Shown: piece after piece, positions 1 to 64,000 of the stretch
Layout of the letters: the number at the start of each line of letters is the position of its first letter
How positions within the stretch are numbered: position 1 is the first letter of the stretch
Position numbers and translations under genes: made by a program
Notes under the pieces: model-generated
What the model saw: only the letters and a program-made list of their open reading frames with translations
Databases searched by the model: none
Told to the model about the DNA's origin: nothing
Source of the DNA: Bradyrhizobium sp. SK17
GTDB taxonomy: Bacteria > Pseudomonadota > Alphaproteobacteria > Rhizobiales > Xanthobacteraceae
Reading direction: 5' to 3'
Assembly (NCBI RefSeq): GCF_002831585.1
Contig: NZ_CP025113.1
Span: 1,302,001-1,366,000 of the forward strand
DNA: 64,000 nucleotides

Positions 1-600
1 GTGACGGCGACCTTGGAAGAGCGGTTGCCGCCATGGCTGAAGGGCCAGGGCCGCGGCTGGGTCACCGCCGAATACGGCATGCTGCCGCGCGCCACGCTGG
101 AACGCACCCGCCGCGAGGCCTCCGCCGGCAAGCAGGGCGGCCGCACGGTCGAGATCCAGCGGCTGATCGGCCGCTCGCTGCGCGCGGCGATCGATCTCGA
201 AGCGCTCGGCGAGCGCCAGATCACGGTCGATTGCGACGTCATCCAGGCCGATGGCGGCACCCGCACCGCCTCGATCACCGGCGCCTGGGTGGCGCTGGCC
301 GACTGCATCAACTGGATGAAGACCCGCAACATGCTGAAGGCCAACGTGTTGCGCGACAATGTGGCGGCGATCTCCTGCGGCATCTACCAGGGCACGCCGG
401 TGCTCGATCTCGACTATGCCGAGGATTCCGAGGCCGACACCGACGCCAATTTCGTCATGACCGGCGACGGCCGCATCATCGAGGTGCAGGGCACCGCCGA
501 GAAGACGCCGTTCTCGCAGGACGAATTGCTGGCGCTGATGGCGCTGGCGCGCAAAGGTGTCGCGCGTCTGGTCGACTTGCAAAAGATCGCGGTGGCGTAG
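1..600 (+). CDS. rph: Ribonuclease PH, 5' end cut by window start
   Basis: This is the phosphorolytic 3'-to-5' exoribonuclease that trims tRNA 3' ends and releases nucleoside diphosphates. The visible 199 residues show the family blocks [14 protein letters not shown], the RSLRAA helix, the [11 protein letters not shown] strand and the C-terminal [17 protein letters not shown] segment. The usual length is about 238 residues, so roughly the first 38 lie outside the window and the GTG at base 1 is an internal codon. The stop is 11 bp before the rdgB start and rdgB overlaps hemW, so the three probably form one operon. The product call is firm; only the start is missing. Confidence 0.95.
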
Positions 601-611
601 TCTGATTGGTC

Positions 612-1247
612 ATGCATCGCCGAATCACCGGAAGGCTCGTCATCGCCACCCATAATCCCGGCAAGCTTGCCGAGATGCGGGAACTGCTGGCGCCGCACGG
701 CGTCGAGGCGGTGTCGGCCGGCGAACTCGGCCTTGCCGAGCCCGAGGAGACCGGCGACAGTTTTCGCGCCAATGCGGCGATCAAGGCCATCGCCGCGGCG
801 AAGGCGACCGGCTTGCCGGCCTTCGCCGACGATTCTGGCCTTGTGGTCGACGCGCTCGACGGCGCCCCGGGAATCTACTCGGCGCGCTGGGCCGGCGAGA
901 GCAAGGACTTCATGGCGGCGATGACGCGGATCGAACGCCTGTTGCAGGAGCGCGGCGCCACAACATCCGAGCAGCGCAAGGCGCATTTCGTCTCGGCGCT
1001 GTGCGTGGCGTGGCCCGACGATCATCTCGAAGAGGTCGAGGCCCGTGTCGACGGAACGCTGGTCTGGCCGCCACGCGGCACCGCCGGCTTCGGCTATGAT
1101 CCGGCGTTTCTGCCTGACGGATACACGCGGACGTTCGGCGAGATGACCAGCATCGAGAAGCACGGCCTGCCGCCGCACGGGCTCGGCCTGTCGCATCGCG
1201 CCCGCGCCTTCGTGAAGCTCGCGGAGATCTGCCTTGAGCCACGCTGA
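612..1247 (+). CDS. rdgB: Non-canonical purine NTP pyrophosphatase (RdgB/HAM1)
   Basis: This enzyme hydrolyses dITP, ITP and XTP to monophosphates and so keeps deaminated purines out of DNA and RNA. The 211-residue product begins with the HAM1 signature ([11 protein letters not shown] near residues 11-21). It continues with [16 protein letters not shown] and a C-terminal FGYDPAFLP...SHRARAF block, all typical of the family. A TTG lies two codons upstream at 606, but the ATG at 612 fits the family length and is preferred. It sits between rph and hemW, and its last 14 bases overlap the hemW start, which suggests translational coupling. The rph-rdgB pairing is common in proteobacteria. Confidence 0.94.
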
Positions 1248-2391
1248 ACGAACAGCATTCGGCGTCTACGTGCACTGGCCGTTCTGCCTGTCGAAGTGCC
1301 CGTATTGCGATTTCAACAGCCATGTCCGGCATGCGCCGGTCGACGAAGATCGTTTCGTGCGCGCCTTCGCCCGCGAGATCGAGACCACCGCCGCGCGGGT
1401 GCCGGGACGCGAAGTCACATCGATCTTCCTCGGCGGCGGCACGCCCTCGCTGATGCAGCCGCAGACCGTTGGCGCCGTGCTCGATGCGATCGGCAAGCAC
1501 TGGTCGGTCGCACGCGACGTCGAGGTCACGCTGGAGGCCAATCCGACCAGCGTCGAGGCGACGCGCTTTCGTGGCTATCGCACCGCGGGCGTCAACCGCG
1601 TCTCGCTCGGCGTGCAGGCGCTCGACGATGCGTCACTGAAGGCATTGGGCCGCCTGCATACGGCGCGCGAGGCGCTCGACGCGGTCGCGATCGCGCGCTC
1701 GGCGTTCGATCGCTATTCATTCGACCTGATCTACGCCCGTCCAGACCAGACGCCGCTGATGTGGGCCGATGAATTGAAGCAGGCGATCTCGGAAGCCGCC
1801 GAGCATCTGTCGCTCTATCAGCTCACGATCGAGGAAGGCACGCCGTTCTTCGGACTGCACGCCGCCGGCAAATTGCAGACGCCGGACGAGGCGACGTCGC
1901 GCGCACTCTACGACGTCACGCAGGAGGTCTGCGCCCGCGAGGGCTTGCCGGCCTATGAGATCTCCAACCACGCCCGCCCCGGCGTGGAGTGCAAGCACAA
2001 TCTGGTCTACTGGCGCGGCGAGGAATATGCCGGCATCGGTCCCGGCGCGCATGGCAGGCTCGACATCGATGGCGTCAGGCATGCGACCGCGACCGAGCGG
2101 CGTCCCGAAGCCTGGCTGTTGAACGTCGAGGAACGCGGCCATGGCGTCGTCAGCGATGACGGCCTGAACAGCGAAGAGCGCGCCGACGAGTTCCTGCTGA
2201 TGGGACTGCGGCTGGTCGAGGGTATCGATCCGAAGCGCTATGCGCAGCTCTCCGGCCGCGCGCTCGATCCGCAGCGGATCACGCTGCTGCGTGAGGAGGG
2301 TGCGATCGCGGTCGATGCCGACGGCCGGCTGCGCGTGACCAAGTCGGGATTTCCGGTGCTCGACGCCGTGGTCGCGGATCTCGCGGCCTAA
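1234..2391 (+). CDS. hemW: HemW-like radical SAM protein
   Basis: This is a radical SAM protein of the HemN/HemW superfamily, 385 residues. The cluster motif CLSKCPYC (Cys18, Cys22, Cys25) is followed by DFN. The extra cysteine that true coproporphyrinogen dehydrogenases (HemN) carry right after the motif is absent, so HemW is the better name. HemW is regarded as a heme chaperone rather than a coproporphyrinogen oxidase. The FLGGGTPS motif for SAM binding is present. The start is TTG at 1234 inside the end of rdgB; no better start gives the full N-terminal VYVHWPFC block. Genes often place it beside rdgB, as here. Confidence 0.92.
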
Positions 2392-2461
2392 ATATCGAAA
2401 ACAACCCCATGCAAAGCAGGGCGCCGGCGCTCGGCGAGGCAGCTCGACCGCCGGACGACGA

Positions 2462-3667
2462 TCAGGCCCCAAAGCTCTTCGGCGAGCCTGCTACCGGCGT
2501 GCCGCCGCCGGACGCCACCTTCATGACCGCAAGGCCGCGCTCATTGGTGCCGTCGGAGCGGAAGCGGAACAGACCATCGATGCCGGCAAAGCCGGAGGGA
2601 TTGGTCAGCGTCTCCGGCGCGAAACGTTGCGCGCCCTGGGTGCGCGCCAGCGCCGCCATCAGCGCCACCGCATCATAGGCCAGCGTCGAGGTGCGGACCG
2701 GTTCGCCGCCATATTTGGCGCGGTAGCGGCCGGCGAAGCTGCGGAAGCCGGAGGGATCCGGGGCCGCATAGAGGCCGCCCTGCAAGGCGGGGCTCGCAAA
2801 CACCCGCGGATTGTCCCACAGACCTGTGCCGAGCAGCTGGATGTTGCGCAGATTGGCGCCGGCCGCGGTCAGCGCGTCGGCCGTCGCGACCACCGAATCG
2901 CCATCGTCGGCAATCAACAGCGCGTCGGCCTGGCCAAGCGCCTGCGCCACCGTCCGCGCCGCGGCCGCGCGATCGGCGCCATATTTCTCGAAGGCGACGA
3001 CGCGGCCGTTCTTGCGCCCGGCCGCCTGCTTGAACGCGGCCTCGACCACGTTGCCATAGGCATTGTCGGGCACCATCGCGGCGAACGAGCGCTTGCCGAT
3101 GCTGGCGGAGTAATCGACGATCCGGTTGATGTCGGACTCCGGCAGGAAGCTCAGCAGATAGACGCCGTGGCCGGCCACGCTCGAATCGGTGGAGAACGCG
3201 ATCACCGAGGTTCCGCGTGGCCGCGCCAGTTGTGCAACGGGAGGCACCGAGGCAGCGAACAGCGGTCCCAGGATGATCTCCGCGCCCTCCGCCAAGGCCT
3301 GCTGGGCCCCCTGACCGGCGCCCTGCGGGCTGCCGCCATCGTCCTTGATCAGGAGCTGGATGTTCGGGTTCTGGAATTCCGCGAGCGCCATTTCCGCCGC
3401 GTTGCGCATCGACTGGGCGGCGAGCCCAGCATTGCCGGCGGCCGACAGCGGCAGGATCAGTCCGATCTTGACCTGCCCGGTGCCGACCGCCTGCGGTTGT
3501 TGCGGCGGGCCGGACGGACCAGCCTCGGGGTTACCGCTGGAAAATTGGCTCAGGCTCTGCTGGACGCCCGAACAGGCCGTCAGCAGCGGCGCGCCCAAAA
3601 GGAGGCCAAGCGCGGTCCGCCGGGTCGTGCCCGACGGCAGTGACGTGCGGTGATGCGGGCCTGCCAT
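2462..3667 (-). CDS. LpoA-like / periplasmic-binding-fold lipoprotein
   Basis: This is a 401-residue exported lipoprotein with a type I periplasmic binding fold like the Leu/Ile/Val-binding proteins. Such proteins are annotated as penicillin-binding protein activators (LpoA-like). The N-terminus has a TRRTALG patch, a hydrophobic stretch and a lipobox LLTAC, so Cys is probably lipidated. I start at the ATG at 3667, preceded by a purine-rich AAGAGAGA; a longer frame to 3742 would put 25 charged residues before the signal. It is divergent from rsmI and the YraN gene. In many proteobacteria LpoA (YraM), RsmI (YraL) and YraN are neighbours, which supports the call. Ligand and function here are inferred only. 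Confidence 0.8.
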   Translation of the reverse strand: MAGPHHRTSLPSGTTRRTALGLLLGAPLLTACSGVQQSLSQFSSGNPEAGPSGPPQQPQAVGTGQVKIGLILPLSAAGNAGLAAQSMRNAAEMALAEFQNPNIQLLIKDDGGSPQGAGQGAQQALAEGAEIILGPLFAASVPPVAQLARPRGTSVIAFSTDSSVAGHGVYLLSFLPESDINRIVDYSASIGKRSFAAMVPDNAYGNVVEAAFKQAAGRKNGRVVAFEKYGADRAAAARTVAQALGQADALLIADDGDSVVATADALTAAGANLRNIQLLGTGLWDNPRVFASPALQGGLYAAPDPSGFRSFAGRYRAKYGGEPVRTSTLAYDAVALMAALARTQGAQRFAPETLTNPSGFAGIDGLFRFRSDGTNERGLAVMKVASGGGTPVAGSPKSFGA

Positions 3668-3886
3668 CGTCTCTCTTCTCTTGGCCGACCGGGATCGGCC
3701 AGGACTCCATCCGGCTCGGATGAGGCGGGTGGATTCAGGCATATTGTCGGCGAATAGTTAACTAAAACAAAAGGATTATGTCCCTGCGGCGCCGTTGCCG
3801 CGGCTTCCATTTCTCGTGACCGGCAAGCCGTCCGCCGCCGCGATGCGGATGTGGCGCAAGGGCTGCCATCCCTTTAGATTGGCATT

Positions 3887-4855
3887 ATGCGCGCAAAAGC
3901 CAGTTCCCTCCACCATCCGGACGCCACGGCGGGCGCTGCGGCCAAGACTTTGGCCAAGACCTTTTCGATCGGCGGCCAGCAACTGGCCGCGCCAAGGGCT
4001 GCACCCGGGCTGCATCTGGTGGCGACCCCGATTGGAAATCTCGCCGACATCACCCTGCGCGCGCTGGAGACGCTGGCCGGCGTCGACGTCATCGCCTGCG
4101 AGGACACCAGGATCACCCGCCGGCTGACCGAGCGTTACGCGATCAGTGCCGAGCTCGCGCTCTATCACGAGCACAACGCCGCGCAAGCGCGGCCCAAGAT
4201 CCTGGAGCGGCTGGCACAGGGCGCCGCGATCGCGCTGGTGTCCGACGCCGGCACGCCGCTGATCTCCGATCCCGGCTTCAAGCTGGTACGCGAGGTCTGC
4301 GCCGCCGGGCATGCCGTCATTGCGGTGCCCGGGCCGTCATCGGTGCTGACCGCGCTATCGGTCGCGGCGCTGCCGACCGACCGGTTCTTCTTCGAGGGAT
4401 TCCTGCCGGCCAAGGAGCACGCGCGCCGCGCGCGGCTGAGCGAGCTCGCCCGGATCGATTCGACGCTCGTGATGTTCGAATCCGGCAATCGCGTGCAGGA
4501 CACGCTGCGCGACCTCGCCGCGATCATGGCCGGGCGTGATGCGGCAATCTGCCGCGAGCTGACCAAGCTGCACGAGGAGATCAAGCGCGCACCGGTCGCC
4601 GAGCTTGCAGCCGGCGCGGACGCGCTGGAGACCCGCGGCGAGTTCGTGCTGGTGATCGGGCCGCCGGCCGACGATGCCGGGGTGATGGACGAGAATTCGC
4701 TCGACGATCTGCTGCGCGCGCAACTCGCCCGCGGCAGCGTCAAGGATGCGGTCGCCCACGCGGTCGAGCTGTCGGGCCGGCCGCGCCGCGAGGTCTATGC
4801 GCGCGCGCTCGAGCTGGCGAAATCGACCGGGGACGGCGATGGCGAAGCCCGGTAG
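3887..4855 (+). CDS. rsmI: 16S rRNA (cytidine(1402)-2'-O)-methyltransferase
   Basis: This SAM-dependent enzyme 2'-O-methylates C1402 in the decoding centre of 16S rRNA. The 322-residue protein has the tetrapyrrole-methylase fold. The [15 protein letters not shown] block comes near residue 43, then ACEDTR, then the loop [14 protein letters not shown] and the [11 protein letters not shown] segment. It has an N-terminal extension of about 40 residues ahead of the conserved start, so the true start could be slightly downstream. Its last 17 bases overlap the YraN gene. Divergence from the LpoA-like gene and overlap with YraN match the yraL-yraM-yraN neighbourhood. Confidence 0.94.
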
Positions 4856-5237
4856 TGCCAAGACTGACAGCGCCTCGCCGGAGCGCGTCGCCGCATTCCG
4901 CACCGGCATCTCGGCCGAAAGCCGCGCCGCGGCGCTTCTGATCGCCAAGGGCTATCGCATCCTGGCAAGGCGCTTCCGCACGCCCTATGGCGAGATCGAC
5001 CTCGTCGCACGCAAGCGCAATCTCGTCGCCTTCGTCGAGGTCAAGGCCCGTGCCAGCCTCGATGAAGCCGCCTATGCCGTGACGCCGCGCCAGCAGCAGC
5101 GCATCGTCAATGCCGCCCAGGCCTGGCTGATGGCGCATCCCGAACATGCCGAATTTGATCTCAGATTCGACGCCGTGCTGATTGCGCCGAAGAGCCTGCC
5201 GCGCCATCTGTTAGCGGCATTCGACGCAAGCCCTTGA
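4839..5237 (+). CDS. YraN/UPF0102 family endonuclease-like protein
   Basis: This is a 132-residue protein of the UPF0102 (YraN) family, which has a restriction-endonuclease-like fold. The motif series [22 protein letters not shown], then VAFVEVKAR, shows the acidic and lysine residues of the PD-(D/E)xK core: E and D in GEIDLV, and the E-x-K of VEVKAR. The cellular role is not established. The ATG at 4839 is chosen because it overlaps the end of rsmI by 17 bp and gives the normal family length; the longer frame upstream is a shadow of rsmI. Downstream gshB follows after 30 bp, so the three may be co-transcribed. Confidence 0.88.
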
Positions 5238-5267
5238 AGCTACCCTCAGACCTCGCGGGACACACCT

Positions 5268-6215
5268 ATGAAATTGAAGATCGCCGTCCAGATGGATCCT
5301 ATCGCGCGCATCAACATCCGCGGCGATTCCACCTTTGCGCTGCTGCTCGAGGCGCAGAAGCGCGGCCACGGCATCTCCTACTACACGCCCGACAAGCTGT
5401 CGCTGCGCGGCGAGGAGCTGGTGGCGCCGGTGCAGCCGCTCACCGTGCGCGACGAGGTCGGCAATCATTTCACGCTCGGTGAAGCAAAGCGCGAGGCGCT
5501 GAACGGCTTCGACGTCGTGCTGCTGCGGCAGGATCCGCCATTCGATCTCGCCTACATCACTTCGACGCACTTTCTGGAGCGCATCCATCCAAACACCCTT
5601 GTCGTCAACAACCCGGCCAGCGTGCGCAACGCGCCGGAAAAGCTGTTCGTGATGAACTTCCCGCAGCTGATGCCGCCGACCCTGATCTCGCGCGACCTCG
5701 ACGAGATCAACGCCTTCCGCGACCAGCACGGCGCGGTCGTCATGAAGCCGTTGCACGGCCATGGCGGCGCCGCGGTGTTCCGCGTGATGCCGCAGGACAT
5801 GAACTTCGGCTCGCTGTTCGACATGTTCTCGGTCACCTTCAAGGAGCCCTGGGTGATCCAGCGCTTCCTCCCCGAGGTGAAGCATGGCGACAAGCGCATC
5901 ATCCTGGTCGACGGCGAGTTCGCCGGCGCCGTCAACCGCGTGCCGGCGGCGGATGACCTGCGCTCCAACATGGTGCGCGGTGGCGCGGCCAAGGCGACCG
6001 AGCTGTCGGATCGCGAGCGAGAAATCTGCGCGACGCTCGGACCGGCGCTGCGCGAGCGTGGCCTGCTGTTCGTCGGCATCGACGTGATCGACGGCAATCT
6101 GACCGAGATCAACGTCACCTCGCCGACCGGCATCCGCGCCATTCAACGGCTCAATGGCCCCGACGTCGCAGCGATGATCTGGGATACCATCGAGAAGAAG
6201 CGCGCCGCCAAATAA
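5268..6215 (+). CDS. gshB: Glutathione synthase
   Basis: This is the ATP-grasp enzyme joining gamma-glutamylcysteine and glycine, the second step of glutathione synthesis in the cytoplasm. The 315-residue length is normal. The sequence opens with [22 protein letters not shown], contains [20 protein letters not shown], the ATP-grasp loop [12 protein letters not shown], and ends with the metal-binding [12 protein letters not shown] block. The start ATG at 5268 has upstream GGGACAC rather than a strong ribosome binding site. It lies 30 bp after the YraN gene on the same strand. All expected motifs are intact. Confidence 0.96.
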
Positions 6216-6403
6216 CAGCTCTGTTGTGCGCCGCACATGCCGGTTGAAATCCACCTAGATTTCAACCGCGCATTCGTTCGCCTTATTCTACTTGCCAGCT
6301 TGCGCCGGCGAGCGCAGCATCCTGTTGCCTGCGTCAGGTCAAGCGGCGGGCCAACGCGGGCGACAACGCGACAATCTCATAAAAATTGTGGAGGAAGAAC
6401 GTT

Positions 6404-7375
6404 ATGACGCTCAATGTCTCACGACGATCCTTGCTCGCGCTCGGCGCCGGTCTCGGCGCCAGCACACTCCTCGGCGGCACCGCGCAGGCGCGTGCGCCGA
6501 AGCTCGGCACACAGACTCCCTATTGGCACCGTTTCGTGCTCGGCGACGCCGAAGTGACCGTCGTCTCCGACGGCCCGCTTCCGCTCGGCGATCCCTCCGG
6601 CACCTTCACCGGCGTGCCGAAGGAAGAGGTGAAGAAGATGCTGTCCGACAACTTCCTCTCGCCCGACAATGTCGTGCTCGAGCAGAACTCGCCGATCGTC
6701 AACATGGGCGACAGGCTGATCCTGTTCGACACCGGCATGGGCACCTCGCAGGCGTTCGGCCCGACCACCGGGCGGCAGCAGAAGAGCATGAAGGAAGCCG
6801 GCATCAAGCCGGAGGACATCGACGCCGTCGTGCTGTCGCACGCGCATATCGACCACATCGGTGGCATCGTCGATGCCGACAACAAGCCGCTGTTCCCGAA
6901 TGCGCAGTACTACATCGCGCAGAGCGATCTCGATTTCTGGACCGACGAAGGCAAGATGGGCAGTCCGTTGAAGGACTTTGTCGTGCACGCCCGCAAGAAC
7001 CTGCTGCCGGTGCGCGACCGCATCGTGTTCTTCAAGGATGGCCAGGAATTCCTGCCCGGTGTGCAGGCGATCGCGGCGCCCGGCCACACCGTGGGCCACA
7101 CCATCTTCATGGTGAGCTCGGGCGGCAAATCCTTCGCCTTCCTCGGCGACCTGTCGCATCACGCGGTGCTTCTGCTGGAGCGGCCGCGGATGGAGTTCTC
7201 CTACGACACCGATCCGAAGCAGGCGGCGGCCTCGCGGGTCAAGCTGCTGGAGACGCTGGCCGTGAACAGGACGCCTGTCATGTCCTATCACTTCGCCTGG
7301 CCGGGCTACGGCCACGTCGCCAAGGCCGGCGAGGGCTACCACTATTATCCCGAGCCGATGCAGATGACGCTGTGA
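6404..7375 (+). CDS. Tat-exported metallo-beta-lactamase-fold hydrolase
   Basis: This is a 323-residue metallo-beta-lactamase superfamily protein. The N-terminus has a twin-arginine pattern (SRRSLLALG, Arg7-Arg8) and a hydrophobic stretch ending near AQA, so export by the Tat pathway is likely. The zinc motif HAHIDH is at residues 146-151, and later blocks GHTVGHT and LGDLSHH supply further ligands. The substrate cannot be told; the family includes lactonases and other hydrolases. The ATG at 6404 has GAGGAAG about 7 bp upstream, which decides it over an in-frame ATG at 6386. It appears to be a single gene and is followed by a long perfect hairpin. Confidence 0.85.
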   Translation: MTLNVSRRSLLALGAGLGASTLLGGTAQARAPKLGTQTPYWHRFVLGDAEVTVVSDGPLPLGDPSGTFTGVPKEEVKKMLSDNFLSPDNVVLEQNSPIVNMGDRLILFDTGMGTSQAFGPTTGRQQKSMKEAGIKPEDIDAVVLSHAHIDHIGGIVDADNKPLFPNAQYYIAQSDLDFWTDEGKMGSPLKDFVVHARKNLLPVRDRIVFFKDGQEFLPGVQAIAAPGHTVGHTIFMVSSGGKSFAFLGDLSHHAVLLLERPRMEFSYDTDPKQAAASRVKLLETLAVNRTPVMSYHFAWPGYGHVAKAGEGYHYYPEPMQMTL

Positions 7376-7674
7376 CGTCCTGACGACGACGAGGCATTCG
7401 GGAGCGGCTGCTGCTCCCGAATGCACGATCGGGCCATGCACGCCAAAGCGCGCTGAGTTTTGGTTGCATCGGTTGGGCGCGGTCTCGGTCCACCTCTCGC
7501 CGGCGGGGAGCGGTCGGTGCGATGTGCCCGGTGAGGGCTCTTGCTCTCTCGATAGACCGGAACCCCTCACCCGATTTGCTGCGCAAATCGACCTCTCCCA
7601 AGGGAGAGGTGAACTTTCGACGCCGTTCCATCTCAACCTGATCTTGCGCAATGCATGACGCGGCGAGACGGCGT
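7376..7674. repeat. Gene-free stretch with hairpin and palindromic repeat (family E)
   Basis: No gene is seen here. After the terminator-like hairpin at 7395-7423 the stretch holds a dispersed-repeat-like element at about 7491-7612. It contains two tight palindromes: CGATTTG-CTGCG-CAAATCG at 7572-7590, and ACCTCTCCC-AA-GGGAGAGGT at 7591-7610. The latter's complement is echoed by CACCTCTCG at 7491. Such CCTCACCC/CCTCTCCC blocks are a known style of intergenic repeat in rhizobia. Confidence 0.6.
7395..7423 (+). terminator. Hairpin after the metallo-hydrolase gene
   Basis: CATTCGGGAGC (7395-7405) and GCTCCCGAATG (7413-7423) form a perfect 11-bp stem with a 7-nt loop, 18 bp after the stop codon. 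No T-run follows, so it may act as an mRNA 3' stabiliser or a Rho-assisted terminator rather than a classic intrinsic one. Confidence 0.6.
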
Positions 7675-8963
7675 CTATTCGGCCGGCGCGAGGCGCCGGC
7701 TGGCTCCACTGACCGCCCCCGTTCGCGCACCGATCCGCGCCCGACGCTTGCGCCACCAGATCACCACGCCGGTCACCGACAGGGCCGCGACCACCAGACC
7801 CATCAGGGAAATCAGGATGCGCCCGGGCAGGCCGGCGATGCGACCGGAATGCAGGGGAACTGCATCTGCACGAAGACGTCGGCCGCGGTGCCGACCCACG
7901 GCAGCCGCTCGCCCAGCGGACGGCCGTCTTCACTGTCGTAATAGAGCTGCGCCGGACCGACGCCGGCGGCGCCGTGTTCACCACCGGGCTCGAAGAATGC
8001 GACCGCATAGACGCCATGGGCCGGACCATAGTTGATCGAACCGATCGGCGTCGTCCAGCCGCGCGCCTTGCCCTCGGCCGCGGCCCGCGCTGCGATATCC
8101 GGATAGGTCATCCTCGGCTCGATCGGATCGTCGAGATGGCGGTACGGTCGCTGCTCGTACGGGGTCGGCGTGTAGTTGGACACCGTCTTCATCAGCGGCG
8201 AGAACACCTCGAAATAAAGGTTGAGCGAGAAGGCGGTGAACGCGATCACGAACAGCAGGGCCCAGGTCCACAGGCTGAAGGCGCGATGGATATCGAAATT
8301 GACCCGATAGGCGCTGCCCGACATCTTGATCTTCCAGGCCGGCGCCCAGCGGGTCCAGAAGCCCTTGCGCGCGGCGGCCGGTAGCGCCGACGCCGGCTCG
8401 GCCCTGGCGCGGCGCCGCGATGGCAAGGTCAGGTAGAAGCCGACGAAGCAATCGATCGTCCAGATCACGGCGATGATGCCGAGGAACCGCATTCCCCAGC
8501 GATCGCTGCCCCAGAATTCGGGAATGTGCATCGTGTAGTGCAGCTTGTAGAGAAACGAGACGAAGTTTTCCCGGCTCACCGGCCAGACCGCGCCCCAATA
8601 GCGGCGACCGAGCTCGGCGCCGGTGTTCGGATCGAGGAAGATCTGATTGTAGTCGAGCGTGTAGCGCTTGCCGGTCTGCGGATCGATCCGCGGCAGCACG
8701 AAGAACCACAGCGATTCGCCCTTCTCCGGGGTCATGAACATGTGGACCACGCGGGCACGGTGATCGCGCTGCTCGATCAGCTTGACCAGCTCCACCGACG
8801 GAATCGCAGGTCCTGCGCTGGTCACCTCGAACAGCTTCTTGTTGAGGATGTCGTCGATCTCGTGATCCCACGAGATGATGGCGCCGGTGACGCCGGAGAA
8901 GAACAGGAACGCCGCGGTGAGCAGTCCCGCCCAGCGATGCAGTCGTCCAAGGATCGGTCTCAT
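7675..8963 (-). pseudogene. PepSY-associated membrane protein, frameshifted as sequenced
   Basis: This is a PepSY-associated transmembrane protein, of the kind often encoded next to siderophore receptors and thought to act in iron reduction or release at the inner membrane. It has an N-terminal membrane segment (AGLLTAAFLFFSGVTGAIISW), a large periplasmic part, further membrane helices, and a final helix ending in IWWRKRRAR. The frame breaks at 7854-7857. The first frame reads FVQMQFPC and runs to an early stop at 7812; the next frame continues with the expected PLHSGRIAGLPG and last helix. Adding one C to the coding-strand run of four restores a 429-residue protein. This may be a real mutation or a homopolymer assembly error. 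It lies 28 bp after the TonB receptor gene. Confidence 0.82.
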
Positions 8964-8991
8964 GGGGATCTCGGCATGTTGTGCGGACCCC

Positions 8992-11286
8992 TCACCAGCG
9001 ATACGTCAGCTTGGCGATCGCCTTCCGACCCTCTGCGTAGAAGCAGCTCGTATTGCCGTAGCAGGCCGCCACGTAACGCGTGTCGGCGAGGTTGGTGACG
9101 TTGAGGGAGAGGCGATAATTGCCCCTGGTGTAGGCGACCAGCGCATCGACGACCGTGGACGCCGGCACCTTGAAGGTGTTGGCCTCGTTGCCGAAGGTCG
9201 ATCCGACATAGCGGACGCCGCCGCCGAACTGAACGCCGGCGAACGCACCGCCCTGAACGGTGTAATCGCCCCACAGCGAGAAGCGGTTGAGCGGCACGGT
9301 GGTCGGCGCCTTGCCGACATTGACCGGATCCTTGGTCACGACCGCATCGACATAGGCGTAGCCGCCGCGGATGTTGACGCCCTCGGCCAGCGTCGCAGTG
9401 CCCTCGAGCTCGACGCCGCGCGACCTGACCTCGCCGGTCTGCTCCGCAAAGTAGGATGGCGGCGCGTAGGTGACGACGTTGGACCGGGTCAGGTCGAAGG
9501 CCGCCAGCGTGATCAGCGCATTGATACCGACCGGCTGGTACTTGACGCCGACTTCGTACTGCACCCCGCTTTCCGGCTTCAGCAGCTCTCCGGCGGAGTT
9601 GATGCTCAGCACCGGCAGGAATGATTCCGAGTAGCTGAAATAGGGCGCGATGCCGTTGTCGAAATTGTACATCACGGCGGCGCGGCCGGTGAACGCCGAG
9701 GCGTCGGTCGACGTCGAGGTCTTCGCGAGGTTGTTGTCGAGGTCCGTGGTGACGAAATCCTGCCGTCCGCCGAGCAGGAACGACAACCGGCCGAGTTTGA
9801 TCTGGTCCTGCAAGTAAAGACCGGCCTGCGACTGCGTAATGCCGGTGTCGTCATACGGTCCGTTGTTGGTCCAGCTGTTGGCGTAGACCGGCGCAAACAC
9901 GTTGATCTTGCCGGTGCTGAAGCTCGAGGCCATGTCGCGGAACGAGGTGTTGCGGTAGTCGATGCCAAACAGCGTGGTGTGGCTCAGCATGCCGGTGACG
10001 AACTTGCCTTGCAGCTGGTTGTCGACCGCGAAGGAATTGATCGTCGAGTTGCCGCCGGCGCCGCCGCGCGACAGCAGGCCCGCGGCTTCGTCGGCCGCCG
10101 ACGCGTAGCCGGCGCCGTAGAAACTCCTCTGCTCGTTGTGCATCCACGAGTAGCGCAGGTTCTGGCGGAAGGTCAGCGCGTCGTTGATGTCGTGCGACAG
10201 CATGTAGCCGACCGAGGTCTGCTCGGTGTCGAACTGATTGAAGCCGGGCTCGCCGACGAACCGCGTGTTCGGAATGAAGCGGCCATTGTTGGCCCAGACC
10301 GTGCCGGACGGCGGCAGGAACTGGAGGCCCCAGCCGGTCCGCTCCTTCTGATAATTCGCCAGGAAGGTGATCGTGGTGTCCTCGTTCGGCTTCACCGTGA
10401 CGGCGGGCGCGATGAAGACCCTGTTGTCCTTGGTGTAATCGACCTGGGTCTCGCCGTCGCGCGCGACGCCGGTCAGGCGCCACAGCACCGTGCCTTCCTT
10501 GTTGGCGCGGCCACCGATATCGAACTCGCCCTGGAAGCGGTTGAAGCTGCCGCCGGACAGCGACACTTCCCCGAATTCACGCGCGGTCGGCAGTTTGCTG
10601 ACATAGTTGAGGATGCCGCCGGTGCCGCTGCCGCCGAACATCGCGGAAGAAGGCCCCTTCAGCACTTCGAGGCGCTCGGCGCCATAGGGATCGAGACCGA
10701 GGAAGTGAACATAGTTGCTGCTCGGCAGCCGCAGCCCGTCGAGATAGAGGCCGGGCATCGTCATGTCGAAGCCGCGGATCTGCAAGCCGCCGAAGCGGGT
10801 ATCCGAGCCGCCATTGACGTCGCCGCTGACGCCCGCGGTGTAGCGCAACGCCGCGCCCACCGATTCCGCACCCTGGTTCCTGACCTGGTCCGTCGTGATC
10901 ACCGAGATCGATTGCGGGGTTTCGATCAGCGGCGTGTCGGTCTTGGTCGCCGTCCCCGAACGCGTGGCAACGAATCCGACCACCGGTCCGCCGGCGCGCT
11001 CGCCGGCACCCGCGACGGATTGCGCCGGCGATTCGGTCGCCGCCTGCTGCGATCGAGCCGCGCGGTTGGTCCGGTTCGCGCGCGTGGTCGTCGCGCGACG
11101 AACCGGCTTTGCATTCGCAGCCGCCGCGCGCTGGCCCGGCGCATCCACGCTTACCGGCGGCAGTTCGGTTTGCGCCTCGGCACGTTCCACCGCGACGCCG
11201 GTTGCCAGGACGGCGGCGGTGCACAGACCGATCGTTCGCAGCAGCGGATGTTGGCGAATGGAATGCGAAGCAAGTCGGTCGATCAC
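8992..11286 (-). CDS. TonB-dependent siderophore receptor
   Basis: This is a 764-residue outer membrane receptor that would import a ferric siderophore using TonB energy. It has a signal sequence (ending near AEAQ), then a linker rich in Ala, Arg and Thr. The plug domain starts around TPQSISVITTDQVRNQGAESV and includes the IRGFDM and LEVLKGPSSAMFGGSGTGGILNYVSK blocks. A beta-barrel follows, ending in YRW with the terminal aromatic residue. The start is GTG at 11286. The PepSY gene follows on the same strand after 28 bp, so an iron uptake operon is likely. I saw no convincing Fur or Irr box upstream. The substrate cannot be named. Confidence 0.9.
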   Translation of the reverse strand: MIDRLASHSIRQHPLLRTIGLCTAAVLATGVAVERAEAQTELPPVSVDAPGQRAAAANAKPVRRATTTRANRTNRAARSQQAATESPAQSVAGAGERAGGPVVGFVATRSGTATKTDTPLIETPQSISVITTDQVRNQGAESVGAALRYTAGVSGDVNGGSDTRFGGLQIRGFDMTMPGLYLDGLRLPSSNYVHFLGLDPYGAERLEVLKGPSSAMFGGSGTGGILNYVSKLPTAREFGEVSLSGGSFNRFQGEFDIGGRANKEGTVLWRLTGVARDGETQVDYTKDNRVFIAPAVTVKPNEDTTITFLANYQKERTGWGLQFLPPSGTVWANNGRFIPNTRFVGEPGFNQFDTEQTSVGYMLSHDINDALTFRQNLRYSWMHNEQRSFYGAGYASAADEAAGLLSRGGAGGNSTINSFAVDNQLQGKFVTGMLSHTTLFGIDYRNTSFRDMASSFSTGKINVFAPVYANSWTNNGPYDDTGITQSQAGLYLQDQIKLGRLSFLLGGRQDFVTTDLDNNLAKTSTSTDASAFTGRAAVMYNFDNGIAPYFSYSESFLPVLSINSAGELLKPESGVQYEVGVKYQPVGINALITLAAFDLTRSNVVTYAPPSYFAEQTGEVRSRGVELEGTATLAEGVNIRGGYAYVDAVVTKDPVNVGKAPTTVPLNRFSLWGDYTVQGGAFAGVQFGGGVRYVGSTFGNEANTFKVPASTVVDALVAYTRGNYRLSLNVTNLADTRYVAACYGNTSCFYAEGRKAIAKLTYRW

Positions 11287-11684
11287 GCGAAGGCGCCCCT
11301 GATGTCAGCCTGAATGGATTTGTGATCCGGCTCTACAGTGCGGGGCGCGCGCGTACAGACCTCGGCGATTGGAATAGATCGAGACTGCGCGCGCAGTCGG
11401 CGTGCGATCGCTGAAACAAAAAGGAAATCGTCGACGTGCTGCGACAATGTGCGCGACAGCGTCGCGCGCGCCGAACGATTCTCTGGGTTGTTGGCAGTGT
11501 AGTTTGCAACTCACGCCAACCGGCGCGCTTCATGCGGCGGGCAATGGCTGCGACATCCGCGCCGGCCGTGGCAGACCGCCGCGCGGTGGATTGGTACCGG
11601 GCGCGCGCCTGACGAATGTTCCTGTAATGTTCTTGCGCTTGTCGCCCGGCTCCGCTACCCTCGCGTGCGGAAGATAGGGGCAGC
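11287..11684. other. Gene-free divergent intergenic region with a 31-nt dyad
   Basis: This separates the leftward TonB receptor from the rightward comM-like gene and must hold both promoters. The main structure is at 11490-11520. GTTGGC, GTG and AGTT pair with AACT, CAC and GCCAAC around a TGC loop, giving 13 pairs with single-base bulges A and T on one side. It could be an operator or a structured leader. No clear -35/-10 pair or iron box was recognised. Confidence 0.5.
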
Positions 11685-13223
11685 ATGGTCCAGCGGGTTT
11701 CCACCGTCGCATTCGAGGGGATCGAGGCCCGCGCGGTCGACGTGCAGGTGCAGGTCGCGCCGGGACTGCCGGCGTTTGCGATCGTCGGCCTGCCCGACAA
11801 GGCGGTGTCGGAGGCGCGCGAGCGGGTGCGCTCGGCGCTGATCGCCTCCGGCCTCGCGCTGCCCGCCCGCCGCATCACCGTCAACCTCGCGCCCGCCGAC
11901 CTGCCCAAGGAAGGCAGCCACTACGACCTGCCGATTGCTCTCGGCCTGATGGCGGCGATCGGCGCGATCCCGCCGGATGCGCTCAGCGGCTTCACCGTGC
12001 TCGGCGAACTCGGGCTCGATGGCTCGATCGCAGCCGTCGCGGGCGTGCTGCCCGCCGCGATCGGCGCCAATTCGCGCGACGAGGGGCTGATCTGCCCGGC
12101 GGCCTGCGGCTCGGAGGCGGCCTGGGCGAGCCCTGACATCCAGATCATCGCGGCCCACTCGCTGATCCAGATCGCCAACCACTTCAAGGGCACGCAGCTG
12201 CTGTGGCGGCCGCAGCCCAAGGTGCATGAGCGCGAGGACGCGCTGCTCGACCTGCGCGACATCAAGGGCCAGGAGAGCGCGAAACGCGCGCTCGAGATCG
12301 CCGCTGCCGGCGGACATCATTTGCTGATGATCGGCTCGCCCGGCGCCGGCAAATCGATGCTGGCCGCGCGATTGCCCTCGATCCTGCCGCCGCTGTCGCC
12401 GTCCGAGCTGCTCGAGGTCTCGATGATCGCCTCCGTCGCCGGCATGATCCGGGACGGCGCGCTGACCGCGCGGCGGCCGTTCCGCAGCCCGCATCATTCC
12501 GCCAGCATGGCCGCGCTGACCGGCGGCGGCATGCGCGCCAAGCCCGGCGAGATCTCGCTCGCGCATCAGGGCGTGCTGTTCCTCGACGAACTGCCGGAGT
12601 TCGACCCGCGCGTGCTGGATTCGCTGCGCCAGCCGCTGGAGAACGGCGAGGTCGCGGTGAGCCGCGCCAACCATCGCGTCACCTATCCGGCGCGCTTCAT
12701 GTTGGTCGCGGCGATGAACCCGTGCCGCTGCGGCCACGCCTATGAGCCCGGCTATTCCTGCAAGCGCGCACCCGTCGACCGCTGCACCGCCGACTACCAG
12801 ATGCGGATCTCCGGCCCGCTGATGGACCGCATCGATCTCAGGATCGAGGTGCCGGCCGTGACCGCGGCGGACCTGATCCTGCCGCCGCCCGCGGAGGGAT
12901 CGGCCGAGGTCGCCAAGCGCGTCGCGGCCGCGCGCGACATCCAGCTCGCGCGCTATGCCGCGGCCGGCATGCCGCAGGTCCGCACCAATGCGGAGGCGCC
13001 GAGCTCGCTGCTCGAGACCATCGCGCAGCCCGATGCGCACGGCCAGAAGCTGCTGCGCGAAGCCGCCGACACCATGCGCCTCACTGCGCGCGGTTATCAC
13101 CGTGTGCTGCGGGTGGCGCGCACGCTCGCCGATCTCGACGGCGCGGATGCGATCGGCCGGCTGCATCTCGCCGAGGCGCTGTCCTATCGTGCATTGGCCG
13201 ACGACCTGCGTCGCGCGGCGTGA
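11685..13223 (+). CDS. comM: YifB/ComM family Mg-chelatase-like AAA+ ATPase
   Basis: This 512-residue protein has the family order: N-terminal domain (AFEGIEARAVDVQVQVAPGLPAFAIVGLPDKAV), a central AAA+ module, and a C-terminal Mg-chelatase-like domain. Walker A is GSPGAGKS and Walker B is VLFLDELPEF. Cysteines in MNPCRCGH and YSCKRAPVDRC lie in the second half. In competent bacteria ComM is a branch-migration helicase in natural transformation; in non-competent ones the role is less clear. The start ATG at 11685 follows GGGGCAGC. The gene stands alone, divergent from the TonB receptor. Confidence 0.9.
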   Translation: MVQRVSTVAFEGIEARAVDVQVQVAPGLPAFAIVGLPDKAVSEARERVRSALIASGLALPARRITVNLAPADLPKEGSHYDLPIALGLMAAIGAIPPDALSGFTVLGELGLDGSIAAVAGVLPAAIGANSRDEGLICPAACGSEAAWASPDIQIIAAHSLIQIANHFKGTQLLWRPQPKVHEREDALLDLRDIKGQESAKRALEIAAAGGHHLLMIGSPGAGKSMLAARLPSILPPLSPSELLEVSMIASVAGMIRDGALTARRPFRSPHHSASMAALTGGGMRAKPGEISLAHQGVLFLDELPEFDPRVLDSLRQPLENGEVAVSRANHRVTYPARFMLVAAMNPCRCGHAYEPGYSCKRAPVDRCTADYQMRISGPLMDRIDLRIEVPAVTAADLILPPPAEGSAEVAKRVAAARDIQLARYAAAGMPQVRTNAEAPSSLLETIAQPDAHGQKLLREAADTMRLTARGYHRVLRVARTLADLDGADAIGRLHLAEALSYRALADDLRRAA

Positions 13224-13396
13224 AGCGGTCGTTGACCGGCGACGCGGGCAGCGGTCCACCGAGTGAGAGCAGGTCAGTCCTGTCGCGATTCGCGCCGCAA
13301 TCGCCGCCGTCAACCCCGCGGTAACGAGTTTTGTTTACGCTCCGCAAACCATAAGCACCGCGATCCGCGGGACGCTTGGGTCGAGCGAGTTGTGTC

Positions 13397-13915
13397 ATGT
13401 TGCGTATGAAGGTTTTGGCCTCGGTGGTCCCCCTTGCCGTGGCCGCGGTGCTTACCCATGCGGAGTTGCTGCCGGGTCCCCGGCCCTGCATCGAGGTCGG
13501 CGGTGCGGCGATGCAGATCGCATCGGTGCCCTGGCAGGCCCAGCTTCACGTCAGCTTCACCGACGATCCGAGCCTTGCCACCGTCCGGGTCCGGATTGCC
13601 GACAGCGCTGATGCCGCCGACTTCACCGTGATCGACGACATCGACGATGCCGAGGCCGGCGCCTGCGAGAGCAACACGGTGCCGCAGCTGATCGGGATTT
13701 CCAGCGAGCCGACCGCAACTGGTCCGGTGATCTATCTTTCGCATGACGGTCCGTTCGACTACCGCGTCTACGTGCAGTCGAAGACGTTCTCGGCGCGCGA
13801 TGCCGCGGCCCTGATCGTCAGCGCCCGCGGCGGCCATCGCCGCCTCGAGGCCGCTGCGATCGAGCCCGACGCGCATGTCCCGAACCGGCTCGTGGCGGAG
13901 TTAACCTCGCGCTAA
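13397..13915 (+). CDS. Small secreted protein of unknown function
   Basis: I do not recognise the family. The 172-residue product starts with a signal peptide (MLRMKVLASVVPLAVAAVLTHA), so it is probably periplasmic. The mature part is acidic, with a DDIDDAEAG stretch, two cysteines (PCIEV and ACESN) that could form a disulphide, and a final basic helix. ATG at 13397 or 13406 could be used. The next gene, a membrane-bound hybrid histidine kinase, starts 52 bp downstream on the same strand, so the protein could be its partner, but nothing in the sequence proves that. Confidence 0.7.
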   Translation: MLRMKVLASVVPLAVAAVLTHAELLPGPRPCIEVGGAAMQIASVPWQAQLHVSFTDDPSLATVRVRIADSADAADFTVIDDIDDAEAGACESNTVPQLIGISSEPTATGPVIYLSHDGPFDYRVYVQSKTFSARDAAALIVSARGGHRRLEAAAIEPDAHVPNRLVAELTSR

Positions 13916-13967
13916 CCCTGTTGTCAGGGCAACGCGAAACGGCCACCAACTTCAAGCACTTTGCAAG

Positions 13968-16304
13968 GTGACCGACGCATTTTCATCGGCGAATCTCGCT
14001 GTCTCAGGGCCACGATTGATGGGGCGTTTCTTCCGGATCAAGTTGCGCCTTCGCCGCTTCCTGCGGCGCCACTCCTGGGTCGCGACGATCATCCGTTCCT
14101 TCACGATCTTCTCCATCGCGTTTGGCGGCGCGTTCGGATTCATCTCGGGCGCGCTCTCGCAACAGAGCGGCTACGATCCCAACGCCTTCGCGATCGGCGT
14201 CAGCTTCCTGTTCGCGCTCGCCTGCCTCTGGATCGTGACGCTCGGCATCCGCCTGCGGCTGATGCGCGCGCGGTTGCGCACCATCGCCCAGCACAATGAA
14301 GCGATGGCCGACCGCAATTGGGAATTGCAGGAGGCGGAGCAGCGCGCCAGCACGCTGTTCGAGGCCCAGGACGACGTCATCGTGCTGCGCGATCTCGACG
14401 GCCTGATCACCTACGCCAACGACGCCTATTGCGAGCTGGCACAGCTCTCCCGCAGCGAATTGATCGGCAGCACCGCGACGCTCAAGGTGCTCGAACATGG
14501 CGACACCGCGCTCGAATCCAACGGCACGCGGGTCTACGACCAGAAGATCGACGGACCGCTCGGGCCGCGCTGGATCGCCTGGCGCGAAGGCCTGGTGCGC
14601 AACGATGCCGGCGCGCCGGCGGAGATGCAGAGCGTCGGCCGCGACGTCACCGACCGCACCGAGAGCGAACGCGCGCTGGCTGAGGCGCGCGATCAGGCCG
14701 ACGCCGCCAACCGCGCCAAGTCGCGCTTCCTCGCGATGGCGAGCCACGAGATCCGCACCCCGCTGAACGGCATCATCGGCATGAGCGGCCTGCTGATGGA
14801 TACCCAGCTGACGCCGGAGCAGACGACCTATGTCAAGGCGGTCAAGACCTCGGGCGACGCACTGCTGGCGCTGATCGAGGAGCTGCTCGACTATTCCAAG
14901 ATCGAGGCCGGCAAGATCGATCTCGAGCACCGCGCCTTCGCGCTGTCCGGCCTGATCGAGGACATCACCGAGCTGCTGGCGCCGCGCGCGCAGGCCAAGG
15001 GCATCGAGATCGCCGCCTATGTCGACGAGCGGCTGCCGCTGCAAGTGACCGGCGACGCGGCACGGCTGCGCCAGGTGCTGCTCAATCTCGCCGGCAACGC
15101 CATCAAGTTCACCGCCACCGGCGGCGTGGCACTGATCGTCGAGCCCGGGATCTGGCCGAACGAGATCAGTTTCCTGGTTCGCGACACCGGCATCGGCATC
15201 GCACCCGAAGCGCAGCAGCGCATCTTCCGCGAATTCGAGCAGGCCGACGATCGCATCGCGCGCAGCTATGGCGGCACCGGCCTCGGCCTCTCGATCAGCG
15301 ACCGCATCGTCAAGCGGATGGGCGGCCGGATCGGGCTGGCGAGCACGCCGGGCGCGGGCTCGACCTTCGAGGTGTCGATCCCGCTCGCCGCCGCCGATCC
15401 CGGCGAGACCAACGGTTTCACCGCACCCGATCTCGCCGGCCAGTCGATCATGCTGGTTGCGCCGCAGAGCATCGAGGCCTCGCTGATCTCGCGACGGTTG
15501 CAGCGCTGGGGCGCCCAGACCTGCATCGTCTCGGATGCCAACGTCGCCGAGGCGCTGCTGCCGGAGCGGAGCTGGCACGCGGTCCTGATCGACCACACGC
15601 TCGGCACGGCGGCGCTGGAAACGCTTGCCAGCGCCGCCCGCATCCACGCCGCCCATCGCATCGTGATGGTCACGCCGGCGACGCGGCAGGACCTCTCGGC
15701 CTCCGGGACGACCATGCTCACCGGCTATCTGGTCAAGCCGTTGCGCGCGTCGTCGCTCGCCGCGCGCCTGACCGCGTCACCCGAGATCGCCGCGCCAAGC
15801 CTCGCGATGCCAGGCGTTCTAACGCCAAACCTTGAGATCGAGGCCGAGTCAACGCCCACTGCGCCGGCATCCGCGCCGCCGGACAAGGGGCTTTCGATCC
15901 TGGTCGCCGAAGACAACGAGATCAACGCGCTCTTGATGCGCTCGCTGCTCACCCGGCTCGGCCACGACGTGGTCATCACCACCAATGGCGAGCAGGCAAT
16001 GGAATCCTGGCTTTCGGCGACGTCGGCGGGCACGCCCTATGATCTCGTGCTGATGGATATCCAGATGCCGCGCCTCAACGGCATCGAGACCACCAAGCAG
16101 ATCCGCGCCCACGAGTCCGGCGGGCTGTCGGGCCAGTCCGTCCGCCGGACGCCGATCCTGGCCTTGACCGCGAACACGCTGGTGGAGGACCGCTATGCCT
16201 GCTTCGAAGCCGGCATGGATGGTTTTTTGATCAAACCGCTCGACCGCGAGAAGCTGGAAGAAGCGCTCGCGACGCTGGCCGCTGCACGGCATATCGCGGC
16301 GTAG
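13968..16304 (+). CDS. Hybrid sensor histidine kinase/response regulator
   Basis: This is a 778-residue inner membrane sensor. In order it has two membrane helices (residues about 38-62 and 73-95), a coiled segment, a PAS domain (about 125-230) and a HisKA domain with phospho-acceptor His260 in [11 protein letters not shown]. The HATPase domain follows, with N-box NLAGNAIKF (373-381), G1 DTGIG (406-410) and G2 GGTGLGL (435-441). There are two receiver-like domains. The first (about 472-590) lacks the usual acidic pair at its start and looks degenerate. The second (about 640-770) keeps AEDN and the acceptor Asp in LMDIQMP. The GTG start at 13968 is favoured over an ATG at 14019. No cognate response regulator lies next to it. 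Confidence 0.9.
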
Positions 16305-16318
16305 GCCGCAAACTCCGT

Positions 16319-16437
16319 GTCGTCCCGGCGAAGGCCGGGACCCATAACCACCGAATTCGGTTTTGCGACGCGCTGTGGCCACAGCCTGCGAATCGCAAAC
16401 GGCTGTGGTTATGGGTCCCCGCATTCGCGGGGACGAC
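16319..16437. repeat. Palindromic intergenic repeat, family A copy 1
   Basis: The element is bounded by GTCGTCCCGGCGAAGGCCGG at the left and by GGGTCCCCGCATTCGCGGGG followed by ACGAC at the right. These form a long imperfect inverted repeat between the kinase and coaA, whose genes converge here. The same unit recurs at 24498-24619 and 51884-52009. The core carries a second dyad (AACCACCGAA...CTGTGGTT). Confidence 0.8.
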
Positions 16438-16470
16438 AGCCGTGATGTGGCAAGCTTGAGTGGCGAACAA

Positions 16471-17427
16471 TTACAGCCGCCGCAAGGCGACCGATTGCAC
16501 CACGTGATCGGCGCCCTTCTTCAGGATCAGGGTGGCGCGCGGACGGGTCGGCAGGATGTTGTCCTCGAGATTGGCGAGGTTGGTGCGCTCCCAGATCGCG
16601 ATCGCGGTCGCGGTGGCTTCCTCGTCCGACAACAGCGCATAGCGGTGGAAGTAGGAGCGGGGGTCGGTGAACGCGGTGTCACGCAGCGCCAGGAAGCGCT
16701 TGATGTACCAGTTGCGCAGCACCGCCTCGTCGGCGTCGATATAGACCGAGAAATCGAAGAAGTCGGACACGAACGGCACCGCCTTGCCGTCGCGCGGCAG
16801 CCGCCCGGTTTGCAGCACGTTGACGCCCTCGACGATCAGGATGTCCGGCTGGTCGATCTCGACCCACTTGTTCGGCACGATGTCGTAGGTCAGATGCGAA
16901 TAGACCGGCGCGCGCACGCGGCGCCGTCCGGCCTTGATGTCGCTGAGGAACGACAGCAGCGTCGGCAGGTCGTAGCTTTCCGGAAAACCCTTCTTCTGCA
17001 TGATGCCCTGGCGCTCGAGCACCGCATTGGGAAACAGGAAGCCGTCGGTCGTGATCAGGTCGACCTTCGGCCGCGGCGACCAGCGCGCCAAGAGCGCCTG
17101 CAACACGCGGGCCGTGGTCGACTTGCCGACCGCAACCGAGCCGGCGACGCCGACGATATAGGGCATCTTGCGGTCGCGGATGTTGAGGAACTGGCGCTGC
17201 GAATAATACAGCCGCTGGGTGGCATCGACATAGATCGAAAGCAGCCGCGACAGCGGCAGGTAGATGTCCTCGACCTCCTGCAAATCGAGGCGGTCATGCA
17301 TCGAACGCAGGCGATCGAATTCGCCCGGCTCAAGCGTCATCGGCGTATCGTCGCGCAGATGCGACCATTGCTGGCGCGTGAAGGTGCGGTAGGGATTGTA
17401 TTGCTGATCTGGTGCCCGGATGTCCAT
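16471..17427 (-). CDS. coaA: Pantothenate kinase, type I
   Basis: This enzyme phosphorylates pantothenate in the first step of coenzyme A synthesis. The 318-residue protein has the bacterial type I length. It carries the P-loop [12 protein letters not shown] (near residues 94-105), the [11 protein letters not shown] block and [14 protein letters not shown]. The N-terminal [12 protein letters not shown] and [15 protein letters not shown] segments also fit. It lies 16 bp after hisE on the same strand. This his-coaA arrangement is common in rhizobia, so it is likely the last gene of a his-containing transcript. Confidence 0.95.
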
Positions 17428-17443
17428 GAGGCCCTCCCCGTGA

Positions 17444-17767
17444 TCAATCGCGCTTGCGCGATGCCTTCTCTTCCAGTCCGGACATCACGGTGCGCTTCTC
17501 CAGCGCAGCCTCGACATCCTCCAGCTTCACGCCACGTGATTTCAACAGAACCAGCAGGTGAAACACCAGATCGGCGCTTTCGGCGATCAGATGATCGCGG
17601 TCATTCTCGACCGCGGCGATCACGGTCTCGACCGCCTCCTCGCCCAATTTCTTGGCGCAATGCTCCGCGCCCTTGTCGAGCAGCTTGCGGGTATAGGACG
17701 CCTCGCCGCCCGTTGCAGCGCGGGCGTCGATGGTGGCGGCCAGATCGTGGATCGTGAAACGCGACAT
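17444..17767 (-). CDS. hisE: Phosphoribosyl-ATP diphosphatase
   Basis: This is the second enzyme of histidine synthesis, converting phosphoribosyl-ATP to phosphoribosyl-AMP. The 107-residue product is the stand-alone HisE form (no HisI fused). It has the MazG-like helical motifs [13 protein letters not shown] and [16 protein letters not shown] that hold the metal-binding acidic residues. The ATG at 17767 is preferred over the TTG one codon upstream. It lies 109 bp after hisF and 16 bp before coaA. Confidence 0.94.
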
Positions 17768-17876
17768 CAACTCAACTCAAGCATGCGCACCGGCACTGCT
17801 GTTGTGCCATCCCTGCGTTGGGACTTAGCATTTTTGTGACAAGGAGTCCCAGATCACTGTGTTTCCGAACCACGCG

Positions 17877-18653
17877 CTACGGATCGAGGCGCATCGGCAA
17901 ACCGGCGCGCACCATGTGATCCTTGGCCTGGCGAATGGTAAATTCCCCGAAGTGGAAGATCGACGCCGCCAGCACGCCGGTGGCATGGCCCTCGCGGACG
18001 CCATCCACCAGATGATCGAGATTACCGACGCCGCCCGACGCGATAACCGGTACAGGGACACTGTCCGCGATCTGGCGGGTCAGCGGCAGGTCAAAGCCCT
18101 GCCGCGTGCCGTCCCGATCCATCGAGGTCAGCAGGATCTCTCCGGCGCCGAGCGCGACGACCTCCTGGGCATATTCGATGGCGTCGATCCCGGTGGCATT
18201 TCGTCCACCATGGGTGAAGATCTCCCAGCGGTCCGAGCCACCGGCGCGCTTGACCCGCTTGGCGTCGATCGCAACCACGATGCATTGCTCGCCGAACTTC
18301 TCGGCAGCTTCCTTGACGAACTCGCGCCGGCTGACCGCCGCCGAATTGATCGAGACCTTGTCCGCGCCGTAGCGCAGCAGGGTCTTGATGTCGTCGACGG
18401 TGCGGACGCCGCCGCCGACCGTCAGCGGCATGAAGCAGGCTTCCGCGGTCCGCCGCACCACGTCGAGGATGATGCCGCGGTTCTCATGCGTGGCGGTGAT
18501 GTCGAGGAAGGTGAGCTCGTCGGCGCCGGCGGCGTCATAGGCGATCGCGGCCTCGACCGGATCGCCGGCGTCGCGCAGGTCGACGAAGTTGACGCCCTTG
18601 ACCACGCGCCCGTCCTTGACGTCGAGGCAGGGGATCACGCGAACCTTGAACAT
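17877..18653 (-). CDS. hisF: Imidazole glycerol phosphate synthase, cyclase subunit
   Basis: With HisH this makes imidazole glycerol phosphate and AICAR from PRFAR. The 258-residue TIM barrel starts with [18 protein letters not shown], which holds the catalytic Asp. It contains [13 protein letters not shown] and ends with [13 protein letters not shown], the second phosphate site. The second catalytic Asp lies in [10 protein letters not shown]. It follows hisA by 9 bp. All expected motifs are intact. Confidence 0.97.
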
Positions 18654-18662
18654 GGTTTCCTC

Positions 18663-19403
18663 CTAGGCCGCGGTTCGTGCGCTCTTGATCAGCGTCAGCG
18701 CGGCGGCGGGATCGAGCCGCCCGTCATACAAAGCCCTGCCGACGATCGCGCCGGCAAGCTTGTTCGCACGCGGCTCCAGCAGCGCCTTGACGTCGTCGAT
18801 CGAGGCAAAGCCGCCTGAGGCGATCACCGGAATCGAGATGCGATCGGCGAGCGCGATGGTCGCATCGAGGTTGAGGCCCTTGAGCAGGCCGTCGCGCGCG
18901 ATATCGGTGAAGATGATCGCGGCAACGCCGGCATCCTCGAATCGCTGCGCGATCTCGAGCGCGGTGACATGGGAGGTCTCGGCCCAGCCTTCGACCGCGA
19001 CCTTGCCGTCGCGGGCATCGAGGCCCACGGCGACGCGGCCGGGGAATGTCTTCGCCGCGCCCTTCACGAGTTCCGGATCGCGCACCGCCGCGGTCCCGAT
19101 GATGACGCGCGTGATGCCCTTGCCGAGCCAGGCCTCGATGGTCGCGAGGTCGCGGATGCCGCCGCCGAGCTGCACCGGCATGGTGACGGCCTTCAGCATC
19201 GCCTCAACCGCATGAGCGTTCATCGGCTTGCCGGCGAACGCCCCGTCGAGATCGACCACGTGGAGATATTCGAAGCCCTGCGCGGCGAAGCTCCTGGCCT
19301 GCGCCGCCGGATCGAGATTGAACACGGTGGCGCGCGCCATGTCGCCCTGCTCCAGGCGCACGCACTGGCCGTTCTTCAGATCAACCGCTGGAAAGAGAAT
19401 CAC
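18663..19403 (-). CDS. hisA: ProFAR isomerase
   Basis: This is the TIM-barrel isomerase converting ProFAR to PRFAR. It is 246 residues from the GTG at 19403, which overlaps the hisH stop in a GTGA arrangement. A GTG three codons further up (19412) is possible, but the shorter start gives the standard [16 protein letters not shown] beginning. The two phosphate-binding repeats [14 protein letters not shown] and [13 protein letters not shown] and the catalytic Asp residues ([12 protein letters not shown]) are present. It is translationally coupled to hisH. Confidence 0.96.
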
Positions 19404-20050
19404 GGCTTCCACTTCAAGAAATTGGAGATCAGAGCGAGGCCGAAGCGCTGGCTCTTTTCCGGGTGAAACTGGGTGCCGATCGCGGTGTCCTTGCCGACGA
19501 TCGCGGTCACCGGCCCGCCATAGTCGGCGCGCGCCAGCACGTCGCCCTCGTTGGCGGCGTTGAGGTGATAGGAGTGCACGAAATAGGCGTGGCGTCCCTT
19601 CGGGCCGAGCGGCAGCCGCTCCAGCACCGGATGCTCGCGCACCATGTCGAGCGTATTCCAGCCCATATGCGGGACCTTCAGGTTCTCGTCACGCGGCTCG
19701 ATCTTGACGACGTCGCCGCCGATCCAGTCGAAGCCCTCGGTGATCACGTGCTCCTTGCCGCGCGTCGCCATCAGCTGCATGCCGACGCAGATGCCGAAGA
19801 ACGGCCGCGCCTTGACCCGCACCGCCTCGGTGAGCGCCTCCAGCATGCCGTCGACCGCGTCGACGCCGCGGCGGCAATCGGCAAAGGCGCCGACGCCGGG
19901 CAGCACGATGCGATCGGCGCGATACACCGCGTCGGGATCGCGCGTCACCTTGACGGCTTGCAGATCCTCCATGCTGCGAGCGGCGCGCTCGAAGGCCTTC
20001 GCCGCCGAATGCAGATTGCCGGAGCCGTAGTCGATGATTGCAACCGTCAT
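19400..20050 (-). CDS. hisH: Imidazole glycerol phosphate synthase, glutaminase subunit
   Basis: This class I glutamine amidotransferase supplies ammonia to HisF. The 216-residue product has the DYGSGNLHS start, the nucleophile elbow [11 protein letters not shown] with the catalytic Cys, and the His-Glu pair in [10 protein letters not shown]. The ATG at 20050 overlaps the stop of the DUF2628 gene (ATGA), and the end overlaps hisA, so translation is coupled along DUF2628-hisH-hisA. Confidence 0.97.
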
Positions 20051-20577
20051 CGCGATCCTCCTGGCTCTGGGAACAATCCGATGATGCCGCCTTGCGGCAT
20101 CGGCGGGGGCTTTGAGAATGACTGGCCCGGCACGTCCCGGGTGGGCGGCGGGCCGCCGCGGTCGACCGATCGCTGGTCGTTGACGAGGCCGCGACGACGC
20201 GCGGTCCAGCGCTCGAAGAAGCGGCGCTCGGCCGCCTCCTCGTCGTCGGCCACCACGATGTCGAGCTGGCGCCATTTGCGCCGCGACAATGTCCAGCGTT
20301 GCAGGCTCGCCGCCTCGAGGCCGAGCAACAGCATCAGCACCAGGTCAACGAGCAGGATCGCACCGCGAGCGACGCCGAGCTTGGTCAAGGCAAAATCAAT
20401 CACGAAGGTGACGACGAGCCAGCCGATCAGCGCCAGCCAGAGCCGGTTCCAGATCAGCCAGACCACGCCCGCGACCGCGGCCCAGAAATGGAAGCCGTCG
20501 CGCACGAAGGTGATCTTGTCGGTCGCCGAAAGATCGGCACCATTGGCCACAGGGGCATGCACTGTGTAGACCGGCAT
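20047..20577 (-). CDS. DUF2628 family membrane protein
   Basis: This is a 176-residue protein of the DUF2628 type. After a soluble start ([27 protein letters not shown]) there are two or three membrane helices (residues about 31-85). A hydrophilic C-terminal tail rich in Arg, Pro and Gly follows. The function is unknown. It sits inside the histidine operon between hisB and hisH, overlapping hisH by 4 bp, which points to co-expression. Whether it helps histidine synthesis or is only a passenger cannot be said from sequence. Confidence 0.8.
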
Positions 20578-20604
20578 CGAAAGCTCCGCCGAATGTCGTC
20601 GATG

Positions 20605-21198
20605 TCAGCCGCCGAGCTGACCCTTGGTCGAGGGCACCTCGCCCTGGGCGCGCGGATCGATCGCAACCGCGGTCCGGAGCGCCCTCGCCAAACCCTTGAA
20701 ACAGGATTCGGAGATATGATGGCTGTTCTCGCCATATAGGGTCTCGACGTGGAGAGTCACGCCGGCGTTCATCGTGAAGGCGTTGAACCATTCGCGCACC
20801 AGCTCGGTGTCGAACTCGCCGATCTTGTCGCGCGGGAACTCGACCTTGAAGACGAGCACCGGGCGGCCGGAGATGTCGATCACGACGCGCGACAGCGTCT
20901 CGTCCATCGGCATGTGGATCGAGGCGTAGCGGGTGATGCCGGCCATGTTGCCGAGCGCCTGCTTGACCGCCTGTCCGAGCGCGATTCCGACGTCTTCGGT
21001 GGTGTGGTGGTAATCGACATGGAGATCGCCATCCGCCTTCACCGTGATGTCGATGCGCGAATGCCGGGCCAGGAGGTCGAGCATATGGTCGAAGAAGCCG
21101 ATCCCGGTCGAAACCGTGGATACGCCTTCTCCGTCGAGGTTGACCGTCACCTCGATGTCGGTCTCCTTGGTCTTGCGCTTGATGGTTGCGGTGCGCAT
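20605..21198 (-). CDS. hisB: Imidazoleglycerol-phosphate dehydratase
   Basis: This is the manganese-dependent dehydratase of histidine synthesis, 197 residues, the single-domain form without the fused phosphatase found in enterobacteria. The metal-binding repeats are clear: [27 protein letters not shown], then [32 protein letters not shown]. It is the first gene of the leftward his cluster. The promoter should lie in 21199-21465, shared with hslV on the other strand. Confidence 0.97.
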
Positions 21199-21389
21199 GA
21201 AGATTGAGCTTTCCCGTGCCGAAAACGCCGGTCTTTTAACAGGCTGATGTCACCTTCGCTACTGCGGGATGACCTCGAAATGACCCAAGTTCGGGCCATG
21301 GTGACCTAAATTCCTTGCCGATCTAATTTTGACGCGTTTTCTTCACGCGAACCGGTGCCCATCCCGGATCAAGCCCGGGACAGGCTTCG

Positions 21390-21417
21390 CTCGAAAACGC
21401 TCTGATTTCCCCCGATT
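21390..21417 (+). promoter_or_regulatory. Candidate heat-shock (RpoH-type) promoter for hslV
   Basis: CTCGAA at 21390-21395 is followed after 14 bp by CCCCGATT at 21410-21417. This resembles the alphaproteobacterial sigma-32 pattern (CTTGAA, then CCCCAT-like). It ends 48 bp before the hslV start. HslVU is a classic heat-shock protease, which fits. One base differs in the -35 and the -10 is not exact. Confidence 0.4.
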
Positions 21418-21465
21418 GTAACCCCCTGCCGGACCGCCTAAATCTGCGCCTGAGAGAGGTAACCT

Positions 21466-22023
21466 ATGCAAGCATCCCAAAATGAGCTGCCGGTCTGGCA
21501 TGGCACCACGATCTGCACGGTCCGCAAGGGCGGCAAGGTGGTGATCGGCGGCGACGGGCAGGTCTCGATCGGCCAGACCGTGATCAAGGCCAACGCCAAG
21601 AAGGTCCGCCGGATCGGCAAGGGCGACGTGATCGGCGGCTTTGCCGGCGCCACCGCCGACGCCTTCACCCTGTTCGAGCGGCTGGAGAGCAAGCTGGAGC
21701 AATATCCGGGGCAGCTGACCCGGGCGGCCGTCGAACTGGCCAAGGACTGGCGGACCGACCGCTATCTGCGCCGGCTGGAGGCCATGATGATCGTGGCCGA
21801 CAAGGACGTCTCCCTGGTGCTGACCGGCACTGGCGACGTGCTCGAGCCGGAAAGCGGCGTGATGGCGATCGGCTCCGGTGGCAATTATGCCCTCGCCGCA
21901 GCCCGCGCGCTGGTCGATACCGACAAGGACGCCGAGACCATCGTCCGCCGCGCGCTGGATATCGCCGCCGACATCTGCGTCTACACCAACCGGAACGTGA
22001 CGATCGAGACGATCGGCGGCTGA
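21466..22023 (+). CDS. hslV: ATP-dependent protease subunit HslV
   Basis: This is the threonine protease core of the HslVU complex. The 185-residue protein carries a short leader before the catalytic Thr in [23 protein letters not shown]; processing would expose the first Thr of TTI. The [17 protein letters not shown] and [16 protein letters not shown] blocks are typical. AGAGAGGTAAC precedes the ATG. A GNAT gene and a DUF2585 gene separate it from hslU, in the same direction and with tight spacing. Confidence 0.97.
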
Positions 22024-22025
22024 GC

Positions 22026-22511
22026 ATGGCCAGCCTTTATCACTTCCGTCCGATGACGACGGCCGACCTGCCGCTGATCAAGCGGTGGCTGGCGCAGCCG
22101 CATGTCCGGGAGTGGTGGGGCGATCCGGCCGAGCAATATGCGCTCGTCAGCGGCGACCTCGACGAGCCGGCGATGGACCAGTTCATCGTCGCCGCCAATG
22201 GCAACGATTTCGGCTACATCCAGTGCTACGACCTGACGGCGTGGAATTGCGGCCTGGGTGCCCAACCTGACGGCACCCGCGGCATCGATCTCTTCATCGG
22301 CGCACCGGACATGGTGGCCGGCGGTCACGGTTCGGCGCTGATCCGCGCCTTTGTCGAGCAACGGCTGGCGCAAGGCGCGCCACGCATCGTTGTCGACCCC
22401 AATCCGGCCAACGCGCGTGCCGTGCGCGCCTACGCGAAGGCGGGCTTTCAGGAAGCCGGCACGGTCGAGACGCCCGACGGTCCGGCGCTATTGATGGTCC
22501 GCGACGCATGA
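22026..22511 (+). CDS. GNAT family N-acetyltransferase
   Basis: This 161-residue protein resembles the AAC(6')-like branch of the GNAT family. The start [28 protein letters not shown] is typical, followed by [24 protein letters not shown] (the acetyl-CoA loop region) and [20 protein letters not shown]. The substrate is unknown; resistance function should not be assumed. It starts 2 bp after hslV and overlaps the DUF2585 gene by 4 bp, so it is part of the hslV-hslU transcript. Confidence 0.87.
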
Positions 22512-23104
22512 CACTGGCGCCGAAACCCGAGGCCGGCGTTTCAGCCTGGCAATGGTTCGCAATCGCCGCCGCGCTGCTCGCACTCCAGGCCGCGCTGCTT
22601 TATGCGATGGGTCGCCTGCCGATCTGCGCCTGCGGCTATGTCAAACTCTGGCATGGCGCGGTCCAGAGCTCGGAGAATTCGCAGCACATCACCGACTGGT
22701 ACACGCTGTCGCATGTGCTGCATGGCCTGTTGTTCTACGGCCTGACCTTCCTGGCGCTGCCTCGTCTCGCCTGGCCGGCACGGCTGATTGTCGCGATGCT
22801 GATCGAAGGAAGCTGGGAGCTCGTCGAAAACTCCAACTGGATCATCGAGCGCTACCGCGCCGGCACGATCTCGCTGGATTATTACGGAGACACCATCGTC
22901 AATTCGGTGTCGGACACGCTCGCGATGGTTTTCGGCTTCCTGCTCGCGCGCAAGCTGCCGATTGCGGCAACGATCGCGCTCGGCGTTGCCTTCGAAACCG
23001 TGATGCTGCTCCACATTCGCGACAATCTGACGCTGAACATCATCATGCTGATCCATCCGTTCGAGGCGATCAGGCAGTGGCAGGCCGGGCCGCCGATCCT
23101 TTAG
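22508..23104 (+). CDS. DUF2585 (UPF0314) family membrane protein
   Basis: This is a 198-residue integral membrane protein. It has an N-terminal helix (residues about 15-35), then the conserved patch [23 protein letters not shown], then HLLHG-like [12 protein letters not shown]. The acidic [20 protein letters not shown] segment follows, then [21 protein letters not shown] and two more helices. These patches identify DUF2585; no function is established. It overlaps the GNAT gene by 4 bp and precedes hslU by 75 bp. Co-transcription with the protease genes is likely. Confidence 0.85.
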
Positions 23105-23179
23105 GCGGCCATGCCCAGGGAACATGCCCAAGGAACGCAGCCGCTTGCCGAGACCACGAATTCAACCTAGCTAGAGCCA

Positions 23180-24483
23180 ATGACCGACTTCTCCCCCGCG
23201 AAATTGTTTCCGAACTTGACCGTTTCATCGTCGGCCAGGCCGACGCCAAGCGCGCCGTGTCGATCGCGCTGCGCAACCGCTGGCGGCGGCTGCAACTTGC
23301 CGGTTCCCTGCGTGAGGAGGTTCTGCCCAAGAACATCCTGATGATCGGGCCGACCGGCGTCGGCAAGACCGAGATCGCGCGGCGGCTGGCCAAGCTCGCG
23401 GGCGCGCCGTTCCTCAAGGTCGAGGCCACCAAGTTCACCGAGGTCGGCTATGTCGGCCGCGACGTCGAGCAGATCGTCCGCGATCTCGTCGAGGTGGCGA
23501 TCGCGCAGACCCGCGAGCGCAAGCGCAAGGATGTCCAGGCCCGCGCCCAGCTTGCCGCCGAGGAGCGCGTGCTGGATGCGCTGGTCGGCCCGGGATCGAG
23601 CCCGGCGACCCGCGAGTCGTTCCGCAAGAAGCTGCGCGCCGGCGAGCTCAACGACAAGGAAATCGAGATCGAGACCCAGTCGTCCGGCAGCGGCATGCCG
23701 ATGTTCGAGATTCCCGGCATGCCCGGCGCCCAGATGGGCGCGATCTCGCTCGGCGACATCTTCGGCAAGATGGGCGGACGCAGCAAGACCCGCCGCCTGA
23801 CCGTGGAAGGCTCGCACGAGATCCTCGTCAACGAGGAATCCGACAAGCTGCTCGACACCGATCAACTGGTGCAGGAAGCGATCAGCGCGGTCGAGAACAA
23901 CGGCATCGTGTTCCTCGACGAGATCGACAAGATCTGCGTGCGCGAGAACCGTGCCGGCGGCGATGTCTCGCGCGAGGGCGTGCAGCGCGATCTGCTGCCG
24001 CTGATCGAGGGCACCACGGTCTCGACCAAGCACGGCGCAGTCAAGACCGACCACATCCTGTTCATCGCCTCCGGCGCTTTCCATATCGCCAAGCCCTCGG
24101 ACCTGCTGCCGGAATTGCAGGGCCGCCTGCCGATCCGCGTCGAGTTGCAGGCGCTGACCCGTGACGACATGCGCCGGATCCTGACCGAGCCGGAAGCGTC
24201 GCTGATCAAGCAATATGTCGCGCTGATGAAGACCGAGGGCGTCACGCTCGACATCACCGACGGCGCGATCGACGCGCTCGCCGATGTCGCGGTGGCGGTC
24301 AATTCCACCGTCGAGAATATCGGCGCGCGGCGGCTGCAAACCGTGATGGAGCGGGTGCTGGACGACATTTCCTTCACCGCGCCCGACCGTCACGGCGAGA
24401 CCATCCAGGTCGACGCCGACTACGTGACGAGGCATGTCGGCGATCTCGCCAAGAACGCCGATCTCAGCCGGTTTATTTTGTAG
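23180..24483 (+). CDS. hslU: HslU ATPase, frameshift near the N-terminus as sequenced
   Basis: This is the AAA+ unfoldase partner of HslV. The main frame runs unbroken from [14 protein letters not shown] through Walker [10 protein letters not shown], the long insertion domain, Walker [14 protein letters not shown] and the C-terminal LSRFIL tail that docks into HslV. The only good start, ATG at 23180 (MTDFSP), is in another frame. One extra C in the run at 23193-23197 would join MTDFSP to REIVSEL and give the normal 434 residues. No start codon lies in the main frame near here. I read this as one gene with a single-base homopolymer deletion, possibly a sequence error. Confidence 0.88.
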
Positions 24484-24497
24484 GCGTTGCAGCCTCT

Positions 24498-24619
24498 CGT
24501 CGCCCCGGCGAAGGCCGGGGCCCATAACCCCCGAAGTCAGTAGTGACCAAGACTCGGGCCGACATTCCTTCTAAAACTGCCATCGGTGGTAATGGGTCCC
24601 GGCCTTCGCCGGGACGACG
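24498..24619. repeat. Palindromic intergenic repeat, family A copy 2
   Basis: The left end CGTCGCCCCGGCGAAGGCCG and right end GGGTCCCGGCCTTCGCCGGG plus ACGACG pair as in copy 1 (16319-16437). It lies between hslU and the membrane protein gene that starts at 24634, so it forms part of that gene's leader. Confidence 0.8.
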
Positions 24620-24633
24620 TGAGTAGGCGATCA

Positions 24634-25758
24634 ATGAATCTGTGGGTGACGCAGAACCCCTGGCGCCTGATGCTGGCCGTCAACGCGGCGGTGCTGGTCG
24701 GGGTGTTCCTGCACAAGATCGCGCTGCCGCCTTTCGTCCCCTACATCCATCTCTTGGTCGATTATCACTACGGCTTCACCAAACGCGCGCTGATCGGCGC
24801 GATCGTGTCGCTGTTCACCGACAAGGTGCCGGTGTGGCTGGTGTTCGCGCTGGCCGGCGCGATCTGGCTGGTGACGCTCGGACTGTTCGTCAGGCTGTTT
24901 CAGCGGACGTTCGGCCTCGACGACGCGCATTGGCCGCTGTTCGTTTTCATTGCGGGATCGCCGTTCTTCCTGAAGAACTTCATGCACACGCTCGGCCATT
25001 TCGACATCTATGGCTGTGCGTTGACGATCCTGCTGCTGCTGATCCCGGCGCGCTCGGTCACCTATGTCCTGGTCGCGGCTGCGTTCTCGATCGTGCTGAT
25101 CCTGATCCACCACATCTTCGTCCTGATGTATGTGCCGACGATCGCCGCGATCGTGGTGCTGCGCTTCTATCTGGTACAGGGCGCGACGCCGCGAAACATG
25201 GCCGTAGGGCTGGTGGCGCTGGCCGCGGTCGGCCTCCTGTTCCTGGTGGCGCAGTTCGCCGGCACCGTCGACGTGCCCTATGACGAATTCCTCCGTCACC
25301 TGCAAAGCCGGATGGCCGATCCATCACGGACCGATCTGCTGGAGTTCGGCTACATCTGGTACCAGCCGCTGTCGAAGGAGTTCGCCGACACCTGGGCGCG
25401 GATGCCCTCGAACATCCTTGGCGTGCCGGTGTTCGCGCTGCTGATCTGGCTGCACACGCCGCTGTGGCGCTATTTCGCGCGCTTGATCGAGGCGCTGGCA
25501 AGCGAGCTGCATCGGCGGATCGTACTCGCCGCGCTCGTCATGATCAGCGCCGGCTATGTCGTGATGTTCGTGACCGTATTCGACTATTCGCGCTGGATCT
25601 CGAACTGGGCGGTCTGCATGTTCCTGATGCTGCATGCCGTGAAAATGCTGCCGGCCTCGAAAGATGTGCCGGTGATTCCGGCGGACGATCGCAAGACGAC
25701 TGTGCTGGGCTGGATCGTGACGTTGATCCCGCGCGTCGGAATCGTCCGGCCGTTCTGA
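24634..25758 (+). CDS. Polytopic membrane protein of unknown function
   Basis: I cannot place this 374-residue protein in a named family with confidence. It has about eight hydrophobic segments, including ones near residues 10-30, 55-80, 95-115, 120-165 and 185-205, and two more towards the C-terminus before a short basic tail. A WISNWAVCMFLMLHAVKML block near the end is distinctive. The pattern of loops with FVFIAGSPFFLKNFMHTLGHFDIYG resembles polyprenyl-type glycosyltransferases or EpsG-like proteins, but no catalytic motif is clear. The ATG at 24634 is the last start before the first helix, right after a family A repeat. It converges with the smr gene. Confidence 0.7.
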   Translation: MNLWVTQNPWRLMLAVNAAVLVGVFLHKIALPPFVPYIHLLVDYHYGFTKRALIGAIVSLFTDKVPVWLVFALAGAIWLVTLGLFVRLFQRTFGLDDAHWPLFVFIAGSPFFLKNFMHTLGHFDIYGCALTILLLLIPARSVTYVLVAAAFSIVLILIHHIFVLMYVPTIAAIVVLRFYLVQGATPRNMAVGLVALAAVGLLFLVAQFAGTVDVPYDEFLRHLQSRMADPSRTDLLEFGYIWYQPLSKEFADTWARMPSNILGVPVFALLIWLHTPLWRYFARLIEALASELHRRIVLAALVMISAGYVVMFVTVFDYSRWISNWAVCMFLMLHAVKMLPASKDVPVIPADDRKTTVLGWIVTLIPRVGIVRPF

Positions 25759-25766
25759 TCGCACGC

Positions 25767-26357
25767 TCAGCGCGCGCGCCGCACCCGCACATAGAGCGCG
25801 CCCTCGCCGCCATGGCCGATATGCGCCTCCTCGAAGCCGACGACCAGCGAGCGGAATTCAGGCAGGCCGAGCCATTCCGGCACCTGGCGGCGCAACACGC
25901 CGCGCTCAGCATCGAGACCGCCGACCTTGCCCTTGCCGGTGATGACCAGCACGAAGGTGAGCCCGTCATGATGCGCGCGTTGCAGGAAGGCGAACAGCAC
26001 GCGATGCGCGCGGATTTGGGTCATGCCGTGCAGGTCGAGCCGCGCATCGATGTCCTGCCTGCCGCGCGACAGCTTTGCCCGCTCGCGGCGGCCGATCGGC
26101 GCCAGCGGTGGCATCTGCGGACGCGGCGGGGTGACGGATTTCACCGGCGCCACCGCCTTGACCGGGATAGGCTTTGCGGCCGCGTGATGGCTCGCGGGAT
26201 CAGAAGCGGCCGCATGTGCTTTCGCTGCGGCCGGTCGCTTGCGCAGCGGCTTGACCTGCTTCGCGACGCTCTCCCAGAGCGCACGCTCTTCCTCGCTGAG
26301 CGCACGCTTGCGCCGCGACGGAGCGGAGAGGTCGGGAATCGGCGCGGGACGTTTCAT
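25767..26357 (-). CDS. Smr/MutS2-type domain protein
   Basis: This is a 196-residue protein whose C-terminal half is an Smr domain: ARLDLHGMTQIRAHRVLFAFL with the LDxHG motif, then LVITGKGKVGG and VPEWLGLPEFRSLVVGFEEA. Smr domains are nucleases linked to MutS2 or to RNA cleavage on stalled ribosomes. The N-terminal half is basic and Ala/Pro rich and probably disordered. The ATG at 26357 overlaps the mltA stop (ATGA). Downstream of mltA and Tim44-like genes, this order is usual in Rhizobiales. Confidence 0.9.
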   Translation of the reverse strand: MKRPAPIPDLSAPSRRKRALSEEERALWESVAKQVKPLRKRPAAAKAHAAASDPASHHAAAKPIPVKAVAPVKSVTPPRPQMPPLAPIGRRERAKLSRGRQDIDARLDLHGMTQIRAHRVLFAFLQRAHHDGLTFVLVITGKGKVGGLDAERGVLRRQVPEWLGLPEFRSLVVGFEEAHIGHGGEGALYVRVRRAR

Positions 26358-27982
26358 TGGTCGCGGTGATGGCGAATGCGCCGGCTGCGCCGCTGCTCCT
26401 GATCTTGCGGAATGTCGGGCCGGGCGACCGGCAATGGCACCGGTTCTGCCACAGGCGCTGCCTGCGCGACAGGGGTTGTTGCGGCAGGCTTGGTGGATGC
26501 CGCATCCGGCGCGACGGCTGGCGCCTTGGCCGTGGTGGCAGCCCCGTCCTTGGTGGCGGCCTTCGCGCCCTTGGTGATCGTCGCCGTCGGCACATCGGCG
26601 GGCTTTTCCGCCGGCTTGTCCGGTTGTGGATCGGTCTGGGGAAACAGTTTCGCGATCCTGGCCGACGGCCGGTCCTCGGGGACCGGCAGCTTGTGGCCGC
26701 GCGCGACCGGGTCGAGCGCCTTCGGCACCAGCATCACGAACTGCATGTTGTGCCGCAGCCGGCCCGATACCTTTCCGGCGTCCGCGCCGGCGCCGAAATA
26801 GAGATCGGCGCGGGCCGGGCCGACGATCGCCGATCCGGTGTCCTGCGCGATCATCAGCCGGTGGAACGGGGTCTTCGACTGCTCGGATTCGATCGGCAAC
26901 TCGCCGGCGATGAAGAACGGCGTGCCGTAGACATGCAGCGCCTTGTCGACCGCGATCGAACGGCCGGGCGTCAGCGGCACCCCCTGCGCGCCGACCGCTT
27001 CGTCCTTGTCGGACAGCGGGACTTCGCGGAAGAACACGTAGGCGCGGTTCTGCCGCCGCAGCTCCTTGGCACCGTCGGGGTTCTGGTCCATCCATTCCCT
27101 GATCTTCTGCATCGACATCTGATCCTTCGGGATGATGCCGCGGTCGATCAGGACCCGCCCGACCGGCGTATAGGGATAACCATTATGCGCGTCGTAATTG
27201 ATGCGCAGCGTGGTGCCGTCGTCGAATTTGATCCGCGCCGAGCCCTGGATCTGCGCGAACAGCAGGTCGGTCTGGCTCTTCAGCCAGCAGAGCTCGAGTC
27301 CGCGGCCGGCGATCGCGCCGTCCTCGATCTGGGCGCGGTCGTAATACGGCACGAGCTTGCGCCGGCCGATCTTGCGATACACCGGACCGCCGTTGGGCAG
27401 CCCGACCGAGGCTTGCGTCTTGCCGCGCACGAACAGGTTGGAGGGCCGGCGATAGACCGGAACGTTGTAGACGTCGGTCTGGGTCTTCGACCCGTCGAGC
27501 ACCGGCTCGTAATAGCCGGTGACGAAGCCGGCATCCTCGCCGAGCCGCGAGATGCGCAGTGGCACGAAATTCTGCTCGAAGAATTCCTTCGCCTTGACGC
27601 CGTCGCTGAGCGCGAGCCCCTTGGCGATCCGGCAGGGATCGCGCAGCGAGCTGCCGAGCGCTTTCGAATCCGCGGGCGCGCCCTGCTGGGCGGCGATCGG
27701 CTTGCAGCTGGTGCGAAACGCCTTGTAGGCGGCGAGATGATCATCGTCGCCCCAGCCCGCGACATTGGGCCAGGTCAGCGGTTCATACTGGCTGCCGCTG
27801 ACCTGCAACGGCAATTCCAGATTGGGATAGGGGATCGGATGGCTGATCTCGTGTCGGGGCGGGGCATGCCGGCCCCATTTGCGCGCGGCGATCGCCGCGG
27901 TGGAGCACAACACGGCGAGCGCACAGCACGCGACCGCGAGGCGCCCGTAGCTGAGATGTTTAGTGAGCGCTTCCAGTGCCAA
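26354..27982 (-). CDS. mltA: Membrane-bound lytic murein transglycosylase A
   Basis: This enzyme cleaves glycan strands in peptidoglycan to 1,6-anhydromuropeptides. The 542-residue product has an N-terminal hydrophobic segment (LAVACCALAVLCSTAAIAA), then the MltA domain (LCWLKSQTDLLFAQIQGSARI, INYDAHNGYPYTPVG) and the 3D domain with AQDTGSAIVGPARADLYFG holding the catalytic Asp. About 100 residues at the C-terminus form a Pro/Ala/Lys-rich tail. The TTG start at 27982 lies within the end of the Tim44-like gene. It overlaps smr by 4 bp, so all three are coupled. Confidence 0.93.
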   Translation of the reverse strand: MALEALTKHLSYGRLAVACCALAVLCSTAAIAARKWGRHAPPRHEISHPIPYPNLELPLQVSGSQYEPLTWPNVAGWGDDDHLAAYKAFRTSCKPIAAQQGAPADSKALGSSLRDPCRIAKGLALSDGVKAKEFFEQNFVPLRISRLGEDAGFVTGYYEPVLDGSKTQTDVYNVPVYRRPSNLFVRGKTQASVGLPNGGPVYRKIGRRKLVPYYDRAQIEDGAIAGRGLELCWLKSQTDLLFAQIQGSARIKFDDGTTLRINYDAHNGYPYTPVGRVLIDRGIIPKDQMSMQKIREWMDQNPDGAKELRRQNRAYVFFREVPLSDKDEAVGAQGVPLTPGRSIAVDKALHVYGTPFFIAGELPIESEQSKTPFHRLMIAQDTGSAIVGPARADLYFGAGADAGKVSGRLRHNMQFVMLVPKALDPVARGHKLPVPEDRPSARIAKLFPQTDPQPDKPAEKPADVPTATITKGAKAATKDGAATTAKAPAVAPDAASTKPAATTPVAQAAPVAEPVPLPVARPDIPQDQEQRRSRRIRHHRDQ

Positions 27983-28664
27983 CCAGCTTCCAGTTCGGAT
28001 CGCGGGAAGTCGAGTCGCGGGCGAATGTCCAGACGTCGGTGATGTCGGCGACCTTGTCCGGGCTTCCGTCGACGATGGTGCCCGCCTTGTCGCGCGTCAC
28101 CGAGATCATCTGCGACACGAAGCGGACGGTGAGCTGGGTCGAGCGATCGCGCGTCTCCGCGCTGACGATCTCGGCCTTGTCGATCGACACGAACCGGGTC
28201 TCGGTCTTCTGCTCGTGCTTCTCGCGATCCTTGATCGCCGCCTCGAAGCTCTCATAGACCTCGGTCGACAGCAGGTCGCGCAGCGCACGGCGATCGCCAT
28301 TGGCGAACGCCAGCACGATCATTTCATAGGCCGAGCGGGCGCCGGAGAGGAAATGCCGCGGATCGAACGCGGAATCCTGGGCCACGACCGCATCGAGGCC
28401 CTGCGCCAGCGGCGTGCCGGGCTCGGCGATGCCCTTCCAGCGCTCCGTGGGTTCGACCGGCTCGGCCGCCGGCGCCGCGGCCGGCTGGTCGACCACCGAC
28501 CCCGGGATCGGCACGACGTTGTTGTCCTGGCCGCGCTGCACGACGTTGGGAGCCGCACGATCATAAGGCGGCCGCTCGCTTCCCGTGCGCTGCCCGAGAA
28601 CGCTGCGCAGGCGCAGGAAGATAAAAACGGCCAGCGCCAGGAAAATGATGGTGTAGATATCCAC
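27960..28664 (-). CDS. Tim44/TimA family membrane-anchored protein
   Basis: This 234-residue protein has one N-terminal membrane helix (IYTIIFLALAVFIFLRL), then a Pro/Ala linker, then a Tim44-like domain (residues about 95-225). The domain includes AYEMIVLAFANGDRRALRDLLSTEVYESFEAAI and ends with WTFARDSTSRDPNWKLVGT. Bacterial Tim44-like proteins are inner membrane proteins related to the mitochondrial import motor subunit; the bacterial role is not well settled. It is the first gene of the Tim44-mltA-smr unit and diverges from secB. Confidence 0.88.
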   Translation of the reverse strand: MDIYTIIFLALAVFIFLRLRSVLGQRTGSERPPYDRAAPNVVQRGQDNNVVPIPGSVVDQPAAAPAAEPVEPTERWKGIAEPGTPLAQGLDAVVAQDSAFDPRHFLSGARSAYEMIVLAFANGDRRALRDLLSTEVYESFEAAIKDREKHEQKTETRFVSIDKAEIVSAETRDRSTQLTVRFVSQMISVTRDKAGTIVDGSPDKVADITDVWTFARDSTSRDPNWKLVGTGSAH

Positions 28665-29087
28665 GTCGATTTCGCTTTCTGGTCTCTGCCGGCAACGGGC
28701 CGGCCGTCAAAGCGTTCCCGGTCGGGAACGGCAGAGATTACATCGCCGATTGAGTCCGCAGCATGTAGGCACGAAACTATGCTCGGCCAATGGCGCTTTT
28801 TGGCACGGGCAAGTGTAGCGCGTTTTGGAGCCGGGGGGAAACCCGTTCCTTTCAGGAAATCGCGCATCTTCAATAATTTAGGAAGCCGTTAAGAGATTTG
28901 GCGGACCCGTGCTCGCGGCCTTTTGGCCGGACAATCCGGCCGTGGCCGTGCCGGAATGCGTTCGTTCGTCGTCCTTGTGGACCGAGCCGGGCCTATGATA
29001 GCCACTCGCCCGGCATCGGCATTCCCAACACCTTAACGCGTGCCGTCGGACATCCTGTCCATCGAGCGCTGCTCCAGGAGACATTTC
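28665..29087. other. Divergent intergenic region between Tim44-like gene and secB
   Basis: No gene is seen. A nested dyad lies 20-71 bp ahead of the Tim44-like start. The outer arms are TCTGCCG (28684-28690) and CGGCAGA (28729-28735). The inner palindrome CGTTCCCG-GT-CGGGAACG (28713-28730) shares two bases with the outer right arm. It could be an operator or an alternative leader fold. Both genes must be driven from this stretch; no convincing promoter was read. Confidence 0.45.
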
Positions 29088-29576
29088 ATGACCAATGGCA
29101 ACGGCGCCCCTGTCGAACAGGCCGCTCCCCAGCTCAACGTGCTGGCGCAGTACACCAAGGACCTGTCGTTCGAGAACCCGAATGCCCCGGCATCGCTCGG
29201 CCAGCAGCAGCAACAGCCGGCGATCAACATCCAGATCAACGTCTCCGCCAACAACCTGTCGGAGAACGAGTACGAGGTGATCCTCTCGGTCGAGGGCAAG
29301 GCGGAGTCGGCCGGCAAGGTGATGTTCAGCTTCGACCTGGCCTATGCCGGCGTGTTCCGTATCCTGAATGTGCCGCAGGAGAACCTGCACCCGCTGGTCA
29401 TGATCGAGTGCCCGCGGCTGCTGTTCCCGTTCGCGCGCGAGATCGTCGCCACCTCCGTCCGCGACGGCGGCTTCCCGCCCCTGCTGCTCGACCCGGTCGA
29501 TTTCGTCGGCCTCTACCGCCAGAACATGGAGCGCGCCGCAGCCGCGCAGGCCGCCTCCGGCGTCAAGCCGAGCTGA
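29088..29576 (+). CDS. secB: Protein-export chaperone SecB
   Basis: SecB binds unfolded preproteins in the cytoplasm and hands them to SecA. The 162-residue protein shows the conserved [24 protein letters not shown] core, [11 protein letters not shown] and the [14 protein letters not shown]...[19 protein letters not shown] block. The ATG at 29088 has AGGAG 7 bp upstream, which decides it over the longer frame from 29040. It diverges from the Tim44-like gene and is followed by a family C repeat. Confidence 0.96.
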
Positions 29577-29610
29577 TTTCAACTTCGAGAAAGTCAGCGG
29601 ACCTGTGAGC

Positions 29611-29712
29611 CGTCATCCTGAGGAGCCTGCGAAGCAGGCGTCTCGAAGGTTCGACGGTCACCGGCCGGGCCGGGCATCCTTCGAGACGCGCTTCGCGCTC
29701 CTCAGGATGACG
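29611..29712. repeat. Palindromic intergenic repeat, family C copy 1
   Basis: The unit opens with CGTCATCCTGAGGAGC and ends with GCTCCTCAGGATGACGG, with inner arms around CGTCTCGAAGG and CCTTCGAGACGCG. It lies between the convergent secB and dnaQ genes. A close relative is at 54911-55015. Confidence 0.8.
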
Positions 29713-29730
29713 GAACCACTAGCAGGATGA

Positions 29731-30453
29731 TCAGGCCGCCGGGGCTTCAACAGGCGCTGGCGGCGGCAGGTAATCGTTCCAGATCGGCTTGTCGCCGAGC
29801 GTGCCGACGAAGGCCCGGTGGGCCTCGCGATCCGCATCGCTGACCCGTGCCGCCAACGGGGTTTCGCGCTGCCGCCGCGGTGAATCACTGTGGCTGCCGG
29901 CGCGCGCATCCGACGTTTCCGATGCCAGGATGAGCTGCGACTGCCGCGCCCCGATCAGGTCGATATAGACCTCGGCGAGCAGCTCGGCGTCGAGCAAGGC
30001 GCCGTGCTTGGTGCGGCGGGAATTGTCGATCTGATAACGCGAGCAGAGATCGTCGAGCCGGTTCGACACGCCGGGATGCTTGCGCCGCGCCAGCAGCAGC
30101 GTATCGACCAGCCGGTCCTTCGGAATCGCCTTCCGCTTGATGCGGTCGAGCTCGGCGTTGATGAAGCTGATGTCGAACGAGGCGTTGTGGATCACCAGCG
30201 GCGTATCGCCGATGAAGGCCAGGAACTCGTCGACCACCTCGGTGAACAGCGGCTTGCTGGCCAGGAACTCGGTCGAAAGGCCGTGCACGTTGAACGCTTC
30301 CATCGGCATGTCGCGTTCGGGATTGATATAGACGTGATAGGTCTGGCCGGTCGGCATGCGGTTGAAGATCTCGACGCAGCCGATTTCGACCAGCCGGTCA
30401 CCGCGCAGCGGATCGAGGCCAGTGGTTTCGGTATCGAGAACGATTTCGCGCAT
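29731..30453 (-). CDS. dnaQ: DNA polymerase III epsilon subunit (3'-5' exonuclease)
   Basis: This is the proofreading exonuclease of the replicative polymerase, 240 residues. Exo I is VLDTETTGLDP, Exo II is VIHNASFDISFINAEL, and Exo III includes HGALLDAELLAEVY, giving the DEDDh active site. The C-terminal tail binds the alpha subunit. The ATG at 30453 is chosen because the conserved MREIVLDTETTG begins there. It is the last gene of the leftward series ppsR-maf-coaE-dnaQ. Confidence 0.95.
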   Translation of the reverse strand: MREIVLDTETTGLDPLRGDRLVEIGCVEIFNRMPTGQTYHVYINPERDMPMEAFNVHGLSTEFLASKPLFTEVVDEFLAFIGDTPLVIHNASFDISFINAELDRIKRKAIPKDRLVDTLLLARRKHPGVSNRLDDLCSRYQIDNSRRTKHGALLDAELLAEVYIDLIGARQSQLILASETSDARAGSHSDSPRRQRETPLAARVSDADREAHRAFVGTLGDKPIWNDYLPPPAPVEAPAA

Positions 30454-30481
30454 GACGTGAAGGAGTCCGAAAAGGCGCGAA

Positions 30482-31081
30482 TCAGGCGCGCCGCTTCGGC
30501 ATCTTAGCAATCTCGTCCAGAATGTCGCGGATGCGCGCCCGCACCGGATCAAGTCCGTGCGAGGTATCCACGATGAAATCGGCGCGCTTGCGCTTCTCGG
30601 CGTCCGGCATCTGCTTGGCGATGATGGCGTCGAGTTTCGCCGCATCCATGGTGCCCCGCGCCAGCACGCGCTCGCGTTGCAGTTCCGCCGACGTGGTGAC
30701 GACCACGACCGCATCGACGCGTTTCTCGCCGCCGGTCTCGAACAGCAGCGGGATGTCGAGCACGACGATGGGCGCGCCGGCGGCCTCGGCGTCGGCGAAG
30801 AATTTCTGGCGCGATGCGCCGAGCATCGGATGCACGATCTGCTCGAGCTGCTTGATCGCCACCGCGTCCTGCACCACGCGTGCCGACAGCTTGGCGCGAT
30901 CGACCTTGCCATTGGCGGTGGTGCCGGGAAACGCGGCCTCGATCGCCGGCGCAGCTTCGCCTTCATAGAGTTGATGCACGGCCGCATCGGCGTCGTACAC
31001 CGGCACGCCGGCCTCCATGAACAGTTTGGCCGTGGTGGATTTCCCCATCCCGATCGAGCCGGTCAGTCCAACAATCAGCAT
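30482..31081 (-). CDS. coaE: Dephospho-CoA kinase
   Basis: This catalyses the last step of coenzyme A synthesis. The 199-residue protein has the P-loop [17 protein letters not shown] at residues 5-21, [26 protein letters not shown] and the lid region. It lies 28 bp before dnaQ and 36 bp after maf. In many Rhizobiales aroE sits between maf and coaE; it is absent at this place here. Confidence 0.95.
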
Positions 31082-31117
31082 CGCTTCAGCATCTCTCCGT
31101 CACCATATGTCGGCGGC

Positions 31118-31726
31118 TCACACCGCGAGCAGTCGTTCGCGGCGCAGGAACGCCAGCAGCGACAATAGCGGCAGACCGAAGATGGTGAAATGGTCGCCTT
31201 CGATCCGCTCGAACAGATGCACGCCGAGGCCTTCGAGCTGGTAGGCGCCGACGCTGGTCGTTACCGCCTCCCCGGCCTGGTCGAGATAGGCCGTGATCTC
31301 GCCGGCGGCGAGCGGCCGCATCGTCATGCGGGCGACGCTGACGTCATCAAACAGGATTTGTCCATCACGCGCCACCGAGACTGCGGAATGCAGCTCATGG
31401 ATCTGGCCCGCCAGCAGACCGAGCTGCTCGGCAGCCTGCGCGCGGCCGGCCGGCTTGCTGAACATCCGTTGCCCCAGCGCCAAGGTCTGATCGGCGCCGA
31501 CGACATACCGACCGGGCTTCTGCCTGGATATGAACAGCGCCTTCTCGCGCGCCAAGAGCGAGGCGATCTCTCCCGGCGCCGAAAGGCCGGAATTGGTCTG
31601 CACGCCGCGTTCGTCGATATCGGCCGGCAGCGCCTCGAAATCGAGGCCGGCATTCTCGAGCAGCATCCGTCGCGCACGGCTTTGCGAGGCCAGGATCAGC
31701 TTCTGTGGGTCGCGCCAGATCGTCAT
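31118..31726 (-). CDS. maf: Maf-like nucleotide pyrophosphatase
   Basis: This 202-residue member of the Maf/HAM1-like family hydrolyses non-canonical or methylated nucleoside triphosphates. The start LILASQSRARRMLLENAGLDFEALPADIDE and the middle VVGADQTLALG fit the family; the alternative annotation is septum formation inhibitor. It carries SQSRARR and GADQTL in place of the more common SSSPRR and ADTVV blocks, which places it in an alphaproteobacterial Maf subgroup. It follows ppsR by 10 bp. Confidence 0.9.
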   Translation of the reverse strand: MTIWRDPQKLILASQSRARRMLLENAGLDFEALPADIDERGVQTNSGLSAPGEIASLLAREKALFISRQKPGRYVVGADQTLALGQRMFSKPAGRAQAAEQLGLLAGQIHELHSAVSVARDGQILFDDVSVARMTMRPLAAGEITAYLDQAGEAVTTSVGAYQLEGLGVHLFERIEGDHFTIFGLPLLSLLAFLRRERLLAV

Positions 31727-31736
31727 GACGAGGTGA

Positions 31737-32573
31737 TCACTCCAACGGCCGCGCGCGCTGGCGGTCGTTATAGAGCTTCATCACCGCGGCCGCCGTTTCC
31801 TCGATCGAGCGGCGCGTCACGTCGAGCAGCGCCCAGTTGAATTTCGCGCTCAGGCGCCGCGCAAAGGCCACCTCGTCGGCCACCGACTGTTTGTCGATGT
31901 AGGTGTCGTTGTCGCGGTCGCCCATCGTCAGCAGGCGGTTCTGCCGGACCTGGATCAGGCGCTCGGGTGTCGCATGCAGGCTGACCACCAGCGGCTTCTT
32001 CAAGGTCTCGAGCTGATGCGGCAGCGGAATTCCCGGCACCAGCGGCACGTTCGCCGTCCTGATGCCGCGGTTGGCGAGGTAGATCGAAGTCGGCGTCTTC
32101 GAGGTACGGGACACTCCGACAAGCACCACATCGGCCTCCTCCAGGCCTTCGACATGCTGACCGTCGTCATGCATCATCGTGAAGTTGAGCGCATCGATGC
32201 GGGCGAAATATTCCGCGTTGAGCACGTGTTGCGCGCCGACCCGCCCGGTGGTCGCAGCACCCAGATACGCCTCGAACAATTGCATCACCGGCCCGATGAT
32301 CGACAGGCTCGGAACGTTGATCTCCCTGCACTTGCCTTCGAGCCGGCCGACCAGATCTTTCTCCAGCAGCGTAAACAGCACGATGCCCGGGGATTCCTCG
32401 ATCTCGTCGAGCACGCGATCGAGCTGCTTCTGGCTGCGCACCAACGGATAGACATGCTCGACCGCGGTGACATTGGCGTATTGCGCGGCGACCGCGCGCG
32501 CCACGGTGATCAGCGTCTCGCCGGTCGAGTCCGACACCAGATGCAGGTGGAAATAATTGGAGGTCGTCGGCAC
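31737..32573 (-). CDS. ppsR: Pyruvate, phosphate dikinase/PEP synthase regulatory protein (DUF299)
   Basis: This bifunctional kinase/pyrophosphorylase inactivates and reactivates pyruvate,phosphate dikinase or PEP synthase by ADP-dependent phosphorylation. The 278-residue protein has [14 protein letters not shown] at the start, [20 protein letters not shown], the P-loop-like [15 protein letters not shown] and the conserved end [19 protein letters not shown]. The start is GTG at 32573. This is the RP001-type gene that borders the replication origin in Caulobacter and Rickettsia, so the gene-free stretch upstream is of special interest. Confidence 0.93.
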
Positions 32574-33019
32574 CGGAGCCCCTGTCTAACCTGTGAATCG
32601 CTGTGGAGGTCGAGGAGAAGAATCCGGGTCCGTCGCCGGGCCGTTGGATATCCCGTCCCTTTCTTCACAGCACCTCGCGAAAGGATAAGTCGAGGCGATC
32701 GGATGGATGATAGTGAACCGATGTGGATTTGTCTCTTGATAAGCTGGCCACTGAGCTACGCAACCAATTGAGTCCAGCAACGGATTCCCGATCTCGGCAC
32801 TGGGCCGCCAAAATGTTGAGGGATGTGAACAAGCCCGCAAGAACGGCTGGACCGTCTTGCATGAGTCAAATTCACCGTCATTAAGACTCAAACCTTAGAT
32901 TCTAAAATTAATTAGGTTTAGGAGAGCCGTGTGTGCGGATATGTATCCGTCTCCCGCTTGCAGAGCCTTGTCTGCAACGCCGAGCCCGCCCGAGCTGTTC
33001 CCTGAAAGGCATCCCAGCG
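32574..33019. other. Candidate chromosome replication origin (oriC)
   Basis: This 446-bp stretch has no gene, and genes diverge from it on both sides. It holds five TGTG(A/G)A motifs: TGTGAATCG (32592), TGTGGAGGT (32602), TGTGAAGAA (reverse strand, 32661-32669), TGTGGATTT (32722) and TGTGAACAA (32824). One of them matches 7 of 9 bases of the DnaA-box complement TGTGGATAA. An AT-rich patch lies at 32880-32925. In Caulobacter and Rickettsia oriC lies between an RP001 (ppsR) homologue and hemE. Here ppsR is present, but hemJ is the first gene on the other side. parS sites and parAB lie 3.6-8.4 kb away. Confidence 0.4.
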
Positions 33020-33442
33020 ATGTACGATTGGATCAAGGCCCTGCACGTCATTGCCGTCATCTCCTGGATGGCGGGCATGCTCTATCTGCCGCGGCTGTTC
33101 GTCTATCATTGCGAGGCCGAAGCCGGCTCGAAGCAATCCGAGACCTTCAAGATCATGGAACGCCGGCTTTTGAAGGCGATCATCAATCCTGCGATGATCG
33201 TAACCTGGTTGGCCGGGCTTTATCTGGCCTGGGCCGGACACTGGTACCTTTCAGGCTGGTTTCACGTCAAATTTACGCTGGTGCTCGTGATGTCGGGTAT
33301 CCACGGCTTTTTGTCCCGCTGCGTGAAGGACTTCGCCGCGGACCGGAATCAGCGCAGTCAGAAATTCTATCGTATTATCAACGAGGTGCCGACGCTTCTG
33401 ATGATCCTGATCGTGATCATGGTGGTCGTGAAGCCGTTCTAG
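33020..33442 (+). CDS. hemJ: HemJ-type protoporphyrinogen oxidase
   Basis: HemJ is a membrane protein that oxidises protoporphyrinogen IX in bacteria lacking HemG and HemY. The 140-residue protein has four membrane helices, the conserved start YDWIKALHVIAVISWMAGMLYLPRLFVYH with two key His residues, an ERRLLKAIINPAM block, and a WFHVKFTLVLVMSGIHG block. The ATG at 33020 is chosen as the family start; a longer frame from 32933 has no support. It precedes rho. hemE, its usual neighbour in many relatives, is not in this window. Confidence 0.92.
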   Translation: MYDWIKALHVIAVISWMAGMLYLPRLFVYHCEAEAGSKQSETFKIMERRLLKAIINPAMIVTWLAGLYLAWAGHWYLSGWFHVKFTLVLVMSGIHGFLSRCVKDFAADRNQRSQKFYRIINEVPTLLMILIVIMVVVKPF

Positions 33443-33476
33443 ACATTGCGATGCCGAGGTCGCATGCTTCAGTCCT

Positions 33477-33505
33477 TCTTGCGAAGGACGGATCGATTTT
33501 CTATA
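33477..33505 (+). promoter_or_regulatory. Candidate sigma-70-type promoter for rho
   Basis: TTGCGA (33477-33482), a 17-bp spacer, and TATATA (33500-33505). It lies 190 bp ahead of the rho start, so it would give a long leader. A small dyad GTCCTTC-TTGC-GAAGGAC (33470-33487) overlaps the -35. Leader regions ahead of rho are often autoregulated by Rho itself; this is inference. Confidence 0.4.
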
Positions 33506-33694
33506 TAGGTTTCATCCCACCCCACGCAGGCGGATGTGGTCGCGTTCCGGTTCTTTTCGGGCCGGCGCCGCATCAGGTTTGAAAGCCCCAACGGCACTTT
33601 CCTGGCTGAGACCTGCGGACCTTCCCTTGGCGTCCGCTTTTTCCAGAGCCACCTCGCACCCCTTCCCTACTTACTTCCTCACAGGACTACCCCA

Positions 33695-34960
<1,266 letters not shown>

Positions 34961-34982
34961 GCCCAAAGGGCTGAACAGAAGA

Positions 34983-35013
34983 GGGCGCTCCGCAGAAACG
35001 GGGCGCCCTTTTT
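34983..35013 (+). terminator. Intrinsic terminator after rho
   Basis: GGGCGCTCCG (34983-34992) pairs with CGGGGCGCCC (34999-35008), a 10-bp stem with one G-T pair and loop CAGAAA, followed by five T residues. It starts 22 bp after the rho stop. Confidence 0.9.
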
Positions 35014-35260
35014 CATGCTGCGGCCTTGTTGCAGCAAAGCGCAGCATGAATTGAACTGCGCCCGCCGAGGCGGTATCCAATTAACTATTTGATATATATT
35101 GTGTTTATGATTTAGATTGTGATTTGACCCTGGACTGGTGCAGCAAATTGCTGCGCGGATACCGCAAGACGTCGCGACTATGTTGCATTGCAACATGAAG
35201 CGACCAGCCTGCGAAAGCGAAGCGGGATTGCCTTTGGCAATTTGCTGGAAGAAATAGGCG
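35014..35260 (+). promoter_or_regulatory. rho-mnmE intergenic: three dyads, AT-rich core and candidate promoter
   Basis: No gene. A 9-bp inverted repeat CATGCTGCG (35014-35022) and CGCAGCATG (35040-35048) follows the rho terminator. The stretch 35078-35125 is strikingly AT-rich. A candidate promoter is TTGATA (35089-35094), 18-bp spacer, TAGATT (35113-35118). Two short palindromes follow: GCAGCAA-A-TTGCTGC (35140-35154) and ATGTTGCA-T-TGCAACAT (35180-35196). The trinucleotide core GCA is shared by all, suggesting a common binding protein. Confidence 0.45.
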
Positions 35261-36586
35261 ATGCATCCGCGCGACCAGACCATTTTCGCCTTATCCTCCG
35301 GACGGCCACCGAGTGCGATCGCTATTGTCAGGCTGTCTGGCCCAATGGCTGCGTCGGTCATTGAGGGATTGGCGGGCAACAGGCCGACGCCGCGGATGGC
35401 GACCCGGGCACTGCTGCACGATTCGAATCGGCAACCGATTGACGATGCCGTCGTGCTGTGGTTCCCCGGCCCGGCAAGCGCGACCGGCGAGGATGTCGCC
35501 GAATTGCACGTCCATGGCGGCCGTGCGGTGCTGTCGGCGATGTTCGAAGCCATCGCGAAATTCGACAATGTTCGACCGGCCGAGCCCGGCGAATTCACCC
35601 GGCGAGCATTCGAGAACGGCAAGCTTGACCTGACGGAAGCCGAGGGCCTCGACGATCTGATCCACGCCGACACCGACCGGCAGCGACGCCAGGCGCTCCG
35701 CCAACTGAAAGGGCTGCTCGGCGATCGCGCGCGAGACTGGCGCGAGCGGATCATCGTGGCGTCGGCGTTGATCGAGGCTGGGATCGATTTCTCCGATGAA
35801 GGCGATGTGCCGGCGGAGCTGATTGCGCCAGCGCTGGAGCGGATCCGGGCGTTGCATGATGAGATCAAGAATGTGCTTGCGGGTCAGGCGCAAAGCGAGC
35901 GGCTGCGCGACGGCCTGGTGGTTGCGATTGCGGGCCCGCCGAACGTCGGCAAGTCGACCCTGATCAATCAGCTCGCCAGGCGCGAAGTCGCGATCGTCTC
36001 GCCGCATGCCGGCACGACCCGTGACGTGATCGAGGTACAGCTCGATCTGGACGGCTATCCCGTCACGGTGATCGACACCGCCGGGATTCGTGAGACCGAT
36101 GACCCGGTCGAGCAGGAGGGTGTCCGCCGTGCCCGGGCGCGCGCCGCGGAAGCCGATCTCGTGCTGTGGCTGGCCGACACCGGTGGCGCGAAGGTCGGAC
36201 ACGGCGGCGGCACGCCAACCTGGCTGGTGCGCAACAAGATCGATCTGGTGAGAACGACGGCGGGTGAGGGCGGAGACTATCGCGAGTTCAGGATCTCGGC
36301 GGCTCGCGGTGACGGTCTCTCGGAGCTGATCGCCGCCTTGGTCGGCTTCGCACACGACTATTTTGGAACCGGTGAGGCCGGCCTGATCAGCCGGACCCGG
36401 CAACGCGGACTGCTCGAAGAAACAGTTGAGTCGCTCCAGCGCAGCATCGATGTGGTCGGGCAGGGCGAGGAGCTTGCCGCAGAGGAACTGCGGAGGGCAG
36501 CGACCTCGCTTGGTCGCTTGCTTGGCCGGGTCGATGTCGAGGACATCCTCGACGTCATCTTCCGCGAGTTCTGCGTCGGCAAGTAG
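35261..36586 (+). CDS. mnmE: tRNA modification GTPase MnmE
   Basis: With MnmG this makes 5-carboxymethylaminomethyl uridine at wobble position 34 of certain tRNAs. The 441-residue protein has the N-terminal tetrahydrofolate-binding domain (TIFALSSG...AIAIVRLSG), helical region, a G domain with [10 protein letters not shown] (P-loop), [15 protein letters not shown] (switch II), NKID, and the C-terminal CVGK motif, a variant of the usual CIGK. The start ATG at 35261 is right for the family. It is followed by the parS-bearing spacer and mnmG. Confidence 0.96.
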
Positions 36587-36599
36587 ACGGAACCGGGCC

Positions 36600-36615
36600 T
36601 GTTTCACGTGAAACA
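36600..36615. other. parS site 1 (perfect)
   Basis: TGTTTCACGTGAAACA, a perfect 16-bp palindrome identical to the consensus bacterial parS bound by ParB, 14 bp after the mnmE stop. Confidence 0.93.
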
Positions 36616-36643
36616 TGGTTTCCGATTGGTTAAGGACCCACTC

Positions 36644-36659
36644 CGTTTCACGTGAAACA
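36644..36659. other. parS site 2
   Basis: CGTTTCACGTGAAACA, one base from the consensus palindrome (first T is C), 28 bp after site 1. Confidence 0.92.
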
Positions 36660-36681
36660 ATCGGCCACGCCAGACCTGGGC

Positions 36682-36697
36682 TGTTTCACGTGAAACG
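36682..36697. other. parS site 3
   Basis: TGTTTCACGTGAAACG, one base from consensus (last A is G). Sites 1-3 fall within 98 bp of the mnmE-mnmG spacer, 125 bp ahead of the mnmG start. Confidence 0.92.
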
Positions 36698-36821
36698 CGT
36701 CTCTGCACGTCATTGCGGGCCGGCCGAAGCGATCCATATTCGATCAGGCGATCGGGTCTCTGACCCCGCGATCCCAACTTCCTTCTTCCGGCTTTCATCA
36801 CTCCACGATAGAAATCCCGCC

Positions 36822-38705
36822 ATGACTTTCAGGGCAGATTCATTTGACGTCATCGTCATTGGCGGCGGCCATGCCGGCTGCGAGGCCGCGAGTGCCGCTG
36901 CCCGGATGGGCGCAAAGACGGCCCTTGTGACCCATCGCTTCGCGACCATCGGCGCGATGTCTTGCAATCCGGCGATCGGTGGACTTGGCAAGGGTCATCT
37001 GGTTCGAGAAGTCGATGCTCTGGACGGTCTGATGGGCCGGGTCGCGGATGCTGGTGGCATCCAGTTCCGGATGCTCAATCGCCGGAAGGGTCCCGCCGTC
37101 CGTGGTCCGCGTGCCCAGGCCGATCGCAAGCTCTATGCGGCTGCGATGCAGACGGCGATCGTCGAGACCGCGAATCTCTCTGTCATCGAAGGCGAAGCCG
37201 ACGAGCTGACCGTCATCGACGGGCGTGTGACCGGCATTCGTCTGGGCGATGGTCGTCAGCTGTCCGCGGGTGCGGTCGTCATCACCACAGGGACCTTTCT
37301 GCGCGGCCTGATCCATCTCGGGGAGAAGAACTGGCCGGCAGGACGGGTCGGCGAGGCGCCGGCGATGGGCCTGTCCAATTCGTTCGAACGGGCGGGTTTT
37401 GTGCTGGGCCGGCTCAAGACCGGGACCCCACCGCGGCTCGACGGCACCACGATCGACTGGTCGGCGGTCGAAATGCAGCCCGGAGACGATCCGCCGGAGC
37501 CGTTTTCGGTCATGACCGACCGGATCACGACCCCGCAGATCCAGTGCGGCATCACCCGGACCACGCCCGCAACCCATGAGGTGATCCGGGCCAACGTGCA
37601 TCGCTCGCCGATGTACTCCGGCCAGATCAAGAGCTCGGGACCGCGCTATTGTCCATCGATCGAGGACAAGATCGTCCGCTTTGGCGACCGCGATGGCCAC
37701 CAGATCTTCCTGGAGCCCGAAGGGCTCGACGACAGCACGGTCTATCCGAACGGCATCTCGACGTCGTTGCCCGAGGAGGTTCAGCTCGCGATCCTCGCCA
37801 GCATTCCTGGCCTGGAGCGGGTGAAGATGGTTCGGCCCGGCTATGCGATCGAATATGACCATGTCGATCCGCGGGAGCTCGATCCGACCCTGGAGACCAG
37901 GCGCCTGCGCGGACTTTTCCTGGCCGGCCAGATCAATGGCACCACGGGATACGAAGAAGCGGCGGGGCAGGGCATCGTTGCCGGCCTCAACGCGGCTTTG
38001 GCGGCCAGCGGCGCCGATCCCATCGTGTTCGACCGTGCTGACGGCTATCTCGGGGTGATGATCGACGACCTGGTGACCCGCGGGATCACCGAGCCCTATC
38101 GCATGTTCACCTCGCGCGCCGAATACCGACTGACATTGCGGGCCGATAATGCCGACCAGCGCCTGACCGACAAGGGTATCGCACTTGGATGCGTCGGAGC
38201 GGGCCGCGCGGAACGCCACCGGAGCAAGATGGCGGCGCTCGACGCGGCAAAAGGCTTGGCCAAGTCGCTGGCGATCACGCCGAATGAAGCCGCCAAGCAC
38301 GGGCTCGCGCTCAACCGCGATGGCCATCGCCGATCGGCCTTCGAATTGCTGGCCTATCCGGAGATCGAGTGGCCGGCGGTCCAGGCGATCTGGCCGGAGC
38401 TGTCGGCCATTGACCCGGCGATCGCGGTCCACCTCGAGATCGATGCCAAATACGATGTCTATCTGAAGCGTCAGACCGCCGACGTCGACGCCTTCCGTCG
38501 CGACGAAGGTTTGGTTCTGACCGATATCGACTATGCCGATGTGCCTGGTCTCTCCAATGAAGCGCGCGCCAAGTTGCAGAAGGCGCAGCCGCGGACGGTC
38601 GGGCAGGCGGGCCGGATCGACGGCATGACGCCGGCGGCGCTGGGTATCCTGGCGGCCTATCTGCGACGCGAGGCACGACGGAAATCGGCGAAGGCGACGG
38701 CCTGA
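36822..38705 (+). CDS. mnmG: tRNA uridine-5-carboxymethylaminomethyl modification enzyme MnmG
   Basis: This is the FAD-dependent partner of MnmE (also called GidA), 627 residues. The dinucleotide-binding start is [26 protein letters not shown], then [26 protein letters not shown], the PALR-like [12 protein letters not shown], and the C-terminal [34 protein letters not shown]. The ATG at 36822 is the family start; the frame runs upstream through the parS spacer to 36615, but that is not coding-like. The parS site 4 begins at its stop codon. Gene order mnmE-mnmG-rsmG-parA-parB is the classic near-origin order. Confidence 0.97.
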
Positions 38706-38721
38706 CGTTTCACGTGAAACA
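38706..38721. other. parS site 4
   Basis: CGTTTCACGTGAAACA, one base from consensus, starting at the base after the mnmG stop. Confidence 0.92.
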
Positions 38722-38733
38722 GCAGGTGGTCTT

Positions 38734-38816
38734 GTCAATGCGAGGAGCGGGAGCGACGAAGCAATCCATCGCTTCCGCGGATGGACAATGGATTGCTTCG
38801 CTTCGCTCGCAATGAC
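38734..38816. repeat. Palindromic intergenic repeat, family B copy 1
   Basis: The left end GTCAATGCGAGGAGCGGGAG and right end CGCTCGCAATGAC pair, with an inner CGAAGCAATCCATCGC / GGATTGCTTCG arm. It lies between mnmG and rsmG. A near copy is at 41452-41538, and a short relative is at 36709-36737 (CGTCATTGCGGGC...GCGATCCAT). Confidence 0.8.
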
Positions 38817-38839
38817 GAGCTCGACCGGCATCCCAGAGA

Positions 38840-39523
38840 ATGGCTCCAGCTCCACAACCCGCCGCGTTCAACGTCTCCGCCAAGGACAAAGCCGCGGCGC
38901 TCGCGCTGACCCCTGTTTCACGTGAAACGGAAGCGCGGCTCGACCGCTACGTCACCCTCCTCCTGGCGTGGCAGGCCAAGACCAATCTCGTCGCGCCCTC
39001 CACGCTGCCGCATCTCTGGACCCGTCACGTCTCGGATTCGCTACAGCTGCTGAGCCTCGCACCATCGGCAAAGTCCTGGATCGATCTCGGCAGCGGCGGC
39101 GGCTTTCCGGGTGTCGTGCTCGCCTGCGCTTTGGCCGAAACGCCTGGCGCATCGATCCATCTGGTCGAGCGAATCGCCAAGAAGGCCGCGTTCCTGCGTG
39201 AGGCGATTCGCGTGACGGCGTCACCGGGGACGGTGCATCTGGCTGATATCGGGGATACTGTGGATAGAATCGCGGGCCCGATCGATTGCGTCACCGCGCG
39301 GGCGCTGGCTCCGTTACATCAACTGATCGGCTTTGCCGAGCCGTGGGTCAAAAAGGGCGCGAAAGCGCTGTTTTTGAAGGGTCAAGATGTAGAGGCCGAA
39401 TTGACCGAGGCCACTAAATATTGGAATATTGCGCCTAAACTACATGCCAGCCGCACCGGCGGACAGGGCTGGATCGTCGAACTCGGGTCAATCGAGCGGC
39501 GTGAGGGGACTCCGCGAGAGTGA
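38840..39523 (+). CDS. rsmG: 16S rRNA (guanine(527)-N7)-methyltransferase
   Basis: RsmG (GidB) methylates G527 of 16S rRNA, a streptomycin-related position. The 227-residue protein has the class I methyltransferase motif WIDLGSGGGFPGVVLA and the LHLV-like IHLVERIAKKAAFLREA segment. ARALAPLHQLIGFAEPWVKKGAKALFLKG follows. Its N-terminal quarter contains parS site 5 in coding phase, read as P-V-S-R-E-T. The stop is 13 bp before the parA ATG. Confidence 0.95.
   Translation: MAPAPQPAAFNVSAKDKAAALALTPVSRETEARLDRYVTLLLAWQAKTNLVAPSTLPHLWTRHVSDSLQLLSLAPSAKSWIDLGSGGGFPGVVLACALAETPGASIHLVERIAKKAAFLREAIRVTASPGTVHLADIGDTVDRIAGPIDCVTARALAPLHQLIGFAEPWVKKGAKALFLKGQDVEAELTEATKYWNIAPKLHASRTGGQGWIVELGSIERREGTPRE
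38914..38929. other. parS site 5, inside rsmG
   Basis: TGTTTCACGTGAAACG, one base from consensus, lying in the rsmG coding region and encoding V-S-R-E-T in frame. It is the fifth site in 2.3 kb. Confidence 0.92.
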
Positions 39524-39536
39524 ATGGTATTTTGGT

Positions 39537-40388
39537 ATGACTGTGATGGACGAGGTTTATCAAGAGAATAGGGCGGCGCAGCCGCCCGGCCATCCGCGCA
39601 TCCTGTCGCTCGCCAACCAGAAGGGCGGCGTCGGCAAGACAACCACAGCGATCAATCTTGGTACTGCACTCGCTGCGATCGGCGAGCGCGTCCTGATCGT
39701 CGATCTCGATCCGCAGGGCAACGCCTCGACCGGGCTCGGGATCGATCGCCGCAACCGCAGTTGCTCGACCTACGACGTCCTGATCGGCGAGGCGCCGCTG
39801 CGCGATGCCGTGGTCGCGACCGCGGTGCCGCGGCTGCACATCGCAGCCTCCACCATGGATCTCTCCGGCCTCGAGCTCGAGCTCGGCACCACGCCGGGCC
39901 GCGCCTTCCGGCTGCGCGATGCGATCGCGGGATTGAACAACAACGTCTCGCCGGAAGCCGACTACACCTACGTGCTGATCGACTGCCCGCCCTCGCTCAA
40001 CCTGCTGACGGTGAATGCGATGGCGGCGTCGGACGCGATCCTGGTGCCGCTGCAATGCGAGTTCTTCGCGCTCGAAGGTCTGTCGCAATTGCTGCAAACG
40101 GTGGAGCAGGTGCGCTCGACGCTGAACCCGACGCTGTCGATCCACGGCATCGTGCTGACCATGTTCGACTCGCGCAACAACCTCTCCAACCAGGTGGTCG
40201 CCGACGTGCGCCAGTTCATGGGCAACAAGGTCTACGACACCATGATCCCGCGCAACGTGCGCATCTCGGAAGCGCCGTCCTACGGCAAGCCTGTGCTGGT
40301 CTACGACCTCAAATGCGCCGGCAGCGATGCCTATCTCAAGCTCGCCACCGAAGTGATCCAGCGCGAGCGCGAACTGCGCACGCACTAG
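39537..40388 (+). CDS. parA: Chromosome partitioning ATPase ParA
   Basis: This is a Walker-type ATPase that moves the ParB-parS complex during chromosome segregation, 283 residues. The deviant Walker A is NQKGGVGKTTTAINLGTAL, followed by LIVDLDPQGNASTGLG, and IDCPPSLNLLT for Walker B. The ATG at 39537 is preferred: the longer frame to 39429 overlaps the rsmG end and has no family match. It is adjacent to the five parS sites and separated from parB by a family D repeat. Confidence 0.96.
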   Translation: MTVMDEVYQENRAAQPPGHPRILSLANQKGGVGKTTTAINLGTALAAIGERVLIVDLDPQGNASTGLGIDRRNRSCSTYDVLIGEAPLRDAVVATAVPRLHIAASTMDLSGLELELGTTPGRAFRLRDAIAGLNNNVSPEADYTYVLIDCPPSLNLLTVNAMAASDAILVPLQCEFFALEGLSQLLQTVEQVRSTLNPTLSIHGIVLTMFDSRNNLSNQVVADVRQFMGNKVYDTMIPRNVRISEAPSYGKPVLVYDLKCAGSDAYLKLATEVIQRERELRTH

Positions 40389-40403
40389 CGACGTTGCGTC
40401 GTG

Positions 40404-40485
40404 CGTAGGATGGGTGGAGCGAAGCGATACCCATCGCGGCACTCGAAAAGAATGATGGGTTTCGCTGCGCTCTACCCATCCTACG
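40404..40485. repeat. Palindromic intergenic repeat, family D
   Basis: CGTAGGATGGGTGGAGCGAA at the left pairs with CGCTCTACCCATCCTACG at the right, with an inner CGATACCCATCGC / GATGGGTTTCG arm. Only one copy was seen in the window. It separates parA from parB. Confidence 0.75.
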
Positions 40486-40539
40486 ATCTTGAAATTCAAG
40501 TCTGGAGTATTGCGTGTGAATCCAAGGGAGCTCGCAACA

Positions 40540-41433
40540 ATGGCCGATGAAGCGCGTTCGCGACTGGGGCGCGGGCTGGCAAGCCTGATCGGAGATGTCG
40601 GCGGCGAAGCGGCTGCGCATGCCGAGCGGCCGCGCACGCAGCGCAAGGTGCCGATCGAGTTCCTCAAGCCCAACCCGCGCAACCCGCGGCGCAGCTTCGC
40701 CGATACCGAGCTCGGCGAGCTCGCCGATTCGATCAAGGCGCGCGGCGTGATCCAGCCGATCGTGGTGCGCGCGATCAAGGGCGCGCAGGACCGTTTCGAG
40801 ATCATCGCCGGCGAACGGCGCTGGCGCGCCTCGCAGCTCGCCGGTCTGCATGAAGTGCCGATCGTGCCGGTCGAGGTTTCTGATTCCGACGCGCTCGAGA
40901 TCATGATCATCGAGAACGTGCAGCGCGAAGACCTCAACGCGATGGAAGAGGCGCTGGGCTATCATTCGCTTGCCGACGAGTTCAAACGCAGCCAGGAAGA
41001 GATCGCCAAGATCGTCGGCAAGAGCCGCAGCCATGTCGCCAACATGATGCGGCTGACCAAACTGCCGAACGAGGTGCAGGCGCTGATCTCCAAGGGCGAC
41101 CTCTCCGCCGGTCACGCCCGCGCGCTGATCGGCGTGCCCGATCCGCTCACGGCCGCCAAGCGCATCGTCGCCGAAGGCCTCAACGTCCGCCAGGCCGAGG
41201 CGCTGGCGCATGAGGAGGGCGTGCCGGAGCGCAAGCCGCAGAAGGCGCGTTCTGGCAGCGCGGCGGCCAAGGTCGACAAGGACGCCGACACGCTGGCGCT
41301 GGAGAAGCGCGTCAGCGATGCGCTCGGCCTCGCCGTCACCGTCAGCCACCGCGATCCCGGCGGCACGGTGCAGATCAGCTACCGCAACCTCGAGCAGCTC
41401 GACGAGGTGGTGCGGCGGCTGGAGGGCGGCTAG
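40540..41433 (+). CDS. parB: Chromosome partitioning protein ParB
   Basis: ParB is a CTP-dependent DNA clamp that loads at parS and spreads along the DNA. The 297-residue protein has the N-terminal ParA-binding patch RSRLGRGLASLIGD, the ParB/Srx domain with NPRNPRRSF, GVIQPIVVR and AGERRWRASQLAGL, and the helix-turn-helix SQEEIAKIVGKSRSHVANMMRLTKLP. The C-terminal dimer domain follows. The ATG at 40540 has AAGGGAG about 10 bp upstream. The five parS sites lie 1.6-3.9 kb upstream. Confidence 0.96.
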   Translation: MADEARSRLGRGLASLIGDVGGEAAAHAERPRTQRKVPIEFLKPNPRNPRRSFADTELGELADSIKARGVIQPIVVRAIKGAQDRFEIIAGERRWRASQLAGLHEVPIVPVEVSDSDALEIMIIENVQREDLNAMEEALGYHSLADEFKRSQEEIAKIVGKSRSHVANMMRLTKLPNEVQALISKGDLSAGHARALIGVPDPLTAAKRIVAEGLNVRQAEALAHEEGVPERKPQKARSGSAAAKVDKDADTLALEKRVSDALGLAVTVSHRDPGGTVQISYRNLEQLDEVVRRLEGG

Positions 41434-41451
41434 TTTTCCGACATTTCTCCT

Positions 41452-41538
41452 CGTCATTGCGAGGAGCAATCGCGACGAAGCAATCCATCTTTCCGCGTAC
41501 GCGGAGCGATGGACTGCTTCGCGTTGCTCGCAATGACG
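41452..41538. repeat. Palindromic intergenic repeat, family B copy 2
   Basis: CGTCATTGCGAGGAGCAA at the left pairs with TTGCTCGCAATGACG at the right, with CGAAGCAATCCATC and GATGGACTGCTTCG as inner arms. It lies between the convergent parB and holA. Confidence 0.82.
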
Positions 41539-41555
41539 GCTGCTAGGTTCTTACC

Positions 41556-42587
41556 CTACCCCCGCCGCTTCGCGTTCGCCGCGATCGAGAGCAGTGCGCG
41601 CTGCCCGATCACGGCGGCGAGCGAGGCCTGCTTGCGCATGTCGAGCGCCGCGGTGGCGAGCTGATCGATGATGGCCACCAGCCGCTGCGGCGTGAAATTG
41701 CGCAGCGCGATCTCGACCATCGGCTTGCGCGAGAAATGCAGCCGCGGGAATCCGCCTTCGAGCACCGCGGATGCCGGCGTGCCGTCGGCGATCGCCAGCG
41801 CCGATTTATGCAGCCACGCCGCCTGGCGCTGCGCCGCCGAGATGATCACGCCGGGATAGGTGCCGGCGACCATCGCTTTCGTGAACTCGCTCTCGACCAG
41901 CGCGGCGTTGCCGGCGAAGGCGCCGTCGACGATCGGATCGAGCTTCAGCTCGGAGGCGTCGGACACCACGGTCATCACGTCGTCGAGGGTGATCTCGCCC
42001 TTGCCGTGCGCGAACAGCGCGAGCTTGCGCAGCTCGTTGCGCGAGGCCATGCGGTCGCCGCCGAGCAGCGGCATCAGCACCGCGCGCGCGTCGCCCGCCA
42101 GCCGCAGGTTGGAGATCCGCAGCTCGTCCTCGATCAGCTTGGTCAGATCGCGTTCGGTGTCGGGATAGCAGCCGATCGCCACCGCGTTCTTGGCGCGCTC
42201 GCAGATCTTGCGCAGCGGCGATTCCGGGCGGAGCTCGCCGGCCTCGATCACGATGCGGCAATCTTTCAGCGCCGGCGTCTCGGTCAGCGTCTCGACGCCG
42301 CTCGAGAAATTGCGCGAGCCGGCGCGGACGCGGATGGCGCGGCGGCCGCCGAACAGCGGCACCGTCATGGCTTCGTCGATCAGCCGCGACGGTTCGGCGG
42401 CGAGCTCGTCGCCATCGAGCCGCACCAGCGAGAATGGATCATTGGGATCGTCGACGGCCGAGGCCATCAGCGCGTCGGCGCGCTCGCGCACCAGGCCGAG
42501 GTCCGGACCGTAAAGCAGGATGATCGGGCGTCCGGCGTCCGGGCGGGCGAGGAAGCTGTCGATCTCTTTTCCGCGTAGCGCGACCAA
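41556..42587 (-). CDS. holA: DNA polymerase III delta subunit
   Basis: This is the clamp-loader subunit that opens the beta clamp. The 343-residue protein begins with VALRGKEIDSFLARPDAGRPIILLYGPDLGLVRERAD, the usual start of alphaproteobacterial HolA. The VRAGSRNF and CYPDTERDLTKLIEDEL blocks also fit. The start appears to be TTG at 42587, 9 bp after the lptE stop. With leuS and lptE it forms the common leuS-lptE-holA order. Confidence 0.93.
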   Translation of the reverse strand: MVALRGKEIDSFLARPDAGRPIILLYGPDLGLVRERADALMASAVDDPNDPFSLVRLDGDELAAEPSRLIDEAMTVPLFGGRRAIRVRAGSRNFSSGVETLTETPALKDCRIVIEAGELRPESPLRKICERAKNAVAIGCYPDTERDLTKLIEDELRISNLRLAGDARAVLMPLLGGDRMASRNELRKLALFAHGKGEITLDDVMTVVSDASELKLDPIVDGAFAGNAALVESEFTKAMVAGTYPGVIISAAQRQAAWLHKSALAIADGTPASAVLEGGFPRLHFSRKPMVEIALRNFTPQRLVAIIDQLATAALDMRKQASLAAVIGQRALLSIAANAKRRG

Positions 42588-42596
42588 ATGCGGTGA

Positions 42597-43151
42597 TCAG
42601 GTTCCGGAGGAGAAGAACGAGGCGAGCCGGGTCTGGATATTGTCGGCGATCTCCTGCGCGGCGCGGTCCTCGGCATCGCGGAAGGCGCGGGCGCGGGCGT
42701 AGCGCTGGTAGGAGCCCGGCATGTCATAGGACACGCGCGAGAAGGTGGTGCCGGTCATGACCGACTTGTTCGACGCGATCTCGATCAGGTTGAAGCTGGC
42801 GTCGATGCCGTAATTCTCGCTGGTCGGCAGCGCGGTGGTCGGGTCGATCATCAGCGAGGAGCGGCTGGTGGTGAAGCGCAGCACCAGCCGGTGCGTCGGC
42901 GGCATGCCGGTGGCGGTGCCGTAGAGCTTGAAGGCGAGGGCGTTGCGGACCTCGACGCCGACCCGGGCCTCGCGCGAGGCGTTCGGCTTGTCGACCGGCG
43001 GAACCTCGACGCCCATCAGCTTTTCGCGCAGGCCGGGCGAACCGTCGAGATTGCGTTCGGCATACATCGGCTGGAAGCATCCAGCCGTCAGCGCGGCCAA
43101 GGCGGCCACGGCGATGAGCCGGGCGGCGATCCTGATCCTAGCCGACAACAT
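42597..43151 (-). CDS. lptE: LPS-assembly lipoprotein LptE
   Basis: LptE plugs the LptD barrel that inserts lipopolysaccharide in the outer membrane. The 184-residue product has a signal peptide with lipobox ALTAGC (Cys at about residue 25), then [12 protein letters not shown], and a small mixed fold ending with [24 protein letters not shown]. The family is divergent in sequence; position between leuS and holA supports the call strongly. It overlaps the end of leuS by 14 bp. Confidence 0.9.
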
Positions 43152-45762
43152 TGACGATCCTCATGGGCACCACGATCACCTTGCGGACGGGTTTGCCGTC
43201 CAAGGCGGCTTTTACCGCATCGAGCGCCAAAACGGCAGTCTCTATCTCCGCATTTTGGGCGGTGCGTGGCACGGTAACATCACCTCGTTTTTTACCGTTG
43301 ACCTGGACCACCAGGGTCACGCTGTCCTCAACCAGCAAATCGCGCTCGATTTGCGGCCAATCGGCCTCGGAAACCAGCCCGGTCTGGCCCAGAACCACCC
43401 AGCACTCCTCGGCCAGATGCGGCATCATCGGCGAGAACAGCTGGACCAGGATGGTCGCGGCTTCCTTGATCGACCAGGCGAGGTCCGGCGCCGGCTTGTC
43501 GCCTTTGGCCAGCACGTCGGCCAGCGCATTGGTGAACTCGCGGATATGGGCGAGGCAGACGTTGAAATGCAGCCGCTCGATCCCGGACGACACCTTGTCG
43601 AGCGCGCCATGGGCCGCCTTGCGCAGCGCCTGCGCCTCCGGTCCGAACGTTGCCGGCCGGGCCGCCGGCGCCGCCTTGGCGATCTCCTCGGATTCGTTCA
43701 CCAGCCGCCACAGCCGCTGCACGAAGCGTGAGGCGCCCTGCACCCGCTCGTCGCTCCAGATCACGTCGCGATCCGGCGGCGAGTCCGACAGCATGAACCA
43801 GCGCGCCACATCGGCGCCGTAGCTCGCGATGATGTCGTCGGGGTCGACGGTGTTCTTCTTCGACTTCGACATCTTCTCGATCGGGCCGATCGCGATGTCC
43901 TCGCCGGTCGCCAGCAGCACTGCGCGGCGGCCATTGCCGCCAACCTCGATCTTCACCTCGGCCGGGGTCACCCAGGCGCCGTCGGCCTTCTGGTAGGTCT
44001 CGTGCACCACCATGCCCTGGGTGAACATGCCGGCGAACGGCTCCGTCATGTCGATGTGGCCGGTGGCCTTCATCGCGCGGGTGAAGAAGCGGCTGTAGAG
44101 CAGATGCAGGATCGCGTGCTCGACGCCGCCGATATACTGGTCGACCGGCATCATCCGGTTGGCGATCGCCGGCGTGGTCGGCGCCGTCTCGTTCCACGGA
44201 TCGGTGAAGCGGGCGAAGTACCACGACGAGTCCACGAAGGTGTCCATCGTGTCGGTCTCGCGCACCGCCTTGCCACCGCACTTCGGACAGCTGACGTGCT
44301 TCCAGGTCGGATGATGGTCGAGCGCGTTGCCCGGCTTGTCGAACGAGACATCCTCCGGCAGCGTCACCGGCAACTGGTCGTCGGGCACCGGCACCACGTC
44401 GCACTTCGGACAATGGATCACCGGGATCGGGCAGCCCCAATAGCGCTGCCGCGAGATGCCCCAGTCGCGCAGCCGGAAATTCACTTGCCGTTCGCCGACC
44501 GGTGCATTGCCCCGCAGTTCGGATTCCAGCCGTTTCGCGACCGCTTCCTTGGCAGCTTCGATCGTCATGCCGTCGAGGAAGCGCGAATTGATCATGCGGC
44601 CATCGCCGTCATAGGCGACATCGGTGATGACGAACGTGTTCGGGTCCTGGCCCTCGGGGCAGACCACCGGCACGTTGCCGAGATTGTACTTGTTGACGAA
44701 GTCGAGGTCGCGCTGGTCGTGCGCCGGACAGCCGAAGATCGCGCCGGTGCCGTATTCCATCAGCACGAAGTTCGCGACATAGACCGGCAACTTCCAGCTC
44801 GGATCGAACGGATGCACCGCCTTGATGCCGGTGTCGAAGCCCTGCTTCTCGGCGGTGTCGATGATCGACTGCGCGGTGCCGATCTTCTTGATGTCGGCGA
44901 TGAATGCGGCGAGCTCAGGGTTCTTCGCGGCAGCCGCCTGCGCCAGCGGATGATCGGCCGAGATCGCCATGAACTTGGCGCCGAACAGCGTGTCCGGCCG
45001 CGTGGTGAAGATCTTCAGCTCGGTCTCGCCGGCCGGCGTGGTTGCCGCGTCCAGCGCGAAGCGGATCAACAGGCCCTCGGAGCGGCCGATCCAGTTGCGC
45101 TGCATCAGCCGCACCTTGTCGGGCCAGCGGTCCAGACCGTCCAGCGCCTCCAGCAGTTCCTGCGAGTATTTCGTGATCTTGAAAACCCACTGGCTCATCT
45201 CGCGCTGCTCGACGACGGCGCCCGAGCGCCAGCCGCGGCCGTCGATCACCTGCTCGTTGGCGAGCACGGTCATGTCGACCGGGTCCCAGTTCAGCTTGCG
45301 CTTCTCGCGCTCGGCGAGGCCGGCGGCGAGCATGTCCAGGAACATCTTCTGCTGATGCTTGTAATAGCTGGGGTCGCAGGTCGCGAATTCGCGGCTCCAG
45401 TCCAGCGACAGCCCGATCGACCGCAACTGCTTCTTCATCGCGGCGATGTTGTCGTAGGTCCAGGCCTTCGGCGCCACCTTGCGCTCGATCGCGGCGTTCT
45501 CCGCCGGCAGGCCGAACGCGTCCCAGCCCATCGGGTGCAGCACGTTGAAACCCTTGGCGCGCATGAAGCGGGCCAGCACGTCGCCGAGCGTGTAATTGCG
45601 GACATGCCCGATATGGATGCGCCCGGACGGGTACGGGAACATCTCGAGCACGTAGTATTTCGGCCGTTGATCGTCGTTCTTGGAGGCGAAGATCGCCTTT
45701 TCGTCCCAGATGGCTTGCCAGCGGGGTTCGGATTCACGGGCGTTGTAGCGTTCGGCGGTCAT
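43138..45762 (-). CDS. leuS: Leucyl-tRNA synthetase
   Basis: This class I synthetase has 874 residues. The HIGH motif is in [18 protein letters not shown], the editing domain is present in the middle ([23 protein letters not shown]), and the KMSKS loop is [15 protein letters not shown]. The ATG at 45762 gives the conserved [20 protein letters not shown] start; a longer frame to 45798 is not supported. It is the first gene of the leftward leuS-lptE-holA unit. Confidence 0.97.
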
Positions 45763-46048
45763 GAAATCGCAGGGTTTTCGGTGATTTTCGGGTCCCATCC
45801 GGGGACGGCGGACTAGGCCACAAAAACGCCCATGGGGTCAACGGCTTGGGGACCGCCGAATGGTCATACCGCCGAATGGTCATTGTGACGGCCCGCGCGT
45901 AGTTCCCGTCGTCCCGGCGAAAGCCGGCACGGATGGCGGCCGCGAGGCAACCGGTCCGGAATCCGATCGGGATTGGGTACGCCGCGGCCTATCGGCCCGA
46001 TACCGGCCATCTCCGGAATACTGCATCACCGGTCGGGCCGAGCGATGG
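45763..46048. other. Gene-free spacer with a half copy of repeat family A
   Basis: Between leuS and the STAND gene. It holds GTCGTCCCGGCGAAAGCCGG at 45908-45927, the left arm of repeat family A, without a matching right arm, so the element is truncated. A short direct repeat of GACCGCCGAATGGTCAT / TACCGCCGAATGGTCAT lies at 45851-45880. No gene or terminator was recognised. Confidence 0.55.
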
Positions 46049-49000
46049 CTAATGGAGAATACATTTCCGGAACGTCGCAAGATCGAACGGCCGCTGGCCG
46101 TGGCTAAACGGGTCCTTGCCCTGCTCGAACTGCGAGATCCAGTCCAGTGGCTTGGACAATTCAATATCGTGATCGCCGCCGGCGTCGTACTCGCGGAGAA
46201 TGCGACGGGCGAAATTCAGCTCCTTGGTGCCGTCGAACGAGAGATATGGCGGCGAGTATAGCTTGACGATCTGCTTGCAGAGCGCGACGACTTTTATGAT
46301 CTCGCCCTGCGCCTCCAGAATCTTGGCCCGCTCCCAAATCGCGGCGATCCGGTAGCTGTGAGCTTGCATCTCGGTGAAACGATCATCGAGGACACCCAGC
46401 AGGTTCAATGCCTCGGCCGGGCTTTCGAGCTTCGCGAGAATTCTCGCCTGCCGCAGACGGCAACCGACCGCAGATAGCGTATTCCCGGTGTCGAGATACT
46501 CGCGTGATATATCTCCAATTTCGCCAAACGCTTCGGAAAGCAAACCCAATCCCACCTTGGCATCGCAGGCATGCTCGCGCCAGGACAGGGCCTCTCCCGA
46601 ATTGCCGGCCCTTGAGAAATAATCGGTCATCTCCTGACTGAACGAGAGAGCTTCTTCATGGCGGCGACCTCTCTTGAGGGGGCCAAGTGCCAGCTCCGCG
46701 ATGAAGCCACCGGTGTTGTCGGTCACATCAATATCCAGGCCGGAACCGATGATGAAGCAGGCCCTCCGAGTGATGTAATCGCAGAGCCGATCGTCCTCCC
46801 GATCATCCGCGCAGTCGTATAGTTTCGAAAGAAACTTGAGCTCGGTTGCGGCATATTCGGCTCGCCAGTAATCGGATTTGTCCTCAAGGTCGATCCAGTA
46901 CTCCGCCTTCAGACTGTCCAATACGGATTTCACGAGCTCCTCAACCTTCACGTTGTAACCCGAGATCGAGTAGATGTTGGTTTGATGGAGCAGGCAGATC
47001 GGCTCCCTGCATAGCGAATTGTGATACTCGAACAGCCGCAACGCCTTTTCGAACTGGCAGTCTCTTGCCACGGCATAGGCGTAACACAGCGAGCCCATAC
47101 GTTGATGGTCCGGCGACAACAACTTTGATGACACGCCCGATCCGTGTCGCGTGACCTTGAACAGCGGCGCGAGGCATTCCTGGGCAAGCGTGGACATGCC
47201 GTTTGAGTGGAGGAAGTCGGCAAGATTGCTCTCGTAGAAGTCGAACGCGTCGTCGAACTGTTCGGTCTTGAGATATGCGTTCATGATCTCGAGCTTGCTC
47301 TCGAGGCGTCGCCCTTCGTCGCCGGCAACGTCGTCTCCGAGCGCACCCTCGGTGTTGTCGAGATTGTCTTCAAAGACCTCTCGGATCATTTCATAATTGC
47401 TCGTCAAGGCGTCGTGATCGATCGAGCGCAGGCCAATGTTGCGGATGACCGGATGCATATCGAAGCGGTTCGACAAGGGGCTTCGACCAATGAGGCCGCG
47501 ATCAGCCAGGTCGGCCAGCGCGGCTATGAGATCGTCCTCGGTCTTGACCGGTCCGTTGCCCAATCGAAGCATGTGGTCAAGAACCGCATAAGTCGGCGGC
47601 TTCCTGAACAGCGCGACGACCTGGAAGACCTGTCGCGACAACTCGCTGAGGCCGAGCACCGCATGAGACAGGATATGCGAGTGCCTTTGCAGCAGCGGGA
47701 GATCGGCCGAGGGGTTAAAGTCGGGGCGCCTCAGGATGTATTGGTCGTAGTCCCGGTTGGCGGGAGGATAATCCGCCAGTGCGGCGGCTGCGGCCTGGAT
47801 GACGAGCGGGTGACCGTCGATGCTCTGGAACAGCCCGCGCAGGCTCTGCGGTGAACCCCGCATCCCGTAGCTTTCCCACAGCAGGAACGCATCCCCGTCC
47901 TCCAATCCGCACAGGTTCAGCGTCTTCACGCCGGGCCGCGGCCGGCCGTCACGCGTCTCAAGGTCGGCGAGGTGAAGCCGCGTCGATATCAGAATGCGGC
48001 TGCTTGATTTCATCGCGGCGAGCTTCTGGAGAAACTCTGCCGCCCTCGAGTCGTTCAGCGATCGCTTTTTCCGTGTGTTTTGTGCCGCATCGTCCTGTAG
48101 CAGCCCCTTTCGCCGGCTTTCCCTGACGCGAGGTTTGCTGTCGCCTTCGAGCTCGTTCTGGCGGTTGGGCTCTTCCACATACTGGTTGAGCTCGCGTTCG
48201 AACCCGTCGAGCACGACCAGGAACCTATTGGCAGCGAGCGACTGCAAGAGCGGCTCTTCGAGATCGGACCAGCTCTTCTTTCGCGCGTCTTCCAGCGAAC
48301 ATTGGAAGCAGTAGCAATAAAGATGCGCCAGGAAGTTGCTGAAATAGGCGGAATGCTCATAGAAGCTCCACCACATCGCTCCATCGAAGCCGTGGCGGGT
48401 GCCGTCCTTGATCTGGGAATTGAAGAAGGACCAGGTGAGAGCGCTCTTGCCCATTCCGCCCATGGCCTGGACCGCGAGAATTGGGGTTTCCGCATCCTTG
48501 GCCCAGCCGGACAGCACCTCGAGCTCCTGCCTGCGGCCAATCAAGGTCGACGATTCAAGCAGGCTGTATGGATGGGCAATGTAGGGCTTTGGCGCAACCG
48601 GAATGCCCGTGAATTGGACCGGCTGCTTTGGCCGAACGTCGATGTGATCGCGAAAAGCCTTTTCGACCTGGAGCTGGAGGTGCGTCACGTTACTGAAATA
48701 GGACGGCACGCGATCTTGCCGCGCCTTGGTGGTGAAGCGCTCAAGCAGTTCCGGGGAATTTGCCTTTCCGAGGGCTGATCTTGTCAGCGGGTATTCCTCC
48801 GACATGAGGAACAGCAGACGGTTCTTTCCGAGCGTGACCGCGCGATCATACTCAATCTCGGTGATCGACCGGGGATCGCCTGGCAAACTGGATCCGTACC
48901 GGTAACCGATCACGAGGATGTACCAGTCCGCCTCCTCGACCATGGCCAATGATTTCTCGACAACGTCGCTGTTTGCGGCGGCCTCGTGTTCCATCGCTAT

Positions 49001-49093
49001 CGGTTGAAACTCAAATCGATTGCAGGAGTCGATGATCGCCTTCCGCGCGTCCTCAAGGTCGAGCAGGCTGCTGCTGATCATTACCTTCGTCAT
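46049..49093 (-). CDS. DUF4062-STAND NTPase-TPR protein (immune/sensor type)
   Basis: This 1014-residue protein has three parts. Residues 1-150 are a DUF4062 domain (VMISSSLLDLEDARKAIIDS, ILVIGYRYGSSLPG, SITEIEYDRAVTLGK), a TIR-like or regulatory fold. Residues about 180-560 are a STAND/NB-ARC-type NTPase with Walker A GGMGKS (212-217), Walker B FLVVLDGFE (291-299), sensor RILISTR (366-372) and GHPL (427-430). The remainder is helical with TPR-like repeats (FDDAFDFYESNLADFLHS, AEALNLLGVL). STAND proteins sense ligands through C-terminal repeats and signal through the N-terminal domain; many bacterial ones act against phage. It stands alone, and its base use looks less GC-rich than its neighbours, suggesting transfer. 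No partner gene is visible. Confidence 0.85.
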   Translation of the reverse strand: MTKVMISSSLLDLEDARKAIIDSCNRFEFQPIAMEHEAAANSDVVEKSLAMVEEADWYILVIGYRYGSSLPGDPRSITEIEYDRAVTLGKNRLLFLMSEEYPLTRSALGKANSPELLERFTTKARQDRVPSYFSNVTHLQLQVEKAFRDHIDVRPKQPVQFTGIPVAPKPYIAHPYSLLESSTLIGRRQELEVLSGWAKDAETPILAVQAMGGMGKSALTWSFFNSQIKDGTRHGFDGAMWWSFYEHSAYFSNFLAHLYCYCFQCSLEDARKKSWSDLEEPLLQSLAANRFLVVLDGFERELNQYVEEPNRQNELEGDSKPRVRESRRKGLLQDDAAQNTRKKRSLNDSRAAEFLQKLAAMKSSSRILISTRLHLADLETRDGRPRPGVKTLNLCGLEDGDAFLLWESYGMRGSPQSLRGLFQSIDGHPLVIQAAAAALADYPPANRDYDQYILRRPDFNPSADLPLLQRHSHILSHAVLGLSELSRQVFQVVALFRKPPTYAVLDHMLRLGNGPVKTEDDLIAALADLADRGLIGRSPLSNRFDMHPVIRNIGLRSIDHDALTSNYEMIREVFEDNLDNTEGALGDDVAGDEGRRLESKLEIMNAYLKTEQFDDAFDFYESNLADFLHSNGMSTLAQECLAPLFKVTRHGSGVSSKLLSPDHQRMGSLCYAYAVARDCQFEKALRLFEYHNSLCREPICLLHQTNIYSISGYNVKVEELVKSVLDSLKAEYWIDLEDKSDYWRAEYAATELKFLSKLYDCADDREDDRLCDYITRRACFIIGSGLDIDVTDNTGGFIAELALGPLKRGRRHEEALSFSQEMTDYFSRAGNSGEALSWREHACDAKVGLGLLSEAFGEIGDISREYLDTGNTLSAVGCRLRQARILAKLESPAEALNLLGVLDDRFTEMQAHSYRIAAIWERAKILEAQGEIIKVVALCKQIVKLYSPPYLSFDGTKELNFARRILREYDAGGDHDIELSKPLDWISQFEQGKDPFSHGQRPFDLATFRKCILH

Positions 49094-49298
49094 CGCAATA
49101 CACTCGCTCTAGGAAGCGGCGATCAAAATTCAACGCCAGACCACGCGGTCCGGCGACGTCGACGAGAAACATCGGCACATCTTCAATGACGCAAGGGTAC
49201 ATCAGCTATACTTTTGATAGCAATACGTCCGGCGCGGCGGCTGGGTGATATTGATCAATTTCGGGCAAGGGCGCTGATCATGGGTAGCGCCAAACCGT

Positions 49299-49326
49299 GC
49301 GGCCGGCGGCCTCGGGGGGCGGCCGC
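49299..49326 (-). terminator. GC-rich hairpin downstream of the diguanylate cyclase
   Basis: GCGGCCG (49299-49305) and CGGCCGC (49320-49326) form a 7-bp stem 18 bp beyond the diguanylate cyclase stop. There is no T-run, so terminator activity is uncertain. Confidence 0.3.
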
Positions 49327-49344
49327 GCGGTGTAGCAGTCAACC

Positions 49345-51036
49345 TCAGCTCGCCAGCGCCATGCCGGCTTCGTCCAGCGTCTGCAGGAAGCCGTGCTCGA
49401 TCACGGCATTCCTGCCACGGCGCTTGGCGGCGTAGAGGGCGGCGTCGGCGGCTTCGATCAGGTCGCCGGGGCGCTGGGTGTCGTTCGGTTTCGTCGTCGC
49501 GACGCCGACGCTGACGGTGACGACGCCATGGCTCGAGGGCGCGTGCGGCACGGCGAGGCCGAGCACCGCCGTGCGCACGGTCTCGCCGATCGCGAGCGCA
49601 TGCGCGGCGTCGGTGTTCGGCAGCAGCAGGCAGAACTCCTCGCCGCCATAGCGGCCGGCGAAGCCCATGGTGTCGGCAGCGATCCCCGCCAGCGTCGCGC
49701 CGATCCGCGTCAGGCAGGCGTCGCCCTCGGGATGACCGTAGGTGTCGTTGTAGAGCTTGAAGTGATCGACATCGATCATCATCAGCGACAGCCCGCACTC
49801 ATACTGCTGCGCCCGCAGCCACTCGAAGTCGAGCCGGCTCTGGAAGCCGCGCCGGTTGGCGAGGCCGGACAGCGCGTCGATCGAGGCCATCACGGTGAGG
49901 CGGTCATTGGACTCGACCAGCTCGCGCTCGCGCTGGCTGAGCTGCGCCGCCATCGCGTTGAAGGCGCGTGCCAGCGGCACGAATTCCGCCGGCAGCTTGT
50001 GCTTGGCGACGCGGGCCGACCAGTCGCCCTCGCCGAACCGCCGCGCCATGCCGGTCATCAGCTCGATCGGATGGATGACGAGCCGCTCCGCGCCAACCAG
50101 GGCACCGAGCAGAACGAACAGGCAGACGAAGCCGAGTTGCAGATAGGCGGTGCGGATCTCGCGGTTGATTGCCGCCGTCACCTTGGCCTCGTCCATGCTG
50201 ACGATCAGGCGGGACTGGGTGCCGGCGATGCGCGCGAAGCTCAGCGTGCGCTGTCCGCCGTCGACGCCGGTGAACGACACCGAGCCGGACGGTTCGTCGT
50301 AGCTCAGGGCCTTCTCGGCAATCGCCGCCATCAGCGGGATGGTGTCGAGCGAACGGCCGATCAGGCTCGCCTGATCGGTCGGGGCGGCGATCACGACGCC
50401 GGTGCTGTCGACGAGAACGGCTGCCATGCCGGGCTGGCCGCCGAGATTGGCCATGATCTGCGACAGCCAGTCGATGTTGATGCCGGCGACCACGACCGAA
50501 TCCAGCTCCGGATTGATCGCTGCCACCGGATAGGCGGCCATCATCATCGGGCGGCCATTGGTCTTGCCGCGCAGATAGTCGCTGAACACGAAGCCGCGAT
50601 TGTCCTGCGCCTTCTTGAAATATTCGCGGTCGCCGAGATCCATCCCGACCTGCATGTTGAGCGTGGAGCACTGCACCAGCCCGTCCCTGGAGACGAACAT
50701 GATGCTGCGGATCCAGGGCAGCACGGTCGGCAGGCTGGCGCGCAACACCTCGCAGCTCTGCGCTATGCCGCCGGAGGCGCGGATATAGGCGGCCGATTTC
50801 AGCATGGTCTCGACCGAGGAGACCACTTCGCGCTGGGTCTCGGCGGCGTGCGCGGTCAAATTGGCATAGCCTGCCGCGGCCTGCGCGATCTGCGAGGTGC
50901 GGAAATTCTCCAGCGTGCGCACGCGATCGAGCATCAGCGGTGCGACCAGCATGACCGCAAGCAAGGCCAGCCGGGCACGGATGCCCAGAACCTTCTTGAG
51001 TCTGACGCGATTGCGGTTGAAAGTGACGCCCGACAT
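49345..51036 (-). CDS. Cache-HAMP-GGDEF diguanylate cyclase
   Basis: This 563-residue inner membrane protein makes cyclic di-GMP. Order: membrane helix (about residues 21-40), a large periplasmic dCache-type sensor (about 45-300), a second helix (about 310-330), a HAMP segment, and a GGDEF domain. The active-site motif is RYGGEEF, with DVDHFKLYNDTYGHPEGD as the nucleotide-binding block. The inhibitory RxxD site usually 5 residues before the motif is not seen, so product inhibition may be lacking. The ligand of the sensor is unknown. It is divergent from yggS. Confidence 0.9.
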   Translation of the reverse strand: MSGVTFNRNRVRLKKVLGIRARLALLAVMLVAPLMLDRVRTLENFRTSQIAQAAAGYANLTAHAAETQREVVSSVETMLKSAAYIRASGGIAQSCEVLRASLPTVLPWIRSIMFVSRDGLVQCSTLNMQVGMDLGDREYFKKAQDNRGFVFSDYLRGKTNGRPMMMAAYPVAAINPELDSVVVAGINIDWLSQIMANLGGQPGMAAVLVDSTGVVIAAPTDQASLIGRSLDTIPLMAAIAEKALSYDEPSGSVSFTGVDGGQRTLSFARIAGTQSRLIVSMDEAKVTAAINREIRTAYLQLGFVCLFVLLGALVGAERLVIHPIELMTGMARRFGEGDWSARVAKHKLPAEFVPLARAFNAMAAQLSQRERELVESNDRLTVMASIDALSGLANRRGFQSRLDFEWLRAQQYECGLSLMMIDVDHFKLYNDTYGHPEGDACLTRIGATLAGIAADTMGFAGRYGGEEFCLLLPNTDAAHALAIGETVRTAVLGLAVPHAPSSHGVVTVSVGVATTKPNDTQRPGDLIEAADAALYAAKRRGRNAVIEHGFLQTLDEAGMALAS

Positions 51037-51144
51037 TCTGATCCCTTGCCCGTGTGCAGGGTAGGATGAAGGGCTTCAAAAAGCCTTTCCCGAATTTGGT
51101 AAAATTCGAGCCAACCCCCGCATCTGTCTGAGAACGGCACAAGC

Positions 51145-51864
51145 ATGACCCAAAGCCCGAGCACGCCGTTACCGGCTGATTCACCACACGCCCCCGCAAC
51201 GGCCGGCCTCGCCGCCGTGGAGAATGAGATCGCGCAGGCCTGCAAGGAAGCCCGGCGCGAGCGCGGTTCGGTGACGCTGATCGCGGTGTCCAAGACCTTC
51301 GCAGCCGACGCGATTTCGCCTGTTATCGCCGCCGGACAGCGCGTATTCGGCGAGAATCGCGTGCAGGAAGCCAAGGGCAAGTGGCCGGCGCTGGTTCAAG
51401 CGAGCCCCGATGTGAAGCTGCATCTGATCGGGCCGTTGCAGTCGAACAAGGCCAAGGAAGCCGTCGCGCTGTTCGACGCGATCCATTCGGTCGACCGCGC
51501 CAGCATTTGCGAAGCGTTAGCCAAGGAAATCAAATCCCAGCAGCGGCTGCCGGACCTGTTCGTCCAGATCAATACCGGCGAGGAGCCGCAGAAGGCCGGC
51601 GTCGCGCCGCAGGACGCCGACGCCTTCATCGCGGCGTGCCGCGATACCTATGGTCTCGCGATCTCCGGGCTGATGTGCATCCCGCCGGTCGACCAGGCGC
51701 CGGCGCCGCATTTCGCGCTCTGCGCCAAGATCGCCGCGCGCAACGGGCTGAAGCATCTCTCGATGGGCATGAGCGCCGATTTCGCCGTGGCGATCGCGAT
51801 GGGCGCGACCCATGTGCGGGTCGGCTCGGCGATCTTCGGGACGCGGACGGTGCCCCACAACTAA
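51145..51864 (+). CDS. YggS family pyridoxal phosphate homeostasis protein
   Basis: This 239-residue single-domain protein resembles the N-terminal barrel of alanine racemase. The PLP lysine is in LIAVSKTF; further blocks are FGENRVQEAKGKWP, LHLIGPLQSNKAK, HSVDRASI, SGLMCIPP and LSMGMSADFAVAIAMGATHVRVGSAIFG. The family controls cellular PLP levels. The start is ATG at 51145; the first 20 residues are a variable extension. It diverges from the diguanylate cyclase gene and is followed by a repeat of family A. Confidence 0.93.
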   Translation: MTQSPSTPLPADSPHAPATAGLAAVENEIAQACKEARRERGSVTLIAVSKTFAADAISPVIAAGQRVFGENRVQEAKGKWPALVQASPDVKLHLIGPLQSNKAKEAVALFDAIHSVDRASICEALAKEIKSQQRLPDLFVQINTGEEPQKAGVAPQDADAFIAACRDTYGLAISGLMCIPPVDQAPAPHFALCAKIAARNGLKHLSMGMSADFAVAIAMGATHVRVGSAIFGTRTVPHN

Positions 51865-51883
51865 CGCGAAGCGTGCCGCATAA

Positions 51884-52009
51884 CCAATGTCGTCCCGGCG
51901 CAGGCCGGGACCCATACGCCGCGGCCTTCGTAAAGGGCACGCGGCTAGCCAATGCGCGACAACCGAGTTCAGTGGTAATGGGTCCCGGCCTGCGCCGGGA
52001 CGACATTGG
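51884..52009. repeat. Palindromic intergenic repeat, family A copy 3 (perfect ends)
   Basis: The two ends are perfect 32-bp inverted repeats (51884-51915 and 51978-52009), each starting CCAATGTCGTCCCGGCGC when read inward. The middle contains the CCGAGTTCAGTGGTAATG segment shared with copy 2. It separates the convergent yggS and hydratase genes. Confidence 0.88.
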
Positions 52010-52031
52010 TTTGTGCCGCGAGAGCTGCGCT

Positions 52032-52817
52032 TTAAGCGAACTTCACCGACACCTTTCCGATCGCGCCGAAATCCGCTGCGAACACGTCGCCGGCCTGGAT
52101 CGGCAGCGGCGGGTGGCAGGTGCCGGTGGTGACGACTTCGCCTGCGTGCAGGGTGATGCCGAGCGCGCGCAGTTCGTTGGCGCACCAGGCCAGCGCCACG
52201 CGGGGATCGCCGAGCACGTTCTTGCCGTGGCCGGCGTAGCGCTCGCCGCGCAGCGTGATGGCCGGGCGCTCTTCGACCAGATCGATCGCGCGCCAGTCCG
52301 CCGAGGTCGCAGGTCCAAGCACGAACCGATGCGCGCAGGCATTGTCGGCGATCAACTGGGCCTCGCCGGCGGAGACGAAATCGGCGAACCGTGAGTCCGG
52401 AATCTCGATCGCCGGATGCAGCGTGGCGACCGCCTCCAGCACCTCCTGCACGCTGTAGGGCGTGGTGCGCGGCACCAGATCGCGCGCCATGCGGAAGGCA
52501 TATTCCGGCTCGCCGACCCGCATCTCATTGCCCTTCATCGACGCGGTGCCGCCATCGACGATGACCGTTTCGGCGAGGATCCGTCCGGCCAGCGGCCCCG
52601 CGACATTGATGTGCTTCTGGCCGGCGGCGCTGGTCGCCGCGATCTTCCAGCCGAACAGTTTTTCACGCGACGTTTTCCCGAGCGCGGCCTGCACCGCGTA
52701 ACCCTCGGCGCGGTCGCGCGGCCGCATCGCGCCATCGAGCGCGTCGAGTTTCGTTCCGGCGTGCCAGTGGTCGGTCAGGACCTTTGCGGCGGCGGTGATC
52801 TGGTTGGTGTCGAGCAT
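52032..52817 (-). CDS. 2-keto-4-pentenoate hydratase family protein
   Basis: This 261-residue protein is of the fumarylacetoacetate hydrolase/hydratase superfamily. It has GWKIAATSAAGQKHINVAGPLAGRIL, the acidic metal-binding block VGEPEYAFRMARDL, and IEIPDSRFADF, then the end motif VTTGTCHPPLPIQAGDVFAADFGAIGKVSV. Members act in the lower meta-cleavage pathways of aromatic breakdown, but no such genes are near, so its substrate is open. The ATG at 52817 is the only good start. Confidence 0.88.
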   Translation of the reverse strand: MLDTNQITAAAKVLTDHWHAGTKLDALDGAMRPRDRAEGYAVQAALGKTSREKLFGWKIAATSAAGQKHINVAGPLAGRILAETVIVDGGTASMKGNEMRVGEPEYAFRMARDLVPRTTPYSVQEVLEAVATLHPAIEIPDSRFADFVSAGEAQLIADNACAHRFVLGPATSADWRAIDLVEERPAITLRGERYAGHGKNVLGDPRVALAWCANELRALGITLHAGEVVTTGTCHPPLPIQAGDVFAADFGAIGKVSVKFA

Positions 52818-52911
52818 GCTGGTTTGCTCCCGCGGGAATTATTCTTGGTTGGGTGCGATCTCAACACAAACGCGCAGCGCCTGTCGCGTGGGAAAACCGC
52901 TGCCCTGCCAT

Positions 52912-53466
52912 CTACTCGATGATGATCCTTGTCTTCGGCGACATCCGCCGCAACAGCCGCAGCATCGACGCCTTGGTCATCGAGACGCAGCCCGCGGTCG
53001 GGCCGAAATTGGGCCGCGCCAGATGCAGGAACACGGCGCTGCCGCGGCCGGCGATGCGCGGGGCGGCGTTGTGGTCGATCTCGACGATGAAGTCGTAGAG
53101 ATGGTCCTCGCGGGTCAGGCGGTCGCCGGCCTGCTCGCGGCCGAGCCGGATCGGCTGGTTGTAATGCCGGTCGGCCGGATCCTCGCACCAGGCGTCCTCG
53201 CGGCGGATCGGTCGGGTCGGCAGCAAGGTGGTGGGCCGCCGGTGCCGGTCGGCGCGCCACCAGAGTTGCCGCGGATGGAAGATGCCGCGCGGGGTGCCGC
53301 CGTCGCCTTCGCGCTTGTTGGCGAGGATTCCGCCGCGACCGAGCGCCACGGGGACGGTCCAGCCGGCGGCCGTCAGCCAGCCCCGGCGCGGATCACCGGC
53401 GGCGCTGCGGACCTCGATGGCGGAGAGCGGGCGATCACGTTTGGCTGTCGTATAAGTGATTGAAAT
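52912..53466 (-). CDS. L,D-transpeptidase catalytic domain (YkuD-like) protein, possible ATT start
   Basis: This small protein has a YkuD-like cross-linking domain: GILANKREGDGGTPRGIF, IRLGREQAGDRL, AVFLHLARPNFGPTAGCVSM with the catalytic Cys in TAGC, and a short end RRMSPKTRIIIE. The first standard start in frame is GTG at 53349 (145 residues). Coding-like sequence continues upstream in frame (RDRPLSAIEVRSAAGDPRRGWLTAAGWTVP) to a stop just before 53467. In that part the only start-like codon is ATT at 53466, with AAGGAAG 7 bp upstream, giving 184 residues. The upstream end is therefore uncertain; the catalytic call is firm. It would act in the periplasm on peptidoglycan, but no clear signal peptide is seen. 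Confidence 0.75.
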   Translation of the reverse strand: MSITYTTAKRDRPLSAIEVRSAAGDPRRGWLTAAGWTVPVALGRGGILANKREGDGGTPRGIFHPRQLWWRADRHRRPTTLLPTRPIRREDAWCEDPADRHYNQPIRLGREQAGDRLTREDHLYDFIVEIDHNAAPRIAGRGSAVFLHLARPNFGPTAGCVSMTKASMLRLLRRMSPKTRIIIE

Positions 53467-53693
53467 AGCTTATCTTCCTTTAAGAATCGTTCCAGACTGA
53501 ACTTGCCTTGGATGCCCCAAACATTCTATTCCCCGGCATTACAGGACATTCACGTCCTGCCCTGCTCGATTTGAGGTAGACTGGCCCGCCTTGTGAATCG
53601 GTAACAATCGCCTAACTGAGCACATATCTAGCCGATGTTACGGCCGTAAGCGCCCTCCGCTTCCGACCGCCCTGCCCCCGAAGGATTGTACCT

Positions 53694-54380
53694 ATGGCCA
53701 ATGCCCGCAAGATCTTGATCGTGGATGACGATACCGATCTGCGCGATACGCTGGTCGAGCAGCTGTCCCTGCACGAGGAATTCGAGGCCTCCGCAGTCGA
53801 CACCGGCGCCAAGGGCGCCACTGCCGCCAAAGCCAATTCCCCCGATCTGGTCCTGATGGATGTCGGCCTGCCCGACACCGACGGCCGCGAAGTGGTCCGC
53901 TCGCTTCGCAAGGGCGGCTTCAAGGCGCCGATCATCATGCTGACCGGCCACGACACCGATTCCGATACCATCCTGGGGCTGGAAAGCGGCGCCAACGACT
54001 ATGTCGCCAAGCCCTTCCGCTTCGCGGTGCTGCTGGCCCGGATCCGCGCTCAGCTCCGCCAGCACGAAGCCAGCGAGGACGCGGTGTTCTCGGTCGGTCC
54101 CTACTCGTTCCGGCCCGGCTCCAAGATGCTGACCGGCGCCAATGCCAGGAAGGTGCGGCTGACCGAAAAGGAAACCGCGATCCTGCGCTTCCTCTACCGC
54201 GCCGGCCAGATGCCGGTGTCGCGCGAGACCCTGCTCCAGGAAGTCTGGGGCTACAATTCCGGCGTCACCACCCACACGCTGGAAACCCACATCTACCGCC
54301 TGCGCCAGAAGATCGAGAAGGACGCCGCCAACCCGGAAATCCTGGTCACGGAAGCCGGTGGCTACAAGCTGGTGCCGTGA
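53694..54380 (+). CDS. OmpR-family response regulator
   Basis: This is a 228-residue two-component regulator. Receiver domain: ILIVDDDTDLRD acidic pocket, phospho-acceptor Asp in LVLMDVGLPDTDG, IIMLTGHD with Thr, and the lysine of YVAKPF. The C-terminal winged helix (RLTEKETAILRFLYRAGQMPVSRETLLQEVWGYN, ETHIYRLRQKIEKD) binds DNA. There is no adjacent kinase, so it is an orphan here; CenR-like regulators in alphaproteobacteria resemble this, but I cannot confirm that. The 5' region of about 220 bp must hold its promoter. Confidence 0.92.
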   Translation: MANARKILIVDDDTDLRDTLVEQLSLHEEFEASAVDTGAKGATAAKANSPDLVLMDVGLPDTDGREVVRSLRKGGFKAPIIMLTGHDTDSDTILGLESGANDYVAKPFRFAVLLARIRAQLRQHEASEDAVFSVGPYSFRPGSKMLTGANARKVRLTEKETAILRFLYRAGQMPVSRETLLQEVWGYNSGVTTHTLETHIYRLRQKIEKDAANPEILVTEAGGYKLVP

Positions 54381-54437
54381 TACGCTTCGCGCTCAACGAT
54401 TCGTGAAATCGAGGCGCACCGCGGTTACCGGCCCTGA

Positions 54438-54878
54438 ATGTCGATCGATGATGACGTAGCCCTGCTCGAGCGGGTCCCGACGATGCGTCTGTTGGGCGAC
54501 AGCTCGCTGCGCATGCTGGCGATCGGCTCCGAGCAGCGCGATTTCAACGCCGGCGACGTGCTGTTCAAGGCCGGCGACGCCGCGGACGCCGGCTATGTCG
54601 TGCAGCGCGGCACTTTCCGTGTCGAGGAAGGCGGCGCCGAGATCATCGCCGGTCCGGGCGCACTGATCGGCGAGCTTGCATTGATCGTCGCGATGAAGCG
54701 GCCGTCGACCGCGACCGCGCTGGAGCGCGGCAGCGTGATCCGCGTCGCGCGCAGCCTGTTTCAGCGCGTGCTGGAAAGCGACCCGCCCGCCGCGCGCCGG
54801 CTGCGCGACGAACTCGCGCTGCGCACCAGCCAGCTCGCGAGCGACATTTTGATGGCGGGCGGGAAGCTGAGTACGTAA
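54438..54878 (+). CDS. Cyclic nucleotide-binding domain protein
   Basis: This is a 146-residue protein that is little more than one cNMP-binding domain. It has FNAGDVLFKAGDAADAGYVVQRGTFRVEEGG, then GPGALIGELALIVAMKRPSTATALERGSVIRVARSLFQRVLE, matching the phosphate-binding cassette region. The cassette's usual R in RxA is represented by R-P-S-T-A. No DNA-binding or effector domain is attached, so it may be a small regulator or an adaptor. It follows the OmpR-type gene by 57 bp and may be co-transcribed. Confidence 0.85.
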   Translation: MSIDDDVALLERVPTMRLLGDSSLRMLAIGSEQRDFNAGDVLFKAGDAADAGYVVQRGTFRVEEGGAEIIAGPGALIGELALIVAMKRPSTATALERGSVIRVARSLFQRVLESDPPAARRLRDELALRTSQLASDILMAGGKLST

Positions 54879-54910
54879 CTGCCGCCCTCGTTGGCCGACA
54901 GTTCTCTGAT

Positions 54911-55015
54911 CCGTCACCCTGAGGAGCGCGCTCCCGCGCGCGTCTCGAAGGGTCGACGGCCACCAGCCGGGCCGGGCATCCTTCGAGACGCGCTACGTGC
55001 TCCTCAGGATGACGG
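54911..55015. repeat. Palindromic intergenic repeat, family C copy 2
   Basis: The unit opens CCGTCACCCTGAGGAGCGCG and ends CTCCTCAGGATGACGG, with CGTCTCGAAGG and CCTTCGAGACGCG inside, matching 29611-29712. It lies between convergent genes. Confidence 0.8.
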
Positions 55016-55044
55016 ATAACAACCCCAGGGGTCGCAGCCGCGCG

Positions 55045-55860
55045 TTACACCTCCATCACCGCCGTCACCGGCACGTGATCCGAAGGGCGCTCCCAACTGC
55101 GGGCGTCGCGGGTGATTTTGAAATCGCTGACGTGATCCTTCAGCGCGCGCGAGACCCAGATGTGATCGAGCCGGCGGCCGCGATCGCCGACGGTCCAGTC
55201 CGCGGCGCGATAGCTCCACCAGGTGTAGACCTTCTCCGACATCGGGATCCGCTCGCGCGCGACGTCGAACCATTCGCCATGCGCCTGCGCCGCGAGCAGC
55301 TTCTCGGTCTCGATCGGCGTGTGCGAGACCACCTTCAACAGCTGCTTGTGCGACCACACGTCGTGCTCATGCGGCGCGACGTTGAGGTCGCCGACCAGGA
55401 TGTGGCGGTCATCGCCGCGCGGATGCAGCGGCTCGCAGCTCTTCATCTCGTCGAGGAATTGCAGCTTGTGCTCGAACTTCGGGTTGAGCGCGGGATCGGG
55501 AATGTCGCCGCCGGCCGGCACGTAGAAATTATGCAGCACCAGCGGCTTTGAAAGCTGCGCCTTCTCGCCGAAGGAGACCGAGATGTGCCGCGAGTCGATC
55601 TTGTCGCAGAACGTCCTGATGTCGGTAGACTCGAACGGCAGGCGCGAGACGATGGCGACGCCGTGATAGCCCTTCTGCCCGTTCAGCGCGACGTGCTCGT
55701 AGCCGAGCCGCTTGAAGCGCTTCAGCGGAAACGCATCGTCGATGCATTTGGTCTCCTGCAGGCACAGCACGTCCGGCCGGGCGCTCTTCAGGAATTTGGC
55801 GACGATGTCGATGCGCAGGCGCACCGAGTTGATATTCCAGGTGGTGATGGAGAACCGCAT
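55045..55860 (-). CDS. xthA: Exodeoxyribonuclease III
   Basis: This AP endonuclease/3'-5' exonuclease acts in base excision repair. The 271-residue protein has the start FSITTWNINSVRLR, CLQETKCIDD with the metal-binding Glu, VGDLNVAPHEHDVW with the catalytic Asp-Asn, and the end WERPSDHVPVTAVMEV with the active His. All expected motifs are present. It is followed by a repeat of family C and precedes lolA on the same strand direction (lolA is upstream). Confidence 0.95.
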   Translation of the reverse strand: MRFSITTWNINSVRLRIDIVAKFLKSARPDVLCLQETKCIDDAFPLKRFKRLGYEHVALNGQKGYHGVAIVSRLPFESTDIRTFCDKIDSRHISVSFGEKAQLSKPLVLHNFYVPAGGDIPDPALNPKFEHKLQFLDEMKSCEPLHPRGDDRHILVGDLNVAPHEHDVWSHKQLLKVVSHTPIETEKLLAAQAHGEWFDVARERIPMSEKVYTWWSYRAADWTVGDRGRRLDHIWVSRALKDHVSDFKITRDARSWERPSDHVPVTAVMEV

Positions 55861-55929
55861 GAGAGCTGCGTCTTACACGGTTCTCAGTGCGGATTTCAAT
55901 TGTCCACAGCCGGGGAATCGCTGGTCCCG

Positions 55930-56748
55930 CTATCCCGGCGAGGTGCCCGGATAGGTCGTGAAGTCGATCTTGAACAGCGACGGATCGGGCTTCTGGGTGG
56001 CGTCGAGATTGTACACCGCGACCGTGGTGTCGTAGCCCTGCGGATCGGTGACGGTCCACTGCTTGAGCTTGCCGTCCTTGGCGCCGATCATCAAAAGGAA
56101 GCGGCTGGTGCCGACCAGCGCCTGCTTCTCCTCGATCGTGATGCTGACGAACACGTCGTCGGCGGTGACGCTGATGACGTTGGTGTCCTTCATCAGGTCG
56201 ATGCGGTCCGACAGCAGATAGCGCAGCGGGGTCTGCGACAGCGGGTAGACGTCCTGGGTGGCGAGCCTGCGGTCGCGCACCGCGACCGAGGAGCCGTCGG
56301 CGATCACCTCGATGGTGCTCGGATCGTCATATTCGAAGCGCAGCTTGCCGGGCTTCTGGATGTAGAAATCGCCCTTGGTCTTGGTGCCGTCGGGGCCGAC
56401 CTGGACGAAATTCCCGACCAGCGTTTGCAGCGACGACAGATAGGCCGAGACCTTGGCGGCCTGCGCCTTCTGGTTGGCGTCGAAGGTCTGGAAGATGTTG
56501 GCGGGCACGTTGCGGCGCGGATCGGGAATCACCGGATTCGGCGGTGCCTGGGTGGCGCCGGTGGTCGTCGGGCCCTTGTCCGCGTTGCTCTGCGCGCCGG
56601 CGTCCTTGGCCTTCGGCGCAGTCTTCGCGGCACCATTGGGCGCGGATTTCGGCGGCGTGTTCTGCGCCGTCGCGGCGCCGGCGATCGCGGCGGTGACGAG
56701 GAAAGCCAGCGCGATGCGCGTGCCGCGGTCAATGAGTTGATTTGCCAT
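55930..56748 (-). CDS. lolA: Outer-membrane lipoprotein carrier protein LolA
   Basis: LolA carries lipoproteins across the periplasm. The 272-residue product has a signal peptide (ALAFLVTAAIAGAATAQ), a linker rich in Pro, Ala and Lys (about 75 residues, longer than usual), then the LolA domain: VSAYLSSLQTLVGNFVQVGPDGTKTKGDFYIQKPGKLRFEYDDPS, PLRYLLSD. The ATG at 56748 (MANQLIDRG) is selected because it starts the signal peptide; the frame upstream to 56874 is not coding-like. It follows ftsK by 100 bp on the same strand, a conserved pairing. Confidence 0.9.
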   Translation of the reverse strand: MANQLIDRGTRIALAFLVTAAIAGAATAQNTPPKSAPNGAAKTAPKAKDAGAQSNADKGPTTTGATQAPPNPVIPDPRRNVPANIFQTFDANQKAQAAKVSAYLSSLQTLVGNFVQVGPDGTKTKGDFYIQKPGKLRFEYDDPSTIEVIADGSSVAVRDRRLATQDVYPLSQTPLRYLLSDRIDLMKDTNVISVTADDVFVSITIEEKQALVGTSRFLLMIGAKDGKLKQWTVTDPQGYDTTVAVYNLDATQKPDPSLFKIDFTTYPGTSPG

Positions 56749-56848
56749 CAGATATGTCAGGTCTCTGTTCGACGCTCGTCCCGCTTGGCCGGATTCTATC
56801 CCGCCTCTTCCGAGGGAGATATGGTTTTTCCGTGATGATCGCTCCCGA

Positions 56849-59323
56849 TCAGAACTGGCCCTCTTCCTCCGCAACCAGGATTTCGCGCTTTCCGGCGTGA
56901 TTCGCTGGTCCCACGATGCCTTCGAGTTCCATCCGTTCCATCAGCGAAGCGGCGCGGTTGTAGCCGATCTGGAGCCGGCGCTGGATGTAGGAGGTCGACG
57001 CCTTGCGGTCGCGCTTGACGATCGCAACCGCCTGCGAGAACAGATCGCCGCCGCCGTCGCCACCCATGCCGGTAGCGTCGAACACCGCGCCGTCCTCGTC
57101 GGTCGGCTCTTCCGCAGTGACGGCTTCGAGATATTCCGGCTGTCCCTGCGTCTTGAGGTGACGCACCACCTTCTCGACTTCCTCGTCGGATGCGAACGGG
57201 CCGTGCACGCGGCTGATGCGGCCGCCGCCCGCCATGTAGAGCATGTCGCCCTGGCCGAGCAACTGCTCGGCGCCCATCTCGCCCAGGATGGTGCGGCTGT
57301 CGATCTTCGACGTCACCTGGAAGGCGATGCGGGTCGGGAAGTTCGCCTTGATGGTGCCGGTGATGACGTCGACCGACGGACGTTGCGTCGCGAGGATCAC
57401 ATGCAGGCCGGCGGCGCGCGCCATCTGCGCCAGGCGCTGCACCGCGCCTTCGATGTCCTTGCCGGCGACCATCATCAGGTCGGCCATCTCGTCGACGATG
57501 ATCACGATGTAGGGCAGCGGCTCGAGATCGAGCTTCTCTTCCTCGTAGATCGCCTTGCCGGTCTCCTTGTCGAAGCCGGTGTGCACCGTGCGCGTCAGTT
57601 CCTCGCCCTTGCCCTTGGCTTCGACGAGACGCTGGTTGTAGCCGTCGATATTGCGGACGCCGAGCTTGGCCATCCGCTTGTAGCGCTCTTCCATCTCGCG
57701 CACGGCCCATTTCAGCGCGACCACCGCCTTCTTCGGATCGGTGACGACAGGCGTCAACAGATGCGGGATGCCGTCATAGACCGAAAGTTCGAGCATCTTC
57801 GGATCGACCATGATCAGCCGGCACTGGTCCGGCCGCAGCCGGTAGACCAGGCTCAGGATCATGGTGTTGATCGCGACCGATTTGCCGGAGCCGGTGGTGC
57901 CGGCGATCAGCATGTGCGGCGTGCGCGCGAGGTCGATGATGACGGGATCGCCGCCGATCGTCTTGCCGAGGCAGAGCGGCAGCTTGGCGACCGAATCGAC
58001 GCTCTCCTTGGCCACCAGCAGCTCGCGCAGATAGACCTTCTCGCGATGCGCGTTCGGCAGCTCGATGCCGATCGCGTTGCGGCCGGCGACGACGGCGACG
58101 CGTGCCGACAGCGCGCTCATCGAGCGCGCGATGTCGTCGGACAGTCCGATCACGCGCGACGATTTGATGCCCGGTGCGGGCTCCAGCTCGTACAGCGTGA
58201 CCACCGGGCCCGGATTGGCCTTGACGATCTCGCCGCGCACACCGAAATCCTGCAACACGCCTTCGAGCGAGCGCGAATTGGTTTCGAGCTCGGCCTTGCT
58301 CAGCGGCTGGCGATCGCTGGCCTTCGGCGCGCTGAGCACCGACACCGACGGCAGCTCGAACTTGTCGGAATTCTTCTTCTTCGGCTTCGGCTCGGCCTTC
58401 TTGCGCGGCGCGCGGGCGACGGGAGCTTGCTCCTCCTCGTCCTCTTCTTCCTCGTCGTCGCCGGGCTCTTCGGCGTCATCCTCGTCGTCGTGATCGTCAT
58501 GCGCGGGCGCGATCGAGGGCGCCGCGCGGCCGCTGCCGATATTCGGCTCCTGGCGCTCGAACGCGCCAGCGCGGCCCTGCGATCCGCTCGAGACCAGCGA
58601 CTTGTAGGCTGATGTGAACAACCAGCCGAGCCGCGCCTTCGCGCTCATCAGGGCGTGGAACAGCCAACCCAGCGAGACCGAGCTGCGATCCTCGTCCTCC
58701 TCGACGAACGGCTCGTCGTCATCGGCGATCGGCGTCAGCTCCGGATCGCGCTCCTTGGCGCCCCAGCCGCAGGCGAACAGGAAGGTCACGGCCATCGCCG
58801 CGAACAGGATCAGCCCCAGCACCACCCGATAGATGAAGCCGGGCGGCCCGAACACCACGGCCGGCGTCCGCAGCAGCGCGTCGCCGACCACGCCGCCGAG
58901 CCCGGTCGGCAGCGGCCATGCGATGTTGTGTGGCCAGCAACTGGCAAAGCCCGCCGCGATCACCGTGCACAGGATCCAGCAGCCGAGCCGCAGCGCCTCG
59001 CGGTCGAATGGACGGTGCGTCAGCATCCGCCAGCCCCACACCGCGACCGGCAGCAGCAACATGATCGAGCCGAGACCGAGGATCTGCATCAACAGGTCGG
59101 CGCCGATCGCGCCGGGGTAGCCGAGCACGTTGCGGATCGCGCGCGAGGTGGCGTGGCTCAGCGACGGATCCTGCACCGACCAGGTCATCAGCGCGGCAGT
59201 GATGGCGCCCGACAGCGCGATCAGGCCGAGCCCGGTCAGTTCGCGCAGCCGTCGCGCCAGCGCCTCGCGCAACGAGAGCGGCAAATGGCCGACCAGGGGG
59301 ATGACACGTTCGATCGCTGGCAT
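56849..59323 (-). CDS. ftsK: DNA translocase FtsK
   Basis: FtsK pumps chromosomal DNA towards dif at the septum. The 824-residue protein has four membrane helices in the first 180 residues, an acidic linker ([23 protein letters not shown], near 270-295), and the alpha-beta motor with Walker [17 protein letters not shown] and Walker [14 protein letters not shown]. The winged gamma domain lies at the end ([27 protein letters not shown]). The ATG at 59323 gives the conserved start. It is adjacent to lolA, as in many proteobacteria. Confidence 0.96.
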
Positions 59324-59345
59324 ACTCAATCTTCGCGCTTCGCGA

Positions 59346-60572
59346 TTAACCCAGGGTTTCGACCAGGCGATGCATCGCCTCGGCCGTCGATTCACTGTCG
59401 GAGACCAGCGCAAGCCGGATATAGCCCGCGCCCGGATTGGAACCGTCGTTCTGCTCGCGCGCCAGATAGCTGCCGGGAATCACGCGAACGCCGGCGTCGC
59501 GATACAGCCTCACCGTCGTCGCCTCGTCGCCGCCGCGATCGGAAACGTCGAGCCAGACGCAGAACCCGCCGGCCGGCCGCTTGTAGCCGTAGCGGCTGCC
59601 GAGGATCTGGTCGGCGAGATCGAACTTGATGCGATAGAGCCTGCGGTTCTCCTCGACATGCGCCTCGTCGCCATAGGCGGCGACCGCGACATGTTGCAAG
59701 GGCACCGGCACCTGAGGTGCCGCGACATTGCGCAGCTCGAGGAACGCGGCCATGAACTTCCGGTCGCCGGCGGCGAAGCCGACCCGCATGCCCGGCAGGT
59801 TCGAGCGCTTCGACAGCGATTGGAACGCGACCACGTTGGTGAAGTCGGGGCCGGCACATTCCAGCATGCTGCCCGGCGCTTCGCGGGTGTAGATCTCCGA
59901 ATAGCACTCGTCGCTCAGGATCATGAAGCCATGGCGATCGGCGAGCTGCTTCAGCCGCGTGAAATAGGCGCGCGAGGCGACCGAGCCCTGCGGATTGGCA
60001 GGCGAGGCCAGGAAGAACGCCACGGTGCGCGCCAGCGTCGCCTCGTCGATCGAATCGAGATCGGGCAGGAAGCCGTTGCTGAGCGTGGTCGGTAGATAGA
60101 TCTGCTCGCAGCCGGCGGCGCGAGCGCCGGCGCCATAGGCCGGATAGAACGGATTCGGCATCAGCACCGCCGGCCGGCCCTTGCGCGGCGCGACGTAGCG
60201 GGCCGCGGCGATCGCGGCGAAGAACAGCCCCTCGCGGCTGCCGTTCAGCACCATCACCTCGCTCTCCGGATCGAGCGGACGCGGCAATTGGAACCGGCTC
60301 GACAGCCAGGTCGCGGCCGCGCGGCGGAACGGCTCGATGCCCTTGGCCATCGGATAGCGGCCGAAATCGGCGGTGAATTTCGACAGCACCGGCCCGACGA
60401 AGTCAGGCACCGGGTGCTGCGGCTCGCCGACCGATAGCGTAATCAATGGCTTAGCCGGCTGGTACGGCGCCAGCAGCTCGGTGGTCCGCACGAATGGGGA
60501 ACGCTCGGCCTGGCCGGCGGATGCGACATCGCCGGCGCCCTGCGCCAAGCCGGATGAGGCGGTCATTGCCAT
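59346..60572 (-). CDS. Aminotransferase class I/II (DapC-like)
   Basis: This PLP-dependent enzyme has 408 residues. Blocks: [84 protein letters not shown] and the PLP-lysine [15 protein letters not shown]. The pattern is that of succinyldiaminopimelate transaminase (DapC-type) or related LL-DAP aminotransferases, but the exact substrate needs assay. The start may be ATG at 60572 or 60566. It is the upstream neighbour of ftsK on the same strand. Confidence 0.85.
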
Positions 60573-60707
60573 GGTTGAAATGCCAGCACTTTCACTGCGG
60601 TCGGGGTTGAGGGGCGCCGACCGTAAACCGATCAAGTCACCATAGATAGGGCGAGGTTAAGACGCGATTAACCATCGGCGCCGGGCACGATCGGCCGGCG
60701 CGTGATA

Positions 60708-60988
60708 TCAGCGCTGGTAATGCGTCAGTTTGAAAATTCTGGCCCAATCCTCGTCGGGGATGGCTCGTCTTCCGAAGTGGATGCCAGCGAGATCGCGTTC
60801 GGGGTCCGCGTATTCAGCGCAGCTTGGGCAGTAGTTGTGCCACCCGTTCTCGCGCTTACGGTTGTCCCAGCTTTCTGCGCGACTGATGTAGTTGACGGCT
60901 TGATGGAATGATCGGAGTCCAGTGTGGACCGTAGCGCCACACTCGCCGTCGCAATAGGCGACGTATTTCCCCCTTCTTGCCTAAACAT
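60708..60988 (-). pseudogene. Small zinc-ribbon-like protein, frameshifted as sequenced
   Basis: I do not recognise this family. The ATG at 60988 has GGAGGG ahead of it, a strong ribosome binding site. It opens with MFRQEG; the frame then breaks at the run of five G's (60967-60971 on the + strand as C's). With one more G it continues as GKYVAYCDGECGATVHTG and runs to a stop at 60708, a 93-residue protein. The middle carries four cysteines in a CxxxC...CPSC pattern (residues 13, 17, 54, 57), typical of a zinc ribbon. No start lies in the second frame. It sits in a more AT-rich stretch, beside an odd tRNA. Confidence 0.65.
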
Positions 60989-61224
60989 TTCTCCCTCCGG
61001 TTAGCCGATTTAGGAGAGCGGCCAGATGGGAGCACTTCTCGACGGCAGCTTGTTCATGGAGAACAAACCAGAACCTGTTGTAGTTTTCGTCAAGCAAAAG
61101 TTCAGTTTGAAATTATTGATGGTTTTGTAGGTCGCAAAATCCTACGGCTTAAGCCGTTGATTCGTTTAGTATTTTAATAGCTCACCCCCTTGAAAAAGCT
61201 ACGCATTCTCCTACAATAAAGGCG
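60989..61224. other. AT-rich spacer, no gene recognised
   Basis: Between the small zinc-ribbon gene and the tRNA. It has runs such as GAAATTATTGATGGTTTTG and AGTATTTTAATAG, more AT-rich than elsewhere in the window. No open frame has a convincing start or family match. The composition suggests acquired DNA. Confidence 0.5.
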
Positions 61225-61298
61225 TGCACCGGACTGGGCTCGAACCAGCGACCCCCCGTTTAGCAGACAGGCGCTCTATCCAGCTGAGCTACCGATGC
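61225..61298 (-). tRNA. tRNA with anticodon GCU, class I body (identity unclear)
   Basis: The 74-nt cloverleaf folds well: acceptor GCATCGG/CCGGTGC, D-stem GCTC/GAGC, anticodon stem CCTGT/ACGGG with loop CTGCTAA, T-stem GCTGG/CCAGT with loop TTCGAGC, and discriminator A. CCA is not encoded. The anticodon is GCU, which would read the serine codons AGC/AGU. But the variable loop is 5 nt (GGGTC), while tRNA-Ser normally has a long arm. The D-loop AGCTGGATA with A at 20 and C35/U36 looks like tRNA-Arg; one base change (UCU to GCU) would explain it. So it is a tRNA with mixed identity marks, or a decayed gene. Confidence 0.85.
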
Positions 61299-61316
61299 AC
61301 GCAGGCAGAAGGAAGT

Positions 61317-61340
61317 CCGGCGGGGCGCTACTCCCGCCGG
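61317..61340. other. Inverted repeat between tRNA and winged-helix-like gene
   Basis: CCGGCGGG (61317-61324) pairs with CCCGCCGG (61333-61340) around an 8-nt loop. It lies between the tRNA and the 3' end of the winged-helix-like gene. It could be a transcript end for that gene, but no T-run follows on that strand. Confidence 0.35.
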
Positions 61341-61389
61341 TCGTCGTGATCAGAACTAGCTGGTGTCGTGCACGGCTCGGCCCTCCTAG

Positions 61390-61998
61390 TTACTTGAGTA
61401 GATCGAGAAGACCCGGCGGTGGATCGCCGGGTTTTTTCGTATCCGCAGGAATCTGCGGCACGAAAAACCATACGTGCCCCAAGCGGCGCACTAGTCCCTT
61501 CTTGAGAAGTCGGTACAGCGTCATACCGACGGTTTTCTCATGAATTTCAATATTATAAGTCTGCTGGATATAATCGCGCAGCGGCGCGGCCTTTGAGCCA
61601 TCGGCTGCGGCTTCTTGCAGCCGCTCTAGCAGAATCTCTTGGATGGTCGGCATCTGCGGCTTCGGCGGCAATCCGTGTCCGGCCTCGCCTTCGGTTGAGC
61701 CCTCAGCCTGCTCGAGCGTGGCCGTACGGGGCACGAAGCCCTCCAGCTTGAGCACCTCGAAAACGCGCTCACGGTACTTTTCCATGAGGGCGGTCCACGC
61801 CTCATCGGTCTCGATGTCACAGCCAAATATCCTCAACGACGCTTCGCAGGTCGCGATGATCCTGCTCTCCTCTTTGATCTCGGCTTTCGCCTGCTCGATG
61901 ACCTTCTCAGCGGCATGCCTGCGGAAATAGGCGCGCGCATGCTTGACCATGATGGCCAGCACACCCGCGTCATCAAGAGAATCGGTGGTAAATGTCAT
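61390..61998 (-). CDS. Winged-helix-like protein of unknown function
   Basis: I do not recognise the family. The 202-residue protein has a helical N-terminal half, then a linker, and a C-terminal segment IHEKTVGMTLYRLLKKGLVRRLGHVWFFVP that looks like a winged-helix DNA-binding unit. The last residues are Pro-rich (TKKPGDPPPGLLDLLK). The ATG at 61998 (MTFTTDSL) is the best start; the frame upstream is not coding-like. Base use is less GC-rich than in the core genes, and it lies by the tRNA, so it may be acquired. Confidence 0.7.
   Translation of the reverse strand: MTFTTDSLDDAGVLAIMVKHARAYFRRHAAEKVIEQAKAEIKEESRIIATCEASLRIFGCDIETDEAWTALMEKYRERVFEVLKLEGFVPRTATLEQAEGSTEGEAGHGLPPKPQMPTIQEILLERLQEAAADGSKAAPLRDYIQQTYNIEIHEKTVGMTLYRLLKKGLVRRLGHVWFFVPQIPADTKKPGDPPPGLLDLLK
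61411..61437 (+). terminator. Intrinsic-terminator-like hairpin on the + strand
   Basis: ACCCGGCG-GTGGAT-CGCCGGGT followed by a T-run gives a perfect 8-bp stem and U-tract on the + strand. It lies in the 3' end of a - strand gene. No + strand gene precedes it, so it might end an antisense or small RNA. Confidence 0.4.
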
Positions 61999-62199
61999 GG
62001 GTTTGATATATCGCACAATCCGCGTTCCTAAGCAATCTGAATTAGGAAGCTGATTGCTTATCACCGATTCCCACGAACTAATGCCGGTCGCGGGCGATCT
62101 ATCGGCGCTCTTCGGAGGATAGTTTGCGGGCGCCGGCCTTTCCGCACATCTTGCCACCGCCGCGCCGTCAGGGCGCTCATCATCACCGGCGAACGCGAA

Positions 62200-62622
62200 G
62201 TGCTGTTGTTGCGGATTCGTCCGCCACATGGCGGCGACACCTTCTGGGTTGCTCCGGGCGGTGGCATCGAGGGTGACGAGACGCCTGAAGCGACGCTGCG
62301 GCGGGAATTGGCCGAGGAAGTCGGGTTGACCGCGTTCGCGCACGGTCCTGTCGTCTGGCGGCGCCATCACACCTTCAATTGGGGCGGCCGGCGGTTCTCC
62401 CAGAAGGAAGAGTACCGGATCGTTCACGCTGACCGATTCGAGCCTGTGATGGCCGACCAGGCCGAAGCGGCGGTGCTCGACTGCTTCCGCTGGTGGCCGA
62501 TCGCCGAGCTGTCCGGCGCGGAGGAGCGGCTGACGCCGCTGTCGCTCGCCGCGATTCTCGAGCGCTATTTGCGCGACGGCGCGCCGGCCGAAATTCCGGA
62601 CGAGGAAGTCCTGATCGACTGA
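62200..62622 (+). CDS. NUDIX hydrolase, start uncertain
   Basis: This NUDIX hydrolase cleaves nucleoside diphosphates linked to some moiety X. The Nudix box is GGGIEGDETPEATLRRELAEEVGL, with the conserved glycine and glutamates. The visible frame from GTG at 62200 gives 140 residues, but coding-like sequence continues upstream in the same frame (RRAVRALIITGEREV), which is the first strand of the fold. No standard start codon was found there, so the true start is open. The substrate is unknown. It is followed by a diguanylate cyclase. Confidence 0.82.
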   Translation: MLLLRIRPPHGGDTFWVAPGGGIEGDETPEATLRRELAEEVGLTAFAHGPVVWRRHHTFNWGGRRFSQKEEYRIVHADRFEPVMADQAEAAVLDCFRWWPIAELSGAEERLTPLSLAAILERYLRDGAPAEIPDEEVLID

Positions 62623-62768
62623 CCGCGATCGCCGCGCGCCGTCGCGCATTTGAGCGATCGGCTTTACCGGCCATTAACGCCAGCGCGCGCTGCCTCGGTT
62701 CCTTCAGCAATTGGCAACACCGCCCGGATCAAGGATTCCAGGGATCACCGGGGCGTGCGCAGACTGAG

Positions 62769-63542
62769 ATGACCATCAAGATCGAGACCCGCGCCGATGT
62801 CCTGCGCCGTACCGGCAAGGTGATGGCGATCGCCGCGCTCTCGACCGCGGTGATGTCGTTCACGATGGGCATGCTGGTGTTCGGCCGCAGTCTCGCGGCG
62901 CCGATCACGGTCGGCCAGATGCAGCTGTTCGGGCTCACCGCCGGGGTCTTCATCTCGATCGCGCTCAGCGGTGCGATGTCCTGGCGCGCCGGCCTGTTGA
63001 TGCTGGAGCTCGCGCAGACCCGGCGCGAGCTCGCCTTGATGTCGCAGACCGACCAACTGACCGGCCTGTTGAACCGGCGCGGCTTCGATGCCGAGGCGGC
63101 CGCCGCTCTCGACCAGGCGCAGACAGACGGTGCGTCGGCGGCGGTGCTGATGTGCGACATCGATCATTTCAAGTCGATCAACGACCGCTACGGACACGAG
63201 ATCGGCGACAAGGTGCTGGTCGAGATCGCCGACGTGCTGCGCCAGTTCGCGGTCCGGCACGGCGCGCTGGTCGCCCGCTACGGCGGTGAGGAATTCGCGG
63301 CGGTGCTGACCGGCCTGAGCCACGAGCAGGCCGCGCATGGCGCCGAACAAATCCGCCGCGATTGCGCCGAAAGAACCATCCTCGACGGCGTCACCCAATT
63401 GCCGGTGACGATCAGCATCGGCTTCACCGTCAGGCAAAGCGGTTTCGATCTCGGCGGCCTGATGCGCACCGCCGACCAGGCGCTCTACATGGCCAAGCGC
63501 CACGGCCGCGACCGCGTCGAACACGCGCGGGATGCGGCGTGA
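62769..63542 (+). CDS. Membrane diguanylate cyclase (GGDEF)
   Basis: This 257-residue protein has two membrane helices (residues about 16-40 and 52-75), then a GGDEF domain: DQLTGLLNRRGF, MCDIDHFKSINDRYGHEIGD, the active motif RYGGEEF, and ISIGFTVRQ. No sensory domain lies outside the membrane. The RxxD inhibitory site is not seen. The ATG at 62769 is preferred over longer frames that overlap the NUDIX gene. It is the second diguanylate cyclase in the window. Confidence 0.9.
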   Translation: MTIKIETRADVLRRTGKVMAIAALSTAVMSFTMGMLVFGRSLAAPITVGQMQLFGLTAGVFISIALSGAMSWRAGLLMLELAQTRRELALMSQTDQLTGLLNRRGFDAEAAAALDQAQTDGASAAVLMCDIDHFKSINDRYGHEIGDKVLVEIADVLRQFAVRHGALVARYGGEEFAAVLTGLSHEQAAHGAEQIRRDCAERTILDGVTQLPVTISIGFTVRQSGFDLGGLMRTADQALYMAKRHGRDRVEHARDAA

Positions 63543-63609
63543 TTCCCAAAGACCGGTAGCCCGGATTGCGCTGCACTCCGTCCGGACTACCCAATCAATG
63601 CGCGGCGCC

Positions 63610-64000
63610 TTACCGCGCCGGCAGCTTGTCGAATGACGGCTTGCCTTCGGGCACGTGGTGGAAGAGCTGCTTGTCGCAGGTGTAGATCGTCATCTGCGGG
63701 GTGAACACGCTGGGGTCGTCGAAGGTGCCGACCTTCAGGATCGTGGCGGGCAGGCCGGGCACCTTGGTCACCAGATGGGTGCCGCATTCCGGGCAGAATT
63801 CGCGGGTCACGGCGCGCTCGAGATCCTTGCGCGTGAATTGCTTGGGCTCGCTCGCGGTATATTTGAAGCCGGTGGTCGGCATCGCCATGAACATGTTCGG
63901 TCCGCCGCCGGTGATGTACTGGCATTCGCGGCACAGGCATTGCGCCGCCATCATCGGTTCGCCCTCGGCCTCATAGCGCACGTTGCCGCAATAGCACTTG
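63610..64000 (-). CDS. GFA family (glutathione-dependent formaldehyde-activating-like) protein, 5' end cut
   Basis: The gene runs off the right edge of the window. Its visible part has the zinc-binding cysteines of the GFA fold: KCYCGNVRYEAEGEP at the edge, CLCRECQYITGGG, and FCPECGTHL. The family is named after Gfa, which speeds the reaction of formaldehyde with glutathione, but most members have no proven role. About 6 to 10 N-terminal residues lie outside the window. The reading frame continues to the last base. Confidence 0.88.
   Translation of the reverse strand, partial: KCYCGNVRYEAEGEPMMAAQCLCRECQYITGGGPNMFMAMPTTGFKYTASEPKQFTRKDLERAVTREFCPECGTHLVTKVPGLPATILKVGTFDDPSVFTPQMTIYTCDKQLFHHVPEGKPSFDKLPAR

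Follow-up and report, generated by a model that had tools for sequence, protein, structure and literature searches.

To our knowledge, bacteria offer few examples of natural missense tRNAs. The closest parallel known is tRNA-ProX (tRNA-ProA, -ProN, and -ProT), an actinobacterial family of Streptomyces and Kitasatospora that a review counts among the first natural examples of such tRNAs (PMC11415595). The tRNA gene discussed here lies on the minus strand at positions 61,225–61,298 of the window, by which we mean the whole analyzed stretch of 64,000 nt from Bradyrhizobium sp. SK17. It resembles tRNA-ProX in being a natural bacterial tRNA whose body belongs to one amino acid and whose anticodon belongs to another, and A34 anticodons occur in tRNA-ProX as they do in the ACU members of the family described below (PMC11415595). 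Unlike tRNA-ProX as portrayed there, however, the present family has arginine determinants, serine AGY codons, and U33 instead of A33, occurs in another phylum, and sits on transposons; the longest ORF within seven delimited elements has 381 aa, too short for a synthetase, and none was read as a synthetase by eye. The identity elements of one amino acid are thus conserved together with the anticodon of another, as expected of a dual-identity tRNA, but a dedicated neighboring synthetase gene was not found. A literature search covering titles and the beginnings of abstracts gave, among the matches listed, no description of a transposon-borne missense tRNA. The dual-identity kind is known; judging by the literature searched, what is new is the pairing of this identity with these codons, the carriage on a transposon, and the association with a winged-helix partner.

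ARAGORN called a tRNA-Ser(GCT) at 61,224–61,298 on the minus strand as its sole tRNA in the window, and the Rfam model RF00005 matched 61,225–61,298 with 59.1 bits (cut-off 29) and E = 3.2e-10 over the window, a value that excludes chance as the source of the call; the tRNA is real. Nothing else in the window matched Rfam at its cut-offs. Read 5' to 3', the tRNA is GCATCGG TA GCTC AGCTGGATA GAGC G CCTGT CTGCTAA ACGGG GGGTC GCTGG TTCGAGC CCAGT CCGGTGC A, with an acceptor stem of 7 bp (one U.G), a D stem of 4 bp, an anticodon stem of 5 bp (one U.G), and a variable loop of 5 nt, which makes it a class I tRNA. The original prediction had described a fully paired cloverleaf with this short variable loop, the anticodon loop CTGCTAA, A20, C35, U36, and A73, and the sequence bears this out, two U.G pairs being included among the stems. 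The anticodon GCU (61,262–61,264) reads AGC/AGU, and A20, the bacterial arginine identity base as placed by the family alignment and the host survey, lies at 61,279. At the 3' end, the sequence continues as ACGCC, so that CCA is not encoded, whereas CCA is encoded in 46 of the 46 other distinct host tRNAs that ARAGORN called outside a tRNA array. Here, A73 and the trailer CGC (61,222–61,225) can pair with the leader GCGT (61,299–61,302), which would extend the acceptor stem by four pairs, and the same holds for the relatives G093 and G135. A plain single-strand fold did not return the cloverleaf as the minimum-energy structure, and support for the cloverleaf therefore comes from the covariance model and from covarying bases in the relatives.

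SerRS recognizes the long variable arm of tRNA-Ser. The window tRNA shares the anticodon GCU with bacterial tRNA-Ser(GCU) but differs from it in lacking that arm, in carrying A73 where the host tRNA-Ser(GCU) has G73, and in its arginine-type D loop; the host tRNA-Ser(GCU) is a separate gene (L041). With bacterial tRNA-Arg, the window tRNA shares A20, C35, U36, A73, and the short variable loop, but the R34-C35-U36 of its family reads serine codons instead of AGA/AGG, and the host arginine tRNAs outside the array have G73. According to the literature, the bacterial arginine determinants are A20, C35, U/G36, and A/G73, with A20 as the main one for E. coli ArgRS (PMC9976931); the window tRNA has all of them and lacks an arginine-codon anticodon. 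The host genome (G000; 8.29 Mb, two contigs) yielded 62 tRNA matches, among them a normal class II tRNA-Ser(GCU) (L041), tRNA-Arg(UCU) (L021), tRNA-Arg(CCU) (L020), and further arginine tRNAs (CCG, UCG, and ACG), which settles in the affirmative whether ordinary tRNA-Ser(GCU) and tRNA-Arg(UCU) exist elsewhere in this genome. The host chromosome also carries an array of 13 divergent tRNAs (G000:C1:5245584-5247507; L031). When base 20 was surveyed in 60 distinct host tRNAs by the simple rule of taking the nucleotide that follows the first GG of the D loop, it proved to be A only in the six arginine tRNAs and the window tRNA (one array tRNA could not be placed). The earlier argument that the missing long arm speaks against SerRS and that A20, C35, and U36 favor ArgRS is supported by this restriction of A20 to arginine tRNAs in the genome, by the invariance of A20 in the family, and by the published determinants (PMC9976931). 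The accompanying claim of an arginine-like body holds for the determinants, but the overall body is nearer to the host tRNA-His than to tRNA-Arg.

In the window, the tRNA is embedded in what is left of an IS1-like transposable element, a remnant that extends from 60,716 to approximately 62,138. Two relatives, G010 (L262) and G004 (L263), have an empty site in which the flanks of window positions 60,716 and 62,154 are ~40–56 bp apart, and this comparison places the left junction exactly after CAGCGCT. One terminal inverted repeat survives, GGTAATGCGTCAGTTTGAAAA at 60,716–60,736 on the plus strand, with 4 substitutions relative to the 21-bp repeat of the intact L141 element, and a second, right repeat was searched for in the window element but not found. 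All that remains of the transposase gene is its start (ATGAACAAGCTGCCG...; 61,025–61,057, minus strand), recognized by eye from the transposase ORF start in L140 and L141; a transposase search of the host genome at E ≤ 0.001 gave no match. The copy in the window consequently lacks the transposase and the pair of ends that define an intact IS1 transposon, and sits in a dead element. Upstream of the tRNA, all on the minus strand, terminator scoring revealed a terminator-like hairpin of 8 G-C pairs with a poor T tail directly before the gene (61,317–61,340), preceded by a possible leader ORF, GTG CAC GAC ACC AGC TAG (VHDTS), with a Shine-Dalgarno-like AGGAGG (61,356–61,373), and by the gene of a 202-aa protein (61,390–61,998). 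No promoter-like site was found on the minus strand of 60,700–62,200. When the window element was aligned with L140 and L141 by blastn, only 61,214–61,369, that is, the tRNA and ~70 bp upstream of it, aligned (94 % and 92 %), and with L191 (G116) there was no alignment.

The predicted model of the 202-aa protein (mean pLDDT 75.8, pTM 0.37) combines a long N-terminal helix (residues 7–57) with a C-terminal winged helix, and Foldseek listed mostly winged-helix domains for it, none at E ≤ 0.001. The one homologue of this protein that bears an organism name comes from Bradyrhizobium. Its ORF is open in the window and retains the residues that are invariant in eight relatives. A search of the winged-helix family against Pfam at E ≤ 0.001 returned no family, and the family was not found in viral contigs.

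By blastn (E ≤ 1e-14), the window tRNA was detected in 3 of 265 genus genomes, namely G000, G135 (97 %), and G093 (92 %). In G135 and G093, it sits between a winged-helix gene and an IS1-like transposase gene, and the G093 anticodon arm, CCTGG TTGCTAC CCGGG, differs at pair 31–39 on both sides (G-C versus T-A in G000 and G135) with GCT kept. Searching the genus with the two neighbor proteins (257 genomes each) uncovered the winged-helix protein in 8 and the transposase in 96 genomes. On the fetched loci L142–L179, ARAGORN found tRNAs at ten places, all reading AGY and none AGA/AGG, with GCU at G000, G135, G093, G116, G190, G108, and G164 and ACU at G110, G010, and G081; because of a D-loop insert, ARAGORN reports no anticodon for G116, whose GCU was read by eye, and the G164 tRNA appears by eye to be irregular in the D loop, the T loop, and the anticodon stem. 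A tRNA is present at 8 of the 30 genus transposase loci (L150–L179) and absent at the other 22, 18 of which were scanned with Rfam up to E = 1 with no tRNA match. Across the order, 28 of the 347 genomes searched had a transposase match at E ≤ 1e-80. Among 28 newly fetched loci, one (L235, from another family) bears a GCU tRNA that lies within the repeats and follows a winged-helix gene; the cargo tRNA is absent in 27, and two others have ordinary tRNAs outside the element.

Leaving aside G000, G093, and G135, which were known through the tRNA itself, eight tRNAs were reached via the neighbor proteins alone (G116, G190, G108, G110, G010, G164, G081, and L235), and all eight have an RCU anticodon, a short variable loop, and A20. 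The strict A20-RCU pattern matched 2 of 384 genomes of the class outside G000. Comparison of the tRNA with plasmids and phages by blastn gave nothing above the 80–90 % identity band (best match 85.1 %; best 20 of 108 and best 20 of 112 matches). Among the genomes surveyed, which are single representatives, the family is rare, though it is kept in relatives, so that a lack of conservation, which had been named in advance as a reason to abandon the idea, is not what was found.

The intact relatives document how the gene moves. In L141 (G093), perfect 21-bp inverted repeats GGTCGTGCCTCAGTTTGAAAT at 6601–6621 and 9689–9709 bound the element, which is flanked by the direct repeat GGAAAGAG. Both terminal repeats were found in seven relatives, some with one or two differences between the ends, and the target duplication of 8 bp is perfect in six (G093, G116, G108, G190, G010, and G081) and matches at 7 of 8 bases in G135; the end search recovered one end at G164 and none at G110. 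Since repeats and target duplications enclose the tRNA, it travels inside the element and is transposon cargo. Target duplications of 8–9 bp are typical of the IS1 family, and the intact relatives combine terminal inverted repeats and a duplication of this size with a transposase that reaches 35.5 bits for Pfam DDE_Tnp_IS1 (cut-off 24.1). They thus resemble IS1-family elements with passenger genes in the domain, the inverted repeats, and the 8-bp duplication, but differ in that the transposase stays below the cut-off of the NCBIfam IS1 equivalog (74.1 bits versus 100) and in that the passenger is a tRNA.

A winged-helix gene precedes the tRNA in 8 of 11 cassettes (the window, G093, G116, G135, L235, G108, G190, and G110). 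As read by eye, the preceding gene is integrase-like in G081 and G164 and different again in G010, and the G110 tRNA lies near a serine-recombinase-like gene in a locus devoid of an IS1-like transposase. PADLOC pointed to defense-like cargo in two elements, a PD-T4-5-like gene in G093 (E = 1.2e-14) and an NYN nuclease in G116 (1.4e-7); other cargo varies by element and includes, as read by eye from translations, DUF3800-like and YafQ-like proteins. Stable hairpins are predicted upstream of the tRNA in the relatives, too. The leader ORF is longer in G093, G116, and G135 (MSKHRYDTS / MSRHRYDTS) and contains an AGY codon in G000, G093, G116, G135, and G110; leaders lacking AGY were seen in G190, G108, G402, and G010, and none was reported for G164, G081, L227, and G884. 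A leader ORF with AGY codons was accordingly rejected as a general rule, since the leaders differ between clades and several lack such codons.

The transposase genes use AGY in the ordinary manner. In eight tRNA-bearing transposase genes, AGY accounts for 5 to 10 of 17 to 27 serine codons, which led us to reject avoidance of AGY by the transposase. In an alignment of transposase genes only, from which L156 and L177 had been dropped beforehand, the positions at which the tRNA-bearing transposases have AGY are mostly Ala, Ser, Asp, or Thr in other sequences and Arg in 28 of 1096 residues; a transposase gene written with AGY as arginine was rejected on this count. With AGY coded ordinarily, the transposase would gain nothing from arginine at these codons and would itself be misread.

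For the analysis of selection, 17 tRNAs were aligned: those of the ten genus places, L235, L227, L228, the two tandem tRNAs of L127, L257, and L258. A20, U33, C35, and U36 are invariant in all 17, of which L257 and L258 had been found by a pattern demanding A20 and RCU, and L227, L228, and one L127 tRNA by a pattern demanding RCU (the second L127 tRNA being the neighbor of the first); base 34 is G or A. The long variable arm is absent throughout, and the mean column identity of the bodies is 65 %. Standard pairs occupy 97.2 % of 357 stem cells (100 % in the acceptor stem, 88.2 % in the anticodon stem), 17 of 21 stem pairs have changed on both sides, and covariation is 0.716 as compared to 0.185 in shuffles. 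By eye, the ACU tRNAs of G010, L227, and L228 have a common loop, CUACUAAGU, and mismatches at 29–41 and/or 30–40. The conserved RCU anticodon, the conserved A20, and the covarying stems suggest, at the level of sequence, that the tRNA is under selection.

The bodies themselves were compared with the nearest host tRNA after masking of the anticodon. An arginine tRNA is nearest for 10 of the 17 (G190, G108, G110, G010, G164, G081, L235, L227, L127b, and L258), L257 is an Ile/Arg tie, tRNA-His(GUG) is nearest for G000, G093, and G135, and Asp, Lys, and Phe tRNAs are nearest for L228, L127a, and G116, respectively. As a control, Arg was nearest for 2 of 41 non-Arg host tRNAs; the test is coarse, with the own isotype nearest in 28 of 39 host tRNAs that have an isotype partner. 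These counts imply that several bodies of the family are arginine-derived. The window tRNA as a whole is not closest to arginine tRNAs, and its body, as far as this comparison indicates, is not clearly arginine-derived, yet it bears the arginine determinants.

The explanation that we consider fairly probable is that of a functional missense tRNA, charged by ArgRS and reading the serine codons AGC and AGU, which is carried as transposon cargo, is made in a condition-dependent manner, and is toxin- or defense-like in nature. ArgRS would recognize A20, C35, U36, and A73, and because all bacterial arginine determinants are present, we infer charging with arginine and insertion of arginine at AGY, which the GCU anticodon would read. 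The family rides as cargo on IS1-like, sometimes IS1595-like, transposons. Transcription probably continues from the winged-helix gene through the short leader ORF and the terminator-like hairpin, and such read-through would limit production of the tRNA to certain conditions; the gene order of winged-helix gene, short ORF, hairpin, and tRNA suggests that it is regulated. Once made, the tRNA would cause some serines to be replaced by arginine throughout the proteome and may thereby act as toxin-like or defense-like cargo. As the transposase shows no use of AGY as arginine, misreading would target the cell or an invader. Arginine charging, expression and its control, misreading, and a benefit of the tRNA are all inferred from sequence here. 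Should this reading be true, the label tRNA-Ser(GCT) that gene finders assign can hide a gene of another kind. A conserved tRNA with arginine bases and a serine anticodon, moved by transposons and placed behind a leader that looks controlled, would make horizontally transferred, programmed misreading testable with a small construct.

The defense-like cargo of G093 and G116 (PD-T4-5-like and NYN nuclease) and the retention of R34-C35-U36 while the bodies differ would also fit a decoy or sensor, in which the GCU/ACU loop is kept for binding or cutting by, for example, an anticodon nuclease or a regulator of the element, and host tRNA-Ser(GCU) is spared or reported. We regard this as unlikely, as a decoy would need neither A20 nor a perfectly paired, compensated acceptor stem, yet both are kept, and the cargo genes change between elements while the tRNA stays. 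The tRNA might instead be charged with another amino acid, such as histidine in the window clade, or with serine, which would make it a different missense tRNA or an ordinary AGY helper. The bodies of the window tRNA, G093, and G135 are indeed nearest to the host tRNA-His(GUG), with which they have A73 in common; HisRS, however, depends on the anticodon, and the histidine anticodon GUG is absent. Charging with serine is countered by the lack of the long variable arm in 17 of 17 tRNAs, and any charging other than with arginine by the occurrence of A20 in only the arginine tRNAs and the window tRNA of the genome, so that this alternative appears quite improbable.

In elements that have both an upstream gene and a transposase, the tRNA lies between them, and leader and trailer can pair in some, which is compatible with a structural element whose tRNA shape serves as an RNase P/Z site that separates the two transcripts and does no decoding. 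A processing site would, however, have no reason to retain R34-C35-U36 and A20 across bodies of 65 % mean column identity, and 22 of 30 genus transposase loci do without a tRNA (none emerged in the 18 that were checked by Rfam to E = 1); we consider it very improbable. The least probable of these alternatives is a decayed, functionless copy of a host tRNA that was captured by the transposon. The dead element in the window, the missing CCA, the detection in just 3 of 265 genus genomes at E ≤ 1e-14, and the irregular G164 copy would agree with decay. Against this stand the compensatory change at 31–39 between G000/G135 (T-A) and G093 (G-C) with GCU kept, the strong covariation in the family, and the fact that the tRNA is the best-kept part of the window element at the DNA level, and the decay reading is disfavored. 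Of the three options that the original prediction had offered, a decayed tRNA-Arg(UCU) therefore falls, the more so as relatives keep anticodon, A20, and stems with compensatory changes and the host tRNA-Arg(UCU) is intact; a misreading tRNA or one with a special use remain.

Beyond the transposon family, pattern scans for class I GCU tRNAs found 47 stretches across 84,980 species and 9 among viral contigs, and an ACU scan found 8, as compared to 11 and 12 stretches in control scans for NGA and NAG (four anticodons each). A20 is present in 28 of 46 distinct RCU bodies of the genome GCU set and in 6 of 7 and 5 of 5 of the remaining sets (viral and ACU), whereas it was seen in 1 of 7 (NGA) and 0 of 5 (NAG) distinct control bodies. 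Class I tRNAs with AGY anticodons thus tend to be of arginine type, and the few controls do not. With a fully paired acceptor stem in 15 of 46 genome RCU bodies, and hence an incompletely paired one in many matches, the wider set is mixed. A tight linkage of class I RCU tRNAs to IS1/IS1595 transposases was rejected, 9 of 64 lying within 2 kb versus 1 of 23 controls, which is not clearly above. Rfam at its cut-offs detected no GOLLD- or ROOL-type RNA on the pattern loci.

Several class I GCU tRNAs of these scans, unrelated to the family (L092, L099, L114, L120, L129, L134, and L097) lie near a stretch complementary to 11–14 nt of their own anticodon arm. The stretch starts 41–69 nt downstream of the tRNA in six loci, and the order is reversed in L097. 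It tracks each tRNA's own stem. The longest complement elsewhere is 4–8 nt, and such stretches are absent from 31 ACU, NGA, and NAG loci and from 11 transposon loci; antisense RNA was, correspondingly, not found at the transposon-borne tRNAs (11 loci). L114 comprises two units and a variant third, which also hold HicB/HicA-like genes (by eye); here, the complement has a sigma-70-like promoter before it and a terminator-like hairpin after it, both scored, an arrangement judged by eye at the other loci. As L092 and L114 are alike, and L129 and L134 as well, the independent cases are fewer. When viral contigs were scanned with a wider antisense pattern, L129 and L134 came up again, along with two chance matches within a coding frame (L270 and L271), and a literature search revealed, among the matches listed, nothing resembling a tRNA with an antisense to its own anticodon arm. 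Judged from their layout, the complement-bearing loci possibly pair a toxic tRNA with an antisense RNA that serves as its antitoxin. A broader reading, tentative and in our view rather doubtful, would see in tRNAs of arginine identity that read AGY a missense weapon that recurs in mobile DNA and is under selection: stable, toxic RNAs held in check by the winged-helix gene and attenuator on transposons and by antisense RNA in unrelated bacteria and viral contigs. If true, it would amount to a toxin–antitoxin principle whose toxin rewrites the genetic code.

A further set of A20 RCU tRNAs has an acceptor mismatch within positions 1–3, some with further ones (L086, L093, L100, L102, L104, L105, L107, L108, L128, L133, L136, L221, and L226), and several are followed by a terminator (by eye); these are perhaps attachment-site hybrids. 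Another class I GCU tRNA, with T20, occurs in the same genus (L187–L190, L089, and L116, with ACU in L190), and in L089 and L116 it is adjoined by a second tRNA with two A.A mismatches in its acceptor stem. Matched tRNA cores of the genus genomes G195 and G197 are identical to those of L089 and L116, both Bradyrhizobium records. In a Phycisphaeraceae MAG (L127, 1311–1513), class I GCU and ACU tRNAs, both with A20, stand in tandem near a divergent IS1-like transposase. L259 of G884 pairs a GCU arginine-type tRNA with a class II-looking, Leu-like (A73) tRNA that has the glycine anticodon ACC (676–751 and 1222–1307), a second kind of mismatch between body and anticodon, in a cassette that also contains a small winged-helix-like gene and an IS1595 transposase. 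In L260 of G953 (1563–1732), a tRNA with the anticodon TGC, U73, and an unusual D arm adjoins a GCU arginine-type tRNA downstream of an IS1595 transposase. Finally, L206 is a class I tRNA with A20 and the serine anticodon CGA that lies 1.1 kb from an IS1595-type transposase.
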